In this document: positions 1-64,000 of the stretch, in pieces
Position numbering within the stretch: position 1 is the first letter of the stretch
Layout: every line of letters starts with the position of its first letter
From: Candidatus Cloacimonadota bacterium
GTDB taxonomy: Bacteria; Cloacimonadota; Cloacimonadia; Cloacimonadales; Cloacimonadaceae
Length of the DNA: 64,000 nt
Assembly (NCBI GenBank): GCA_020532085.1
Contig: JAJBAV010000012.1
Coordinates: 1 to 64,000 of the forward strand
Reading direction: 5' to 3'
Translations under genes and position numbers: made by a program
The notes under the pieces: model-generated
The model's database searches: none
Told to the model about the DNA's origin: nothing
Seen by the model: only the letters and a program-made list of their open reading frames with translations

Positions 1-413
1 TTCTTTGCCATCTGCGGTCATTTATGCAAATAATCCCGAAATTCCGGTACTTTCCTGGCTGATCTTCTGGATTCTTCAATGTTTTGTCCAAATCCGTTCT
101 GAAAAAACGGCCTTTGTCAGCAGCCTGCAATATCAATACGGTATCAATACGGAATCAATACGGATTTCATCCGTAATGATTCCGTATTGATACCGTATTG
201 ATATTTGGAGCCCTGGCTGGAATGGGAGGTTGATTTTTTGATTTTTGCGTTTTGGCTGGCTGTTCCCGCAAGGCCTGGATTCAGGGACCCCGGAAACCAG
301 GCCTCATGGTCAATGCCTTCAGAGATTGCCAGAACAAACTCGGTTCGTATCGGCGCTGCTGGTCATGCCTGGTTCGTTTTCCCAGCCAGGACGCTTGCTG
401 ACAACAGCGGATA
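1..413. other. Non-coding left end of window
   Basis: No convincing gene is visible here. Short open frames lack a ribosome binding site and any recognisable protein. The stretch lies downstream of alaS, which is on the minus strand and ends at 414. It is more AT-rich than the neighbouring genes up to about 240 and carries the long palindrome at 129-205. A weaker 8-bp inverted repeat (AGGCCTGG at 271-278, CCAGGCCT at 297-304) follows. Confidence 0.6.
129..205. repeat. 77-bp near-perfect palindrome built from tandem TATCAATACGG units
   Basis: The left arm 129-157 is the exact reverse complement of the right arm 177-205 (29 bp). After one A/A mismatch (158/176) pairing continues for 7 more bases to a 3-base loop at 166-168. 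The left arm contains three head-to-tail copies of an 11-base unit (TATCAATACGG, the third starting with A). There is no T-run on either side, so it does not look like an ordinary intrinsic terminator, although it sits downstream of alaS. Confidence 0.9.
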
Positions 414-3017
414 CTACTGGGAAGCGGAGCGGATGATCTGAGGCAGGTCGGCGATCACAGAGTCGAGCAATTCGGGCCGGCTGCCGCCACCCATGGCGGA
501 ATCTGGCCGGCCTCCACCCTTTCCTTCCAGCCGGGCGGAAACCGCTTTCACGATGTTTCCGGCGTGGAATTTGGGCCGCAGGGCCTCCCCCACCACGCAG
601 AGCAGGGTCACCTTGCCCGCGGACACGGAGAAGAGCAGAGCGATGGCGTCGGCGGCATGGTCTTTGAGGGAATCGCCCAGTTCGCGAAGTTTGGCGGCAT
701 CGGCATCGAGCTTCACGCTGAGCAGCTTGAAATCTCCCAGGTCCAGGGTCCCGCGGATCAGTTCCGCGGCCTCGGCCCCGCACTGTTGGGCGTCCAGCCG
801 TTTGAGCTGCTGTTCCAGTTCCAGCACCCGGTTTTGCAGGGCTTCGAGCTTGGTGTCCAGCATCTTTTCGGGAACGTGGAGCTTTTCGGCCAGCAGGGCC
901 AGATGGTGCTGGAGCCCCAGCACAAACTGTTCCGCGGCACGGCCGGTGAGAGCTTCGATGCGCCTGATCCCGGCGGCGGAAGAGCTTTCGGAGATGATCT
1001 TGAAAAAGCCGATTTCCCCGCTGGCGGCGACGTGGGTGCCGCCGCAGAGTTCTTTGGAAAAGCCGGCCACACTCACCACGCGCACCCGCTCGGCGTATTT
1101 TTCCCCGAACAGGGCGATCGCGCCTTCAGAGCGGGCCTCGGCGATGCTTTTCACTTCCACCGACACGGGGCGGTTGTCGCGGATGGCGGCGTTGACGATG
1201 TTTTCGATGGAATTGGCCTGGGTGGGAGACAGGGCCTGCATGTGAGTGAAATCGAAGCGCAGATGATCAGGGCCCACCAGCGAGCCCTTCTGCTGCACGT
1301 GTTCGCCCAAAACGGCGCGCAGGGCTTTGTGGAGCAGATGGGTGGCGGTGTGGTTGCGCATGATGTCCTGGCGCCGGGGCAGATCGATCTCCGCGGTGAC
1401 GGGATCGTGATTCACGGCCCCGCTGATGAGGGCGCCGATGTGGATGAAACGGTCGTCGTTCTTTTTCACCTGGCTCACCCGCATCTCAAAGCCGGAATTG
1501 TGGATGCGGCCGGTGTCGGCCAGCTGGCCCCCGGATTCGGCGTAGAAGGGGCTGCGGTCCAGCTGCAGGTGCAGGAAGCCGTCTTCGCTGACGCGGTAAC
1601 GCTGGATGTGGGCGGTGGCGGAGTGTTCCTCATAGCCCAGGAACACCGTTGGAGACGAGGGTTCCAGTTCGACCCAATCCGCGGAATCCGCTGCCAGGGA
1701 GAATTTGGAGCTTTTCCGGGCCCGGGCGCGCTGGGCTTCCATCTCTTCCTCGAAGCCGCGGGTATCCACCCGGAAATTCTTTTCGGAAGCCAGGATCAGC
1801 GTGAGATCGAGCGGAAAGCCGTAGGTGTCGTAAAGCATGAAGGCATCTTTGCCGGGGATGAGGTCGCCGTCGAGGCGGGCGCAGATCTCGTCGAGCTGCT
1901 CCAAACCCTTGTCCAGGGCGGCGGTGAAGCGTTCCTCCTCGGCCTTGATCACCATGCGGATATAGGCTTCCTTGCCCGCCAGCTCGGGAAAGTGGTGGCC
2001 CATGATGGCGGTAACGCTGTCCACCAGATGGAACATGAAGGGTTCGGCAAAGCCCAGCAGGCGCCCGTGGCGGGCGGCGCGGCGCAGGATGCGGCGCAGA
2101 ACGTAGCCGCGGCCTTCGTTTGAGGGGAAGCCGCCGTCGGCGAGGGCAAAGCAGAGGCAGCGCACGTGGTCCGCGATCACACGGTGCGAGGTTCCGGTCT
2201 CAGGGGTATAAGGCACTCCGCTGAGTTCGGCCACACGCTCGATGATGGGCAGGAAAAGGTCGGTTTCGTAGTTGCTGTGCTTTGACTGCAGCACCTGCAC
2301 GAGGCGCTCGAAGCCGGCCCCGGTATCCACGTATTTGTTCTTCAGGGGGGTGAGGGAGCGGTCCGCCTCGCGGTTGTACTGGATGAAAACCAGGTTCCAG
2401 AGCTCGATGTAGCGGCCGCAGTCGCCGCAGATCTCACAGACGTGGCCTTCCAAGCCCTGTTGGGAACAGTGGTCCGGGCCGCGGTCGATGTGGATCTCGC
2501 TGCAGGGTCCGCAGGGGCCGGTATCCCCCATTTCCCAGAAATTGTCCTTGTCGCCCTGATAGGATATGTGGGCGGGATCGATATCGGTGACGGATCTCCA
2601 GAGCTCGAAGGCCTCCTGGTCGCTCTCGTGCACCGTGGCGTAAAGCTTGGCCTTGGGCAGTTGCCAGACGCCGGTTAGCAGTTCCCAGGCCCAGAGGATG
2701 GCCTCTTTTTTGTAGTAGTCGCCGAAGGACCAGTTGCCCAGCATTTCGAAAAAGGTGTGGTGATAGCCGTCCCGGCCCACTTCCTCGAGGTCGTTGTGTT
2801 TGCCGCCGGCGCGGATGCATTTCTGGCTGTTCACCGCGCGTTTGGCCTCGGCATCCTTCAGGCCCAGGAAAACGTTCTTGAACTGGTTCATGCCGGCATT
2901 GGCGAACAGCAGGGTGGGATCGTCCTCCGGGATCACGGGCGAGGAGGGGACGAACTGGTGGCCCCGCTCCAGGAAGAAGTCGATGAAGGCCTGGCGGATC
3001 TCTTTACTTGTCGGCAC
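414..3017 (-). CDS. alaS: Alanyl-tRNA synthetase
   Basis: Charges tRNA-Ala with alanine in the cytoplasm and edits mischarged Ser/Gly. The N-terminal class II catalytic domain begins with TSKEIRQAFIDFF and contains the motif around NAGMNQFKNVFLG. The editing domain has the zinc ligands of NHTATHLLH and CGGTH, and the C-terminal domain carries the Gly-rich GGKGGGRPDSA segment. I chose the GTG at 3017 (867 aa) because GGGAG lies 9 bases upstream and the product then starts VPTSKEIRQ. The ATG at 3050 has no ribosome binding site and would run deep into trxB. The gene overlaps the end of trxB by 14 bases, so the two are probably co-transcribed. Confidence 0.96.
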   Translation of the reverse strand: MPTSKEIRQAFIDFFLERGHQFVPSSPVIPEDDPTLLFANAGMNQFKNVFLGLKDAEAKRAVNSQKCIRAGGKHNDLEEVGRDGYHHTFFEMLGNWSFGDYYKKEAILWAWELLTGVWQLPKAKLYATVHESDQEAFELWRSVTDIDPAHISYQGDKDNFWEMGDTGPCGPCSEIHIDRGPDHCSQQGLEGHVCEICGDCGRYIELWNLVFIQYNREADRSLTPLKNKYVDTGAGFERLVQVLQSKHSNYETDLFLPIIERVAELSGVPYTPETGTSHRVIADHVRCLCFALADGGFPSNEGRGYVLRRILRRAARHGRLLGFAEPFMFHLVDSVTAIMGHHFPELAGKEAYIRMVIKAEEERFTAALDKGLEQLDEICARLDGDLIPGKDAFMLYDTYGFPLDLTLILASEKNFRVDTRGFEEEMEAQRARARKSSKFSLAADSADWVELEPSSPTVFLGYEEHSATAHIQRYRVSEDGFLHLQLDRSPFYAESGGQLADTGRIHNSGFEMRVSQVKKNDDRFIHIGALISGAVNHDPVTAEIDLPRRQDIMRNHTATHLLHKALRAVLGEHVQQKGSLVGPDHLRFDFTHMQALSPTQANSIENIVNAAIRDNRPVSVEVKSIAEARSEGAIALFGEKYAERVRVVSVAGFSKELCGGTHVAASGEIGFFKIISESSSAAGIRRIEALTGRAAEQFVLGLQHHLALLAEKLHVPEKMLDTKLEALQNRVLELEQQLKRLDAQQCGAEAAELIRGTLDLGDFKLLSVKLDADAAKLRELGDSLKDHAADAIALLFSVSAGKVTLLCVVGEALRPKFHAGNIVKAVSARLEGKGGGRPDSAMGGGSRPELLDSVIADLPQIIRSASQ

Positions 3018-3963
3018 TTGGCGTTTCTCCCAGTCCCTCGATCTGGTCATAGTTTTCGATGATCCATTTTTCGGCGCTCCAGGCGGCCACGGCGCCGTCG
3101 CTGGTGGCGGTTACAACCTGGCGCAGCACGGTGCTGCGGATGTCGCCGGCGGCGTAGATGCCGGGGACGTTGGTGTGCATGTGGTCGTCGGTGATCACGA
3201 AGCCGCCGCCGTCCAGTTTCAGGCGCGATTCAAACAGCTCGCAGTTGGGCAAAATGCCCACGTAGATGAAGATCCCGTCCACGGGAATGAAGGAAATGGC
3301 GTTGGTTTTGCGGTTCACCAGCTCCAGCTTTTCGATCTTGCCGTCGCCGTGGATCTCCTGCACCACCGTATCCCAGATGAATTCCATCTTGGGGTTGTTG
3401 AAGGCGCGTTCCTGGATGATCTTCTGGGCGCGCAGCTCGTCGCGGCGGTGGATCACGATCACTTTTTTGGCAAAGCGGGTGAGGAAAAGCCCCTCCTCAA
3501 TGGCGGAATCGCCGCCGCCGACCACGGCCACCACCTTGTCGCGGTAGAGCGCGCCGTCGCAGGTGGCGCAGTAGGAAACGCCGCGGCCGGTGAAGCGCTC
3601 TTCTCCGGGCACGTTGAGCAGCCTGGGATGGGCGCCGGTGCAAACTATGAGGGCTTTGGCGCGGTAGCTGTTTTCGCGGGTCTCGATGATCTTGCAAAGC
3701 CCTTCCAGGCCAATGGCGGTCACCTCTTCATCGATGAAGCGGGTTTGGAAGCGCTCGGCCTGCTGGCGCATTTTATCGGTGAGGTCAAAGCCGGAAAGCG
3801 GCTCGGGAAAGCCGGGATAGTTCTCCACTTCGTCGGTCACGTTGATCTGGCCACCGATGATCCCTTTTTCAAACAGACCGGTCTTGAGTCCGCCGCGGGC
3901 CGCGTAGATGGCCGCGCTCAGCCCGGCGGGTCCGCCGCCGATTATCAATACATCGTAGTTCAT
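3004..3963 (-). CDS. trxB: Thioredoxin reductase
   Basis: NADPH-dependent flavoprotein that reduces thioredoxin. The 319-aa length is typical. The N-terminal FAD-binding GGGPAG is at about residues 9-14, the redox-active CATC pair lies in SYCATCDGALY, the NAD(P)H-binding GGGDSA follows directly, and the second FAD motif is near the C-terminus (YAAGDIR). The ATG at 3963 is preceded by GAGG at a good distance. It is the first gene of a trxB-alaS unit and is divergent from the nitrilase-family gene across a 242-base spacer. Confidence 0.96.
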   Translation of the reverse strand: MNYDVLIIGGGPAGLSAAIYAARGGLKTGLFEKGIIGGQINVTDEVENYPGFPEPLSGFDLTDKMRQQAERFQTRFIDEEVTAIGLEGLCKIIETRENSYRAKALIVCTGAHPRLLNVPGEERFTGRGVSYCATCDGALYRDKVVAVVGGGDSAIEEGLFLTRFAKKVIVIHRRDELRAQKIIQERAFNNPKMEFIWDTVVQEIHGDGKIEKLELVNRKTNAISFIPVDGIFIYVGILPNCELFESRLKLDGGGFVITDDHMHTNVPGIYAAGDIRSTVLRQVVTATSDGAVAAWSAEKWIIENYDQIEGLGETPSADK

Positions 3964-4205
3964 TTAGTACCTCATTGGTGAAAATTCTCAGATATATACG
4001 TGTGTTTTGAACCGCCCTCCTCCGTCAAGAAAATTATCGGGGGCGGCCATCGCCGAAAAGAACTTGACCGAATAGGCGGAGGGAGGTTTTGTGGAAAAAA
4101 ACACAAATTTGGGAGCAATGGAATGAGCTTGCCGGTTTTGATATGCGAGGCGGCGAAGGCGGGAAGGAAACGCCATTCAGATGCGGCCCCCAGAAGGGGA
4201 CAGGC
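3964..4205. promoter_or_regulatory. Divergent spacer between trxB and the nitrilase-family gene
   Basis: This 242-base region should hold promoters for both directions. On the plus strand it contains TTGACC followed by TGG (annotated separately). On the minus strand there is a TTGACG, at 4023-4028 in plus coordinates, upstream of trxB, without the TGG element. No small gene with a ribosome binding site was seen. Confidence 0.4.
4064..4094 (+). promoter_or_regulatory. Candidate promoter: TTGACC ... TGG
   Basis: TTGACC at 4064-4069 is followed by TGG at 4092-4094, a spacing of 22 bases between the elements. This is one of eleven similarly spaced pairs in the window. It would drive the nitrilase-ligA-lptFG unit. 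Confidence 0.4.
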
Positions 4206-8313
<4,108 letters not shown>

Positions 8314-8320
8314 GGCGAAC

Positions 8321-9409
8321 ATGCGCGTGCTCGACCGTTATTTGATCCGGGAATTCCTGAAGACCTATCTGATCGTCTTCCTCTCCTTCTCCGTGGTCTT
8401 CATCGTCATCGACGTGATCGACAACCTTGCCCCCCTCATGCGCAGCGGCGCCACGCTCCAGCTGGCCATCCTGTATTATCTGCTGCGCCTGCCCTATCTG
8501 ATCGTGCTCACCTCTCCCGTCACAATGCTCATCACAGGGCTGTTCCTGATGAATTCCCTGGCCAGGCACAACGAAAGCGTGGCCATCCGCGCCGCCGGGG
8601 TTAGCGTCACCCGCGCGATGCTGCCCCTCTTTGCCCTGGGCCTGCTGATCAGCCTCGGAGTGGCGGTCTTTGGGGAATATGTGCTGCCCTGGGCGGAAAA
8701 AACGCGCAACTACGTTTACGACGTGAAGATCCAGGGCGCGCAGGCGGAGGACAACCTGCTCAAGGCCAGGGTGCACTATCAGGGCACTAAAAACGACTTT
8801 TACTATTTCGCCTTCTTCGATGGCTATCAAAACACCATCCGCGTGATCGACCTCACCAAGCTCGACCCCAAGGACAAAGAGATCGCCGAGCGGGTGACGG
8901 CCTCCTCCGCCGTTTGGCAGAAAGACCGCTGGCTGCTGCAGGATTGCGAGATCCGGCGCTTCGACAAAGGCAAACAGACCTACCACGCCTATTACCCCAG
9001 CACCACCCTGCCCCTGCTGGAGGTGAAGCCCGAGGATTTCGTGCGCATCACCAAAAAAACGCTCTCCCTCACCTTCCCCGAGCTGCGGGACTACATCGCC
9101 CGGCTGAACAAGATGGGCGAGCCCGCCAACCGCGAGACGGTGGACCTGCACATGAAGCTGGCCTTCCCCCTCACGAACCTGATCGTGATCTTCTTCTTCA
9201 TCCCCGTGGCCACTTCCAACACCCGCTCCAAAAGCCGCGGCCTGGTGTTCCTGCTGGGCCTGGTGGTCTGCTTCCTCTACCTGATCATGGTGCGCGTGGT
9301 GCAAAGCCTGGGCTACAGCGGCGTCATCCCGCCCGTCTGGGCCGCCTGGCTGCCCAATTTGTTCTTCACTTTGCTGGGCCTGGCCTTCCTCCGCAAAGCC
9401 GAGATCTAA
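8321..9409 (+). CDS. lptG: LPS export permease, LptF/LptG family (shorter paralogue)
   Basis: Partner permease of the preceding gene, 362 aa. The N-terminus has the family pattern MRVLDRYLIREFLKTY followed by a long hydrophobic segment. Further membrane helices lie at about residues 55-75, 95-120 and in the last 90 residues (LAFPLTNLIVIFFFIPVATS). It has no coiled-coil insertion, unlike its neighbour. The gene begins 7 bases after the preceding stop with GAGGCGA upstream. LptB, A and C are not in the window. Confidence 0.88.
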   Translation: MRVLDRYLIREFLKTYLIVFLSFSVVFIVIDVIDNLAPLMRSGATLQLAILYYLLRLPYLIVLTSPVTMLITGLFLMNSLARHNESVAIRAAGVSVTRAMLPLFALGLLISLGVAVFGEYVLPWAEKTRNYVYDVKIQGAQAEDNLLKARVHYQGTKNDFYYFAFFDGYQNTIRVIDLTKLDPKDKEIAERVTASSAVWQKDRWLLQDCEIRRFDKGKQTYHAYYPSTTLPLLEVKPEDFVRITKKTLSLTFPELRDYIARLNKMGEPANRETVDLHMKLAFPLTNLIVIFFFIPVATSNTRSKSRGLVFLLGLVVCFLYLIMVRVVQSLGYSGVIPPVWAAWLPNLFFTLLGLAFLRKAEI

Positions 9410-9417
9410 AAAAAACC

Positions 9418-9447
9418 TTGTAGAAAAACAGCCTCTGAAAATATTGG
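9418..9447 (+). promoter_or_regulatory. Candidate promoter: TTGTAG ... TGG
   Basis: TTGTAG at 9418-9423 and TGG at 9445-9447 have the recurrent spacing and lie in the 77-base gap before the PpiD-like gene. The hexamer is one of the weaker matches of the set. Confidence 0.3.
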
Positions 9448-9486
9448 CTTTTCAAACCGAATTTTACCCATCATGGGAGGAGATAA

Positions 9487-11298
9487 ATGCTCGACAGCCT
9501 TAGAAAAAACCAAAAAATGATCGTTTACATCGTGGCCGCGGCCTTCATCCTCAGCCTGGGTGCCGGCGGCATCTTCGGCGGGGAACAGCTGATGGAATCG
9601 TTCCGAGGAAAATACCTGGGCAAGGTGAACGGAACCACGATCAGCCCGCAGGAATTCAACGCCAAGGTCCAGGAAGTGGTCCAGCGCTATGAGAATCAGG
9701 GCCAGACCGTGGACGAGACCATGATGACCTATGTTTACAACACTGCCTGGCAGGAGCTTGTGGACAACGCCATCTGGCAGCAGCAGATCAAGAAACACAA
9801 GATCAAGGTTTCCGAAACCGAGATCAAGAACGCCATGGAAAACGAGATCCCGCCGGAACTGCAGCAAAACCCCAACCTGCAAACCAACGGCAGGTTCGAC
9901 AAGAGCAAATACTTCGCGGCCCTGAACAACAACTACGAGCTCCGCGCCGCCATGTATCAGAGCATGCAGGAATATCTGCCCAAAAAGAAGCTGCAGGACA
10001 AGATCCGCAAAGAAGCCAAGATCACCGCCGACAGCCTCAAGGCCGAATACATCAAGGATTCGGACAGCGTAACCGGCAAGGCCGTCTGGTTCGATTTCAA
10101 CCTGGCCGACAGCTCCGCGGTGAAGGTTACCGACGCCGAGGTGAAAAAATATTACGAAGCCAACAAGGACAAGGAATTCAAGAAAGGCCCCGCCTCGCGC
10201 CTCAAATACGTCACCATCCCCATCAAACCCTCCGACCAGGATTACAACGACGTGAAGCTGGAGATCGATGAGATCTACAACCGGCTGGTGCGCGACGCCC
10301 AGAATTTCGCCGACCTGGCCCTCGAATATTCCGAGGACCCCGGCTCTGCCGAAAGGGGCGGCTCCCTGGGCAGGTTCAAGCGCGGCCAGATGGTCCCCGA
10401 ATTCGATAAGGTGGCCTTTGCCCTCAAGGCCGGCCAGATCTCCAAGCCCTTCAAAACCCAGTTCGGCTGGCACATCGTTCGCTGCGACACCATCTTCCCC
10501 GCCCCGGCCGGACAGGAAGAGCTTTCCGCCAGCCACATCCTCTTCAAGGTGAACACCACCGAATCCACCCGCAACGACCTGCGGGACCAGGCCAAAGACG
10601 CCGCCAAACTGATCTCCAAACAGGGCATCGACAAGGCGGCCAAAGCACTGAAGCTGGAAGTAACCACTTCGCGCTGGCTGGCCCACGACAATCCCCAGAT
10701 GGAAGGTTTCGGCGAGCACGGAGGCCTCTACCAGTTCATGAAATCCAAAAAGGCCGGCAAGGTCTCCGATCCCTATCTGATGAAGATCAACGGCGAAGAC
10801 AGCTATGTGATCGCCCAGATCACCGACAACAAGAAAGTCTATTACGAGGATTTCGCCGAGAAAAAACTCCAGATCAAATTCGACCTCGAGAAGCAGAAAA
10901 AGATCGCCCACGTGAAGGCCAAGGCCGAAAACTTCGTGAAGCGCGTGGCCAAGGAAAACTACCTCACCGCCGCCGTGCAGGAAGGCTGGAAAGTGATCGA
11001 CCTGAAAGACCACAAAGCCAAATCCCGCCTGGCCGCTCCCGTGAACGCCCAGATGGACGATTTCGACAAAGCCGCCCTCGCCCTCAATTCCGGGGCCTGG
11101 TCAACCCTCATCACCACCAAGGAAGGCCCCTTCCTCATCCTGGCCGAAAGCCGCAACAAACCGAACCTGCAGGCCTTCGACAAAGCCAAGCAGGAAGAGC
11201 TCCGCGACAGGCTGGAAGAAGCCGCCTTCAACCGTTGGTTCCAGCAGCTCCGCAAGGATGCCAAGATAGTTGACAACAGGTATATATACGGTTATTAA
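9487..11298 (+). CDS. PpiD/SurA-like peptidyl-prolyl isomerase, membrane-anchored
   Basis: Periplasmic folding factor of 603 aa. A single membrane anchor at residues 11-30 (MIVYIVAAAFILSLGAGGIF) follows a short cytoplasmic start MLDSLRKNQ, as in PpiD. A SurA N-like chaperone domain follows (about 45-180), then a parvulin-type domain around FADLALEYSEDPGSAERGG to FKTQFGWHIVRCD, and a second, degenerate parvulin-like part (ELSASHILFK) with a long C-terminal extension. GGGAGGAGATAA gives a strong ribosome binding site. It follows lptFG, which fits an envelope-biogenesis group, and is followed six bases later by the phosphohexomutase. Confidence 0.85.
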   Translation: MLDSLRKNQKMIVYIVAAAFILSLGAGGIFGGEQLMESFRGKYLGKVNGTTISPQEFNAKVQEVVQRYENQGQTVDETMMTYVYNTAWQELVDNAIWQQQIKKHKIKVSETEIKNAMENEIPPELQQNPNLQTNGRFDKSKYFAALNNNYELRAAMYQSMQEYLPKKKLQDKIRKEAKITADSLKAEYIKDSDSVTGKAVWFDFNLADSSAVKVTDAEVKKYYEANKDKEFKKGPASRLKYVTIPIKPSDQDYNDVKLEIDEIYNRLVRDAQNFADLALEYSEDPGSAERGGSLGRFKRGQMVPEFDKVAFALKAGQISKPFKTQFGWHIVRCDTIFPAPAGQEELSASHILFKVNTTESTRNDLRDQAKDAAKLISKQGIDKAAKALKLEVTTSRWLAHDNPQMEGFGEHGGLYQFMKSKKAGKVSDPYLMKINGEDSYVIAQITDNKKVYYEDFAEKKLQIKFDLEKQKKIAHVKAKAENFVKRVAKENYLTAAVQEGWKVIDLKDHKAKSRLAAPVNAQMDDFDKAALALNSGAWSTLITTKEGPFLILAESRNKPNLQAFDKAKQEELRDRLEEAAFNRWFQQLRKDAKIVDNRYIYGY

Positions 11299-11304
11299 AA
11301 GCCC

Positions 11305-12678
11305 ATGAGCAAGTTGATGACCGGCGTTAGCGGGGTCCGGGGAGTCTTTGGCGACACCCTGGGCCCCGAAGTCGTTCTGCGCTACGCGGCACGCTTCGGA
11401 AGCTTCATTTCCCAAAATTCTCTCTCCCCCGCCCGCGGCTCCAAACCCAGGATCGTGGTGGGCAGGGATTCCCGCACCACCGGCGTGGCCATGCTGAACT
11501 CTGTGACGGCCGCCCTGCTCAGCGTGGGCTGCGACGTTATCGACCTGGGCATCGTGGCCACCCCCACCGTGCTTTTGAATGTGCTGAAACACTCCGCCCA
11601 AGGCGGGATCAGCATCACCGCCTCCCACAACCCCCCTCAGTGGAACGCCCTCAAATTCGTGGACGGCGACGGCATGTTCCTGGCCGCCGAAAAAGCCGCC
11701 GCTTTCCTGAGCTCGGTGGCGGAACCTGTGGCTTGGAACGGCTGGCAGGACATGGGCCTGCTGAGCGGGGACACGCAGGGCACCGCCCATCACCTGGACA
11801 AGGTTTTGGGCATTCCCTGGCTGGATCTGGACCGGATCCGCGCCCGCAAATTCAAGGTTGTCATCGATTCCGTGAACGGAGCCGGCGGCCTCATTTCGCC
11901 CCTGCTGCTCAAAGCCCTGGGCTGCGAGGTCATCGCCATCAATTCCGCCCCCACCGGCGTTTTCGCCCATCCCGCCGAACCCCTGAACGCGAACCTGGCC
12001 CAGCTCGAGGAAGAGGTTCGCAAAAACAGGGCCGACCTCGGCTTCGCCACCGATCCCGACGTGGACCGCCTGTCCATCGTGGACGAACATGGCGCTTGCA
12101 TCGGTGAGGAATACTCCGTGGCCCTCGCGGAACTCTTCATCCTGCCCAAAAACCCCGGCCCCATCGTTGTCAACCTTTCCTCCTCCATGCTTTCAGACCA
12201 CATTGCCACCCGTTTCGGAGTGCAGGTCCACCGCGCCAAAGTGGGCGAGATCAACGTGGGCAAGCTCATGCGGGAACTGAAGTCCCCCGTGGGCGGCGAA
12301 GGCAACGGCGGCATCATCTGCCCCGAAGTGAACTACACCCGCGACGCCGTCGCCGGCATGGCCCTCATCCTCGGTTTGCTGGCCGAAAGCGGCAAAACCG
12401 TTTCCCAAATGGTGGATGATCTGCCCCGCTTCTACTTTGCCAAAGGCAGGCTTGAACTGCCGCCTGAACGCATGGACGCGGCCATGGCCAGCCTCCCCGG
12501 CCTTTTGGCAGCCTACGAACTCGACCAGCGCGACGGCGTCAAAGCCACCGCCCCGGACCACTGGATCCACGTGCGCAAAAGCGGCACCGAACCCATCATC
12601 CGGATCTACGTGGAAAGCCCCTCCCTGGAACGCTCCACCCAACTCTGCCAGGACCTCATCGCCAAACTCAGCGTTTAA
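11305..12678 (+). CDS. glmM: Phosphohexomutase (phosphoglucosamine/phosphomannomutase family)
   Basis: Interconverts hexose 1- and 6-phosphates. The phosphoserine loop is in GISITASHNPPQWNALK (about residue 100), the metal-binding loop is DPDVDRLS (about 251), and the sugar- and phosphate-binding loops are GGEGNGGI and RKSGTEPIIRIY. The 457-aa length suits GlmM or ManB. GlmM (peptidoglycan and LPS precursor supply) is inferred from the SGVRG start and the envelope neighbours; phosphoglucomutase/phosphomannomutase activity is not excluded. It is the last gene of the plus-strand run, followed by repeat-rich spacer. Confidence 0.85.
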   Translation: MSKLMTGVSGVRGVFGDTLGPEVVLRYAARFGSFISQNSLSPARGSKPRIVVGRDSRTTGVAMLNSVTAALLSVGCDVIDLGIVATPTVLLNVLKHSAQGGISITASHNPPQWNALKFVDGDGMFLAAEKAAAFLSSVAEPVAWNGWQDMGLLSGDTQGTAHHLDKVLGIPWLDLDRIRARKFKVVIDSVNGAGGLISPLLLKALGCEVIAINSAPTGVFAHPAEPLNANLAQLEEEVRKNRADLGFATDPDVDRLSIVDEHGACIGEEYSVALAELFILPKNPGPIVVNLSSSMLSDHIATRFGVQVHRAKVGEINVGKLMRELKSPVGGEGNGGIICPEVNYTRDAVAGMALILGLLAESGKTVSQMVDDLPRFYFAKGRLELPPERMDAAMASLPGLLAAYELDQRDGVKATAPDHWIHVRKSGTEPIIRIYVESPSLERSTQLCQDLIAKLSV

Positions 12679-12827
12679 TAAGTTACTCCCGGCCGGGGAT
12701 CCTTTCCCAAACCAAGCCCAACCCACGCGTCATTCAAAAAAACCATACTGGAGTCGAACCTTGCTCGAGTTAAGCGAGTCACGAGCATCGACTGCAGCAG
12801 AACATCCCCCTCCCTTCCCTAAACCCA

Positions 12828-12906
12828 CGTCATTCCGGACGCAGGTGCTTCAGCGCCGGAGATCCGTCGGGGGCCCCAGTCGCTGGCGCGACTACCCCGG
12901 AATGAC
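12828..12906. repeat. REP-like inverted repeat CGTCATTCCGG/CCGGAATGAC
   Basis: CGTCATTCCGG at 12828-12838 pairs with CCGGAATGAC at 12897-12906. Inside is a smaller hairpin GTCGC/GCGAC (12879-12883 and 12888-12892). A further solo copy, CCGGAATGACG, lies at 12995-13005. The same 11-mer forms a tighter hairpin at 14601-14638, and a solo CCGGAATGAC is at 61381-61390. Confidence 0.65.
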
Positions 12907-13033
12907 ACTCTGGGACTTGGTGGGGGATGGTTTCTGGATTCGATTCACCCCACCGGCCAACAAGTTGTCCGGCGAGGACCCCGACGGGTGAAGACCGGAA
13001 TGACGTGCGTTTGCGGCGTGGCGGAGGATGTTT

Positions 13034-13068
13034 AAATCCGTAAATCCGTGCAATCCGTGAATCCGTAT
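13034..13068 (+). repeat. Short tandem AATCCGT words
   Basis: The heptamer AATCCGT occurs four times within about 35 bases at irregular spacing of 8-10 bases (AAATCCGT AAATCCGT GCAATCCGT GAATCCGT). Function unknown; it may be a remnant of a dispersed repeat. Confidence 0.6.
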
Positions 13069-13151
13069 GAAAATGCGAGTACCTAGCCGGAACATTGCCC
13101 CGCCTGCTGGGCCGGAACATCACCCTGCCTGCCCGGCCGCGGACTTTTTCA

Positions 13152-13181
13152 TTGACAGAAGGCAGGCGTGGAAAGAAGAGG
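13152..13181 (+). promoter_or_regulatory. Candidate promoter: TTGACA ... AGG
   Basis: TTGACA at 13152-13157 and AGG at 13179-13181. It lies 60 bases before the start codon of the polyferredoxin pair and has the spacing of the recurrent signature. Confidence 0.4.
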
Positions 13182-13241
13182 ATACCAGTGTGGAAGCGCC
13201 GTAAGCGCTTCTCACGGCTACAAACACCAGGGAAGGCCACA

Positions 13242-14030
13242 ATGCCAAAAAGCAAAACCCAGATAAGGCGCAGGATCGTTCAGACAGCCAGTTTGGCGCT
13301 GGCGCTGGGGTTTCTCGCGCTGGTGGTTTGGGGTGGAAAACACAGCATCCATGAGGCCTGCCCCTACGCGCTGGTCTGTTTCGGGCTCAGCGGGGGAACC
13401 TTTTTACGGCTGGGCGGCTGGGCGATGGCGGGGGCCATCGTTTTCGGCTTTGCCGTGCTGGTTTACACCATGTTTCAGGGACGCCAGTTCTGCGCCTGGC
13501 TGTGTCCGCTGGGAACAGCGCAGGAACTGCTGTATTCCCTGCGGGGAAAACGCCACCGGATGAAGCACAGAACCCCTTTTTACGCGGAACGCCGGCTGGC
13601 CTGGCTGAAATATCCGATCCTGCTGGTGACCGCAGCCCTCACGCTGCTGGGCCTGAATTATCTCTTCATCCGGCTCTGTCCCTTTTACTCGCTTTCCCTG
13701 CTGCCGAAGCTGATCGCCCCGGGCCTGGCCGTTTTGGGCGCGGTGCTTCTGAGATCCCTCTTCGGAGAGCGGGAATGGTGCCGCTTTCTCTGTCCCTACG
13801 CCGCTTTGATGAATGTTTTCCAGTGGCTGGGGGAAGCGGTGGGGATCCGGCGCAAAAAGATCAGGAGAAACCTGGAACGCTGCACCGACTGCGGTTTGTG
13901 CTCGCTGAACTGCCCCATGAACATCAACATCGCCGCACAGGAATACGTGCAGGACCGCAATTGCATCCACTGCGGCATCTGCGCCGAGAGCTGCCCCAAA
14001 CCCGGCACCTGCTGCGAGGAGCGCGAATGA
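13242..14030 (+). CDS. NapH-like membrane polyferredoxin
   Basis: Membrane iron-sulphur electron carrier of 262 aa. Four or five membrane segments are visible (for example LALALGFLALVVWGG and GWAMAGAIVFGFAVLVYTMF). Two CxxxCP motifs (CAWLCPLG and CRFLCPYA) are typical of NapH/YccM proteins, and two C-terminal [4Fe-4S] motifs are present (CTDCGLCSLNCP and CIHCGICAESCP). The ATG at 13242 has GGAAGG just upstream. The stop overlaps the next ferredoxin gene (ATGA), so the two work together. The electron donor and acceptor are unknown and no nitrate reductase genes are present. Confidence 0.85.
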   Translation: MPKSKTQIRRRIVQTASLALALGFLALVVWGGKHSIHEACPYALVCFGLSGGTFLRLGGWAMAGAIVFGFAVLVYTMFQGRQFCAWLCPLGTAQELLYSLRGKRHRMKHRTPFYAERRLAWLKYPILLVTAALTLLGLNYLFIRLCPFYSLSLLPKLIAPGLAVLGAVLLRSLFGEREWCRFLCPYAALMNVFQWLGEAVGIRRKKIRRNLERCTDCGLCSLNCPMNINIAAQEYVQDRNCIHCGICAESCPKPGTCCEERE

Positions 14031-14560
14031 AAAACATTGCCGTGATCATCATCACCAGCCTGCTTGTGGCCGTGATCGCCCTGCAGATCCTGGCCGCGTT
14101 GAACATCTTTCCCCGGCAGGAGCAGGTGGAGGTCTGCCCTGTGGACGCCATTTCCATGCAGGGCGGAAAAGCAGTGATAGACAGGAAAAAATGCATCGGC
14201 TGCCGGCGCTGCGTGGCGGGGATCTGCCCTCCCGTGGAAATTGTGCGGGATACGGTCTTCGTTTCTGCTGCTCCCGCGGCCACCCTGAAAACCGAAAAAC
14301 AACCTTCAGCCCCGCCCGCTGCCAAACCCGCAAAAGCCCCCCTAGAGTCAAGCACTCCCAACCAGACTGGATACCGGGTGAACGCTGAAAAGTGCATCGG
14401 CTGCGGCCTCTGCACCATCTATTGCCCCACCGGCGCGATCAAGATGGTGAACGACAAGGCGGTGATCGACCCCGCCAAATGCATCAACTGCGGCCTCTGC
14501 AAAAACGGCAACAACGCGGAATTCAAGGGTTGCCCGGTGAAAGCCATCTCCGGGCCGTGA
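14027..14560 (+). CDS. Membrane-anchored multi-cluster ferredoxin
   Basis: The 177-aa protein has an N-terminal membrane helix (residues 3-25), then two ferredoxin-like modules joined by a Pro/Ala/Lys-rich linker (about 85-115). The first module is incomplete: it keeps a CP of one cluster (VCPVDAI) plus CIGCRRC, enough for one [4Fe-4S] cluster. The second has two full motifs (CIGCGLCTIYCP and CINCGLC...GCPV). It overlaps the NapH-like gene by four bases and probably exchanges electrons with it. It resembles RnfB/NapG-like carriers in general design only. Confidence 0.82.
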   Translation: MKNIAVIIITSLLVAVIALQILAALNIFPRQEQVEVCPVDAISMQGGKAVIDRKKCIGCRRCVAGICPPVEIVRDTVFVSAAPAATLKTEKQPSAPPAAKPAKAPLESSTPNQTGYRVNAEKCIGCGLCTIYCPTGAIKMVNDKAVIDPAKCINCGLCKNGNNAEFKGCPVKAISGP

Positions 14561-14600
14561 ACAGGCAACCAGAACCACTCATCCACCTGCCCCGAACGCG

Positions 14601-14638
14601 CGTCATTCCGGACCCGACTGCGTCGTCCCGGAATGACG
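14601..14638. repeat. REP-like perfect hairpin CGTCATTCCGG/CCGGAATGACG
   Basis: Exact 11-bp inverted repeat (14601-14611 and 14628-14638) with a 16-base loop. It shares its arms with the elements at 12828-12906 and 12995. It sits just downstream of the ferredoxin gene and may end or stabilise that transcript. Confidence 0.75.
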
Positions 14639-14677
14639 GAACGTTGTTAGATAAGGGAGTGGCCTTCCGGGCTTTCC

Positions 14678-14710
14678 GAAATAAAAAAGACAAACCCCTG
14701 CGGGGTTTCG
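14678..14710 (-). terminator. Terminator-like hairpin on the minus strand
   Basis: On the minus strand AAACCCC, a three-base loop and GGGGTTT are followed by TGTCTTTTTTAT, the form of an intrinsic terminator. No minus-strand gene precedes it, so it is either a remnant, part of a repeat, or the end of an unseen antisense transcript. Confidence 0.5.
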
Positions 14711-14717
14711 CAAACGG

Positions 14718-14791
14718 GGACGTTTGCGGCTCCTGTAACGCGGCGGACGTTTGCAGCTCCTGTAACACGGCGGACGTTTGCGGCTCCTGTG
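14718..14791 (+). repeat. Three copies of a 27-bp tandem repeat
   Basis: Copies start at 14718, 14745 and 14772 with an exact 27-base period (core GGACGTTTGCGGCTCCTGT; the third copy is partial). The period is a multiple of three. Two single-base differences separate the copies. Confidence 0.85.
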
Positions 14792-14871
14792 CCCCCAGTT
14801 CAGATTGCAGTTGACCAAAACCGCCCCCCCAATAAAATGAGAAAAAACAAAATACAAACATGGAGGAAATC

Positions 14872-16074
14872 ATGAGAAAGACCGTTGTGGTAAGTGCCAA
14901 ACGGACTCCCATCGGAAGTTTCGGAGGAGTGTTCAAGGACGTGTCGGCAGTGGAATTGGGCGTGGCCGTGATGAAAGCCATCTTCGCGGAAACCGGCCTG
15001 ATCGGCGAGCAGATCGACGAGGTGATCCTCGGCAACGTTTGCGGCGCCGGGCACGGACAGAACATCGCCCGCCAGGTGGCCATCAAAAGCGGCGTGCCGG
15101 ACCATACACCAGCCTATACCGTGAACAAGGTTTGCGGCTCGGGCATGAAAAGCGTCACCCTGGGCGCGCTGATGATCGGCGCCGGTGAAGCGGACATCGT
15201 GGTGGCCGGCGGCACCGAAAACATGAGCCAGATCCCCTATGTGTCGATGGACACCCGCTGGGGCGGCAAAATGGGCGACAAAACCCTCACCGACCTGATG
15301 ATCCGCGACGGTTTGAGCGACATTTTCAACAACTTCCACATGGGCGTGACGGCGGAAAACCTGGCCGAAAAATACCAGATCAGCCGCGAAGAACAGGACC
15401 TCTTCTCCACGGCCAGCCAGAACAAAACCGAGATCGCCATCAACACAGGCCGCTTCCGGGATGAGATCGTGCCGATCATCATTCCCCAGCGCAAAGGCGA
15501 TCCCCTGGTGATCGACACCGACGAATTCCCCCGCAAAGGTGTCACCGTTGAAGCCCTGGCCAAGCTGCGTCCCGCCTTCAAGGCCGACGGCAGCGTGACC
15601 GCCGGCAACTCCTCCGGGATCAACGACGGCGCGGCCCTGCTGCTGCTGATGAGCGAAGAGAAAGCCCGGGAACTGGATCTGCCCATCCTCGCCACCCTGG
15701 TTGGCAACGCCTCCGGGGGCGTGGACCCCGCCATCATGGGCTACGGCCCGGTGCCGGCGATCAAAAAGCTGCTGGCCAATACCGGCTGGAACCTAAAAGA
15801 CATCGAACTGGCCGAGCTAAACGAAGCCTTCGCCGCGCAATCCCTGGCCGTGTTCAAAGGCCTGGAACTGGAAGGCGTGGGCAAACTCGATCTGGCCAAG
15901 GTGAACGTGAACGGCGGCGCCATCGCGCTGGGCCATCCCATCGGCTCCAGCGGCGCCCGCATCATCGTCACCCTGCTGCACGAGATGCGCAAACGCGAGC
16001 TCAGCAAAGGCCTGGCCGCGCTCTGCATCGGCGGCGGCATGGGCATCGCCTCCCTCTGGGAAAGGGGAAACTGA
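14872..16074 (+). CDS. Acetyl-CoA C-acetyltransferase (thiolase)
   Basis: Cleaves acetoacetyl-CoA to two acetyl-CoA, or the reverse. The 400-aa length is typical. The nucleophilic Cys is in VCGSGMKSV (about residue 87), the catalytic His in GGAIALGHPIGSSGARI and the second Cys in LCIGGGMG. The ATG at 14872 is preferred over the one at 14860 because GGAGG lies between them at the right distance and the product then starts MRKTVVVSAKRTPIG. It is followed one base later by the beta-transaminase-like gene, which would supply its substrate in lysine fermentation. Confidence 0.93.
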   Translation: MRKTVVVSAKRTPIGSFGGVFKDVSAVELGVAVMKAIFAETGLIGEQIDEVILGNVCGAGHGQNIARQVAIKSGVPDHTPAYTVNKVCGSGMKSVTLGALMIGAGEADIVVAGGTENMSQIPYVSMDTRWGGKMGDKTLTDLMIRDGLSDIFNNFHMGVTAENLAEKYQISREEQDLFSTASQNKTEIAINTGRFRDEIVPIIIPQRKGDPLVIDTDEFPRKGVTVEALAKLRPAFKADGSVTAGNSSGINDGAALLLLMSEEKARELDLPILATLVGNASGGVDPAIMGYGPVPAIKKLLANTGWNLKDIELAELNEAFAAQSLAVFKGLELEGVGKLDLAKVNVNGGAIALGHPIGSSGARIIVTLLHEMRKRELSKGLAALCIGGGMGIASLWERGN

Positions 16075-16075
16075 C

Positions 16076-17320
16076 ATGGCCGGCAAGCTGAAACTGGACA
16101 AAAGCATGGCCCTCTACGCCGAGGCGCAAACCCTGGTGCCCGGAGGCGTGGCCGGCATCCGCAGACCCTACAACTTCGTTGAGGGCGAATACCCCATCTT
16201 CTTCGACGAGGGCAAAGGCGGACGCATCCGCGACGTGGACGGCAACGAATACATCGACTACCTCTGCGCCTACGGCCCCATCATCATCGGCTACCGCGAG
16301 GAAGAGATCGACAACGCGGTGATCGAACAGATCAAAAACAAAGGCTTCTGCTTCTCGCTCACCCAGGCCACCCAAAACCTGCTGGTGCGCAAGCTGCAAG
16401 AAGTGATCCCCTGCTGCGACATGGCCGCGATCGTGAAGACCGGCAGCGACGCCACCACCATCGCCATCCGCGTGGCCAGGGCCCACACCGGCAAGCTGAA
16501 AGTGGCCCGCTGCGGCTACCACGGCTGGCACGACTGGTGCGTGGAAGTGAAAGGCGGCATCCCGCCAAAATTCTATGAAGACATCATCGAATTCCACTAC
16601 AACGACCTCGACCAGCTGGAAGACATCCTGAAAGCCAACGCCAACGACATGGCCGCGATCATCGTGACCCCGGTGGGCCATCCCCTGGGGGCGGAAGTGC
16701 AGATGCCCAAGCCGGGTTATCTGGAAGGCGTGCGCAGGCTGGCCGACCAGTATGGCTGCGTGCTGATCTTCGACGAGATCCGCAGCGGCTTCCGCTGTTC
16801 CCTGGGCGGCGCGCAGGAATATTTCGGCGTAACGCCGGACCTGGCCACCTTCGGCAAGGCGATGGCCAACGGCTATCCGATCGCCGCGCTGGTGGGCAAA
16901 CGCGAGATCATGGGCGTCCTCAGCAAAGAGGTCTTCCTCTCCTCCACCTTCTTCCCCAATTCCGACGCCCAGGTGGCGGCCCTGAAAACCATCGAGATCC
17001 TCCAGCGCGATCAGGTGCTGGACGCGGTGGCCGCCAAGGGCAGGAAGTTCGGCGAGGATGTGGAGAAAGTGTTGGCGGAATCAGGCATTCCGGCCCGCTT
17101 CTCCGGTTCGCCCTGGATGCCCTTCATCACCTTCCCCAAGGACGCCACCGGCCTCTATAAAAAGCTGCGGGTGGAATTCTACACCCAGCTCATCCGCCGG
17201 GGCGTGTTCCTGCAACCCTACCATCACGGCTACATCTGCCACCGCCACACCGACGCGGACCTGGCCTTCACGGTGCAGGCCATCAAAGAATCGCTGGCCG
17301 AGCTGAACAAGCTGGCCTGA
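16076..17320 (+). CDS. kat: Class III aminotransferase, likely 3-aminobutyryl-CoA (acyl-CoA beta-) transaminase
   Basis: PLP enzyme of the glutamate-1-semialdehyde aminomutase-like branch, 414 aa. Visible marks are the GSDATTIAIRVARA region, the FDEIRSGFR aspartate that contacts the cofactor and the Schiff-base Lys in TFGKAMANGYPIAALVG. Known: Ca. Cloacimonas acidaminovorans has an acyl-CoA beta-transaminase that turns 3-aminobutyryl-CoA into acetoacetyl-CoA during lysine fermentation. Inference: the tight coupling to a thiolase, one base apart, suggests the same role here. A true HemL function is less likely because no haem genes are nearby. The symbol is tentative. Confidence 0.68.
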   Translation: MAGKLKLDKSMALYAEAQTLVPGGVAGIRRPYNFVEGEYPIFFDEGKGGRIRDVDGNEYIDYLCAYGPIIIGYREEEIDNAVIEQIKNKGFCFSLTQATQNLLVRKLQEVIPCCDMAAIVKTGSDATTIAIRVARAHTGKLKVARCGYHGWHDWCVEVKGGIPPKFYEDIIEFHYNDLDQLEDILKANANDMAAIIVTPVGHPLGAEVQMPKPGYLEGVRRLADQYGCVLIFDEIRSGFRCSLGGAQEYFGVTPDLATFGKAMANGYPIAALVGKREIMGVLSKEVFLSSTFFPNSDAQVAALKTIEILQRDQVLDAVAAKGRKFGEDVEKVLAESGIPARFSGSPWMPFITFPKDATGLYKKLRVEFYTQLIRRGVFLQPYHHGYICHRHTDADLAFTVQAIKESLAELNKLA

Positions 17321-17390
17321 CCATAAAACACCGCCTGCCGGGATTGGCCCCCAAAGCCAGCCCCGGCGGGCCAAACTTCACCGAGGACCA

Positions 17391-19004
17391 ATGGCAAAAT
17401 ACATTTTCGTGATGGGCGGCGTGCTATCCTCACTGGGCAAGGGCATCGCCACCGCGTCGATAGGTTTGTTGCTCAAATCCATGGGCTACCGCGTGGTGAC
17501 CCAAAAATTCGATCCCTACCTGAACGTTGACCCCGGCACGATGAGCCCCTTCCAGCACGGAGAGGTGTTCGTTACCGACGACGGCGCCGAGACCGACCTC
17601 GACCTCGGCCACTATGAGCGCTTTGTGGATGAGGCGCTCACCCGCCGCTCCAGCTGTTCCGCCGGCCAGATCTACGAAACGGTGCTCCAAAACGAAAGGA
17701 AGGGCGTGTATCTGGGCAAGACGGTGCAGGTGATCCCGCACGTGACGGACGAGATCAAGCGCCGGATCAAAGAGCTGGACGCCGATTACGACATCATCAT
17801 CACCGAGATCGGCGGCACCGTCGGCGACATCGAAAGCCTGCCCTTTCTGGAGGCCGTGCGCCAGCTGCGGCTGGACCTTGGCCTGCAAAACACCCTCTAC
17901 GTGATGCTCACCTATATCCCTTACATCCACGCCGCGGGCGAGCTGAAGACCAAGCCCTCCCAACACAGCGCCTACAAACTCCGCGAGATCGGCATCCAGC
18001 CGGAAATCCTGCTCTGCCGCTCGGAAAAACCCTTTGAAAACGAGATCTACGACAAAATCGCCCTCTTCACCAACGTTCCCCGCGCCAACGTGATCAACGC
18101 CATCGACGTGAAAAGCGTTTACGAATGCCCCATCACCTTCAAGAATGCCGATCTGCACAAGATCATCTGCCGCCACTTCGGATTGGACTGCAAGCCCCTG
18201 CGCCTGCGCGAATGGAACAGATTCCTGCAAAACAGCACCAGTTGGGAACACAAGGTCACCATCGCCGTCTGCGGCAAATACGTGAAGCACCAGGACGCCT
18301 ACAAAAGCGTGGAGGAAGCACTGTTTCACGCCGCGGCCTTTCACCGCATGAAGCTGCAGGTGAAGTGGGTGGATTCAGAGCAGAAATTCAAGCCCTCCTC
18401 CCTGGCGAAAATACTCAAAGACGCGGACGGGATCCTGATCCCCGGAGGATTTGGGGTGCGGGGGATCGAGGGCAAGATCGCTATCGCCGAGTACGCGCGC
18501 ACGCGCAATATCCCCTTCCTGGGCATTTGCCTGGGCATGCAGGTGGCCGTGATCGAATTTGCCCGCCACGTTTGCCACCTCAAAGACGCCAACAGCACGG
18601 AATTCATCGCGGACACGCCCCACCCGGTGATCCACCTGATGGAAGACCAGCTCTACCAGAAGATGGTGGGCGGCACCATGCGCCTGGGGGCCTTTCCCTG
18701 CAAGCTGGAGCCGGGGTCGCTGGCCAGAAAGGTGTACGGCAGTGCCAAGATCAGCGAAAGACACCGCCACCGCTTTGAATTCAACAACGCCTACCGGGAC
18801 AAGCTAACCGCCAAAGGCATGAAGTTGAGCGGCTTTTCGCCCGACGGACTGCTGGTGGAGATAGTGGAGCTGCCCGAGAAGGATTTTTACCTCGGCGTGC
18901 AGTTCCATCCGGAATTCAAATCGCGTCCGAACAAGGCCCATCCCCTCTTCCGGGATTTTTTCCGCGCCGCCCACCTCTTTTCTTCCGGCAGGTCCAAACA
19001 ATAG
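17391..19004 (+). CDS. pyrG: CTP synthase
   Basis: Makes CTP from UTP, ATP and glutamine. The 537-aa length fits. The N-terminal synthetase domain starts AKYIFVMGGVLSSLGKGI with its P-loop, and EIGGTVGDIE follows. The C-terminal class I glutaminase domain has PGGFGVRG, the nucleophile Cys in FLGICLGMQ and the His-Glu pair in VQFHPEF. GAGG lies before the ATG. A GC-rich inverted repeat in the 70-base leader (near 17330-17370) might have a regulatory role, but no T-run follows it. Confidence 0.96.
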   Translation: MAKYIFVMGGVLSSLGKGIATASIGLLLKSMGYRVVTQKFDPYLNVDPGTMSPFQHGEVFVTDDGAETDLDLGHYERFVDEALTRRSSCSAGQIYETVLQNERKGVYLGKTVQVIPHVTDEIKRRIKELDADYDIIITEIGGTVGDIESLPFLEAVRQLRLDLGLQNTLYVMLTYIPYIHAAGELKTKPSQHSAYKLREIGIQPEILLCRSEKPFENEIYDKIALFTNVPRANVINAIDVKSVYECPITFKNADLHKIICRHFGLDCKPLRLREWNRFLQNSTSWEHKVTIAVCGKYVKHQDAYKSVEEALFHAAAFHRMKLQVKWVDSEQKFKPSSLAKILKDADGILIPGGFGVRGIEGKIAIAEYARTRNIPFLGICLGMQVAVIEFARHVCHLKDANSTEFIADTPHPVIHLMEDQLYQKMVGGTMRLGAFPCKLEPGSLARKVYGSAKISERHRHRFEFNNAYRDKLTAKGMKLSGFSPDGLLVEIVELPEKDFYLGVQFHPEFKSRPNKAHPLFRDFFRAAHLFSSGRSKQ

Positions 19005-19075
19005 ACCGGTAAAGACTTCCGCCTCAACTGTGTAATTATTTCCACAAATCTGTGGCAATTTGGACATATTATGCC

Positions 19076-19106
19076 TTGACCCGCTGCCCGGCATTCACAA
19101 GGATGG
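19076..19106 (+). promoter_or_regulatory. Candidate promoter: TTGACC ... TGG
   Basis: TTGACC at 19076-19081 and TGG at 19104-19106 (AAGGATGG context). It lies in front of the binding-protein/phosphatase pair. Almost the same AAGGATGG block stands at the equivalent place upstream of the ABC-F gene. Confidence 0.42.
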
Positions 19107-19148
19107 CCTTGGTTAAATATATTATGGATCCCAGGCTTGGCTTGGGAA

Positions 19149-20222
19149 ATGGTTTGTTTGTTTATGCGCGAATTGCTGCCTCCGCCCCTGGCCCGAACCC
19201 GCGGCATCTGGTTCATGGCATGGCTGGCCGCCCTCCTGTTGCTGTTGTCAGCCTGTGGGGAGCGTGATGGCGGCGCGGAGGGCAGCGGCAAAACCCTGCC
19301 CCAGGCTGAGACGGAGCGGCCCACGGAGCTTTTCAAGCTGCGATACCGGCTGAAATGGCTGCATCAGGCCCAGTTCGCCGGGGCCTACATGGCCAAAGAA
19401 AAAGGTTTTTACCAGGACCGGGGGCTGGATGTGGAGATCCTGCCCGGCGGGGGCGACCATCCGCCATATCAGTCGCTGATGGAAGGTTCCACCGACATAT
19501 CCAACTTCAACCTGATCACCGCCCTCAAGTATTATGACCCCCAAAATCCCATCGTGATGCTGGCCCAGACTTCACAGAAAAACTCCACCCTGCTGGTGGG
19601 GAAAAAGAGCTCCGGGATCAGGTCGATAGGAGATCTGCGGGGCAAAAAGATCGGCGTCTGGAGGGACGAGGGCGGCGACCACACCCGCTTCTTTCTGGAA
19701 AGCCTGAACCTGGACATCAGAGCGATACCCCTCGACTGGTCTGTGAATCTGCTGCTGGAAGATGCCGTGGACATGATGAACGCCATGACCTACAACGAGT
19801 ATCACCGCGTGCTGATGTCCGGCCTGGACGAGGATGACCTGGTCGTCTTCGATCTGGCGGACTACAGCTTCGATCTGGTGGACGACGGCATCTACACCAC
19901 CCAGGCCTTTTTCGACCGACACCCCCGCCAATGCCGCGATTTCACTGCCGCCACCCTCGCCGGCTGGAACTACGCCTTGCAGCATCCCCAGGAAACCCTG
20001 GCTGTGGTGCTGCGTTACCTGCGGGAGAGCCACCTGCCCGCCAATCCGGAACATCAGGCCTGGATGCTGGACCACATGCGCTCCCGCGTGCTGGAAGATC
20101 CCTCCCGGCTTGGTTTCCTCGATCCCCAGGACTTTGAGCTGGCAACCCGCATCCTGATGGAGCGCGGCATCATCACAAAAGCAGTGGATTACCAAACTTT
20201 CTACCCCCATGATCACCAGTAA
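19149..20222 (+). CDS. NMT1/THI5-like substrate-binding lipoprotein
   Basis: Periplasmic solute-binding protein, 357 aa from this start. A lipobox-like LLSACG at the end of a hydrophobic stretch indicates a lipoprotein. The mature part has the family's opening (LRYRLKWLHQAQFAGAYMA, EKGFYQDRGLDVEI) and the loop around LRGKKIGVWRDEGGD. Start choice is uncertain: TTG 19137, ATG 19149, 19164 and 19215 are all in frame, and only a weak GGGAA precedes 19149. No ABC permease or ATPase is nearby. Instead the gene overlaps the phosphatase gene by 14 bases, suggesting it works as a ligand sensor. Confidence 0.82.
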   Translation: MVCLFMRELLPPPLARTRGIWFMAWLAALLLLLSACGERDGGAEGSGKTLPQAETERPTELFKLRYRLKWLHQAQFAGAYMAKEKGFYQDRGLDVEILPGGGDHPPYQSLMEGSTDISNFNLITALKYYDPQNPIVMLAQTSQKNSTLLVGKKSSGIRSIGDLRGKKIGVWRDEGGDHTRFFLESLNLDIRAIPLDWSVNLLLEDAVDMMNAMTYNEYHRVLMSGLDEDDLVVFDLADYSFDLVDDGIYTTQAFFDRHPRQCRDFTAATLAGWNYALQHPQETLAVVLRYLRESHLPANPEHQAWMLDHMRSRVLEDPSRLGFLDPQDFELATRILMERGIITKAVDYQTFYPHDHQ

Positions 20223-22122
20223 GAAAACCAGACCCCTGGGGCGCCAGCTCATCTCCTTCATGTTCGTCTTCATGGTGATGCTGTTTTTGCTCACCATTCT
20301 CATCACCCGCCACTTGGTTTACAACGTGATGCGCAGCAGCGCCGAAGAAAGCATCAGCAACCTCACCGAGGCCAACGTGCAGATGATCGACAAGAACCTG
20401 GCCAACATCATGACCATCGCCCAGGAACTGAGAACGGTGATCAACAACGACATCTACAACCAAGGCCAGCTGGAGCACCACATCCATCACCTGCTGATCG
20501 ACAGCCCCAGGCTGATCTCGGTTTGCCTGGCCTACGACAGCCCCTCCCCCAAACGCACCCAGACCTTCCTGCTGGAAAACCAGCAGATCCGCAGCATCCC
20601 CACGCAAGACAGTGATTACCTTTACAAGGACTGGTTCCAGATCCCCTGGCTGTCGCAGCGGCCCTGGTGGAGTGATCCCTGGTTCGACAGCCTGGGTTCC
20701 GGCGAGGGGGTTTGCTCCTATTCCCTGCCGCTCACCATCAAAGGCCAATATCGGGGCATCATCAGGCTGGACACCCCGATGGAAACCCTGCGCCGCATCG
20801 TGCAACCCATCCGGGTGAAAAAGACCGGCTATGCCTTCCTGATCTCCAGCAACGGCACCATCGTGGCCCATCCCAGCGATTCCCTGGCCATGAATTACAC
20901 CGTGTTTGACCTCGCCAACCGTTATGACCGCCAGGACCTTCGCCGCACCAGCAAAAACGCCGTGAGCGGCCAGAGCGGATTCGAGCGCGTCCGCATGGAT
21001 GAGCCCAACAGGGATACCTGGGTCGCCTTCCGGCCCCTGCCTTCCAATCACTGGAGCATGGTGGTGGTGGTGCCGAACCATGAGGTTTTTGCCGATCTGC
21101 GCTATCTCACCATCATCTTCACCATCGCTTCCGTGATGGCCTTTCTGATCCTGGCCGGCACCATCTGGTACCGCACCCACGCCCTGAACCAACCCCTCAC
21201 GGAACTGGTGGAGGCCATCAAACTGGCCGGGGAAGGTGATCTGCAGCCCGGCCCGGAGATCGCTTCGAATACCTACGAGATCCAGGTGATCGCCGAAAAC
21301 TTCGCGAAAATGAAGGGCTCCCTCACCGGCTATATCAACAACCTCCAGCAGGTGACCGAGGAAAAGAACAGCATCATGGCCGAAGTTACCTTCGCGTCTG
21401 CCATCCAGCGCAACCTCATTCCTAAAAATTCAGACCTCTCCAAGCTCCCGCCCAACCTTAAAACCTTTGGCATCCTGGAACCCGCGGGGGTGATCGGCGG
21501 CGACCTCTACGATTATTTCCTCAAGGATGACGGGAACTTCCTCTTCGCCATCGCCGACGTGATCGGAAAAGGCGTGGCCGCCTCCATGACCATGACCATG
21601 ATGACCACCCTGCTGCGCTCGGTTTCGCCCGTAAAAGACAGTCCGGAGGAAATCCTCCACACCCTGAACACCTTTTTGGTGGGCAACAACCTGGAATCCG
21701 ACTTTGTGACCATGATCCTCGGGATCATCGATCTCAACAGCGGCAGCTGCGTGTTTTCAAATGCCGGCCACGTGCCCCTCTACCAGCTTTCCGCGCAGGG
21801 AGGGTTCCGCAGATTTGCCGCCACCCACTCCACCGCGCTGGGCTTTTTTGACAATATCAAGTTCACTTCCGAGCTTCTGCAGCTCGCTCCGGGTGACAAG
21901 ATCCTCGTTTTCACCGACGGCGTGACCGAAGCCGTGAACGCCTCTGACAACCTCTTCGGCACTGCCGGGCTGGAAAAAGTGTTGCGCGGCATCGACGGCA
22001 CTCCTCCTGAAGGGACCGTTCAGGCCGTGATCAGCGCTGTCAACGCTTTCGCCGATCCCCAAAAAAGCCGTGACGACACCACCATCCTGGTGATCGAATA
22101 TCTGGGTCCGCTGAAAAGCTGA
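20209..22122 (+). CDS. Cache-HAMP-PP2C (SpoIIE/RsbU-type) serine phosphatase
   Basis: Membrane signalling phosphatase of 637 aa. The first helix at about 15-40 is followed by a large extracytoplasmic Cache-like sensor (about 45-295), a second helix near residues 300-325, HAMP (NQPLTELVEAIKLAGEGDLQ), a short coiled coil and a C-terminal PP2C/SpoIIE domain. The metal-binding aspartates are in GGDLYDYF, IADVIGKGVAA, FTDGVTEA and DDTTILVIE. Such enzymes act on anti-sigma-factor antagonists or STAS proteins; none is visible here. The overlap with the binding-protein gene implies a shared signal. Confidence 0.9.
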   Translation: MITSKKTRPLGRQLISFMFVFMVMLFLLTILITRHLVYNVMRSSAEESISNLTEANVQMIDKNLANIMTIAQELRTVINNDIYNQGQLEHHIHHLLIDSPRLISVCLAYDSPSPKRTQTFLLENQQIRSIPTQDSDYLYKDWFQIPWLSQRPWWSDPWFDSLGSGEGVCSYSLPLTIKGQYRGIIRLDTPMETLRRIVQPIRVKKTGYAFLISSNGTIVAHPSDSLAMNYTVFDLANRYDRQDLRRTSKNAVSGQSGFERVRMDEPNRDTWVAFRPLPSNHWSMVVVVPNHEVFADLRYLTIIFTIASVMAFLILAGTIWYRTHALNQPLTELVEAIKLAGEGDLQPGPEIASNTYEIQVIAENFAKMKGSLTGYINNLQQVTEEKNSIMAEVTFASAIQRNLIPKNSDLSKLPPNLKTFGILEPAGVIGGDLYDYFLKDDGNFLFAIADVIGKGVAASMTMTMMTTLLRSVSPVKDSPEEILHTLNTFLVGNNLESDFVTMILGIIDLNSGSCVFSNAGHVPLYQLSAQGGFRRFAATHSTALGFFDNIKFTSELLQLAPGDKILVFTDGVTEAVNASDNLFGTAGLEKVLRGIDGTPPEGTVQAVISAVNAFADPQKSRDDTTILVIEYLGPLKS

Positions 22123-22171
22123 CTCCGCCCTTTACCCTCTCACCTTCGCCCCCTGTCCGCCGCCCGCCCAG

Positions 22172-22192
22172 TTCCCGCATCCCAGGCGGGAA
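22172..22192. repeat. GC hairpin between convergent genes
   Basis: TTCCCGC (22172-22178) and GCGGGAA (22186-22192) form a perfect 7-bp stem with a 7-base loop. It lies between the phosphatase gene and plsC, which converge. It lacks a T-run and may act as a terminator or processing signal. Confidence 0.6.
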
Positions 22193-22209
22193 GTCCGCGG
22201 GAGGTCCCC

Positions 22210-22935
22210 TCAATCGGTAAGGCAGGCCTCAATGGAAGTTCTCAGATGGCTGGCGAGGGCGATCTTGTCGGCATAGATGGGATCGTCGGGCTTCACAGGC
22301 GGCAGAAGGGTGAAATTCACTTTGGCGGCGTGGATGTTGCCGTCGATCTCCATCATGCGCCAGGTGCCGTCGAGGGCGAAGGGCACAATGGTGGCGCCGG
22401 CCATCTGCGCGAGTTTGAGGCTGCCCAGATGGAATTCGCCCACCTTGCCCCGTTCCGCGCGGAGGCCTTCGGGGAAGATGACCATGGGCTGGCCTTCCTT
22501 CATCACCTGGGAGGCCGCCTGGAAAACGGTGATGGCCTGGCGGGCGTTGTCGCGGTCCAGAAAGAAGCTCGGCAGCTGGATCATCCACTGCTTGAGCACC
22601 GGCACCTTGGCCAGTTCCTGCTTGGCAATGAAGCCCATGGGGCAGCCCGCGAAGCCGACCAGGGTGGGAATGTCGAAGTAGCTTTGGTGGTTGCCGATGA
22701 AACAGATTGGTCCACCTGAGGGGATGTTCTCACGGCCGGAAACCTTCACCCGGGTGCCGGTGCTGACCACGGTGAACCAGCCCCAGGCCCTGGCCACCCA
22801 CCAGCTGTGAACGCGGTGGCGGCTGCTGGAAACGAAAAGTTTGGCGAGCAGGTGCAAGGGCAGGATGATGAGCAGGATCAGCATCACGATGATGAAGAGG
22901 GCTTTCCAGAGAAGGCTGGTGATTGTGTTGATCAT
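22210..22935 (-). CDS. plsC: 1-acyl-sn-glycerol-3-phosphate acyltransferase
   Basis: Adds the second acyl chain in phospholipid synthesis. The 241-aa protein starts with a long membrane helix (LLWKALFIIVMLILLIILPL), then the catalytic HX4D motif (NHQSYFD) and the glycerophosphate-binding FPEGLRAERG. The ATG at 22935 has AAGGAA upstream and lies 13 bases after the deacetylase stop. In-frame upstream starts would overlap that gene. It is the last gene of the long minus-strand series. Confidence 0.9.
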   Translation of the reverse strand: MINTITSLLWKALFIIVMLILLIILPLHLLAKLFVSSSRHRVHSWWVARAWGWFTVVSTGTRVKVSGRENIPSGGPICFIGNHQSYFDIPTLVGFAGCPMGFIAKQELAKVPVLKQWMIQLPSFFLDRDNARQAITVFQAASQVMKEGQPMVIFPEGLRAERGKVGEFHLGSLKLAQMAGATIVPFALDGTWRMMEIDGNIHAAKVNFTLLPPVKPDDPIYADKIALASHLRTSIEACLTD

Positions 22936-22948
22936 GGTTTTTCCTTGG

Positions 22949-24391
22949 TCAATCGAAATTTGTCCATTCCGTCCAGATCTCGTGCAGGGAGGTGATCCAG
23001 CCTCCTTTGTCGGTGGCATGGCGCAGCGTGCTCCAGTAAACCCCGGCCCAGAGGGGGAAATCGATGGGGTCGAAAGTCACGTTGTGCCAGAGCAGGGACA
23101 AGTGGGACTGATACCTGTCCGCCATGTCGATCAAGCGGCGCAGGGTGACCCCGGCCGCCAGCGGGTTCATGTTCATGGCTTTTTTGGAGTGGAGCGTGGT
23201 GTCCATCACGATGAGAGGTATCTCCAGCACGCGGAAAGGCCGGTTCTCCTCGATGTTGAAGGGATGGAAGGGGAAGGAGATGCCGGCGCGGAAACCGATG
23301 TTTTCCCAGTAGCCGAGGGTGGAATCGTAGAGGATGCCGGCGTTCTCGAGGATGCGGAAACTCTTTTGATAATCGAAATGGAGATAGTGGGAACGGTATC
23401 CCCGCACCTTAAATCCCGAGCGGACCAGCCGGTCCATCTCGGCGCGGAGGACATCCTCGTTGAATGCAGATTCGGGGCTGCCGTGCAATCCCACTTCTTC
23501 GCCGGCCAGCAATTCCTTCAGCCGCCTCAGCACCTTGGGGTTGGAGATATAGTTCTGCCGCTTGTCCTCAAAATCGTCCTTGCCAAAGAGAAACCAGGTG
23601 GCCTTTACGCCCAGGTTCCTTTCCTTTTGAACGATCCAGCGGATCTGGCGGCGGGGATTGTGGATCAGGTTTTTGTGCAGGGTGTGGCCGAGGATCTTGA
23701 AAGTGGCTGTGATGGGGCGTTTGAACCAGGTGCGGAGGTTGTATTTGAGGGTGTCCGCCTGCTGGGTGCCGGCCCAGTAGTTCCAGTAGTCCACGTCGTG
23801 GGATAGCGAGATGCAAAAACGGCTGTCCTCGTTCCAAACGATCTCACGGATGAATTGGGGCAGGGCCCGTTCCATGGCGTAGAGCAGCATCTGGCAATAG
23901 ACGTCGACCACCGGGATGTCCGTGAAATCCCAGCGGTACTGCAGCGATTCCCGGTAATCCACGCGTCCGCGCTGTTCGCCATGGCGGCTGAGGATGTATT
24001 CGTGCCAGCAGGTGAGGAAATAGAAGGCGCTGGCCACGATGTCCTTGCGGAAGGACATGGTTTGCGACCCAATGGCAAAGATCGCGCCGGGCTGGGAGAA
24101 GAGGAAGGGTATGTATTCCTTCTGATAGAGGCAGAAATCCACCCGGTCCAGGGGATAGAGCTCCAGCTGGCTGAAGAATTCGGGGGTGGCGGGATCGAAG
24201 TGGATCTTCACCGGATAGGAGCGTTCGCGGTCCGGCCCGTAATAGAGGTGGACCCCTTCGATCCGCTCTCCGTAAGCGAATTGGGGATGCAGACGCAGGA
24301 TGTTGCAGAACGTCCTCAGCACGAACTCGGCCTTGGGAATGAAATCCCGCGGCAGATCGAGCAGAATGAGGATGTTCGGAAAGCGGTCCAT
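22949..24391 (-). CDS. Polysaccharide deacetylase-like (CE4/NodB) protein
   Basis: Probable cytoplasmic or peripheral carbohydrate deacetylase of 480 aa with no signal peptide. The first ~190 residues form a domain I cannot name. The deacetylase part begins near SLSHDVDYW, giving the Asp-Asp of motif 1, followed by EVGLHGSPESA (motif 2 His) and GYRSHYLHFD (motif 3). It starts within the lon stop (ATGA) and precedes plsC by 13 bases. Proteins of this build often sit in surface-polysaccharide loci, but none is nearby. The substrate is unknown. Confidence 0.78.
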   Translation of the reverse strand: MDRFPNILILLDLPRDFIPKAEFVLRTFCNILRLHPQFAYGERIEGVHLYYGPDRERSYPVKIHFDPATPEFFSQLELYPLDRVDFCLYQKEYIPFLFSQPGAIFAIGSQTMSFRKDIVASAFYFLTCWHEYILSRHGEQRGRVDYRESLQYRWDFTDIPVVDVYCQMLLYAMERALPQFIREIVWNEDSRFCISLSHDVDYWNYWAGTQQADTLKYNLRTWFKRPITATFKILGHTLHKNLIHNPRRQIRWIVQKERNLGVKATWFLFGKDDFEDKRQNYISNPKVLRRLKELLAGEEVGLHGSPESAFNEDVLRAEMDRLVRSGFKVRGYRSHYLHFDYQKSFRILENAGILYDSTLGYWENIGFRAGISFPFHPFNIEENRPFRVLEIPLIVMDTTLHSKKAMNMNPLAAGVTLRRLIDMADRYQSHLSLLWHNVTFDPIDFPLWAGVYWSTLRHATDKGGWITSLHEIWTEWTNFD

Positions 24392-26745
24392 CAGCTTTGG
24401 GCGGGTTTGCGGGCCTTGAGGCCGGGTTTGGCCAGCAACACCATATCCAGCACTTCCTTCACGTTTTCCACCCAGGTGATCTTTATCCCGGCCAGAATAT
24501 CCGGGGTGAAATCGCTGATGGTTTCCTCGTTTTCACGCGGGAGAATGAGCTGGGTGATGCCGGCGCGTTTGGCGGCCAGCATCTTTTCCTTGAGGCCGCC
24601 GATGCCCAGGACCTTGCCGGTGAGGGTTATCTCGCCGGTCATGGCCAGGTCGTGCTTCACCTTGCGCCCCGTGAACAGGGAAGCCAGCGCGGTGGTGAGG
24701 GTGATCCCGGCTGAAGGGCCATCCTTGGGCACGGCGCCAGAGGGGAAATGGATGTGAATGTCGAATTTTTCCAGTTCGCGGGGATCGATGCCGTATTTCT
24801 GATGATTCGCCTTCAGATGGCTGAGGGCGATCCGGGCCGATTCCTTCATCACTTCGCCCAGCAGGCCGGTGAGGATGATGGCGCCCTTGCCGGGCATGCG
24901 GGTGGTTTCGCAAAAGAGGATCTCGCCGCCGTAACTGGTCCAGGCAAGCCCGGTGGCGATGCCCACCTCGGGTTTGCGGTTGGCCAGTTCCAGAGTGTAT
25001 TTGCGGGGACCCAGGTAATCCTTGATGCCGGCGGCATCGATCACCCGGTCGCGGATGTCGTCTCCGGCCACTTCGCGGGCGATCTTGCGGTAGATGGAAC
25101 CGATCCGCCTTTGCAGATTGCGCACCCCCGCTTCACGCACGTAATAGCGGATAAGCTCCTGCAGCGCGGATTTGCGGAATGTTATCCTGTGCTCCTTCAG
25201 ACCGTTGGCGTCCTTTTCCTTGGGGATCAGGTAATGGCGCGCGATCTGCACTTTGTCATTCTCCAGATAGCTGGTGAACTCGATGATCTCCATCCTGTCG
25301 CGCAGGGCGGGAGGAATGGTGTCCAGCGAATTGGCGGTGGTGATGAACATCACCTCGGAAAGGTCGAAAGGCAGGTTCAGATAGTTGTCCACAAAGCTGT
25401 GATTCTGTTCGGGATCGAGCACTTCCAGCAGGGCGGAGGCGGGGTCGCCGCGGAAATCGCGGCCCAGCTTGTCGATCTCGTCCAGCATGAACACGGGGTT
25501 GGCCGTACCCTGGCGCTTGATCTCCATCAGGATCTTGCCGGGCATGGCGCCAATGTAGGTGCGGCGATGCCCGCGGATCTCAGCTTCGTCATGGATGCCG
25601 CCCAGGGACATGCGGATGAACTTGCGCTTGAGGGCCCGGGCGACGGATTGCCCGATCGAGGTTTTGCCGGTGCCGGGGGGGCCCACGAAACAGAGGATCG
25701 GGCCTTTGAGGCTGCCCTTCAGCTTTTTTACGGCAATGTATTCCAACACCCGTTCCTTGGGCTTGGCCAGGCCATAATGGTCTTGGGTGAGGATCCTGTC
25801 GATCCTGGCCAGGTCCAGCCTGTCCTTGCTGTAGGTGGTCCAGGGCATGTTCACGATCCAGTCCAGATAGTTGCGCAGCACGGCGTATTCGCTGGCGGCT
25901 GGCTGCATGGTGGCCAGGCGGTCCAGCTCCTCGTAGGCCACCTCCTCCACATAATCCGGCAGCTTGTTTTTTTCGATGAGCTCTTTCCACTTGAGGACCT
26001 CTTTGCTCACCTCGTCGCTTTCGCCCAGTTCCTTGCGGATGGCGTCCATCTGCTCACGCAGGTAGTAGCGGCGCTGGTCTTCGCTCATTTCCAGCTGGAT
26101 GTTGCTGCGGATGGTGTTTTCCAGCCGCATCTGGCGGATCATCTCGGCCAGGCAGTTGTTCAGGTGTTTAAAGCGTTTTTTCAGGTCGATGGTTTCCAGG
26201 ATGATCTGGCGGTCCTCGATCTGCAGGTCCAGGTTTCCCGCTATGATATCGGCCACGCGGCCGGATTGCTTGATGTTGCTGAGCCCGGCGATCATCTCGT
26301 TGTTCAGGATGGTGCTCTCGGAGGCGATCTTTTCCATCAGCTCGATGGCGATAGTGCGGAAAGCATGGATCTCGGTGTCCTCAACCGTTTGCTCGTGCAG
26401 GGTTTCCACATCCACCATGATGAAGGGTTCACGCTGCACGGTGCGTTGCAGGCGGATGCGGGATGTTCCCTGCAGAAGCAGGCTTATCGAGCCGTCCTGG
26501 TTGCGCAGCATGCGCAGAATGGATACGGCTGTGCCGATCTCGTTCAGGCCGATGTCGCTGGGACCGGTTTTTTCCCGGTCCAGGAAAAAGGCCATGGTTT
26601 TATCGTGAGCCAAGGCGTGGTCGATCACCAGCCTGGATTCCTCGTCGGTAACCACCAGCGGCATCAGCAGGTGCGGAAACATCACCACGTTGTTGATGTG
26701 CAGCACCGGCAGGGTTCTGGGGATCCGGTTGTTTTGTTCTTCCAT
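24391..26745 (-). CDS. lon: ATP-dependent protease Lon
   Basis: Cytoplasmic quality-control protease of 784 aa. The N-terminal LON domain (LPVLHINNVVMFPHLLMPL), a coiled middle, and the AAA+ module with Walker A GPPGTGKTS and Walker B VFMLDEIDKLG are followed by the protease domain with the Ser-Lys dyad: Ser in KDGPSAGIT and Lys in GGLKEKMLAAKRAGI. I chose the ATG at 26745 because AGGAG lies 7 bases upstream; the ATG at 26778 would add eleven residues without a site. It is coupled to the deacetylase gene by an ATGA overlap. Confidence 0.96.
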   Translation of the reverse strand: MEEQNNRIPRTLPVLHINNVVMFPHLLMPLVVTDEESRLVIDHALAHDKTMAFFLDREKTGPSDIGLNEIGTAVSILRMLRNQDGSISLLLQGTSRIRLQRTVQREPFIMVDVETLHEQTVEDTEIHAFRTIAIELMEKIASESTILNNEMIAGLSNIKQSGRVADIIAGNLDLQIEDRQIILETIDLKKRFKHLNNCLAEMIRQMRLENTIRSNIQLEMSEDQRRYYLREQMDAIRKELGESDEVSKEVLKWKELIEKNKLPDYVEEVAYEELDRLATMQPAASEYAVLRNYLDWIVNMPWTTYSKDRLDLARIDRILTQDHYGLAKPKERVLEYIAVKKLKGSLKGPILCFVGPPGTGKTSIGQSVARALKRKFIRMSLGGIHDEAEIRGHRRTYIGAMPGKILMEIKRQGTANPVFMLDEIDKLGRDFRGDPASALLEVLDPEQNHSFVDNYLNLPFDLSEVMFITTANSLDTIPPALRDRMEIIEFTSYLENDKVQIARHYLIPKEKDANGLKEHRITFRKSALQELIRYYVREAGVRNLQRRIGSIYRKIAREVAGDDIRDRVIDAAGIKDYLGPRKYTLELANRKPEVGIATGLAWTSYGGEILFCETTRMPGKGAIILTGLLGEVMKESARIALSHLKANHQKYGIDPRELEKFDIHIHFPSGAVPKDGPSAGITLTTALASLFTGRKVKHDLAMTGEITLTGKVLGIGGLKEKMLAAKRAGITQLILPRENEETISDFTPDILAGIKITWVENVKEVLDMVLLAKPGLKARKPAQS

Positions 26746-26840
26746 GTTGCGCTCCTGATCAATCATTGGTGGAAGCATACCCGGCGGCAGGTGTGGTTTT
26801 CAAGGCCGGGATACACAGACAATATAACTCCGCCGGCGCC

Positions 26841-27419
26841 TCAGGCCAAGATCAGGTAGAGGACCATGTTCATGATCCCAAAGACCAGGTTGATGCCTCC
26901 CACAATTTTTAGCAGGGGCACGTAGAGATATTGGCGGAAGTACTTGTAGAAAAATTCCAGTTTGAACTGCTCGTCATAATCGTCGATGCGGTGTTCCACC
27001 CGCCACTGCTCCAGCAAGTGGGGCACGGTTTTGCGCAGGATCTTGTCGGCAAGGCCGCGCACGGCGTTGGAAACCGCGTTGCGGAGCTTTTCCTTCAATC
27101 CTCCGGGCAGCAGCGGCCAGTCGTCCACGAAGGCGGTTTGCTCCCACACCTTCTGCCGCACCTGCTCTTCCAGGGTGTAAAGGTATCCGGAACTGGCAGC
27201 GGGGTCGCCGGCTTGCTCCAGATAATCGTGCAACAGGTCGCGGGCTTTGTTGAACAACCAGTCCCGTTTGCGGACCAGAAAGCCCGGCGTGAGGGGATTT
27301 CGAAGTCCAAAGATCTTGCGCTGGGTGGGATTGAACAGAAACCACTTGGCAAAATAGACCAGCAGCAGGCCAACACCGACGTTGAGCACTATGAACAGCA
27401 AAGATTTTAGAAACAGCAT
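26841..27419 (-). CDS. DUF445-like membrane protein (short form)
   Basis: A 192-aa protein with a membrane helix at each end (residues 4-25 and about 165-190). After the first helix comes the segment LFNPTQRKIFGLRNPLTPGF, which resembles the DUF445/YheB signature. The family is usually about twice as long, so this would be a short version. GAGGAGG gives a strong start. It lies between ribBA (38 bases upstream) and lon (95 bases downstream) in the same direction. Function unknown. Confidence 0.65.
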   Translation of the reverse strand: MLFLKSLLFIVLNVGVGLLLVYFAKWFLFNPTQRKIFGLRNPLTPGFLVRKRDWLFNKARDLLHDYLEQAGDPAASSGYLYTLEEQVRQKVWEQTAFVDDWPLLPGGLKEKLRNAVSNAVRGLADKILRKTVPHLLEQWRVEHRIDDYDEQFKLEFFYKYFRQYLYVPLLKIVGGINLVFGIMNMVLYLILA

Positions 27420-27456
27420 CGGACCTCCTCAGTCCAGAGACGCAAAAAATCTTGGT

Positions 27457-28680
27457 TTAAACATGGTTCAGGATATGCCCCATCTTGTTCTTCTTGGTTT
27501 GCAGATACTCCAGGTTGGTTTCGCGGGCGGGGATCTCGATCGGCACCCGCTGGGTGATCTGCAGTCCGTATCCCTGCAGACCAACGATCTTCTTGGGGTT
27601 GTTGGTGAGCAGGCGGATCTTTTTCAGGCCAAGGTCCTTGAGGATCTGCGCGCCGATCCCGTAATCGCGCAGGTCGGCGGGAAAACCGAGGTCCAGATTG
27701 GCTTCCACGGTATCCAAGCCCTCGTCTTGAAGATGGTAAGCCCGCAGCTTGTTCACCAGACCAATGCCCCTCCCTTCCTGGCGCATGTAGAGGATCACGC
27801 CGGTGCCTGCCTCGGAGATCAGCTCAAATGAACGTTTTAGCTGTTCGCCGCAGTCGCAGCGCAGGGAATGCAGAGCGTCGCCGGTGAGGCATTCAGAATG
27901 CACGCGCACCAGCACTTCCTCTTCCGCTTTGATCTCCCCCATTACAAGGGCAAGGTGATATTCGTCGGACACCGTGCTCACGTAGGTGAGGATGTCGAAA
28001 TCGCCGTAGGGAGTGGGCAGCTTGGCTTGGGAAACGCATTCCACCAGCTTTTCGCGGTGGCGGCGGTAGCGGATGAGCTCGGCGATGGTGATGATCTTGA
28101 GCCCGTGTTTGGCGGCAAAGGGGATCAAATCGTCGAGGCGGGCCATTTCTCCGTCTTCGCGGATGATCTCGCAGATCGCGCCCACCGGAGCCCGGCCAGC
28201 CAGCTTGGCCAGATCCACCGCGGCCTCTGTGTGCCCGGCCCGTTTGAGCACGCCTCCGGTTTCGGCCCAGAGGGGAAAGATGTGGCCCGGCCGCATGAAA
28301 TCCTCGGCCCGGCTGCCGGGTGAGGCCAGGGCGAGAATGGTCTTCGCCCGCTCGGAAGCGGAAATACCTGTGGTGGTGCCTTCCTTCACGTCCACCGGAA
28401 TGGTGAACTTGGTGCCGTGGCGGTCGGTGCTGTGCCTGGTCATCAGAGGCAGGTCCAGGCGGTTCAGTGCTTCGGCCTCCATGGGCACGCAGAGCAAGCC
28501 TTTGCCTTGGGAGATCATGAAATTCACCCGGGCGGGAGTCACGGCATCCGCTGCCATCAGCAGATCGCCTTCATTTTCGCGGTTCTCATCGTCCACCACG
28601 ATCAGCATTCCGCCTTCCGCTATGGTCCTGATGGCCTCAGCAATGGGGCAGAAAGGTGTATTTTCTTTTAATTCAGTCAT
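27457..28680 (-). CDS. ribBA: Bifunctional DHBP synthase / GTP cyclohydrolase II
   Basis: Carries out both entry reactions of riboflavin synthesis. The N-terminal RibB half (to about 205) has [16 protein letters not shown] and a TTGIS loop. The C-terminal RibA half has the zinc-binding Cys set in [18 protein letters not shown] and [17 protein letters not shown] use the ATG at 28680 (407 aa); an ATG at 28689 would overlap rluD and has a purine run too close to it. The rest of the riboflavin pathway is not in the window and no FMN riboswitch is visible. Confidence 0.95.
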
Positions 28681-28682
28681 TT

Positions 28683-29714
28683 TTACCATTCTTCGTTGTC
28701 GCCCAGGATCGAGAATAAATCCCGGGTATCCGTGTCAATGCCAAAATAATTCTCCAGCCAGGCCAGGGCATAACAAAAATCCTGTGGTGGATCCACCCTG
28801 ATGTCCAGGGGCCTGCCGGAAATTGGCTGCACAAACTGCAGCCTCCAGGCGTGGAGGGCCTGGCGCATGAGATGCGTGGTGAGCAGTTCCGTCACCTTGC
28901 GCTTGAGGTTTTCCGGAACGATGGAATGCACCTGCCGGCGCGTATTGTAGAGCAGGTCGCCCAGCAGGGGCAGGTTGCGTTCCGCGAAATGCACCCTGAT
29001 CTGATGCATCCGTCCTGTTTCCAGCGCCACCTTCACCAGCGAAAAGCAGTGGAAATACTTGATCACTTTGTATCTGGTAAGCGACCAGCGCCCTTCCGGC
29101 GTCACGCACATCTTGCGCGGATTGCTGAGGCTGCGGCCGATGTTGCTTTCGATGATGTCCTCGGCAGGGTCCGGAATCCCGCAGGTGATGGCCAGATAGG
29201 TCTTTTTCACCTGGCGGCGGGCAAACATGTCGTTAAGCGCTCTCTGCACGGGATCGTTCTTAGCAATGATCATCAGCCCCGAGGTGCCGCGATCGAGCCG
29301 GTGCACGATGCCGGGACGGTTGGCCTCGCGCCCGCTGGAAAGGTCTTCCCGCCAGCGGAACAGGATGGCGTTCACCAGCGTCTGGTCGGAAGCTCCGTAG
29401 CCAGGATGCACGATCATGCCGGCCGGTTTGTTGATCACAGCCAGGTCGTCGTCCTCATAAACCACGTCCAGGGGTATGTTCTGCGGCACCACCTCGCTGG
29501 TTTCCAAATCTGGAAGTGAAACGTCCACCACATCGCCATTGCTGAGCAAAAAACTCTTTTTCACCGGGATGTTGTTCACCAGCACGCGGTCTTCCTCGAT
29601 CAGCTTCTCGATGAAGCTGCGGCTGTATAGTTCCTGAACCCGCAGGTCCACCAGATACTTGTCCAGCCTGATGCTGTCTTCCCTGTCGTAAACGACCTTG
29701 ATCCTGTTACGCAT
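28683..29714 (-). CDS. rluD: RluD-family 23S rRNA pseudouridine synthase
   Basis: Isomerises uridines in large-subunit rRNA. The N-terminal S4 RNA-binding domain ([21 protein letters not shown], about residues 10-60) is followed by the catalytic domain with the active-site Asp in [14 protein letters not shown] and a C-terminal motif at [12 protein letters not shown]. The 343-aa length fits RluC/RluD proteins. The ATG at 29714 overlaps the preceding PAS gene by eight bases; an ATG at 29765 has no ribosome site. Target positions cannot be told from sequence. Confidence 0.9.
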
Positions 29715-30447
29715 GCTCCGTGAAGGCCAGAGTGTAAACTCCGCCGATCGATTCTCCTTTGCCATTGCGCACGATCGATCCGTTCAGCAGCACCTGCCGC
29801 TGGTAACTGGTGTCCGGGATCCTGTTGTCGTATAGGTTGTCGCCTTGGCGAAGCGAGTCGAATATCTTTTGGAAGATCCGCTGGTCGAAATCGCTTTTGA
29901 GATTCAGCTCGCGGATGTTCCTGCTTTCGTTGAGCAGGGGATAGCGGCGGCGCAGGGCGTCGTTGCAGTAGCTGATGTCGCCGTTGTTGAGGGCGATCAC
30001 CACACCCAGGGGCAGGATGTTGATAAGCTGTTTGATGCGCTGGTCGTGCTCGTAGATCTTGTTTTCCTTGGCCTGGTCGAAACCGTGGATGCTGCGCAGC
30101 ATCGATTTGATGCCTTCCAGCAGGCTCTGCATGTCCTTGTCGTCGGCATTGGCGGCGATCTCGCCGTCGATATCGATCTCGTAGTTGCCATGGGCGATCT
30201 CGGATACGATCTTGCCCGTGTGTCCCAGCGACCTCTTCAGCATCACCGGAATCAGGTTGTAGATCACGATCGTGTAAATGAAGATCACCAGCACCGAAAC
30301 AATCAAGGTGGTCTGCAGATCGTTCACGAGCGAGTTCAAGTCGCGGCTGCGGCCAAGGATCACCAGCATGACCACCGTTTCCAGCAGCACCAGCCCCAGC
30401 AGGATCGCCAGAGCGAGGTGATAACGTTTGATCAGGGACTTTTTCAT
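29707..30447 (-). CDS. Two-helix membrane protein with PAS-like domain
   Basis: A 246-aa protein with membrane helices at about 10-32 and 46-70, a HAMP-like stretch (MLKRSLGHTGKIVSEIAHGNYEI), a connecting coiled region and a C-terminal PAS-like fold (LINILPLGVVIALNNGDISYCND). It has no kinase, cyclase or phosphatase output domain. It starts within the stop of the potassium-channel regulator gene (ATGA), so the three genes ktrB, ktrA and this one are likely made together. A role in sensing for potassium uptake is my inference. Confidence 0.7.
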   Translation of the reverse strand: MKKSLIKRYHLALAILLGLVLLETVVMLVILGRSRDLNSLVNDLQTTLIVSVLVIFIYTIVIYNLIPVMLKRSLGHTGKIVSEIAHGNYEIDIDGEIAANADDKDMQSLLEGIKSMLRSIHGFDQAKENKIYEHDQRIKQLINILPLGVVIALNNGDISYCNDALRRRYPLLNESRNIRELNLKSDFDQRIFQKIFDSLRQGDNLYDNRIPDTSYQRQVLLNGSIVRNGKGESIGGVYTLAFTEHA

Positions 30448-31154
30448 AACAGGTCCTTCCGGTTGGCCACATCGCGGATCAGGCGGTCGATGGCTTCTTT
30501 TCTGCCCATCAGCATCAGCACGTCACCTTCGTTGATGGTGTCGTTGGCGCCGGGCATGTCGTTCAGCCGCTGTTCCACAATGTTTTTGCCTTCATCAGTC
30601 ACCGCGAGGTAGTTGTATTTGATGGCGATCACATTGATCCCGCGTCCGGTGGGCAAGGCCAATTCCTGCAGGGTTTTACCCACAAATTCCTGAGGCGCCA
30701 CCAGTTCGATCACCACGTGGCCGCTGGTGAGGTTGTAGTATTCCAGGATGTGCTTCGAGATCAGGGTGTTCGCCAGCTGCGATCCCACCGTCTCTTCCGG
30801 CAGGATGGTGCGTTTTACGCCTATCAGTTCAAGGATGCGGCCGTGCAGGTGGTTTTCTATCTTGGCGTAGATGATGCCCACACCGATCTTTTTGAGGATC
30901 GCGCAGCTGAGGATGGATTCCTGGATGTTGCTGCCGATGGCCATGATCACGGCGTCAACTTCGTTCAGATTCATGTCCCGCAGGGTGTTTTCATCCGTGG
31001 AATCCATGCACACCGCCTGCGCGACCTTGCCGCTGATCTGATCCACCAGTTCCTGGTTCTTGTCGATGGCCAGAACGTCCATCCCGTTTTCTGCCAGGAT
31101 GGTGGCCACGGTCATGCCAAAACGCCCCAGTCCGATTACCGCGTATCGTGCCAT
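30444..31154 (-). CDS. ktrA: Trk/Ktr potassium uptake regulator (RCK domains)
   Basis: Cytoplasmic gating subunit of 236 aa for a TrkH/KtrB-type potassium transporter. The N-terminal RCK_N Rossmann fold starts RYAVIGLGRFGMTVA, with the acidic residue of the nucleotide site in VLAIDKN. The C-terminal RCK_C domain covers about 135-225. The gene follows ktrB by 10 bases and overlaps the PAS-protein gene by four. A single RCK pair matches KtrA rather than the doubled TrkA. Confidence 0.92.
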   Translation of the reverse strand: MARYAVIGLGRFGMTVATILAENGMDVLAIDKNQELVDQISGKVAQAVCMDSTDENTLRDMNLNEVDAVIMAIGSNIQESILSCAILKKIGVGIIYAKIENHLHGRILELIGVKRTILPEETVGSQLANTLISKHILEYYNLTSGHVVIELVAPQEFVGKTLQELALPTGRGINVIAIKYNYLAVTDEGKNIVEQRLNDMPGANDTINEGDVLMLMGRKEAIDRLIRDVANRKDLL

Positions 31155-31164
31155 AATGTTTCCC

Positions 31165-32853
31165 TTAGCCGATGGCTATAGTTTCCTCGGCATAGTTGAT
31201 ATTGGTTTTCCTGCTTCTGATCGCGAAGGCGTAGATCATGGTCAGGGGACCGATCCTGCCCACATACATCAGGAGGGTGATCATTATTCTGCCCAGCGGG
31301 GAAAGCGAAGAAGTGATCCCCGTGGAAAGGCCCACCGTGCCGAAGGCGGAGAGCGCTTCGAACACGATCTTTTCAAAAGAAAAAGGTTCCACCAGCAGCA
31401 GCATCAACACTATGAAAAATACGAGAGAGGCTGAGAGGAAGACCAGGCCAGCCGCTTCCCGGAAATTGCCGGAGGGGACGCGCCGCTTGAACACGCTGAT
31501 CTCTTTTCTGCCCTTCAGCAGCGAAATCATCGTGAGCCCCAGCACGGAAAAGGTGGTGGTTTTGATCCCGCCGCCGGTGGAGCCAGGCGACGCGCCGATG
31601 AACATGAGGATCATGCTCACCAGCAGGGCCGCTTTACCCATGGCACCGAAATCAAGGGTGTTGAATCCGGCTGTGCGCGTGGTCACCGACTGGAAGAACG
31701 AACTCAGCATGCGCTGATGGATGCCGAAACCCTGCATCGTGCCGGCGTATTCCATCACAAAGAAAGCGATCATGCCACCCAGGATGAGAAAACCGGTGGT
31801 CACCAGCACTATCTTGCTGTGCAGGCTCAGCTTCCGCACCTGGCCGCCCTTGAAGAAATAGCGGAAGAGGTCGATGATGACGGTGAATCCCAAGCCGCCC
31901 AAAATGATGAGCAGCGGTACAGTGAGGCTCACTATCGCGTTGTCACGGTAGCCGGCCAGGTTGTCTGAAAACAGAGCGAAACCCGCGTTGCAAAAGGCAG
32001 ATACAGAGTGGAAAACGGAAAGGTAAAGCGCGCGGGCCAAAGAATGGTGATGATAGAATCTGCTGAATAGCAGCAAGGCCCCCAGCAGTTCGATCACGCC
32101 GGTCACCAGCAGGATGTTTTTCAACAGCTGGGCCAGGTTGATCCTGTTGGTGCCGCCCACCACCTGGCTCATCACGTTCTTCAGCTTCAGGTCTATGTTT
32201 CTGCCCATCAGCAGAGCGAAGGCGGTGGATACGGTCATGATGCCCAGACCGCCGATCTGGATGAGCAGCAGGATCACGATCTGGCCGAACTGGCTGAAGT
32301 AGGTGGGAGTATCATAAACGATCAGGCCGGTAACGCAGGTGGCCGAGGTGGAGGTGAAAAGAGCGTCCACGAAGGGTGTCACTCTGTTCTGCGTGGAGGC
32401 CACAGGCAGCATCAGCAGGATGGTGCCAATGAAGATCACCACCATGAAACTCAGCATCACGGTCACCGGCGGATTGCCGGCCAGCCATTTGTAAACCCTG
32501 CCCCGGGAGAATCGGAAAAGTATGAAATCCAAAATGAAATATGTCTGCCGGATCAGCAGGAAAAAGATCACGAACCTGGGATTGTAGGCCATCAGAAGCA
32601 ACCCCACCCCCAGCATGATCAGGTCGAAGATCACCACTTTCTGGGTGCCGTGGCCTTCCCGTAGCAGCAGCCGGTGCAGGATGGCCAAAGCCAGCAAGAG
32701 CAGATTGGCCCAGGCCGTGATGCTTTGCACCCGCTGATAGTCTGAATAGTAGCTGATCAAAGGTTCCAGAAAAAGAGCCAGCAGACTCCATACGGCCAGC
32801 AGATAAGCCACCGCTTCCACCTGTCCCAGGATCAGCTTCAGGATTCTACGCAT
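31165..32853 (-). CDS. ktrB: TrkH/KtrB-type potassium transporter subunit
   Basis: Inner-membrane ion-conducting subunit of 562 aa. Four selectivity-loop regions are visible: TSTSATCVTGL, FCNAGFALF, TRTAGFNT and ALSAFGTVGLSTGIT. The first ~130 residues hold extra helices before the canonical core, which makes it longer than typical KtrB. It begins six bases after the adk stop. With the RCK subunit immediately downstream it forms a complete two-part uptake system. Confidence 0.93.
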   Translation of the reverse strand: MRRILKLILGQVEAVAYLLAVWSLLALFLEPLISYYSDYQRVQSITAWANLLLLALAILHRLLLREGHGTQKVVIFDLIMLGVGLLLMAYNPRFVIFFLLIRQTYFILDFILFRFSRGRVYKWLAGNPPVTVMLSFMVVIFIGTILLMLPVASTQNRVTPFVDALFTSTSATCVTGLIVYDTPTYFSQFGQIVILLLIQIGGLGIMTVSTAFALLMGRNIDLKLKNVMSQVVGGTNRINLAQLLKNILLVTGVIELLGALLLFSRFYHHHSLARALYLSVFHSVSAFCNAGFALFSDNLAGYRDNAIVSLTVPLLIILGGLGFTVIIDLFRYFFKGGQVRKLSLHSKIVLVTTGFLILGGMIAFFVMEYAGTMQGFGIHQRMLSSFFQSVTTRTAGFNTLDFGAMGKAALLVSMILMFIGASPGSTGGGIKTTTFSVLGLTMISLLKGRKEISVFKRRVPSGNFREAAGLVFLSASLVFFIVLMLLLVEPFSFEKIVFEALSAFGTVGLSTGITSSLSPLGRIMITLLMYVGRIGPLTMIYAFAIRSRKTNINYAEETIAIG

Positions 32854-32859
32854 GTTCGC

Positions 32860-33495
32860 TCAGCAGGGCAGCGATCCCACAATTTCCAGGATCTCCCCGG
32901 CCACCGCTTCGATCTCCTGGCCTGCATCCACCACCGAGAGCAGGCTGCGCCCGGCAAAAAATTCCTTCAGGGCCAGGGTCTGATCATAAAACTCTTTCAA
33001 CCGGCGGGAGATCGCTTCGGGTTTGTCGTCATTGCGAATGACCAGTTCACCTCCGCAGGCGTCACATACATTTACCTCGCGGGGGGGATCGCTCACCAGA
33101 TTGTAGTTTTGTCCACAACTGCGGCAGATCCGGCGTGAGGAGATCCTGGCGATGGCGACTGCTTCTGCCAGTTCCAGGAAAAAGACCTGCCTCACCTCAA
33201 AGTGCCGCACCAGATAATCAGCCTGCACCAACGTGCGCGGAAAGCCGTCGAAGATGATCCCCCGGCGATCCGGCAGCAATGATCTGTCCACGATCTCGAA
33301 CACCAGTTCGTCCGGAACCAGTTCACCGCGGCTGATGATCTCCCGCACCTGCAGGCCCAGCGGGGTTTCACGCGATATCTGCTCGCGGAAGAGGTCACCA
33401 ATGTTGATGTGCTGAAACTGCAGGCTGGCGCTCAAAAGCTCTGCCTGTGTGCCTTTCCCACTGCCCTGGATGCCGAAGAATACGAAACATTGCAT
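32860..33495 (-). CDS. adk: Adenylate kinase
   Basis: Interconverts ATP + AMP and 2 ADP. The P-loop is FGIQGSGKGTQ, the AMP-site region is FDGFPRT, and the LID holds a four-Cys zinc site (CRSCG ... CDACG). I chose the ATG at 33495 (211 aa) with GAGG eight bases upstream; a GTG at 33504 lies too close to that site. It is somewhat divergent from housekeeping enzymes in the LID, and context (ahead of the Trk genes) does not explain its role. If a second adk exists elsewhere this may be a paralogue. Confidence 0.9.
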   Translation of the reverse strand: MQCFVFFGIQGSGKGTQAELLSASLQFQHINIGDLFREQISRETPLGLQVREIISRGELVPDELVFEIVDRSLLPDRRGIIFDGFPRTLVQADYLVRHFEVRQVFFLELAEAVAIARISSRRICRSCGQNYNLVSDPPREVNVCDACGGELVIRNDDKPEAISRRLKEFYDQTLALKEFFAGRSLLSVVDAGQEIEAVAGEILEIVGSLPC

Positions 33496-33541
33496 ACAAA
33501 TCACCTCAGTTTTGGCAAATTATTCAAACACTCACAAGCTG

Positions 33542-33925
33542 TCAAGCTTTCTGCCGTTCCAGCACCACGAAGGCCAGCGCGTATTCCTTTTCGTGCGTCA
33601 GCGAAAGGTGGATACTGTCCGCGGCCAGGCTGGTCAAACGTTCACCTGCCCCGCCGTGGAGAATGATGCCGGGGTTGCCGCTTGCGTCTGTCACCACCTC
33701 GATGTCCTGCCAGTTCACCCTGCCGTCCCAGCCGGTGCCCAAAGCCTTCATCACCGCTTCCTTGGCCGCGAAGCGGGCCGCGAAAGATTGAGCCGGACTG
33801 GCTTTGCCCCGGCAATGGGCGATCTCACCAGCGCAGAATACACGTTCAATGAAGTTTGGATAGCGCTCCAGCAACCTGCGCACACGCTCCACCCGAACGA
33901 TGTCGGTGCCGATCCCCACTATCAT
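33542..33925 (-). CDS. acpS: Holo-[acyl-carrier-protein] synthase
   Basis: Transfers 4'-phosphopantetheine from CoA to acyl carrier protein. It is 127 aa, as expected. The metal-binding Asp is in IVGIGTDIVRVER and the catalytic Glu in RFAAKEAVMKALG. The C-terminal strand HLSLTHEKEYALAFVVLE is typical. The start overlaps the ogt stop (ATGA), and adk begins 47 bases downstream. Confidence 0.95.
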   Translation of the reverse strand: MIVGIGTDIVRVERVRRLLERYPNFIERVFCAGEIAHCRGKASPAQSFAARFAAKEAVMKALGTGWDGRVNWQDIEVVTDASGNPGIILHGGAGERLTSLAADSIHLSLTHEKEYALAFVVLERQKA

Positions 33926-34395
33926 TTTTGCTCCTGGTTTTGGCGTTCCAAATCCAGCAAGCGCCGCTTCAATTCGATACCGCCGGCATAGCCGGTGAGA
34001 GAGCCGTCGGCGCCCACCAAACGGTGGCAGGGGATCAGGATGGGCAGAGGGTTTCTGTGGGCAGCCTGGCCCACGGCCCGGCAGGCCATGGGGCGGCCGA
34101 TGCTTTCCGCGAGCTGTTTGTAGCTGAGGGTTTCACCGTAAGGTATCTCCCGCAGGGCTTTCCACACATCTTGCTGAAACCTGGTGCCCTTGGGCTCCAG
34201 CTCCAGCGTAAAGCCCTTGGCGCTTCCCCGCAGATAGGCCAACAGCTGCAGGCGGGCTACGGCCATTTCTGGCTCCGGGGCTTCTGCAGCTCTGCCTTTG
34301 TCCACAAACAAGAGCTTGCGGAGCGTCCCGCGCTCCATCACCAGTTCCAGGCCCCATGCCTCCCATTCAACGTAGCCAATTTGCTGTTCAGCCAT
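33922..34395 (-). CDS. ogt: Methylated-DNA-protein-cysteine methyltransferase
   Basis: Suicide repair protein that takes the alkyl group from O6-alkylguanine. The acceptor Cys is in ILIPCHRLVG, and the helix-turn-helix region GTRFQQDVWKALREIPYGETLSY is intact. It has 157 aa. GAGG lies before the ATG at 34395. It comes after the terminator that closes the rplS unit, so it needs read-through or its own promoter, which I could not identify. Confidence 0.94.
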   Translation of the reverse strand: MAEQQIGYVEWEAWGLELVMERGTLRKLLFVDKGRAAEAPEPEMAVARLQLLAYLRGSAKGFTLELEPKGTRFQQDVWKALREIPYGETLSYKQLAESIGRPMACRAVGQAAHRNPLPILIPCHRLVGADGSLTGYAGGIELKRRLLDLERQNQEQK

Positions 34396-34421
34396 GCTTT
34401 ACCTCGGATGTTCAAACTGCT

Positions 34422-34465
34422 TGAAAAAACGAGAGCCCCGTTCTCTGAAACGAGTCTGGGGCTCT
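34422..34465 (-). terminator. Intrinsic terminator after rplS
   Basis: On the minus strand AGAGCCCC (34465-34458) pairs with GGGGCTCT (34439-34432) and is followed by CGTTTTTTC. This is a convincing rho-independent terminator for the rpsP-to-rplS transcript. Confidence 0.8.
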
Positions 34466-34484
34466 GAGGGATAGTGTTTCGCAA

Positions 34485-34838
34485 CTAGGCAGTGAAACGC
34501 CTGCGTTCCTTGATGCGGCCCGCCTTGCCTTTGGCCTGGCGCAGGTAAAAGAGTTTGGCCCTGCGCACCTGGCCGAAGCGGACGATCTCAAGCTTGTCGA
34601 TGTTCGGCGAATTCTGCGGGAAAATACGTTCCACGCCAACGCCGTTCGATATTTTTCGAACCGTGAAGGATTTGGAGATACCCGATCCGCGTTTCTGGAT
34701 CACGATCCCCTGGAACACCTGTATGCGTTCCTTGGCACCTTCTTTGATTTTATAATGGACCTTCACCGTGTCGCCGGGGCGAAATTCGGGAAAGTCGGTT
34801 CTGATTTGGTCTCTGCCAACTGTGTGCAGAATATCCAT
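34485..34838 (-). CDS. rplS: 50S ribosomal protein L19
   Basis: Large-subunit protein at the 30S/50S interface, 117 aa. The family core is clear ([49 protein letters not shown]). GGGAGGAACC precedes the ATG at 34838; an upstream ATG at 34850 lies outside this site. The 5' end lies inside the reading frame of the preceding RNA methyltransferase gene. Confidence 0.97.
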
Positions 34839-35406
34839 GGTTCCTCCCATATATGTACTCGGAAGAAAGGCGGTCCAATACGACGCTCACGGCACTGCGG
34901 ACGGACAGATGGTTGTAATCCCCGGAACCGGTGACCGGCTCGAGAATGTGGTCCGCCGCTTGATGAACTTCATCGCATAAGCCATGGCCGGTGCCAAAGA
35001 TCAGCAAAACCGGCCGGTTGTTTAGGGTCAGAGTCTTCAGATAGCCAAAGGATATCTGATCTCGCAGCTTCCGCGCTGTCGTGGTAACGATGAGCGGACG
35101 CTTTTCTTCCTGCGTTGTAATCTCGTTTATCATCATATCGATCGTTGCGCTGGTGCGAATCCGCGCCAGGGCCTGGCTGCGCTGTGGATTGTAGGGCAGT
35201 CCCGGTTCCTGCCAGAAAGTTCTGATGGTTTCCAGCAGCTCTTGCTGACGGGGGTCGGCATGCACGATGTAATAAGCCTTCACTCCGTAGGTCTCGGCGG
35301 CCCGGGCAATGTCGTGTATGTCCAGGTTGCTGATGGACGTGGTAACGGTCTCGCCGGCTTTATTGAGCACAGGGTGATGCGCCAGGGCGATGTACAGGGC
35401 GCTCAT
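34750..35406 (-). CDS. SAM-dependent RNA methyltransferase (trmD-rplS linked family)
   Basis: A 218-aa protein of the SPOUT-like family often found between trmD and rplS (Pfam RNA methyltransferase family 4, recalled from its opening). It starts [18 protein letters not shown], with [27 protein letters not shown] next. A glycine-rich knot region follows ([14 protein letters not shown]). The start overlaps the trmD stop (ATGA). The conserved part ends near VSVVLDRL; the remaining ~30 residues run 89 bases into rplS in another frame and look unconserved. A late frameshift or error is possible. Confidence 0.82.
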
Positions 35407-36086
35407 TCGCCCCGCTTCAGGTCTGGCCGCCTCACCCGCGTCAGCTGTTTCGCGCTGTCCTCGGCCCAGGCTGCGATCCTGGCGTGATTGCCTTCGCGCA
35501 GCACCGGCGGGACGCTCTGCCCCATCCAATTCACGGGCCGGGTGTAACAGGGAAATCCCAGTTCCCCGCGGCCTGTGCTGAAGGAATCGCTGGTGGCCGA
35601 AGAGATGTCGCCCAAAACACCGGGCAACAGCCTGGCCACGCCATCGATGAAAGCCAGGGCGGGGATCTCGCCGCCGGAAAGGACGTAATCTCCCAGGGAG
35701 AGTTCGTCGCAAACGGCCAGATCGCGCAGGCGCTGGTCGGTTTCCTTGTAGTGGCCGCAGAGCAGGATCACGCGCGGCAGGCTGGAATAATACTCCAGCA
35801 CCGCCTGATCGAGTTTGCGCCCCTGGGGGGTGAAATAAACCACCGGGGCCCAGCTGTCCTTCACCAATGCGGCGATGGCCTGATAGACCGGCTCGGCGCG
35901 CAGCACCATGCCGGCGAATCCGCCAAAGGCGTAGTCGTCCACCTGTTTGTATTTGTTTCCACTGTAGGCGCGGAAGTCGGTGAACTCCACCTCCAAAGCC
36001 TTGCCGGCTCTGGCGCGGGCGATCATGCTGCTGTCCAGAATGCTGGTAAACGCTTCCGGAAACAGGGTAAGGACGTCGATCTTCAT
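35403..36086 (-). CDS. trmD: tRNA (guanine37-N1)-methyltransferase
   Basis: Methylates G37 next to the anticodon. The 227-aa protein begins MKIDVLTLFPEAF. The trefoil-knot SAM site is visible in VILLCGHYKETDQRL and LSLGDYVLSGGEIPAL. It overlaps rimM upstream and the second methyltransferase downstream by four bases each, so this block is translated as a chain. Confidence 0.97.
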   Translation of the reverse strand: MKIDVLTLFPEAFTSILDSSMIARARAGKALEVEFTDFRAYSGNKYKQVDDYAFGGFAGMVLRAEPVYQAIAALVKDSWAPVVYFTPQGRKLDQAVLEYYSSLPRVILLCGHYKETDQRLRDLAVCDELSLGDYVLSGGEIPALAFIDGVARLLPGVLGDISSATSDSFSTGRGELGFPCYTRPVNWMGQSVPPVLREGNHARIAAWAEDSAKQLTRVRRPDLKRGE

Positions 36087-36592
36087 TTGGCGTCCGTCGC
36101 CAGCAGGCTCTCGGCGTTGATCAGCACAATCACGCCGGGATCCGGTATGATCTCGCTGACAAAATGGTCCACCAGCGGGATCATGAGCTCCGCTCCGTCG
36201 GGAGCGGTAAGCACCAGCACGTATTGCGCGTTGTTGTGGAAATAATCCGTTACCTGGCCGACCTCGCGGTCCTGGAAAACAACCGTGTAGCCCATAAGTT
36301 CTTCCGGTTCTTCGGCTTCGTCTTCCTCGGGATGCAACGCCAGGATCACCTCGTGGTGCAGTTTGCGTTCCTCGGCGATGCCATCCTCGGCAAATTTCAG
36401 CCGCAGCTTACGATCGGATATGTCTCTATCACTAATGGTTACGAAAAACACTCTATCGCTGTTAAAGATCAGAAAAATTTCGCTCGTCTCGGCCAGAATC
36501 TTGCGGTAACGCGGCTTCACCATCACCTGGTAAAAACCGTCCGCGTCGATCCCGCCCAACCGGCCGATGGCAGTCAGGTCCGAAACCTTCAT
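36083..36592 (-). CDS. rimM: Ribosome maturation factor RimM
   Basis: Assists 30S maturation through S19. The N-terminal RimM domain (IGRLGGIDADGFYQVMV) is rather divergent. The C-terminal PRC-barrel is clear (GYTVVFQDREVGQVTDY to IPLVDHFVSEI). An acidic linker, EEDEAEEPEE, joins them. At 169 aa the size is normal. It directly abuts khpA and overlaps trmD. Confidence 0.88.
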   Translation of the reverse strand: MKVSDLTAIGRLGGIDADGFYQVMVKPRYRKILAETSEIFLIFNSDRVFFVTISDRDISDRKLRLKFAEDGIAEERKLHHEVILALHPEEDEAEEPEELMGYTVVFQDREVGQVTDYFHNNAQYVLVLTAPDGAELMIPLVDHFVSEIIPDPGVIVLINAESLLATDAK

Positions 36593-36823
36593 CTACTCGA
36601 TGATCTCGAGCTCGGCTCTCTTCCCCTGTTTGGTGCTGACAGCATTGATGATGGTGCGGATGGCGCCCGCGGTGCGGCCTCTCTTGCCGATCACCTTGCC
36701 AATGTCTGTTTTGGAAACGCGAAGCTCGTAAAGAGTGATCTTGTCGCCTTGGATCTCTGTGATGTTGACTTCGCTGGGGTCGTCAACCAGGGCCTTGACC
36801 ATGAACTCAATCAGTTCCTTCAT
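36593..36823 (-). CDS. khpA: KH-domain RNA-binding protein KhpA
   Basis: Small RNA-binding protein of 76 aa. The KH GXXG loop is in [16 protein letters not shown]. It has the usual position between rpsP and rimM. GAGGTAAC precedes the ATG, which lies inside the last codons of rpsP (17-base overlap). Confidence 0.94.
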
Positions 36824-37124
36824 TTGTTACCTCTTGTGTGTTTTCAGCTGCTTTTCTGCTTTCTATTTTCTGCTCGTGCTGGATCTGCAGGACGCCGGCC
36901 TTGCGCAGTAGCGAACGCACGGTGTCGCTTGGTTGCGCGCCGACTCCAAGCCAGTACAGGGCGCGATCTTTTTCGATCTGGATTTTGGAAGGATTGGGCT
37001 TGGGATCATACCAGCCTATGCTCTCTATGTATTTGCCGTCACGGCTCACACGGGAGTCCATTGCCACGATGCGGTAAAAGGGCTGGTCGTTCGCTCCCAT
37101 CCTTCTCAGTCTCAGCTTGACCAT
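36807..37124 (-). CDS. rpsP: 30S ribosomal protein S16
   Basis: Small-subunit assembly protein. The N-terminal core ([25 protein letters not shown]) and the [10 protein letters not shown] region are typical. It has 105 aa, with a polar C-terminal tail. GGAGAAATA precedes the ATG. It heads the rpsP-khpA-rimM-trmD-methyltransferase-rplS operon and is divergent from the Sel1 gene. Confidence 0.97.
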
Positions 37125-37166
37125 TATTTCTCCTTGCTTTTATCAATAAGATTAGTCTATTTTGTG

Positions 37167-37197
37167 CCACTCTTTTTGTAAGTCCCTTTTTCGTCAA
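37167..37197 (-). promoter_or_regulatory. Candidate promoter of the rpsP operon: TTGACG ... TGG
   Basis: On the minus strand TTGACG (37197-37192) is followed by TGG (37169-37167), 22 bases apart. The likely transcript start near 37161 would leave a leader of about 37 bases with the rpsP ribosome site. Confidence 0.45.
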
Positions 37198-37230
37198 GCG
37201 ATTTCTCTTGGTCAGAAACGCAGTTTTTGC

Positions 37231-37259
37231 TTGACATTATTGCTTTCCGCAAATAGGGG
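37231..37259 (+). promoter_or_regulatory. Candidate promoter: TTGACA ... AGGGG
   Basis: TTGACA at 37231-37236 and AGGGG at 37255-37259. It is a looser match to the recurrent signature. It lies 50 bases before the Sel1 gene start. Confidence 0.38.
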
Positions 37260-37285
37260 AATATTCGCTGCGTGGGAGGTATGCA

Positions 37286-38806
37286 ATGCGCACTTTTTTG
37301 ATCATGCCGGCTTGTCTGATCTGTCTTGTGGCCGTTAACTGTTGGTCCGCCAGTCTGGCTCTTGGATCCGCGGCTACCGCTGATCAGCTTTTTGAACAAG
37401 CCCTGAACCTGTATCAGGTTGGAGCCGGGGAGCAGGATCCCGCCCTGGCGGTCAAGCTGTTCCGCCAGGCCAAGGACGGGGGAGTGAACGAGGCGCAGTA
37501 TTATTTGGGGCTTTGTTACCTCCATGGCCGGGGTGTGGGCAAAAATGAAAAGCAGGCGTTTTACAGGTTTCATCTGGCCGCTGCCGCCGGTGTACCCAAG
37601 GCGATGACGGCGCTCGGAGATCTTTATCGGAAAGGCATTGGCACCCGCGCCGATGCCGATCTTGCCCTCAAGTGGTACCAAAAAGCTGTTGCCGCAGGTG
37701 AGCCCAGAGCTCTTGGCATCATCGGGGTGAGATTGCTGGAACAGGATGAACCTGATGTTAGCGGGGCACTGGAATACCTGCGCCAGGCTGCCTCGGAAGG
37801 CGATCCCGGAGCTCAGAACACTCTCGGCCATTGCTACAAAGAGGGAATTGGCTTCAAGCCGGATGTGGCGAAGGCAGCAAAGTGGTTCAGCCGTTCAGCG
37901 GAACAGGGCCATCCACCCGCCCAGGTGAATCTCGGGGTCTGCTGTCTGGAAGGCGCGGGAGTATCGAAAAACGAGGAAGAGGCGGTCCGCTTGTTCACTC
38001 TCGCGGCGGAACAAGATTACAGCTGGGGGCAGTTCAGACTGGCTGAGTGCCAGGCCAAAGGCCGGGGCCTACACATGAATTTGCCAGAAGCCCTGCGCCT
38101 CTATCGCCTGGCGGCGGAACAGAACCTGCCCGAGGCATGCTATCAGCTGGGATACTATCTGCAATGCGGCGGCGAAGGGATCAAGGCCAACCAGAAGGAA
38201 GCCGTGGAATGGTTCAGACGGGCGGCGGAATTGACTTTCCCGCCTGGTCAGTATGGCCTGGCTTTTTGCTATTATCACGGCAAAGGTATCGGTGTCCAGC
38301 GCGTGGAGGCCTTCCGTTACTTCAAGCTGGCCGCGGAACAAGGCCACCCGCAGGCTCAGGGCTATCTCGGCCTGATGTATCTGAAAGGCCAAGGTACCTG
38401 GCCGAATCCCCCGGAATCCCTCAGATGGCTGTCTTCAGGAGCGGCGGCAGGTTCCAGCGAAGCGCGTTATTGGCTGGGCACCATGTATGAAAGTGGAAAA
38501 GTGGTAACACTGGACCTTGAACGCGCTTTCTACCTATATCGGCTCTCCGCTATGCAAACACATCCGGAAGCCCAGAACAAACTCGGGGAGTGCTATCTTT
38601 ACGGCCGCGGAGTGGAGCGGGATAGTCTGGAAGCCCTGTACTGGTTCGTGCTCTCCAGCGCGCTTGGCAGCGATCAAGGCGGGAGAAACTGGAATAATCT
38701 GAACCAGGTACTCTCGGGGGAACAGAAAGCCTTGGTCTATAGCCGGACGGACGTCTGGTTCGAAGAACACGGCCTGGGGATGTGGACCTCCCATCCCCAC
38801 AACTAA
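37286..38806 (+). CDS. Secreted Sel1-repeat (TPR-like) protein
   Basis: A 506-aa exported protein. A signal peptide spans about residues 1-25 (FLIMPACLICLVAVNCWSAS). Almost all the rest is roughly 36-residue Sel1 repeats, about a dozen, with the pattern A-x-YxLGxCYxxGxGVxxNxxEAxxxFxxAAxQG. Such solenoids bind other proteins. The sequence gives no partner. GGGAGGT lies before the ATG. It stands alone, divergent from rpsP and convergent with the outer-membrane barrel gene. Confidence 0.88.
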   Translation: MRTFLIMPACLICLVAVNCWSASLALGSAATADQLFEQALNLYQVGAGEQDPALAVKLFRQAKDGGVNEAQYYLGLCYLHGRGVGKNEKQAFYRFHLAAAAGVPKAMTALGDLYRKGIGTRADADLALKWYQKAVAAGEPRALGIIGVRLLEQDEPDVSGALEYLRQAASEGDPGAQNTLGHCYKEGIGFKPDVAKAAKWFSRSAEQGHPPAQVNLGVCCLEGAGVSKNEEEAVRLFTLAAEQDYSWGQFRLAECQAKGRGLHMNLPEALRLYRLAAEQNLPEACYQLGYYLQCGGEGIKANQKEAVEWFRRAAELTFPPGQYGLAFCYYHGKGIGVQRVEAFRYFKLAAEQGHPQAQGYLGLMYLKGQGTWPNPPESLRWLSSGAAAGSSEARYWLGTMYESGKVVTLDLERAFYLYRLSAMQTHPEAQNKLGECYLYGRGVERDSLEALYWFVLSSALGSDQGGRNWNNLNQVLSGEQKALVYSRTDVWFEEHGLGMWTSHPHN

Positions 38807-38880
38807 AGTCAGCCCCGGATGGGGTCACCAAGCCAGCTTAAGCCCCGAAGTTCACTCTCCGGCCAGCCACCCGCCTAATG

Positions 38881-38897
38881 CCCGCCTGAGAGGCGGG
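38881..38897. repeat. GC hairpin between convergent genes
   Basis: CCCGCC, a five-base loop TGAGA, and GGCGGG form a perfect 6-bp stem in the 174-base gap between the Sel1 gene and the barrel gene. No T-run follows. Similar CCCGCCTGA arms occur at 63751-63791. Confidence 0.55.
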
Positions 38898-38980
38898 GAT
38901 CATGCGGGAGGCCGTCGAGAATCTGATAACCGGGGATAAATAAGAAAGGCATCCCGAGTGGAATCAGACCAGGGACAAGG

Positions 38981-41365
38981 TCAGAATCTTTGACTGAGGC
39001 TCAGGCTCCAGGTGAGGGTCTGGCTGTTTTGCCCGCTGTCTGATTTATCCACGCTGGTCAAGCGGTTCAAGCTGGTGCTGACGCTCATGTTTTTCCAGGG
39101 ATAGGCCTCCAGGCCGAGGCTCAGATGGTCGTTGCTCTTGTCCCCGGTGTTGACGTCGTCGTAATCCGAGCGAAGGTACTGCAGCCAGGGGATCAGCCTG
39201 TCCCTGAAGAGCGAGTAACTGAGCCGGGCGTTATAGCTCAGGCTGTTATAAGTTGTCTCAGTGTCGTTCTCCGGCGATCCTTTGACCATCCCGGCCAGTG
39301 AAGCGTTGATCTGCAGACGCAGCGGGATTTCGCCAAACTTGCTGACGAGGCTGAGGTTGATGCTGTTGTTGCTGTTCCGGTAATCACCGAATAGGACGGT
39401 ATTGCTGAGATCCGTTCCATTGCGGTAACTGAGTTCGCAGAGCCAGGGCAGGTAGTTCACCCGCGGGTTGTTGAACCCCGCCCCCACCGTATAGGAATGG
39501 GAGTTGCGAAGACAGGGCATGAAGACCAAACCTTCCCCGACGTCAGTGTTTAGGGCATTGGTGGCGTCGCTGTTGAAGTAAGCACCGCGCAGGCTGAAAT
39601 ACTTGAATAGGCGCAGCGTGCCCTGCAGATGCCAGAAGCTGTTGTTGTTGGTGCTGGCCGAAGTGCCGAAGAGGTTGTCCTGCTGCCAGGAATACGCTCC
39701 GGAAATGAATAGGGAGCGGCCGATGTTGAACATGTCAGAAACCGTAAGCGTCTTGGTATCGGGTTTCTGTCCCCAGGTGCTGAGGGCATGGTAAACCGGG
39801 CCGGTGGCTGAGGCATCCACGGCGATGATGTTGTTCAGAATGTTGGTGCGCAGGTATCCCCTCGCGGCGCAGTTCGGCAGGCCGGGCAGGATCGGCTCCA
39901 TATTGCGGTTGATCACGAAAACCTCGGCCAGATCGGCTGGATCGATGTAATCGAAACCACTCACATATTGGCTGATCTCCTCTGCCGAGATGGGACCCGG
40001 CCAGGTGTTGCGGTTGTAGAGGCTGCCGGCCACTTCCACGCCCAGATTGGTGTTCAGGGCCGGGATGTTGATCCTGGTGTCGAAACTGGCCACCAGATTG
40101 TCCTGCGGGGCCACCACAAAGAGGGTGTCCGCGGTTTCGGGATCGAGATAAATGAACTCCGCGGGATCCAACGAGTCGATCACATCACGGTTGCGAGCCA
40201 GAGTGAGGGACATCGATAGCCCCTGCTCGGAGCCAAGGCGCAGTTTGCCGCCCAGGGCTTGCTGGCGAAAGGCCGTGACACTGCCGGGATCGCCTCCGGC
40301 CAGGGTTTTGCGCACCATTTCCCCTCCCGTGAGCTCCAGCCCGATGTATTTTCCCGTCAGGCTGCCGTATAGGCCGCGGATCATTTTGCTGCTCATCGCC
40401 AGAGGGCTCAGCTGCGGAACTTGGTCGCCAGCCTGAATGTTCAGAAAGCCCAGTTGCAACCCCACGCAATAGCGGTCCACGGGTTGGCGGTTGGGATCTT
40501 CCAGATTGGAATGCAGGGCGTTCACGTTCAGCTTGAGCTGCTTGTAGCGGGCGTAGAGGTCGATCCAGCCGGCATAGTTGTTCCGGGGAAATTCCGGAAG
40601 ATCGGGAACGTACTCATCAGGGGCCTGATGCCGGTGGAAATTGGAGGCGAAGTTGAGGCCGCCCCAGGTATCCAGCCTGGCTTTGCCGGCTTTGGGATCC
40701 ACCTTGGAGGAAAAGACGGCGGATTTGATCAGCCCGCCCTGGAAATCCCGCGCGGTGACCACCGCCACGTAGTTTGTGGCCTTGGGTTTGGGATCGCGGT
40801 AGCTGAGCAGGTTTTCCGTGATCACGGCAGCTGAAGTTACGTTGCGGTCGTTCACCCAGACCTCGATGGTGGCGGGATCGATCTGTTGGGCCAGGGCAAA
40901 GTAGGAAACCACCAGCACATATTCGCCCTTTTGGGCGAAATCCTCCTCTGTGCTCAGCAGCACGAAACCCACGGCTTCCTTGCTGCTCTGGATCTCGGTT
41001 TTAAGCGTGAAAAGCTCACCGCCCAGGGATTCATCGGGATAGGAAAAAGTGGAGCCGTCAGTAAGCTGGAATTCGAACCAATACTCCAGATCCTGGCCCT
41101 GCAGTTCCTGCGGTTGCAGCTGCACCGTGAAGGTTTGGGTGCCGGGCAGCGGCATTTCCAGGGTTTTCACGGAAAAACCCGTGCCTCCGGAGGGCCGGTA
41201 ACAGAGGTTGATCCTGGCGATCGTTTCCGCTTCAGCCGGAATATCCAGGCTGAGGTCCACGTTGGAGCCGGCCACGTAGATGCGGGGCGGTTCGTGTATG
41301 GCCACGATACCGGGCAGCAGAGCGGCAAGGGCGATCTGGCAGAGAAGCAATAAAGTCCTTTTCAT
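38981..41365 (-). CDS. Outer-membrane beta-barrel protein
   Basis: A 794-aa protein with a signal peptide (KRTLLLLCQIALAALLPGIVA). The first ~230 residues look like Ig-like extracellular or periplasmic modules (IYVAGSNVDLSLDIPAEAE, DPATIEVWVNDRNVTSA). The rest is a series of amphipathic strands rich in Tyr, Asn and Gly, ending in WSLSLSQRF with the terminal Phe typical of barrel insertion signals. I do not recognise a named family. It is the last gene of a six-gene minus-strand cluster, eight bases after the FecR-domain gene. It may display or export a surface component. Confidence 0.75.
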   Translation of the reverse strand: MKRTLLLLCQIALAALLPGIVAIHEPPRIYVAGSNVDLSLDIPAEAETIARINLCYRPSGGTGFSVKTLEMPLPGTQTFTVQLQPQELQGQDLEYWFEFQLTDGSTFSYPDESLGGELFTLKTEIQSSKEAVGFVLLSTEEDFAQKGEYVLVVSYFALAQQIDPATIEVWVNDRNVTSAAVITENLLSYRDPKPKATNYVAVVTARDFQGGLIKSAVFSSKVDPKAGKARLDTWGGLNFASNFHRHQAPDEYVPDLPEFPRNNYAGWIDLYARYKQLKLNVNALHSNLEDPNRQPVDRYCVGLQLGFLNIQAGDQVPQLSPLAMSSKMIRGLYGSLTGKYIGLELTGGEMVRKTLAGGDPGSVTAFRQQALGGKLRLGSEQGLSMSLTLARNRDVIDSLDPAEFIYLDPETADTLFVVAPQDNLVASFDTRINIPALNTNLGVEVAGSLYNRNTWPGPISAEEISQYVSGFDYIDPADLAEVFVINRNMEPILPGLPNCAARGYLRTNILNNIIAVDASATGPVYHALSTWGQKPDTKTLTVSDMFNIGRSLFISGAYSWQQDNLFGTSASTNNNSFWHLQGTLRLFKYFSLRGAYFNSDATNALNTDVGEGLVFMPCLRNSHSYTVGAGFNNPRVNYLPWLCELSYRNGTDLSNTVLFGDYRNSNNSINLSLVSKFGEIPLRLQINASLAGMVKGSPENDTETTYNSLSYNARLSYSLFRDRLIPWLQYLRSDYDDVNTGDKSNDHLSLGLEAYPWKNMSVSTSLNRLTSVDKSDSGQNSQTLTWSLSLSQRF

Positions 41366-41373
41366 GATGCGCC

Positions 41374-42048
41374 TCACCAAACTAATTCCACATACTTGAT
41401 CCGCCCCTGGCTGTCGGCCATGGGTACTGTGATCTTGCGCTGATCCTCTTCCGGCCTGGGATTCACCACGGCCAGTTCATCCGTGGTGAGATCGGCATTC
41501 CTGGCGGGGCGCGCCTTCACCTGTCCCCGGGCCGAAAGGTCGGCACTGCGCTGGGCCCCGAGCGTGGCGATCGCCCCATTGGTGTTGGTGATCTTCACCG
41601 TTCCCGAAAACACAGATATCCAGGCCTTTCCCCCACCGTCCGTGCGAATCAGGAAAGAAGCTTCTTCGGCGCTCACCTGGCTCTTTCCGAACACCACGGC
41701 CAGGGTGCCGCCGCCGGGCTGCTGTTTCACGTAGAGGCTGCCTTTTTGCAGTTCCACTTCTTTATTTAAGCCTGTCAGAACGGCTTTGGCAGTGAGGCTG
41801 GCCTGGGTTTCGGAAAAGAGGTGCAGCGCGGCCAGGCCATCGGCATACTTGAAGCCGAGGCCGGATTTCCTGCCGGTCTCGAGCACGTCGTTGCTTTCCA
41901 AGATGCTGCCGTTGGCGAATTTGACGCTCTTGTTCGCCCGGCGCAGGGTAGCTTTGCCCTGTTGGCCGGAGATCACGGCGATGCCGGTGGCGGAGAGCAG
42001 GGACGCGCCCACAAGGAACATTGCGATGCAAAACACTGTCTTGTTCAT
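41374..42048 (-). CDS. FecR-domain periplasmic protein
   Basis: A 224-aa protein with a signal peptide (MNKTVFCIAMFLVGASLLSAT). Residues about 45-165 read as a FecR-type domain (ANGSILESNDVLETGRKSGLGF, SLYVKQQPGGG, WISVFSGTVKITNTNG). No anti-sigma helix or TonB receptor partner is present, so it is unlikely to be a classical FecR regulator. GGGAG precedes the ATG. It sits two bases after the upstream secreted-protein gene and before the barrel gene, as in other FecR/barrel surface pairs. Confidence 0.75.
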   Translation of the reverse strand: MNKTVFCIAMFLVGASLLSATGIAVISGQQGKATLRRANKSVKFANGSILESNDVLETGRKSGLGFKYADGLAALHLFSETQASLTAKAVLTGLNKEVELQKGSLYVKQQPGGGTLAVVFGKSQVSAEEASFLIRTDGGGKAWISVFSGTVKITNTNGAIATLGAQRSADLSARGQVKARPARNADLTTDELAVVNPRPEEDQRKITVPMADSQGRIKYVELVW

Positions 42049-42050
42049 CT

Positions 42051-43181
42051 TCACTCCCAAACCGTGATCACGGCTCTTTGGCCTTGCAGCTGCCCGATCA
42101 GGTCGATGGCGCTTTGGCCGCTGTAGCTGCGGCCGTTCCAGATGATCTCGCCCGTGGGCCGGAACCCTTCATTGAAGATGGCTTCCAGCTTGTCTTCCTT
42201 GAGGGAGTTGAGCATCGCGCTGATCTGATGAACGGGGTCTTCCCCGCTTTCAAACATAGTGTATTGGAAGATGTTCCAGCCGCTGCTGATCAGGCCGGGA
42301 ACGTCGTCGCGCCAGGGACCGGGGAGCACCAGAGGATCAAGTTCAGTCCAGCGGTTGGTGCTGATCCGCCAAGCATAATGGTTGCCCGGAGTGAAAGGAA
42401 GGAATTCCGCGAATTGATTTGTGTAGACATAGTTGTCAAAGAACACGGTGCCGGTATTCACAAGGCTGTTTATCTCCGGGGGCAGATTCTGCGGATATTC
42501 CCGGATCGTGAGCCGGTATAGGTTGATCTCGGTATCGATGCTGTTCCAGAGAAAGTTCACCGGATTCTGGTCCAGCAGTGGCGGACTGGAACCTGCCGGC
42601 GCGCCTGGGCTGATCAGCGAAATGGCGCCGGCACTGGCCACCCGGATGGTGAAGGTTGCGTCACTGGCCCCGTTCCAGTTCTCGTGCCCGGCGCTTTCCG
42701 GCTGCACCAGCACCCGCAGGCTGAGCGCGCCGTCCGGAAAATAGCCCGCCAGCACTGCTTCACGGAGTACCGGGCTGCGGCTGGTGATCTCATCCAAGGA
42801 AAAATCGATGCTGCCCACGCGGTTGAACAGGGTGGAAGCCTGATTGGTGATCAGGTCCTGGTTGGTAAGCAGTGGAAACTGGCCCTGGGCGGGGATCGCT
42901 TCCTCGGAAATGTATTTGGCCGTTACCAGAGGTTCGCTGACTCCGCTCCACCCGATCTCCAGCTTTAGATAGAACCGGAAAGCAGTGTCGGAATGGTTGG
43001 TGATCAGCAAAGACGTCAGGATCGGCTGGTTCCAAGGCGTGGTGGGATCAAAACTGGCCGTCTTGAAGGAGTTTACGTGGATCGTGCTGGGTGTGAACCA
43101 GGGCGTGATGTCTGGATGCTGGGCCCATAGCATAGCCAGCGCTGGCAACAGGACAATTGTCAGTATCAGTTTTTTTCTCAT
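42051..43181 (-). CDS. Secreted protein of unknown function
   Basis: A 376-aa protein that I do not recognise. It starts with a signal peptide (MRKKLILTIVLLPALAMLWAQ). The middle is beta-rich, with an Fn3-like stretch (NPVNFLWNSIDTEINLYRLTIREY) and a Trp-rich part (HYAWRISTNRW). The C-terminal ~60 residues are compact and more helical. The ATG at 43181 overlaps the ddl stop (ATGA), ruling out the longer in-frame version that would lie inside ddl. It is followed by the FecR-domain and barrel genes. Confidence 0.78.
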   Translation of the reverse strand: MRKKLILTIVLLPALAMLWAQHPDITPWFTPSTIHVNSFKTASFDPTTPWNQPILTSLLITNHSDTAFRFYLKLEIGWSGVSEPLVTAKYISEEAIPAQGQFPLLTNQDLITNQASTLFNRVGSIDFSLDEITSRSPVLREAVLAGYFPDGALSLRVLVQPESAGHENWNGASDATFTIRVASAGAISLISPGAPAGSSPPLLDQNPVNFLWNSIDTEINLYRLTIREYPQNLPPEINSLVNTGTVFFDNYVYTNQFAEFLPFTPGNHYAWRISTNRWTELDPLVLPGPWRDDVPGLISSGWNIFQYTMFESGEDPVHQISAMLNSLKEDKLEAIFNEGFRPTGEIIWNGRSYSGQSAIDLIGQLQGQRAVITVWE

Positions 43182-44134
43182 GATTCCTCTGTTTCGTCTT
43201 GATTCAGGGCCAGGTGGGCGATCTTGACCACCAGGTCCGCGAAGCTGATCCCCACAGCCTTTGCAGCCATCGGGGTAAGACTCAGCGGGGTCATTCCGGG
43301 CAGGGTGTTCACTTCCAGGAAATAGGGTTGGTCGCCATCGTAACGGAAATCTATGCGCGCGTAGCTCCGCAGGCCAAAGACCTGCCACAGCCTTGCCGCG
43401 TACATCTGGATCAACTGGGCCACGGCTTCCTCGATGGGGGCCGGAGCCAGGTATTCGGAGCGCCCGGCTTTGTATTTGTTGGCATAATCGTACCAGCCGC
43501 TAAGGGGTTTGATCTCCACCACAGGCAGGGCTGTGCCGTCCAGCACCGTAACTGTTAGCTCGCGCCCGGGGATGAAGCGCTCCAAAAGCGCGCTGGAAGA
43601 GTATTTGAGGGCCTGCTGGGTGGCTTCCCGAAGCTGGTCGGTGGTCTCCACTTTGCTGATGCCGACGGAGGAGCCGCCAGCGTTGGGTTTCACGATCAGT
43701 GGCAGGCCCAGTTTGTCCACGATGCCCTGCAGGTCACGCGGGTCCTCATAATCGCCCAGTTGGTCACCCCGCAGCAGCACCCAGTCCGCCACCGGCACCC
43801 CTTCCTCCCTGGCCAGCAGTTTGGCCACATACTTGTCCATGGTGAGGGCGCAGGCCTGAAAGCCGGATCCCGTGTAGCGCAAACCTGCCAGATCCAAAGC
43901 GGCCTGCAGCTGTCCGTTTTCGCCGGAACCCCCGTGCAGGCCCAGAAAGATGAGCCCTGTGCCCAATTCCTTCAGCCTGTCGATCAGTTTATCCAGACTC
44001 GAAAAATCAGCCGGATCCAGCTCCGTGACCTCAAGCCCTGATCCGCGCAGCCCGTTGGCGATCGCGGCTCCGCTCACCAGCGAAACCTCCCGCTCGGGGG
44101 AATCACCGCCTTTCAACACTGTTATTCTTTCCAT
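43178..44134 (-). CDS. ddl: D-alanine--D-alanine ligase
   Basis: Makes the D-Ala-D-Ala dipeptide for peptidoglycan. The ATP-grasp fold is clear: GGDSPEREVSLVSG at the N-terminus, LHGGSGENGQLQ, the glycine-rich loop KPNAGGSSVGISKV and the metal-binding FLEVNTLPGMTPLS. It has 318 aa from the ATG at 44134, with GAGGAAGC upstream. It is embedded in an envelope cluster behind a FemAB-like gene instead of a mur gene group. Confidence 0.95.
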   Translation of the reverse strand: MERITVLKGGDSPEREVSLVSGAAIANGLRGSGLEVTELDPADFSSLDKLIDRLKELGTGLIFLGLHGGSGENGQLQAALDLAGLRYTGSGFQACALTMDKYVAKLLAREEGVPVADWVLLRGDQLGDYEDPRDLQGIVDKLGLPLIVKPNAGGSSVGISKVETTDQLREATQQALKYSSSALLERFIPGRELTVTVLDGTALPVVEIKPLSGWYDYANKYKAGRSEYLAPAPIEEAVAQLIQMYAARLWQVFGLRSYARIDFRYDGDQPYFLEVNTLPGMTPLSLTPMAAKAVGISFADLVVKIAHLALNQDETEES

Positions 44135-44173
44135 GCTTCCTCTGTTATTTTCAGCAATATGACTCAAACCGCT

Positions 44174-45076
44174 TCAACCCACGATCTTGAAAAAGAGCTC
44201 CAGATCGAAACCCAGGGCGGCCTTGAACCGCGCCACCTCGGGATAGTTGGCGCCACAGAAATCCAAGCCGGCAAATCTGTCTCTGAGCAGCTGCACCAGC
44301 AACAGGCTGTGCTGGGCGCTGGCCCCGCTCTTCAGGTCCTGGGGCCGGGTGCTGCGCATGATCGAATAGCCGCGCTGGTCGTTGGCACCGCCCAGCACCA
44401 GGTTGGTGCTCACGATCCTGTCCTGCTCCAGCAGATTGAACTGGGCGATCAGCCCGTCCCGGTGCAAGCGCTCCATCCAAGTTCGAAAAGCCGCGTAGGA
44501 TACGCCCAGGTTCTTCTGTTTGCGGTTATAAAGGTCCTTCAGCAAAGAGATAAACTCCCGCGGCCGAAACTCCTCCACCAGCCGGTAGTCGTGTTCCCGG
44601 GCGGCGCGCAGCTTTTTGCGCTCGTCTTTCAGCACCCGCAGTTCCCGGGCGCAGTCGTAGGTGAAAGTGTAGTAAGGCACGGCTTTCAGGCCCTGCCAGG
44701 TGAAGCCGCGCACGTCAAAATTGTGCGGGGCGAGGTTGAACTGCATCCGCTTATAGCGAGCCTGCAAAAAAACCGCCACTTCCGTGGAGACTTTGAGTTC
44801 ATCCAGCAGATTGCGGTTCGGCTCCCGCTCCGGCTGCCAGAAGAACCACAAACCTTGATAGTAAGCGCTCATGGGACAGATCAGCCGCCTCAGACCCAGG
44901 CTCTTTTTTTCATACAGCGGCATGGCCGCCACCAGTTGGTCGCCTTTGTGGCAAAGCAATTGCAGTGCCTCGATCTGATGCAGTTCCTCCACCGCCAGCA
45001 TGAAGCGCGGGTCGATCCAAATGGGTGGAGCGGTCAAAGCTTGTTCGGAGGGGGCGCGCAGGCTCAAATCATACAT
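44174..45076 (-). CDS. FemAB/GNAT-like acyltransferase
   Basis: A 300-aa protein of the GNAT-like fold related to FemAB and the BioF2-like acetyltransferases. The double-GNAT pattern is suggested by KKLRAAREHDYRLVEEF, LYNRKQKNLGVSYAAFRTWMERL and LVLGGANDQRGYSIMRS. No signal peptide. Known FemAB proteins add amino acids to peptidoglycan precursors or modify polysaccharides. Neighbouring ddl makes a peptidoglycan role attractive, but the substrate is inference. It follows the receiver gene by four bases and has no clear ribosome site of its own. Confidence 0.68.
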   Translation of the reverse strand: MYDLSLRAPSEQALTAPPIWIDPRFMLAVEELHQIEALQLLCHKGDQLVAAMPLYEKKSLGLRRLICPMSAYYQGLWFFWQPEREPNRNLLDELKVSTEVAVFLQARYKRMQFNLAPHNFDVRGFTWQGLKAVPYYTFTYDCARELRVLKDERKKLRAAREHDYRLVEEFRPREFISLLKDLYNRKQKNLGVSYAAFRTWMERLHRDGLIAQFNLLEQDRIVSTNLVLGGANDQRGYSIMRSTRPQDLKSGASAQHSLLLVQLLRDRFAGLDFCGANYPEVARFKAALGFDLELFFKIVG

Positions 45077-45080
45077 GGTG

Positions 45081-45437
45081 TCAGAGATATTTTTGCAGGA
45101 TGTTGATCAGTTCCTCCAGCTGAAAGGGTTTCAGGATATAATCCGTGAACCCTTCCTCCATCGCCGCGGCCACCGCTTTGAGGCCGGAAAAACCCGTCAT
45201 TATCAGGCAAAACACGTTCGGATCGGCCTGCCGTATCTCACGCATCAGCCTGATCCCGCTGGCCTGCTTGTGTCCGTGGTCGATCAGGGCGAGGCCATAC
45301 TTTTCCTTTTGCAAATGCTCCCCGGCCTCTCTGCGGTTTTGGGCGATGTCCACCGTATAGCCTCTTGAGCGCAGAAAGTCACCGATGACTTCCCGCAGAA
45401 GCCGGTCATCGTCAACCAGCAGGATCCTTGTGTTCAT
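45081..45437 (-). CDS. Single-domain response regulator
   Basis: A 118-aa receiver domain without output domain. Acidic pocket VDDDRL at 6-11, phosphoacceptor Asp in LALIDHG, Thr in MTGFSG and Lys in YILKPFQ are all present. The ATG at 45437 has AAGGTGG upstream. It is the first gene of the Ddl/FecR/barrel cluster. No histidine kinase is nearby, so its partner must be elsewhere. Confidence 0.9.
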   Translation of the reverse strand: MNTRILLVDDDRLLREVIGDFLRSRGYTVDIAQNRREAGEHLQKEKYGLALIDHGHKQASGIRLMREIRQADPNVFCLIMTGFSGLKAVAAAMEEGFTDYILKPFQLEELINILQKYL

Positions 45438-45606
45438 TTTACCACCTTGGCGTATTTGCACCGTGCCTCCTCAGGCCGGGTTCAGGCAACCGGACCGGAA
45501 AGCATTTTCACTCCGCATCGCAGCTTCAGAAATCATCGCAAAACCGTCAATGAAAAATTATCCCGCGCCGCGATTCTCTCTTTTTGGTCAAATTAGCATT
45601 TTTATG

Positions 45607-45636
45607 TTGACTGATTTCGGACTATATTATTTGTGG
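45607..45636 (+). promoter_or_regulatory. Candidate promoter of the cold-shock gene: TTGACT ... TGG
   Basis: TTGACT at 45607-45612 and TGG at 45634-45636. An AT-rich TATATTATTTG block lies between them, so a conventional -10 is also possible. The expected start leaves a short leader with the GAGG site. Confidence 0.45.
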
Positions 45637-45661
45637 AATCACCAATATTTATGAGGTACCA

Positions 45662-45874
45662 ATGAGAGGAAAAGTTAAGTGGTTTAACAAGAATAAAGGC
45701 TACGGCTTTATTATCACCGACGACAACAAAGAGTATTTCGTGCACTGGAAGTCCATCGTGACCAATTCCCCCCGCGAACTTAAGGTGCTCGAGCAGGACG
45801 AGATCGTAACTTTTGACCTGATGGAGACAGACAAAGGCACCCAGGCCATCAACATCATCAGGGTCACCGGCTAA
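45662..45874 (+). CDS. Cold-shock domain protein
   Basis: Single-stranded nucleic acid-binding protein of 70 aa. The RNP1 motif KGYGFI is intact. RNP2 reads YFVHW instead of the usual VFVHF, keeping the aromatic residues in altered form. GAGGTACCA precedes the ATG. The gene has its own promoter-like sequence and a strong terminator, so it is probably transcribed alone. Confidence 0.92.
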   Translation: MRGKVKWFNKNKGYGFIITDDNKEYFVHWKSIVTNSPRELKVLEQDEIVTFDLMETDKGTQAINIIRVTG

Positions 45875-45896
45875 ACTCGGTCCTGACCACATCGTC

Positions 45897-45937
45897 TTCA
45901 GGGGCGGAAGCGCACAGCTTTTGCCCCTGAACTTTTA
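45897..45937 (+). terminator. Intrinsic terminator after the cold-shock gene
   Basis: TTCAGGGGC (45897-45905) pairs perfectly with GCCCCTGAA (45923-45931), with an inner AAGC/GCTT pairing in the loop, followed by CTTTTAAG. It ends only a few bases before the ygiQ start codon at 45943. Confidence 0.72.
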
Positions 45938-45942
45938 AGTCC

Positions 45943-47610
45943 ATGCCCTTTCTGCCCACCAATCTGCAAGAAGCCCAGGCCCGCGGCTGGCACGAACTTG
46001 ACGTCGTGATCGTCTCCGGTGATGCCTACGTGGACCATCCCAGCTTCGGCGCGGCCATCATCGGCCGGCAGCTGGAAGCGGCCGGGTTCCGCGTGGGGAT
46101 CATTCCCCAACCGGATCCCTCTACAGACGCGGACTTCATGGCCTTGGGCGCACCCCGCCTCTTTTTCGGCGTAACGGCCGGCAACATGGATTCCCTGGTT
46201 TGTAACTACACCGCCCAGCGCAAGAAACGCAATGACGACGCCTACAGCCCAGGCGGCAAAGCCGGGTTGCGTCCGGACCGCGCTTCCCTGATCTACGCGA
46301 ACGTACTGAAACGCCTTTACAAAAAGGTCCCGCTGGTGCTGGGAGGCATCGAGGCTTCCCTGCGGCGCCTGGCGCATTATGATTTCTGGCAGGATAAAGT
46401 CCGTGCCAGCCTGCTGGCGGATACCAAAGCCTCACTTCTGGTTTACGGCATGGGCGAAAACGCGGTCGTGGAGATAGCCCGGGCTTTGCGGGATGGCAAA
46501 CAGATCAGCGAACTCAGGGAAATCCCGGGAACTGTGGCCTTCAACCCGGAACCGCCTGACGCGGAGGACTTGGTGCTGCCGGACAACCTTGCCTGCGTGG
46601 ACAAAGCCACTTTTCACCGCATGACCCACCTCTTCGAGGAAAACCAGCATACGAGAACCCTCTTCCAGTTGAACGGCGGCCGCTGGCTGCGGCACAATCC
46701 ACCCGCGGCGGGGCTGTCTCAAAAGGACCAGGACGCGCTCTACGCCCTGCCCTTTGAATACGCGCCCCATACACGTTACGGCCAGCACAAGATCCCCGCT
46801 TTCGAGCAGATCAGGGATTCGCTCACTTCCCACCGCGGTTGTTACGGCGGTTGCAATTTCTGCGCCATCTCCTCCCACCAGGGAAGGGCGATCCGGTCGC
46901 GTTCCGCGGATTCCATCGTCAATGAGGCCAAAACCCTCTCCGCGCGCCGAAAAAGAGCCATCACCCTCAGCGATGTGGGCGGTCCCACGGCCAATATGTA
47001 TGCCTCCAGCTGTGAGCTTGACTGGCCCGACAGCTGCAAACGCCCATCCTGCCTTTATCCAAAGATCTGCCCCCGGCTCAAGCCCGCGCATCAGGAACAG
47101 CTGAAACTGCTGGATAAGCTGGAGCGATTGCCGCAGGTCAATCACGTTTTCATTGCCTCCGGGATCAGGCACGACCTGGCTTTGCGCAGCCCCGCCTACA
47201 TTTCCGCCCTGGCCACCAAATACACCGGCGGCAGGCTCAAACTTGCCCCGGAGCACAGCGTCCCAGCCGTTTTGCGCCTGATGGGAAAGCCGGATACGAG
47301 CAGCTTTGAGGAGTTTTCCCGCGAGTTCTTCCAGGCCTGCAAACAAGCCGGCCTCAAACGCCAGATCATCCCCTACATCATCATCGGGCATCCCGGCACC
47401 ACCATCGAGGACGCGCTTGAACTGCGCCAATGGCTGGTGCGGAACCACCTCCGGGTGGAACAGGTGCAGGAATTCACCCCCACCCCGATGACGATCAGCA
47501 CTTGCATGTACTACACAGGATTGGATTATTACACCGGCAAGCCCATCCACGTGCCCAAACCCTCGGAGATCAGGCGCCAAAAAGAACTCGCGCTCTGGCA
47601 TCTGAACTGA
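45943..47610 (+). CDS. ygiQ: YgiQ-family radical SAM protein
   Basis: Large radical SAM enzyme of 555 aa with unknown reaction. A B12-binding-like N-terminal part (VVIVSGDAYVDHPSFG) is followed by the cluster motif CYGGCNFC in SHRGCYGGCNFCAISSHQG and the typical PEHSVPAVLRLMGKP region. No clear ribosome site precedes the ATG at 45943, which lies right behind a terminator hairpin. Read-through from the cold-shock gene or a leaderless start are possible. Confidence 0.92.
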   Translation: MPFLPTNLQEAQARGWHELDVVIVSGDAYVDHPSFGAAIIGRQLEAAGFRVGIIPQPDPSTDADFMALGAPRLFFGVTAGNMDSLVCNYTAQRKKRNDDAYSPGGKAGLRPDRASLIYANVLKRLYKKVPLVLGGIEASLRRLAHYDFWQDKVRASLLADTKASLLVYGMGENAVVEIARALRDGKQISELREIPGTVAFNPEPPDAEDLVLPDNLACVDKATFHRMTHLFEENQHTRTLFQLNGGRWLRHNPPAAGLSQKDQDALYALPFEYAPHTRYGQHKIPAFEQIRDSLTSHRGCYGGCNFCAISSHQGRAIRSRSADSIVNEAKTLSARRKRAITLSDVGGPTANMYASSCELDWPDSCKRPSCLYPKICPRLKPAHQEQLKLLDKLERLPQVNHVFIASGIRHDLALRSPAYISALATKYTGGRLKLAPEHSVPAVLRLMGKPDTSSFEEFSREFFQACKQAGLKRQIIPYIIIGHPGTTIEDALELRQWLVRNHLRVEQVQEFTPTPMTISTCMYYTGLDYYTGKPIHVPKPSEIRRQKELALWHLN

Positions 47611-47865
47611 TCCCTCCTCCACCACCGCCTTCACATCCAAACCCCCGCACACCTCAAAACCTTCACTGCGCGAGTATTTAACCGGTTTCAGCCCTCAAAC
47701 CGCCCTTAGCCCTTTCCTGTCCGCCTCTCATCTAATTCCCATTAAGTTCCCGCCCGGGCATTGGGAACTCAAGGGGAGGCGAAGGAGGGGTGAACAGGAA
47801 GGGGTCAAGGGCGGATAAACAGGGGAAAAAACAAAACCCGGGCTTTCACCCGGGTCTGATAGTGA
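47611..47865. other. Spacer between ygiQ and tRNA-Pro
   Basis: No gene seen. It includes a hairpin AGTTCCC/GGGAACT (47745-47751 and 47763-47769) and the tRNA terminator. The rest is C-rich without recognisable motifs. Confidence 0.5.
47825..47855 (-). terminator. Terminator of tRNA-Pro
   Basis: On the minus strand ACCCGGG (47855-47849), a six-base loop and CCCGGGT (47842-47836) are followed by TTTGTTTTTT. It lies 10 bases behind the CCA end of the tRNA. Confidence 0.85.
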
Positions 47866-47943
47866 TGGTCGGGATGACAGGATTTGAACCTGCGACCACT
47901 TGAACCCCATTCAAGTACGCTAGCCGGACTGCGCTACATCCCG
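47866..47943 (-). tRNA. tRNA-Pro (anticodon GGG)
   Basis: The 78-base gene folds as a cloverleaf. The acceptor stem is CGGGATG/CATCCCG, the D arm GCGC/GCGT, the anticodon stem CTTGA/TCAAG with loop ATGGGGT (anticodon GGG, reading CCC/CCT), and the T arm GCAGG-TTCAAAT-CCTGT. CCA is encoded. It has its own promoter-like element upstream and a terminator downstream. Confidence 0.95.
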
Positions 47944-47953
47944 GACCTTGGAA

Positions 47954-47983
47954 CCTAAAAAAAACAGCCCCTGTTTTTGACAA
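47954..47983 (-). promoter_or_regulatory. Candidate promoter of tRNA-Pro: TTGTCA ... AGG
   Basis: On the minus strand TTGTCA (47983-47978) is followed by AGG (47956-47954). The predicted start, about 47948, lies only five bases before the mature tRNA end, which supports the placement. Confidence 0.5.
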
Positions 47984-47996
47984 GCAAAATTTGTAT

Positions 47997-48026
47997 TTGA
48001 CATCCCCGCCCCTTTGGAAAGGATGG
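47997..48026 (+). promoter_or_regulatory. Candidate promoter of the ABC-F operon: TTGACA ... TGG
   Basis: TTGACA at 47997-48002 and TGG at 48024-48026 in the block AAGGATGG, the same octamer as upstream of the binding-protein gene. A second TTGACA at 47977 lacks the TGG partner. Confidence 0.42.
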
Positions 48027-48087
48027 TCAATTCAGAGGCGCAAGTGAGCAATGAAGCCACTCGCGCCAAGTTTCAGAAAGGAAAAAG

Positions 48088-48099
48088 ATGACAGCATGA
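48088..48099 (+). other. Three-codon leader reading frame overlapping the ABC-F start
   Basis: ATG ACA GCA TGA has AAAGGAAAAAG directly upstream, and its stop overlaps the ABC-F ATG (ATGA). The good ribosome site is placed for this minigene; the ABC-F ATG itself is 14 bases from it. Confidence 0.4.
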
Positions 48100-50006
48100 G
48101 TTTGATCCGCGCACGAGATCTGTCGCTGGAATTTGGCGGCAACTACATCCTGAACAAGGTGAACTGCAGTTTGGAGCAGAACAGCCGGGTGGGCCTGATC
48201 GGAACGAACGGTTCCGGCAAGACCACCCTCATCCGCCTGTTCCTGGGATTACTGCAACCCGTTTCAGGTGAGGTTTTGCGCGCCCGGAACTGCCGGGTGG
48301 CCTGGCTGCCGCAGGACCTCAAGCTCGATCCCGCCATAACTCTGCTGGAGCATGTGCGCTCTTCCCGCCTGGACCTGATCTCCCTAGCGGATGAGATCGA
48401 CCGCCTTTCCCAAAGCCTGGCCACCGCTCACGACCAGGAAACCGAGGCCCGGTTGAACCTTGGCGTGGAGCGCTACACCAGCCTGGGGGGCTACGAATTT
48501 GAGAACGAACTGAAGTATGTGCTCACTTCACTGAGCCTGCCGCCGGAGACCTGGAACAAGCGTTGCGGCGATTTCAGCGGCGGTGAGCAAACCCGGATCT
48601 GTTTGGCCGCCATCCTGCTGCTGGAGCACGACCTGCTGATCCTGGACGAACCCACCAACCACCTCGATCTGGAAATGATCGCCTGGCTGGAAAGATATCT
48701 GCTGAAACAAGGCAAACCCTTTCTGGTCGTATCCCACGACCGCCAGTTCCTGGACAACACCGTGAGCAGCGTCTGGTGCCTGCGTGAGGGCCAGATCAGC
48801 GTTACCAAGGGCAATTACAGCTCCTTCAAAGCTGCCGACGAGATCGCCCGCCTCAGCCAGGAACGCCAGTTTGAGCGCCAGCAAAAGCTGATCGCGGAAA
48901 CCCAGGCCTACATCCAGAAATTCATCGCCGGAACTCGTACCAGTTCAGCCCGTTCGCGCCAAAAGATGCTTGAGCGGATGGAGATCGTGAAAAAACCGGG
49001 CCAACAGAGACAGCTCCGCCTGCCCGTGGCGGCCGGAAAACGCAGCGGCAATGACGTTTACACGCTCACCGGCCTCAGTTTCGGCATCCCGCCTGAGCTG
49101 GAACTCGCCCGCGAGGTGGACCTCAGGGCCCAATATCAGGACCGCATCTGCGTTTTGGGGCCCAACGGCTGCGGCAAGACCACACTTCTGAACATCCTCC
49201 TGGGTGAACACGAGATCATGGGGGGCAGCCTCAAAACCGGGGCCAGCCTCGATATCGGCTATTACGACCAGCATCAGGTGCTGCTGGATGACAGCCTCAC
49301 GGTGATGGAAACCATCTGGCAGCTTGTACCGCAGGCACCGCAGGGCTATGTGCTCAGTTGGCTGGCGCGCTTCGGCTTCCGCGGCGACGACGTGGAGAAA
49401 CAAGTCCGCGTGCTCAGCGGCGGTGAGCGTTCCCGGCTTTTCCTCTGCCAGATGATCCACGAAAACCCCAACCTGATGATCCTCGACGAACCTACCAACC
49501 ATCTGGACATCGATATGACCGACGCCCTGCTGGAAGCCCTGAAAGCCTATACAGGAACCGTCATCTTCGTTTCCCACGACCGCTGGTTCCTCAGCGAACT
49601 GGCCACCAAATTTTGGGTTTTCCGCAAAAAAGCCTCTCCCGCGGGCATCTACACCACTGTGGAGGAACCCGACTGCGAATGGCAGAAAGCGATCGAACTG
49701 GCTTTCGAGGATCCGGAGCTGGCCAAGGTCCCGCCCCCGGCCCGCGAGCGCAAAAAGAAGATCAATCCCTGGTATCTGGAACAGATCCATCTGAGCATCG
49801 AACAGGGCGGACAACGCCTCGCGGATCTGCAAAAAGAGCTCGAATCCGTTCACATGGAGCTTTCGCGCTCGGAAACCTATTCCGAGCCAGGCCGCCTCAG
49901 CACCCTGCAAGCGCGAATGGCGGAGCTCGAAATCGAGATCGGAAGCGTGGAAAGCCAGATCGCCGCGTGGGAAGAGCAGTACCTGAGGCAAAGCTATGAA
50001 GAGTAA
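48096..50006 (+). CDS. ABC-F family ATPase
   Basis: Cytoplasmic ribosome-associated ATPase of 636 aa with two ABC domains and no membrane part. Domain 1 has Walker A GTNGSGKTT, FSGGEQTR and ILDEPTNHLDL; domain 2 has GPNGCGKTT, LSGGERSRLF and ILDEPTNHLDI. A linker lies between them and a C-terminal coiled coil (about 560-636). The start MSLIRARDLSLEF is preferred over the ATG at 48051. The gene overlaps the HgdB-like gene by 11 bases and leads the trio with mnmA. The subtype (Uup, EttA or YdiF-like) is not certain; the coiled-coil tail favours Uup/YdiF. Confidence 0.92.
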   Translation: MSLIRARDLSLEFGGNYILNKVNCSLEQNSRVGLIGTNGSGKTTLIRLFLGLLQPVSGEVLRARNCRVAWLPQDLKLDPAITLLEHVRSSRLDLISLADEIDRLSQSLATAHDQETEARLNLGVERYTSLGGYEFENELKYVLTSLSLPPETWNKRCGDFSGGEQTRICLAAILLLEHDLLILDEPTNHLDLEMIAWLERYLLKQGKPFLVVSHDRQFLDNTVSSVWCLREGQISVTKGNYSSFKAADEIARLSQERQFERQQKLIAETQAYIQKFIAGTRTSSARSRQKMLERMEIVKKPGQQRQLRLPVAAGKRSGNDVYTLTGLSFGIPPELELAREVDLRAQYQDRICVLGPNGCGKTTLLNILLGEHEIMGGSLKTGASLDIGYYDQHQVLLDDSLTVMETIWQLVPQAPQGYVLSWLARFGFRGDDVEKQVRVLSGGERSRLFLCQMIHENPNLMILDEPTNHLDIDMTDALLEALKAYTGTVIFVSHDRWFLSELATKFWVFRKKASPAGIYTTVEEPDCEWQKAIELAFEDPELAKVPPPARERKKKINPWYLEQIHLSIEQGGQRLADLQKELESVHMELSRSETYSEPGRLSTLQARMAELEIEIGSVESQIAAWEEQYLRQSYEE

Positions 50007-50973
50007 GCGGATCGGCTTCACCACCTCTTTCCCCGTGGAAGTGTTGTTCGCGGCCGGACACAGGCCGGTGGACCTGAACAACATCTTTGTGGAGGGCGAT
50101 TCCGCCGCGCATGTCCGCAAAGCAGAACTGAAGGGATTTCCGCGCACCATCTGCGCTTGGATCAAGGGCAACTACGATGCCGCTCTCAGCTCCGATCTGG
50201 ACGAAGTGATCGGCATCGTGCAGGGCGATTGTTCAAACGGCGCTTCGCTCACCGCGATGCTGGCTGAAGCCGGCCTGCCGGTCTGGCATTTTTCCTTTCC
50301 GCAGGAACGCACGCGCGAGGCCCTGGATACCGAGCTAAGCAAGCTGGAAGCGCACTTTGAAGTGAGCCGGGATGCGGTGATGAAGGTCAAACGGCGATTG
50401 GACGCCATTCGCGCCAAACTGAAAACCCTGGATGAATGGACCTGGTGCGAACGCCTTGTGACTGGCAGGGAAAACCACATCTGGCTGGTTAATTCCTCCG
50501 ATTTTAGGGGCGATCCCGACCGCTTCGAGGAAGAGCTCGACACCTTTTTAGGCGAGGCCGCCAACCGCGACCCCATCCCCACAAAACTTCGCTGCGCCTA
50601 TCTGGGCGTGCCTCCCATCTACCGCGACATCTACGACAGGATCGCGCAGCAGGGTGCGGATGTGCTCTTCAACGAGGTGCAGCGCCAGTTCGCCATGCCT
50701 TCGCTGCTGCCTGACATCATCGACCAATACCTCGTTTATACCTATCCCTACAGCGTTTTCCAGCGCCTGGAGGACATCCTCCCCCAGCTCAGCCAACGCC
50801 GCATCGACGTCGTGATCAGCTACACGCAGTCTTTTTGCCATCTGCAGATCGACAACATTCTGCTGAAAAAACGCATCGACCTGCCTTTCCTCACCCTCGA
50901 GGGTGATCAACCGGAGACGCTGGACAGCAGGACTTTGCTGCGTTTGGAGAGTTTCTTCGAGGTGCATGGATGA
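49996..50973 (+). CDS. 2-hydroxyacyl-CoA dehydratase-like (HgdB/D-component) iron-sulphur protein
   Basis: A 325-aa protein of the HgdB/BcrC-like family. Three Cys at family ligand positions are visible: C53 in RTICAWIKG, C79 in GDCSNG and C281 in TQSFCHLQID; they probably hold a [4Fe-4S] cluster. Only one subunit is present, and no ATPase activator (HgdC/BadF type) or CoA-transferase is nearby. It overlaps the ABC-F stop by 11 bases and the mnmA start by four, so it is made with translation factors. A tRNA-related redox or sulphur role is inferred. A double-cubane reductase-like protein is another possibility. Confidence 0.82.
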   Translation: MKSKRIGFTTSFPVEVLFAAGHRPVDLNNIFVEGDSAAHVRKAELKGFPRTICAWIKGNYDAALSSDLDEVIGIVQGDCSNGASLTAMLAEAGLPVWHFSFPQERTREALDTELSKLEAHFEVSRDAVMKVKRRLDAIRAKLKTLDEWTWCERLVTGRENHIWLVNSSDFRGDPDRFEEELDTFLGEAANRDPIPTKLRCAYLGVPPIYRDIYDRIAQQGADVLFNEVQRQFAMPSLLPDIIDQYLVYTYPYSVFQRLEDILPQLSQRRIDVVISYTQSFCHLQIDNILLKKRIDLPFLTLEGDQPETLDSRTLLRLESFFEVHG

Positions 50974-52046
50974 AGCGGGTGCTGCTGGCCATGAGCGGCG
51001 GCATCGATTCCGCCGTGAGCGCCGTCTTGCTGCAGGACCAGGGCTATGAGGTGCTGGGCGCAACGATGCGCCTGCGCGGCGCGGAGGGAGGCCGCTACGG
51101 CATTCACAGTGGTTGTTTCGGCCCCCGGGAACCGCTCAACCGGCAAATGCTGGAACGGGTGGGTGAACAACTCCGCATTCAGATCCTGGAAGCAGACCTC
51201 AGCCAGTCCTTCGAAAACGAGGTCCTGAACTACTACCGCGCCACCTATCTGCAGGGCCGCACTCCCAATCCCTGCGTGGTTTGCAACCAGAGATTGAAAT
51301 TTGGCCTGCTGCCCCTGGCGCTGAGAAACCAAGGCGTGGAGTTTGACTTTTACGCCACCGGCCACTACGCCAGAACCCGCTTCAGTAAAGAAAACGGACG
51401 CTGGCAGCTGCTCAAAGGCCGCGATGCCCTCAAAGACCAGTCCTATTTCCTCTGTCTGCTGTCTTCAAACCAGCTCTCCACCACGCTTTTTCCCCTGGGT
51501 GAACTCACCAAGGCAGAGGTGCGGGAAACAGCCCGTAAACGCGGACTGGATTTTCTGCTCAGCCAAGCCGAAAGCCAGGATTTCCTAAGCGAGGAGGACC
51601 ATCCCCGCCTGTTTGCGGGTGCGCAGATCAAAGCAGGAGACATGATCGATCCCGAGGGCAAAGTGGTGGGACGGCACCGCGGCCTGATCCACTACACGAT
51701 CGGCCAGCGCAGGCATCTGGGTCTCAGCGGCAGGCCCGAGCCCTGGTATGTGATCGGCTTTGATACCTGCCGCAATAGCTTGCGGGTGGGCCCGCAAAGC
51801 TTTCTCTATAAAGACAAACTCACAGTTTCCAGCGTCAACTGGGTTTCGGCCCCGCCCCTCAGCGCCACCAGCCGCGCCGAAACAAAGATCCGCTTTGCCC
51901 ACAAACCCGCGCCCGGTACACTCAGACCACTGCCGGACGGCTCGGTCGAAGTGACCTTCGACACCCCCCAAATGTCCGTAACCCCCGGCCAGTTCGCCGT
52001 TTTCCATGATGGCGACATCCTCTTGGGAGGGGGCGTGATCCTCTGA
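50970..52046 (+). CDS. mnmA: tRNA 2-thiouridine synthase MnmA, variant cysteine set
   Basis: Thiolates U34 of Lys, Glu and Gln tRNAs. The ATP-binding PP-loop is SGGIDS (9-14), the first catalytic Cys region is PNPCVVCNQ (C102, C105), and GHYARTRF and HYTIGQRRHLG are typical. The usual second catalytic Cys (motif ESQxxCF) is absent: here the sequence is ESQDFLSEED, with Leu206 in its place. An additional C49 lies in SGCFGP. A C49/C102/C105 set could hold an Fe-S cluster. The start overlaps the HgdB-like stop (ATGA). Confidence 0.9.
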   Translation: MKRVLLAMSGGIDSAVSAVLLQDQGYEVLGATMRLRGAEGGRYGIHSGCFGPREPLNRQMLERVGEQLRIQILEADLSQSFENEVLNYYRATYLQGRTPNPCVVCNQRLKFGLLPLALRNQGVEFDFYATGHYARTRFSKENGRWQLLKGRDALKDQSYFLCLLSSNQLSTTLFPLGELTKAEVRETARKRGLDFLLSQAESQDFLSEEDHPRLFAGAQIKAGDMIDPEGKVVGRHRGLIHYTIGQRRHLGLSGRPEPWYVIGFDTCRNSLRVGPQSFLYKDKLTVSSVNWVSAPPLSATSRAETKIRFAHKPAPGTLRPLPDGSVEVTFDTPQMSVTPGQFAVFHDGDILLGGGVIL

Positions 52047-52084
52047 TGAAGCTGCGATGACATGTAGGCCACAGCCTCCCTTCC

Positions 52085-52196
52085 CGCTCCGATAGCGTTG
52101 ACCTATTCCGGTTTCAACTGACACCGCCGGTGGAAAGTCCGGAATGAATTGGGCGAATCTGTTGGTGGAGTGACAGATGGAAGCGCGATCGGAGCG
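52085..52196. repeat. Structured intergenic element with nested inverted repeats
   Basis: Outer arms CGCTCCGAT (52085-52093) and ATCGGAGCG (52188-52196) enclose ATTCCGG/CCGGAAT (52105-52111 and 52139-52145), which in turn encloses CACC-GCC-GGTG (52122-52132). The arrangement could fold as a branched RNA or represent a small mobile repeat. It lies between mnmA and the GIY-YIG gene. Confidence 0.6.
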
Positions 52197-52222
52197 TTCA
52201 CCCAAGCAGCCGGAATATTCTA

Positions 52223-52252
52223 TTGACACAAACAGCACCGGGAAAACGATGG
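52223..52252 (+). promoter_or_regulatory. Candidate promoter: TTGACA ... TGG
   Basis: TTGACA at 52223-52228 and TGG at 52250-52252. It lies so close to the ATG at 52257 that the transcript would start about at the start codon (leaderless) or the true start codon lies further in. Confidence 0.35.
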
Positions 52253-52256
52253 GCGC

Positions 52257-53204
52257 ATGATTTGCGTAAAATGGGATAAAAACCGCTGTCCGAAGAACAT
52301 TGAATTGCCTTCGGGCTGGGTCTTTTACAGTTTCCGGCAAGGCGACCAACCCTTATGGTGCGGCATCACGCCCAATCTGGCCCAGCGTTTGAAGGTGGTC
52401 CGCCAGAAAGCTGAAAGTGATCCCCGCTACGGGGAAAACACAGCGGCCGCCGACATTTTGCAAATCGAAACATATCCGCGGGCCATTGACGCCCTGATCC
52501 GCTTCAAAGTATTTCTGCGCCTGCATCAGGTGACCTTTCAACACGTCATGCGGACCAGCCGCGACTATGTTTACCTGGCCCTGGACGGCCATCGCTTCCC
52601 CTTCGTCTGCGTGAAAGAAGACACCAACGACGACTGGAGCTATCTGGGACCCTGGCGCGGCCGCTTTTTCCTCACCGATGTGATGGACACCTTCGCGCGC
52701 ATTCTGAAGCTCCCCTACTGTGAAACAGACAGCCATCCCTGCGTGAAACACGAAACCGGGGCTTGCCAGGGCTGGTGCCTTGCCTTGGCGGAAAATCTGC
52801 CTGAAGCTGAAAAACCTGATCTGGCCAAACTCGACACCCTGCTGCGCGAAACTTATCTGCATCCCCAAAACGGCATCCTGGAGATGGTTTCCCAAGAACG
52901 TGACCGCTATTTCGATGACCTCGAGTTCGCCAAGGCGGACCTGCTCGACGAGGAGATCGACAAACTTGCGAAGTACCGCGACTGGCTGGGTTTTCTTTAT
53001 GTGACCAAGTCCCTGAGCTTCAGCGAAGAGGATTTCGGCGTTGAAAACGGACTCCTGAGCTGGTGCGTATATGAAGGGGTGAGATACGAATTCGTGAACG
53101 CGCTGGACTCCTACCGGGAAAATGAACTGCTGGCGATCAACCTCAACGATACCGATGAGGCTCGTTTGCTCTATGAATATCACGTAAAACATCATAAAGG
53201 ATAG
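52257..53204 (+). CDS. UvrC-like GIY-YIG nuclease-related protein
   Basis: A 315-aa protein resembling the N-terminal half of UvrC. The GIY-YIG-like part spans about 18-110 (GWVFYSFRQGDQPLWCGIT, with NLAQRL). A Cys cluster follows (LPYCETDSHPCVKHETGACQGWC), which matches the Cys-rich part of UvrC. A UVR-like helical pair follows (RYFDDLEFAKADLLDEEIDKL). The UvrC C-terminal endonuclease domain is missing. Stand-alone UvrC-N proteins (Cho-like) are known. The ribosome site is weak. It precedes purC by three bases. Confidence 0.72.
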   Translation: MICVKWDKNRCPKNIELPSGWVFYSFRQGDQPLWCGITPNLAQRLKVVRQKAESDPRYGENTAAADILQIETYPRAIDALIRFKVFLRLHQVTFQHVMRTSRDYVYLALDGHRFPFVCVKEDTNDDWSYLGPWRGRFFLTDVMDTFARILKLPYCETDSHPCVKHETGACQGWCLALAENLPEAEKPDLAKLDTLLRETYLHPQNGILEMVSQERDRYFDDLEFAKADLLDEEIDKLAKYRDWLGFLYVTKSLSFSEEDFGVENGLLSWCVYEGVRYEFVNALDSYRENELLAINLNDTDEARLLYEYHVKHHKG

Positions 53205-53207
53205 CCA

Positions 53208-54098
53208 ATGTACGATCAAATAGATAATTTGGATATTGTGATCAGCAGCCATCAAGGCAAGGTGCGCGACATTCACGACCTCGGCGACAAACTGCTGATC
53301 GTTACCAGCGACCGCATTTCCGCCTTCGACGTGGTTTTCCCCGATCCCCTGCCCGGCAAGGGCGTGATCCTCAACCAGATCGCGGCGCACATCTTCAAAA
53401 CCACCTCGCAAATCGTTCCCAACCACTTCATCACCGACCGGGTGGAAGACTTTCCGCCTGAATTTGCATCCTATAAGAGCTGGCTGGAAGGGCGCAGCAT
53501 GCTGGTGCAGAAACTGCGGGTGATCCCTGTGGAATGCATCGTGCGCGGATACATCAGCGGCTCCGCCTGGAGCGAATACCAGCAGTCACGCAGCATCGGC
53601 GGCAGGCCCATCGACGAAGACCTGCGCGAAAGCCAGAAATTTGCCCAACCGATGTTCACGCCATCGACCAAGGCCTCATCCGGCCACGATGTGAACATCA
53701 GCTTCGAGCAGATGAAGCAGCGTATGGATCCCGCCATCGCTGAATTCATCCAGGCAAAATCACTCGAACTCTATCACTGGGCCCATGCGAAATTGCTGGA
53801 CAAAGGCATTGTGCTGGCCGACACCAAATTCGAGTTCGGCGCCTTCGGCAACCAGATAATCCTGGCTGATGAGGCCCTGACACCAGATTCATCGCGCTTT
53901 TGGGACCTCTCGCTGTATGAAGTTGGCAAAAGCCCCGCCAGCTTCGACAAGCAGATCGTGCGCGATCACCTCCTTAGCAGCGGCTGGAACAAACAGCCCC
54001 CCGCGCCGCGTCTGCCGGAAGACATCGTGCAAAAAGCGCTGGACAAATACCGGCAGATTCGCGACCTGATCATCGGAGACGATCAATGCCAAAAATAA
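53208..54098 (+). CDS. purC: SAICAR synthetase
   Basis: Purine pathway enzyme (phosphoribosylaminoimidazole-succinocarboxamide synthase) of 296 aa. Recognisable stretches are HQGKVRDIHDLGDKLLIVTSDRISAFD at the N-terminus, VECIVRGYISGSAWSEY and DTKFEFGAFGNQIILADEALTPDSSRFW. No other purine gene is in the window. It overlaps the next receiver gene by 13 bases. Confidence 0.97.
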   Translation: MYDQIDNLDIVISSHQGKVRDIHDLGDKLLIVTSDRISAFDVVFPDPLPGKGVILNQIAAHIFKTTSQIVPNHFITDRVEDFPPEFASYKSWLEGRSMLVQKLRVIPVECIVRGYISGSAWSEYQQSRSIGGRPIDEDLRESQKFAQPMFTPSTKASSGHDVNISFEQMKQRMDPAIAEFIQAKSLELYHWAHAKLLDKGIVLADTKFEFGAFGNQIILADEALTPDSSRFWDLSLYEVGKSPASFDKQIVRDHLLSSGWNKQPPAPRLPEDIVQKALDKYRQIRDLIIGDDQCQK

Positions 54099-54466
54099 TC
54101 TGCATTGTGGACGACGAAGAAAGCCTCATCGTTGATCTGAAGCTGGAGCTCGAGGCGCTTCGCCCCGCCTGGAAAGTGATGGGGTTCAGCAACGGCCTGG
54201 ACGCCCTTAGAGAGATCATTGCCGGTGGCATCGACCTCGTGATCACCGACATCGCCATGCCGGACATGGACGGCTATGAGCTGTTCTGGCGAATCAAGGA
54301 CCACGCTCCCGGCCTGCCCGTGATCATGATGACAGGCTTCGGCTACGACCCCAATCACGTGCTGGTGCGGGCCAAAACCGACGGCCTGCAGGACATTCTG
54401 TTCAAACCCTTCGACATCGCCAAACTGATCGCGCTGATCGAAAGCAAACTTGAGCCGGAAAGGTGA
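54086..54466 (+). CDS. Single-domain response regulator
   Basis: A receiver domain of 126 aa without output domain. Acidic pair VDDEES, phosphoacceptor Asp in LVITDIAMPDMDG, Thr in MMTGFG and Lys in ILFKPFD are intact. GGAG precedes the ATG inside purC. Its TGA stop is followed in the same frame by the conserved N-terminal region of LpxK. No kinase is nearby. Confidence 0.92.
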   Translation: MPKIICIVDDEESLIVDLKLELEALRPAWKVMGFSNGLDALREIIAGGIDLVITDIAMPDMDGYELFWRIKDHAPGLPVIMMTGFGYDPNHVLVRAKTDGLQDILFKPFDIAKLIALIESKLEPER

Positions 54467-54607
54467 TTTACGGACTTCGCCAGCCGACATCTTAAACGCC
54501 GCACGCTTCTCAGCGACCTGCTAAGCCCCCTCGGCGAGCTCAACGCCGCCTATCAAACCCAACGCCGCCGCCTGCTCTCCGCCCATGCCTGGCGTCCGCC
54601 CTGCAAG

Positions 54608-55528
54608 ATGGTCAGCATCGGCAACATCGTAAGCGGAGGCAGCGGCAAAACACCCTTCACCATCCACCTGGCCGGCAGCCTGCAAGCGGCCGGATACAAG
54701 GTGGGAATCTCGCACAGGGGCTACAAAGGCAGGCTGGAAAACACTCCCACGCTTATCTCAGACAGGAATGGCATCCTGTTTGGCGTGGAAGAGGCTGGCG
54801 ATGAAGCACAGCTGATCGCCAACCGTTTGCCCGGCATTCCTGTGGTGGTGGGAAAACGGCGCGCGGCCGCGGTTTCGCTATTGCTGGCCCACTATCCCGA
54901 CCTTGAAGCGGTGCTGCTGGACGACGCCTTTCAACACCTCAGCATCGCCCGCGACCTCGATATTGTCTGCTTCGACGCCGAAACCGGCTGTGGCAACGGC
55001 CGGTTGCTGCCCGCGGGATATCTGCGCGAACCGCTCTCTGCGTTAAACGCGGCCTCCATGCTTGCTGTAATTCACAAACGCCCCTGCAGCTGGGCAGAAG
55101 CCAATGGTGGCTGTTGGGCGGGTTTCCCCCAGCCTTTGGTCCACTGCAAGCTGCAGGCGCGGGACGGGATCACGGCGGAGGGCGAGGTGGAGCAGACAAG
55201 CTCTCTGAAGGGGGAAAAGCTGTTGCTGATCAGTGGCATTGCTGATCCTGACTCGTTTGAAGAGACCGTGAAAGCGCTGGGGTTGGACTGGCTGCACCAC
55301 TTCCGCTTTGCCGACCACCATGCCTTCTCGAACAGTGAAGAAGTCAGGCGGATGAAGCGTTTGGCGCAGAAATACGGGGTCGGAAAGCTGCTCTGCACGG
55401 AAAAGGACCTGGCCAAACTGGCACGGCACAAGGAATTGAGGGATGAATTGGTGGCTTTGAGAATGGATCTGGTGTGCGAGGAAGAGGACAGTTTGATGAG
55501 GCTGTTGAAGATGAAGCTTAGCCTGTAA
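54608..55528 (+). CDS. lpxK: Tetraacyldisaccharide 4'-kinase (start uncertain)
   Basis: Phosphorylates the lipid A precursor at the inner membrane. The P-loop is SGGSGKTPF, with DDAFQHLSIARDLDIV and FADHHAFS as further LpxK marks. The first ATG, at 54608, lies only about 10 residues before the P-loop, whereas LpxK normally has about 50. The frame is open upstream to the stop of the receiver gene (54466), and that part reads LLSDLLSPLGELNAAY and RRRLLSAHAWRPP, as expected for LpxK. It contains no ATG, GTG or TTG. The true gene therefore probably starts upstream at a rare start (a CTG is at 54518) or by read-through. Confidence 0.85.
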   Translation: MVSIGNIVSGGSGKTPFTIHLAGSLQAAGYKVGISHRGYKGRLENTPTLISDRNGILFGVEEAGDEAQLIANRLPGIPVVVGKRRAAAVSLLLAHYPDLEAVLLDDAFQHLSIARDLDIVCFDAETGCGNGRLLPAGYLREPLSALNAASMLAVIHKRPCSWAEANGGCWAGFPQPLVHCKLQARDGITAEGEVEQTSSLKGEKLLLISGIADPDSFEETVKALGLDWLHHFRFADHHAFSNSEEVRRMKRLAQKYGVGKLLCTEKDLAKLARHKELRDELVALRMDLVCEEEDSLMRLLKMKLSL

Positions 55529-55541
55529 GCACGTTCTGGGG

Positions 55542-56267
55542 CTATTGATCCCAGCGATCGGCGAAAGCCTGCCACTGCGCGGCGATCACGATTCCGGCAG
55601 TCTCCGCGCGGGTGACCAGTTTGCCCAAAGTGATCTCCGTCAAACCCTCCATCAGCCTGAATTCCGCCTCGCTCCATCCCCCTTCAGCACCGATCAGGAA
55701 ACAGGGCCGGCCTACCTCTTCCCCGCTCAGATGATGCAACCAGCGATCTGGACGGCGTTCGGAACAAAGGATGGGAGTATAGCCAGCAGCGCGAATGGCC
55801 GGCAGCGCGGCTGCAAGCTTGAGCGGTTCATGTATCTCGGGCAGCCAGGGGTTGTCGCACTGTTTGGCGGCTGCGAGGCTTATCCTGCCGAAGCGCGACA
55901 CCGTGTTGTCCGCGGCCTGGCGCACCGAATGCTCCGTGATGAGAGTGAACAAGGCCGCAACGCCGAGTTCGGTGCATTTCTCCACCAAAAGCTCGTCGTG
56001 GCGGTTCTTGAGGAGGGCGAAAGCTATCGCGTAGGGATGCCGCCGCTCCTTCTGAAGCACGATTTTTGTGATCCGCAGCTGGGCCGAGCGCGGCTCCAGG
56101 CTTTCCACCACCGCCTGCGCGAGAGCGCCCTGGCCTGAATTCAGAAGCAACGTCTCATTCAGCCTGCGTTTGGCCACCCGCGCCAGATGATGGAATTCCT
56201 CGCCCTCAAGCCTGACCAGCTCGCCAGCATGCAGTTTTTCGAGTCCGGCAAAGTAAACCGAAGGCAT
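55542..56267 (-). CDS. rsmE: 16S rRNA (uridine1498-N3)-methyltransferase
   Basis: Methylates U1498 of 16S rRNA. The 241-aa protein has an N-terminal PUA-like part (ELVRLEGEEFHHLARVAKRRLNE) and the C-terminal knot with FLIGAEGGWSEAEFRLM and LVTRAETAGIVIAAQW. It lies 13 bases after dnaJ at the end of the heat-shock operon, a common arrangement. Confidence 0.95.
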   Translation of the reverse strand: MPSVYFAGLEKLHAGELVRLEGEEFHHLARVAKRRLNETLLLNSGQGALAQAVVESLEPRSAQLRITKIVLQKERRHPYAIAFALLKNRHDELLVEKCTELGVAALFTLITEHSVRQAADNTVSRFGRISLAAAKQCDNPWLPEIHEPLKLAAALPAIRAAGYTPILCSERRPDRWLHHLSGEEVGRPCFLIGAEGGWSEAEFRLMEGLTEITLGKLVTRAETAGIVIAAQWQAFADRWDQ

Positions 56268-56280
56268 CGCGCCAAGCCTT

Positions 56281-57438
56281 TTAAGTGAAGAAATCCTTCA
56301 GTTTTTCCTTGAAACTCTTGCCCGGCTTGAGCTCGCGCTTTTTGTTCAGCTCCGCCAGACGTTTGTAAAGGTCGCTTTCCTCGCGGGAGAGCCGGCTGGG
56401 CGTGTGCACGTTGATCCGCACGATGAGGTCTCCGCGGGAATCGCTGTACAAGCCCTGGATGCCTTCGCCCTTGAGGCGGAATTCGCGTCCGCTCTGCGTT
56501 CCGGCAGGGATCTTCATCTTGGCTTTGCCGGTGAGGGTGGGCACGATGATCTCGTCGCCCAGCACCGCCTGCGTGAAATGCACAGGGAAGTCGAGGACCA
56601 CGTTGTTGCCGTGGCGTTCGAAGAGGTCGTCCTGCTTTTCGTTCACCTGTACCAGCAGATCGCCGTGGGGGCCATTACGCGGGCCAATATGGCCCTGTCC
56701 GCGCACCCGCAGGATCTGTCCCTCCTCCATGCCGCCGGGGATCTTGACCTTGATCTCTTTGGTCTTGGCCATGCGCCCCTCGCCGTAGCATTTGCTGCAC
56801 TTGTTGCGGATGATCTTGCCCTCACCGCGGCAGGAAGGGCATTCGGAGACAGTCTGCATCTGCCCGAACAGCGATTGGCGCACGGTGCGCACCTGGCCTG
56901 TGCCGCGGCATTGGCTGCAGGTTTCGGTGTTGCCGTCGGCGCTGCCGCTGCCGTGGCAGACGTCGCAAGCTTCCTTGGCGTTGATCTTGACGGTTTTTTC
57001 GGTGCCGAGGGCGATCTCTTTAAGGCTGAGTGAGAGCTCGATGCGCAGGTCGCTGCCCCGGTTGGAGCGTTGCTGGCCTCCGCCTCGTCCGCCAAATCCC
57101 CCGCCGAAGAGGGTTTCGAAGATGGAGCCAAAGCCACCGCCGCCAAAGAGGTCGCTGATGTCTTCAAAATGGCTGAAATTATCCCAGTTGAAACCGCCGT
57201 TGCCGAATTGCTGATCGATGCCCGCGTGACCATACTGATCGTAGATCTGGCGCTTGTCTTTGTCGGATAGCACCTCGTAGGCCTCGGAGGCTTCCTTGAA
57301 TTTCTCCTCCGCCGCTTTGTTGTCCGGATTTTTGTCTGGATGGAACTGCATCGCCAGCTTGCGATAGGCTTTTTTGATCTCGGCTTCGTCCGCTGTCTTG
57401 GGCACGCCCAAAACTTCGTAATAATCTCGTTTCGCCAC
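56281..57438 (-). CDS. dnaJ: Chaperone DnaJ
   Basis: Co-chaperone that stimulates DnaK. J domain with HPD at residues about 31-33 ([13 protein letters not shown]), Gly/Phe-rich region, four CxxCxGxG zinc motifs ([32 protein letters not shown]) and the C-terminal substrate-binding part. I chose the GTG at 57438 (385 aa) because GAGGAG lies seven bases before it and the product begins [12 protein letters not shown]. Longer in-frame starts would run into the spacer after dnaK. Confidence 0.97.
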
Positions 57439-57507
57439 TTCTACTCCTCTGCTTGCGAAAAAGGTTTGGCCCCGGCGGAGAGGCTTCCCCGCCGGAACCA
57501 ATGCCGC

Positions 57508-59457
57508 TTATTTATCGTCGACAACCTCAAAATCGGCGTCGATGGGACCTTCTGATTGCTTGGGTTCGTCTGTTTGCGCTTCACCCTGGAAGCCCTGCTG
57601 ATCGAAACCGGCGGGGTTGGGGCCTTCCGCCCCTTGCTGCTGCTGTGCCTGCGCATAAAGGATCTCGCCCAAGCGCTGCGCTTTGGAGGCCAGATTCTGT
57701 TTGATGGCTTCAAGTTCGGATGCCTCCGTGGCTTTCTCCATCTGCTCTTTGGCGCTTTTAACCTCGGTTTCCAGCTCGGTCTTTTCGCTTTCGCTCAGCT
57801 TGTCGCCGTAGTCGCGCAGGTTTTTCTCCGTGCCGAAGATGAGGCCGTCGAGCTCATTGCGCGCGGAGATGAATTCCTGCCGCTTCTTATCTTCCTCGGC
57901 GTGCATTTCCGCTTCCTTGATCATGCGGTCGATGTCATCCTTGCTCATGTCGCCGGCGCGGTCGATGTGGATGGACTGTTCTTTGCCGGTGCCCATGTCC
58001 TTGGCGGAAACGTGCAGGATGCCGTTGGCGTCAATGTCGAAGGTCACTTCGATTTGCGGCACGCCGCGGGGGGCGGAGGGAATGCCAACGAGGTCGAAAC
58101 GCCCGAGGGATTTGTTGTCGCCCGCCATGGGACGCTCACCCTGCAGCACGTGGATGGTTACGGCGGTCTGGTTGTCCGCGGCGGTGGAGAACACCTGGCT
58201 TTTCTTCGTGGGAATGGTGGTGTTGCGCTGGATGAGCGGCGTCATCACGCTGCCCAGGGTCTCTATGCCCAGGGTTAGCGGCGTGACATCGAGCAGCAGC
58301 ACATCGCTCACCTTTTCGTCGCCGGAAAGGATGGCGCCCTGGATGGCAGCGCCGATGGCCACCACCTCGTCGGGATTGAGGCTGCGGTTCGGCTTTTTGC
58401 CAAAGAATTTCTCAACGGCTTCCTGCACTGCCGGAATGCGGGTGCTTCCACCCACGAGCAGCACTTCCTGAATGTCGGAGGCGCCCACTTTCGCGTCGGC
58501 CAATGCCTGTTTGCAGGGACCAAGCGTGCGCTGCACAAGGTCTTCCGTGAGACGGTTGAATTCCGCCAGGCTGAGGTCGATGTTCAGATGTTTGGGGCCG
58601 GTGGCGTCGGCGGTGATGAAGGGCAGGTTGATGTTCGTGGTCTGCGTGCCGGAGAGCTCGATCTTGGCCTTTTCGGCGGCTTCGCGCAGGCGCTGCATGG
58701 CCATGGGGTCCTTGGAGAGGTCAATACCTTCCAGTTTCTTGAATTGGTCTAGCATCCAGTCGATCACGCGTTTGTCAAAATCGTCGCCGCCGAGGTGGGT
58801 GTCGCCGTTCGTGGAGAGCACTTCCACCACCCCCTGCGAGATATCGAGTATGGAGATGTCGAAGGTGCCGCCACCGAGGTCGTAGACGGCCACTTTCTGC
58901 TCTTTCTTGTTTTCCATGCCGTAGGCCAGAGCCGCTGCCGTGGGCTCGTTGATGATGCGCTTCACTTCCAGGCCGGCGACCCTGCCGGCGTCTTTGGTGG
59001 CCTGGCGCTGGTCATCGTTGAAGTAGGCTGGAACGGTGATCACGGCTTCGGTGACCGTTTGCCCCAGGTAGGCTTCCGCGGTCTCTTTCATCTTTGTGAG
59101 CACCATCGCGGAGATCTCCTGCGGGGTGTAGTCCTTGTTGTCGGTGTCAATGTGCACCGCCGCCTGGCCTTTGAGGCCGGACTTCACTTTGAACGGCACC
59201 TGCTGGATCTCGGAGCCGACTTCGCTGTAGGCGCGCCCCATGAAGCGTTTGATGGAAAACACCGTGTTGGTGGGGTTGGTGACGGCCTGACGCTTGGCCA
59301 ACTGGCCCACCAGACGCTGTCCGTCCTTGGTGAATCCGATTACGGAAGGCGTTGTGCGGCCGCCCTCGGCGTTGGTGATGACGACGGGTTTTCCACCCTC
59401 AACCACTGCGACGCAGGAGTTGGTGGTACCCAGATCTATTCCGATTATTTTTCCCAT
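57508..59457 (-). CDS. dnaK: Chaperone DnaK (Hsp70)
   Basis: ATP-driven chaperone of 649 aa. It starts [21 protein letters not shown], with [10 protein letters not shown] and LVGGSTRIP in the ATPase domain, the substrate domain from about 390, and a Gln-rich linker ([11 protein letters not shown]) before an acidic tail ending VDDK. It lies between grpE and dnaJ in the HrcA-controlled operon. Confidence 0.98.
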
Positions 59458-59479
59458 TTCTTATTCCTCCATGGTACTT

Positions 59480-60169
59480 TTATTTTACTTCAATGTTTAT
59501 TACATCGGCACCTTTGCCGCCGGAAGGCATTTCTTCCGTGGGCGGCTCGGTTTCCGTCTGTTTGTTTTCATGTTTGCCTGAAGAGACGGCCACGCGCACA
59601 GGACGCAGCACCTTGTCGTGCATGGTGTAGCCGTTTTGGATGACGGCAGCCACGAGGTTGGCCTCGTATTCGCTGGGAATATGGGCCAAGGCCTCATGCA
59701 GCGAGGGATCGAACTCTTCGCCGAGGGCTTCGATCTTGCAGACTCCCTCTTTGCCGAGGATGCTGCGCAACTGCTGTTCGATCTGCGTTACGCCCTTCAC
59801 GAAGGCGTTGTCATGGTCGGCTGCCTCCTCCTGGCTGAGGGCGCGCTCGAAGTTGTCCATTACGTCGCAGATCTCCAAAGCCAGCTTTTGCGTGGCCAGC
59901 TTGATCCAATCGCTCTTTTCGGCGATGCTGCGGCGGCGGTAGTTCTCAAATTCCGCCATGCTGCGCAGGTATTTATCCTTCAGTTCCTGATTCTCGCGTT
60001 CCAGTTCGGCCACTCTCTGCATCGGGTCCGGCTCCTTTTGCTCTTCCTGCGGTCCAGTTTCGGTTTCAGCAGCCGCGGCCACTTTTTCGGAGGCGGCCTC
60101 CGCCGTACTTTCTTCCTGATATGCTCTCATTTCCAATTCCATGCCTTGTTTATCCTTTTTCTTTTTCAC
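59480..60169 (-). CDS. grpE: Nucleotide exchange factor GrpE
   Basis: Releases ADP from DnaK. The 229-aa protein has an acidic, low-complexity N-terminus (about 1-75), a coiled coil (ELERENQELKDKYLRSMAEFENYRRR) and the beta domain with VLRPVRVAVS. GTG at 60169 has AGGAGGAG directly upstream and is eight bases after the hrcA stop; the longer frame upstream lies inside hrcA. The C-terminal tail is longer than usual. Confidence 0.95.
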   Translation of the reverse strand: MKKKKDKQGMELEMRAYQEESTAEAASEKVAAAAETETGPQEEQKEPDPMQRVAELERENQELKDKYLRSMAEFENYRRRSIAEKSDWIKLATQKLALEICDVMDNFERALSQEEAADHDNAFVKGVTQIEQQLRSILGKEGVCKIEALGEEFDPSLHEALAHIPSEYEANLVAAVIQNGYTMHDKVLRPVRVAVSSGKHENKQTETEPPTEEMPSGGKGADVINIEVK

Positions 60170-60177
60170 ATCTCCTC

Positions 60178-61224
60178 CTATTTGGCCACCATCATGCCTT
60201 TGCGGGTGGTTTCGGTGATCGTCTGCGTGATGTCGCGGATCAGCGGGATCAGCTTGCGGTAATGCGTTCGCAAAGGCGCCACCACACCGAGGTAGCCGGG
60301 AATGCCGAACACCTCGTAGCGGCCGTAGATGAGGCAGAACTCCGTCCACTCGGGAACGTTGAAATCCTCGCCCATCAGCACGTTCACCTCTTTGCCGCTA
60401 TCTTTGCTGCGCATCAGGTTGATCACGAGGTCCTGCCGCTGGATGAAGTTCATGAAACTGAGAATGTTACGTTTGCTGTCAAATTCAGGCTGCTCCAGAA
60501 ACTTGATGCTGCCGTCATAGTTGATGAAGAAATCGCTGATATCCACGAAAGCCCTGTGCAGCTCGCGCAGGAAAGTGCTCACCATGGGATTGTCGCGATA
60601 CATGTTTTCGCGCATCTCAACCAGCACTCGGTTGGCGATGTCGTAGATGCGGAGCCCGGCCAGTTCGTCGTTCAGATAGCGCACCAGCTTTTTAAGCTGC
60701 GCTTCTGTGAATTCCTGCTCGAGCTTCATAACCACGGTCTTGTCCAGTCCCGAATCGAGGCTCATCACGAAGATGTATTTGCCGTTGCCGATGGGAAACA
60801 CTTCCAGCTTCGCCAGATAGCCGCCGGAGATCTCGGGCTCGGCCACAAAGCTGAGCTGGTCCGTCTCCTGCGCCAGCAGCAGCATTATGTAATGCAGCGC
60901 CAGCGGCGTGTCCTTGTAATGCTTGATCAGCAATTCGCGCAGCACTTCCATGTCCTTGAAACGCACGTTCGCGTGCTCCGCTTCGATGAGGCGGAGGTAG
61001 CTGCGATAGCCCAGGATGGTGGGCACGCGTCCCGCGGAAGTGTGCGGCTGGCTGATCTGAGCGGCTTGCTCCAGCTTCATCAGATCGAGGCGCAGCGTTG
61101 CCGAACTCACTCCGGTGAGATACTTTTCGTTCAGCACGCGTGACGACACCGGCTCGTTGCTGCTGATGTATTCATCAACCAGCGCGGCCAGCGTGGCATT
61201 GAGTCTGAGCTGATTTTTTTTCAT
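60178..61224 (-). CDS. hrcA: Heat-inducible transcription repressor HrcA
   Basis: Represses class I heat-shock genes by binding CIRCE. The 348-aa protein has an N-terminal winged helix (ALVDEYISSNEPVSSRVLNEKYLTGVSSATLRLDLMKLEQ) and the GAF-like dimerisation core (LIYGRYEVFGIPGYLGVVAPLRTHY). It is the first gene of the hrcA-grpE-dnaK-dnaJ-rsmE operon, with a CIRCE-like operator 28 bases upstream of its start. Confidence 0.96.
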   Translation of the reverse strand: MKKNQLRLNATLAALVDEYISSNEPVSSRVLNEKYLTGVSSATLRLDLMKLEQAAQISQPHTSAGRVPTILGYRSYLRLIEAEHANVRFKDMEVLRELLIKHYKDTPLALHYIMLLLAQETDQLSFVAEPEISGGYLAKLEVFPIGNGKYIFVMSLDSGLDKTVVMKLEQEFTEAQLKKLVRYLNDELAGLRIYDIANRVLVEMRENMYRDNPMVSTFLRELHRAFVDISDFFINYDGSIKFLEQPEFDSKRNILSFMNFIQRQDLVINLMRSKDSGKEVNVLMGEDFNVPEWTEFCLIYGRYEVFGIPGYLGVVAPLRTHYRKLIPLIRDITQTITETTRKGMMVAK

Positions 61225-61251
61225 GTCTCGGCGGTCACTCCCTTGGATATT

Positions 61252-61278
61252 TTAGCACTCACTTCGGTAAACTGCTAA
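61252..61278 (-). promoter_or_regulatory. CIRCE-like operator
   Basis: TTAGCACTC (61252-61260), nine spacer bases and AACTGCTAA (61270-61278). The left half is perfect; the right half differs from GAGTGCTAA at two places. Its position just before hrcA supports autoregulation of the heat-shock operon. Confidence 0.88.
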
Positions 61279-61287
61279 TCTAAGGAC

Positions 61288-61315
61288 AAAGTAATCGAAA
61301 GCGAAAAATTGTCAA
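61288..61315 (-). promoter_or_regulatory. Candidate hrcA operon promoter
   Basis: On the minus strand TTGACA (61315-61310), 16 bases, then TACTTT (61293-61288), just ahead of CIRCE. At the place of the recurrent TGG this promoter has TGT, so it is a near match. Confidence 0.45.
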
Positions 61316-61581
61316 TCGAAAAGTGAGACTGCTAAAAAATCCGCCCACCTGCTTGGATACAAATGCATGACTTCGCTGATCCGGAATGACATCGACACAC
61401 CACCAACGCCAACCGCTCCCTCCTCCCCATCCATAAACCCTTGTGGTTTCGCCCTCCACAACATGCTAAATTCGGGCTGTCTTCGGCGACGGCAACAGAG
61501 GAGCAGCACCGTGGACAGAGACGGCAGATCTCACCTGCCGGTGGTCACGCAGCCAATAACAATGTCTCGCGCGCGGGGAAC
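61316..61581. other. Spacer between hrcA operon and the secreted-protein gene
   Basis: No gene seen. It includes one solo CCGGAATGAC (61381-61390) related to the REP-like repeats. It is downstream of the minus-strand gene that ends at 61582, but no clear terminator was found. Confidence 0.5.
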
Positions 61582-63546
61582 TTATCTGATGAACAAGCCT
61601 CTCAGCAGGATGATCTCGCCGCTGATCTGCAAGCGCAGGAAGAAGACGCCGCTATCGAACAGTCCCAGCGTGAGCGGATCGAGGGGGATTTCGTTGATGC
61701 CCGCTTTCACCGAGCATTCGCGCTCGCCCAGTTTCCGGCCTTTGGCGTTGTAGAGGGAAACGCGGACGCTGCCTGTGGCATCTCCAACCCCAAAGGACAG
61801 CTTCGCGGTGCCGGAAAAAGGGTTGGGCGTGAGACGCGGCGCCATTTCAGCGGTGGGCAAAGTGGGATCGTCAGCCGCGACGATGCTTACGGTAACTATA
61901 TTCGAGGGATCGGAGAAATGGTCTCCGTAGCGGGCTTTCACATAGAATTCGTGGGTGCCGCCGCTGAGATTGGTGACGGTGTGGGTGAGGATACCGCCCT
62001 CCACGGCCTGGACGAGTTCGTCGTTCATGAAGATGTAATACTGGTCCGGCACAACGTAGGGCGAGGGCGGCTGCCAGCTTAGCACGACGCTGGCAGGCGG
62101 CATCTGCTCAGCGGAAAGGTTTCGCGGCGGCAGGTATTGCGCGCCGAGGCTGCCATTGCCGTTGATCCGCATGGCATAGATGTCATAGGCCGAATTGCCT
62201 TGTTCCCAGACCAGAACGCTCCAATTGTCGGGATGGGTATCACAGTCATAGTGCATTTTCGGATCCACGCTATTGGCCACCATCAAGCTGCCCTGCGTCC
62301 AAATCACTTCGTCTGCGGCATTCAAGCAGGTGGCAAAGAGATTATTGGTTCCGTATGCATAGAGGAAAACTGCTCCGGCAGGTACGAGGTAGGAGGCGAT
62401 GGTATTGCATTCCGAGGGCCCGATGTCGATGTAGGCGGGCCCGGTTTCGCCCCAGAGGCGGTTTCCGCTGAAACTCATCAGCTGCCGTGCGAGGCCAGCG
62501 TTGTTCTGGTTGGCATCGGTTTCGCGGTAGAAGACGTAAACCTGCTGACCGGCAGTGTCCACGGCGATTTTGGGATAGTATTGCTGATTGGCGGGACTAA
62601 CGCTCACGAGGCTGCCGTTCATCCCCATGCTGGCGCTTCCATCCGCGGCTATCCTTTGGCAATAGACGTCGTTGTCCATGTTGCTGTCGCGGTCTTCATA
62701 CCAGGCCAGCACTGCGCCTCCCGCTCCGTCACTGGCAAAAGGGATGAGTTGCTGCCAGGCGGCGATCCCGCCCGCTTCGCTTACAGCTGCGGTCCACGGA
62801 AATGTCCCTTCCGGAGTGCCCTTCACCAAGTGAATGTGACGGGTGGGCGACCAATAGGGACCGGTGTCGTAATAGAGTTTGAGCAGAATGTCGTTGCCCA
62901 CCCCCTGAATGATCTGCGGCCAGGTGTAGCTGCCAGCGGTGGACGACAATTCTATGCCGTTTTCGCCCCAAAGCTTCTGCCCCGCGGCGCTGAGGCGGTT
63001 GATCACGACAGAGGTGTTGGCAGGCCCCATGCGCTGCCAGGCGAAATAGCTGCTGCCGTCGGCGGAACAGAAACAGACAGGCGACATGTTGCCATAATCC
63101 ATGTTGGTGTCATTGGACAGGGCAATGCCGTCGGCGCCCCAGAGGAATTGGCCAGCGGGGCCGATCTTGTAGGCCACAACGTTGTTCACGCCGGCGTTGC
63201 GGATGTCCTGGAAGACGATTACGGCGTTGCCGTCCGGATCAACGTCGAGGTCGTATTCGGTGAGCCAGGTCATCTGATCGTGGGAGCTGATGAGCAAGCC
63301 CAGCGGATCGGTCCAGATGTGGTTTCCATGCGTATCCATGAGGTTCAGGAACACTTGGTAGGCTCCGGATTGGGTGTCGAAACGGCAGATGTAGGTATTG
63401 CCGTTGGGCGCGATGGACACCTTGGGCATCACCTGTTCGCCAGTGAAACCGGCAATGAGAGTGGGATTATACGGATCCGCGCTCCACTCGGCAAAGAGGG
63501 CTGTCGCGACAAGGCAGGCAGCGAAGATCATAAAGATATGTTTCAT
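61582..63546 (-). CDS. Secreted protein with Fn3 and type IX-like C-terminal domain
   Basis: A 654-aa exported protein. A signal peptide is at 1-19 (KHIFMIFAACLVATALFAE). The middle ~450 residues look like repeated beta-propeller-like segments with phrases such as GPAGQFLWGADGIALS, SAAGQKLWGENGIELS and FSGNRLWGETGP. An Fn3 domain follows (about 475-565, PPRNLSAEQMPPASVVLSWQPP), then a FlgD-like/type IX sorting-type C-terminus (LTPNPFSGTAKLSFGVGD, VSLYNAKGRKLGE). GAGGTGTAGC precedes the ATG at 63546. Its job is unknown; surface or secreted location is inferred. Confidence 0.82.
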   Translation of the reverse strand: MKHIFMIFAACLVATALFAEWSADPYNPTLIAGFTGEQVMPKVSIAPNGNTYICRFDTQSGAYQVFLNLMDTHGNHIWTDPLGLLISSHDQMTWLTEYDLDVDPDGNAVIVFQDIRNAGVNNVVAYKIGPAGQFLWGADGIALSNDTNMDYGNMSPVCFCSADGSSYFAWQRMGPANTSVVINRLSAAGQKLWGENGIELSSTAGSYTWPQIIQGVGNDILLKLYYDTGPYWSPTRHIHLVKGTPEGTFPWTAAVSEAGGIAAWQQLIPFASDGAGGAVLAWYEDRDSNMDNDVYCQRIAADGSASMGMNGSLVSVSPANQQYYPKIAVDTAGQQVYVFYRETDANQNNAGLARQLMSFSGNRLWGETGPAYIDIGPSECNTIASYLVPAGAVFLYAYGTNNLFATCLNAADEVIWTQGSLMVANSVDPKMHYDCDTHPDNWSVLVWEQGNSAYDIYAMRINGNGSLGAQYLPPRNLSAEQMPPASVVLSWQPPSPYVVPDQYYIFMNDELVQAVEGGILTHTVTNLSGGTHEFYVKARYGDHFSDPSNIVTVSIVAADDPTLPTAEMAPRLTPNPFSGTAKLSFGVGDATGSVRVSLYNAKGRKLGERECSVKAGINEIPLDPLTLGLFDSGVFFLRLQISGEIILLRGLFIR

Positions 63547-63572
63547 GCTACACCTCGCTTGGTTGAATACCG

Positions 63573-63603
63573 CCATTTTTGGCCTTGGGGGATTTTTGGT
63601 CAA
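63573..63603 (-). promoter_or_regulatory. Candidate promoter: TTGACC ... TGG
   Basis: On the minus strand TTGACC (63603-63598) and TGG (63575-63573) with the recurrent spacing (AAAAATGG context). The predicted leader for the secreted-protein gene is about 20 bases. Confidence 0.42.
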
Positions 63604-63750
63604 GCAATATTTTGGGTTCTCTTTCAAATCGGGTGGGTTAAGCCCCATGCGGAAAACGTCGGCGTGAGGGTGAAGTGGCCGGGGACCCTGTGGAGGAGTG
63701 CAACGGTGCCCTCTGGCCATTAAAGCCATTGCCCGGGTCCCGGACGCGCC

Positions 63751-63791
63751 TCCCGCCTGATAGCCGCGTTTGATGCGAGAATCAGGCGGGA
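63751..63791. repeat. 11-bp inverted repeat TCCCGCCTGAT/ATCAGGCGGGA
   Basis: Perfect arms at 63751-63761 and 63781-63791 with a 19-base loop. The arm is close to that of the hairpin at 38881-38897. Confidence 0.75.
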
Positions 63792-63845
63792 AGCATGAGA
63801 GGAGAATGGAAGCGAGCGCTCAAGGCGTGACTGACAGGATATGGC

Positions 63846-63885
63846 GGTGGGTAAGCATTGCTGTCGCCCCCAGGCTTTACCCACC
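63846..63885. repeat. 9-bp inverted repeat GGTGGGTAA/TTACCCACC
   Basis: Perfect arms at 63846-63854 and 63877-63885; pairing extends inward through AAGC/GCTT if one base bulges. It may be a structured RNA or terminator remnant. Confidence 0.55.
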
Positions 63886-64000
63886 CGGTTTGGAAGAGAG
63901 CCATGTTTTATCCAAAGAGAAACCGGGGAAGGGAGAAAGAGTTGCATGGCGGTGGTGGTGCGCAAACCTTTTCTCCTTTGCCCTTTTGCTCTGTCGCTAT

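Follow-up and report, generated by a model that had tools for sequence, protein, structure and literature searches.

The MnmA encoded in the window, the whole 64,000-nucleotide stretch of Candidatus Cloacimonadota DNA analyzed here, belongs to a distinct branch of MnmA proteins that apparently has not been described previously. Members of this branch lack the cysteine of the ESQxxCF loop and always keep three others, C49, C102, and C105. The HgdB-like gene that overlaps mnmA had been proposed to serve the same tRNA thiolation system; this link does not generalize, whereas the MnmA observation generalizes to a distinct class. On balance, we lean slightly toward a two-part explanation in which an MnmA class with swapped cysteines, likely carrying a [4Fe-4S] cluster, and a separate HGD-D protein with an HgdC-like activase share one gene cluster.

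Gene order in the window

The genes and motifs considered here are the following.

48051 to 50006, forward strand: ABC-F ATPase gene, 651 amino acids as called (NCBIfam ribo_prot_ABC_F NF000355, 408 bits; cut-off, 380)
49996 to 50973, forward strand: HgdB-like (HGD-D) gene, 325 amino acids, single copy (Pfam PF06050, 5.7e-29)
50970 to 52046, forward strand: mnmA, tRNA U34 2-thiouridylase of the variant class C-CxxC without the third cysteine, 358 amino acids (NF001138, 336.7 bits; cut-off, 284)
51114 to 51116, forward strand: MnmA Cys49 codon, motif GCFGP (Cys in 49 of 49 variant MnmAs)
51273 to 51284, forward strand: MnmA Cys102-Val-Val-Cys105, motif PNPCVVCN (both cysteines in 49 of 49 variants)
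51570 to 51584, forward strand: MnmA ESQDF loop (canonical, ESQ(E/D)ICF), with two residues including the cysteine deleted according to alignments

The overlaps are as first noted: the ABC-F and HgdB-like genes share 11 bp, the HgdB-like gene and mnmA overlap by ATGA, and both ORFs are real genes as judged by Pfam and NCBIfam. The window genome, which is 99% complete, contains a single copy of mnmA. Downstream of mnmA (52257 to 53204) lies a gene whose product is similar to the UvrC N-terminal part or to a DEDD-exonuclease GIY-YIG protein, with scores far under the family cut-offs.

Sequence and predicted structure of the window MnmA

The window MnmA exceeds the curated cut-offs for tRNA 2-thiouridine(34) synthases (336.7 versus 284 bits for NF001138 and 285.7 versus 237 bits for TIGR00420) and contains the catalytic (PF03054), central (PF20259), and C-terminal (PF20258) domains, as well as the PP-loop SGGxDS motif (S9-G-G-I-D13-S14) and the C102xxC105 motif. 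Its cysteines are at positions 49, 102, 105, 162, and 267. The preliminary description placed a leucine where the cysteine of the ESQxxCF motif normally stands. The cysteine is indeed absent and residue 206 is a leucine, but alignments with relatives read ESQD--F, which rules out a Cys-to-Leu substitution and reveals a deletion of two residues including the cysteine. In alignments, the first-motif cysteine of Escherichia coli MnmA (EEYC) and the CC of C-type MnmAs fall at Cys49. This residue, regarded at first as extra, is therefore a known first-motif cysteine and not a new one; only when set against the majority of sister Cloacimonadota MnmAs is it extra.

The best fold matches of the predicted model (overall pLDDT, 91.8) are crystal structures of MnmA (TMq up to 0.89), followed by the TtuA Fe-S thiolases. 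The region around C49 is modeled with low confidence, with residues 38 to 40 below 50 and mean values of 64 for the block 41 to 50 and 77 for the block 51 to 60. The [4Fe-4S] tRNA thiolases TtuA, NcsA, and TtcA, like the variant MnmA, have a PP-loop and three conserved cysteines including a CxxC. The third cysteine of these enzymes follows the CxxC, as did the cysteine lost in the variant MnmA, whereas C49 precedes it. A CxxC-C type MnmA of Thermus thermophilus is reportedly the subject of the study of Shigi et al. in 2020. This type (PMC8584467, PMC11784392) and the variant have in common the PP-loop, a CxxC opening the catalytic helix, the first-motif cysteine, and the domain order. However, the third catalytic cysteine of the ESQxxCF loop is deleted in the variant, which places the window MnmA outside the CxxC-C type, and the first-motif cysteine is invariant in the variant and optional in the CxxC-C type.

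Distribution of the variant MnmA

Two kinds of MnmA were found across 125 genomes of the phylum Cloacimonadota. The variant kind reads C[FY]GP ... PNPCxxCN ... ESQ(D/N)--F and is present in every readable member of the window's family and in two genomes from outside it (G056 and G061), each of a different family. All other Cloacimonadota MnmAs read PxPCxxCN ... SQ(E/D)xCF, and most of them are without the first-motif cysteine. The 40 Cloacimonadota variants formed one group (SH-aLRT, 100) in a quick tree, in which one row (G018) is not labeled as a variant, reads SCFGP, and belongs to the variant group. In an alignment of 32 variant MnmAs, C49, C102, and C105 were the sole invariant cysteines.

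The variant is not confined to Cloacimonadota, as nine of the ten best matches in an MnmA profile search of 247 genomes of a second phylum were further variants. With the same profile, the 30 best matches from 300 genomes of the Thermosyntropha phylum included no variant and were all canonical. The 49 variant MnmAs from the two phyla formed one clade (support, 0.995) in a joint FastTree tree. Among the sequences of this tree, which are related and do not represent independent events, the cysteines C49, C102, and C105 are kept in 49/49 variants and the third cysteine in 0/49, while a cysteine in the C49 region is present in 61 of the 94 canonical MnmAs. Since canonical MnmAs can lose the C49-region cysteine, this residue is dispensable when the third cysteine is present and fixed when it is not; loss of the first-motif cysteine was seen where the third cysteine is present and never after the third cysteine was gone. 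The 49/49 pattern in one clade is far above chance, and the simplest reading is a single loss of the third cysteine. The variant MnmA thus combines an intact PP-loop and intact tRNA-binding domains with a single origin and invariant cysteines.

Reviews of MnmA recognize the types C-DxxC-C and CC-CxxC-C and a C-type that lacks the first CC motif (PMC11784392; also PMC8584467), and their classifications include no type without the last cysteine. Two genomes of another family (G098 and G102; loci L112 and L111) encode an MnmA with ENVCC, CxxC, and ESQDFCF that is on a long branch and is unlike those of its relatives, possibly as a result of transfer.

Predicted thiolation mechanism

The mechanism of MnmA is openly disputed between a Cys199 persulfide and a [4Fe-4S] cluster (PMC11784392). 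Cluster use even by canonical MnmA is contested, and the two models cast E. coli Cys199, the residue lost in the variants, as the proposed persulfide carrier or as a cluster ligand, respectively (PMC11784392). A conserved natural MnmA class in which that cysteine is deleted and three others are always kept is a clean test case: if the variant makes s2U34, the Cys199 persulfide cannot be a universal step.

The earlier suggestion that three cysteines of the window MnmA could bind an Fe-S cluster has gained support, since C49, C102, and C105 are the sole invariant cysteines of a coherent class, as such an enzyme would need. We infer for the variant a cluster, C49 as its third ligand, and an s2U34 product. 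The chances seem to us about even that the variant is a third natural MnmA class, which exchanged its third ligand a single time, holds a [4Fe-4S] cluster on C49, C102, and C105, and thiolates U34 without a persulfide carrier of the Cys199 type. The ancestral variant MnmA would have lost the persulfide cysteine of the ESQxxCF loop once, and the third ligand would have moved from this loop to Cys49 in the first motif, so that Cys49, Cys102, and Cys105 are most likely the three ligands of the predicted cluster. The free iron of the cluster could then bind hydrosulfide for delivery to the adenylated U34, as has been proposed for TtuA/NcsA and the CxxC-C MnmA.

A cluster-free enzyme, in which a cysteine desulfurase is the direct donor and either C49 or the C102/C105 pair carries out persulfide chemistry, seems possible but unlikely. 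The window genome does encode a NifS/IscS-like cysteine desulfurase, the first-motif cysteine is present even in the E. coli-type MnmA, and direct transfer from desulfurase to MnmA is known in Bacillus subtilis (PMC11784392). However, Fe-S PP-loop thiolases typically show strict co-conservation of three cysteines, a CxxC among them (PMC10067955, PMC8584467), and the archerase system and the sample sources suggest an anaerobic host lineage. An arrangement in which Asp204 of the shortened ESQD loop joins C102 and C105 as a cluster ligand and C49 serves another role is improbable. Asp204 is more than 90% conserved among 32 variants, adjoins the site of the lost cysteine, and is aligned with E. 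coli C199 by phmmer, and an aspartate ligand has a proposed precedent in E. coli (Asp99/Cys102/Cys199; PMC11784392); yet one variant (L054) has an asparagine there while C49 is lost in 0/49, and canonical MnmAs already have a glutamate or aspartate at that spot. That the variant has lost its catalytic activity or now acts on another substrate, as the loss of a cysteine essential in E. coli might suggest, is very hard to credit, as it is the product of the sole mnmA of the genome and its SGGxDS and GHY motifs and both RNA-binding domains are intact across two phyla.

The desulfurase gene of the window genome (G000:C11:57150-58241; L230) encodes a DNCVTT motif near the start and scores under every curated cut-off listed. 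In the search for TusA, the sole TusA-domain match in the window genome was located inside a CoA-disulfide-reductase-like fusion, which makes a Tus relay unlikely.

HgdB-like protein and its probable activase

The HgdB-like protein contains an HGD-D domain (PF06050, 5.7e-29), and Cys53, Cys79, and Cys281 are invariant in an alignment of 52 homologues. These three cysteines align with cysteines of HadC and the double-cubane-cluster protein DCCP, and the predicted model matches the folds of DCCP and of HadC and other 2-hydroxyacyl-CoA dehydratase subunits (TMq, about 0.8). With DCCP (6eno, 7yyl), the protein shares the fold (TMq, 0.81; E, 1.7e-15) and the three aligned cysteines, and DCCP is likewise a D-component, paired with a reductase of its own (DCCP-R). 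However, the HgdB-like protein scores only 30.2 bits against the double-cubane-cluster reductase family (NF040772; cut-off, 350) and has just three invariant cysteines, and therefore a single [4Fe-4S] cluster is expected. With HadBC/HgdAB and HgdC, it has in common the HGD-D fold, the three ligand cysteines, and an HgdC-like activase in the genome, but it consists of a single D subunit that falls about 50 residues short of theirs, and in the window genome its gene is not linked to that of the activase. It is encoded by the sole HGD-D gene of that genome, whereas the HadBC type has two different D subunits.

The HgdB-like protein had been described as being without its usual activator. Genome-wide this is wrong, and an orphan status is ruled out: one HgdC-like activase with both cysteine motifs (NDKCAAG and STCVVF) is encoded on another contig (G000:C22:45751-46509; TIGR00241, 233 bits; cut-off, 125) and is the only BadF/HgdC-family activase of the window genome. 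The presence of HgdB and that of the activase are correlated across the 125 genomes (Fisher P = 1e-9) and within the order (P = 0.026), although the co-occurrence is partly phylogenetic because sister lineages have neither. The activase gene adjoins HgdB in Bacillota and Desantisbacteria and, with the activase judged by its cysteine motif alone, in two genomes of the second phylum. The best reading of the HgdB-like protein is an archerase-driven reductase that is independent of MnmA. It would be an HGD-D protein of its own, made up of one subunit whose three cysteines are predicted to form a [4Fe-4S] site, and the HgdC-like ATP-dependent activase probably drives it to reduce a substrate at low potential.

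HgdB, ABC-F, and mnmA as gene neighbors

Across the order, the conserved genetic neighbor of the HgdB-like gene is the ABC-F gene, which lies directly upstream in 63 of the 69 Cloacimonadota loci from the scan. In five of the other six, the locus starts no more than about 500 bp from HgdB; ABC-F is thus the upstream neighbor in 63 of the 64 loci that can be assessed, and one true exception remains (L190). The gene order is kept even though ABC-F identity across the loci falls to about 35%. The ABC-F and HgdB-like Fe-S protein genes (48051 to 50973 in the window) are thus an order-wide gene pair and often overlap. We are aware of no function connecting ABC-F proteins with archerase-type reductases.

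The preliminary description had HgdB supplying electrons or sulfide to the MnmA lacking the cysteine for cluster-dependent thiolation, a cooperation that we now regard as quite improbable. In 37 Cloacimonadota genomes, mnmA follows HgdB, next to it or overlapping it, and every Cloacimonadota genome with a variant MnmA falls in the order that carries HgdB. Among genomes of the second phylum, 5 of 9 with a variant and 4 of 21 with a canonical MnmA contain HgdB (Fisher P = 0.08), on contigs other than those with mnmA. However, the 37 genomes are all of one family, and HgdB, which accompanies ABC-F throughout the order, predates its link with mnmA and is more widespread. HgdB is unlinked to mnmA in nine variant genomes, one of which (G001) has the two genes about 761 kb apart on a single 2.2-Mb contig, and it was not found in four of the nine variant genomes of the second phylum, for which completeness was not given. 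It is also found alongside canonical MnmA in many genomes, being located away from mnmA in such Cloacimonadota families, and the HgdB-bearing genomes outside Cloacimonadota have a canonical MnmA where the loop was read. In several phyla, HgdB adjoins its own activase. The survey of co-occurrence proposed at the outset therefore showed that HgdB occurs elsewhere, too, irrespective of mnmA type, which had been named as telling against the link; gene order and distribution rule out a partnership as a rule. A literature search found no paper treating HgdB together with MnmA. The mnmA gene probably joined the ABC-F/HgdB cluster in one lineage, part of one family.

The occurrence of the HgdB and activase pair in several phyla, with 521 relatives in genome contigs, suggests a widespread uncharacterized two-component reductase. 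In Syntrophomonadaceae and relatives (L186, L191, L193, L194, L197, L199, and L200), the HgdB and HgdC-like activase genes are located between murI and rph/rdgB-type genes, and most of these loci also contain genes for an MBL-fold protein and a fumarase.
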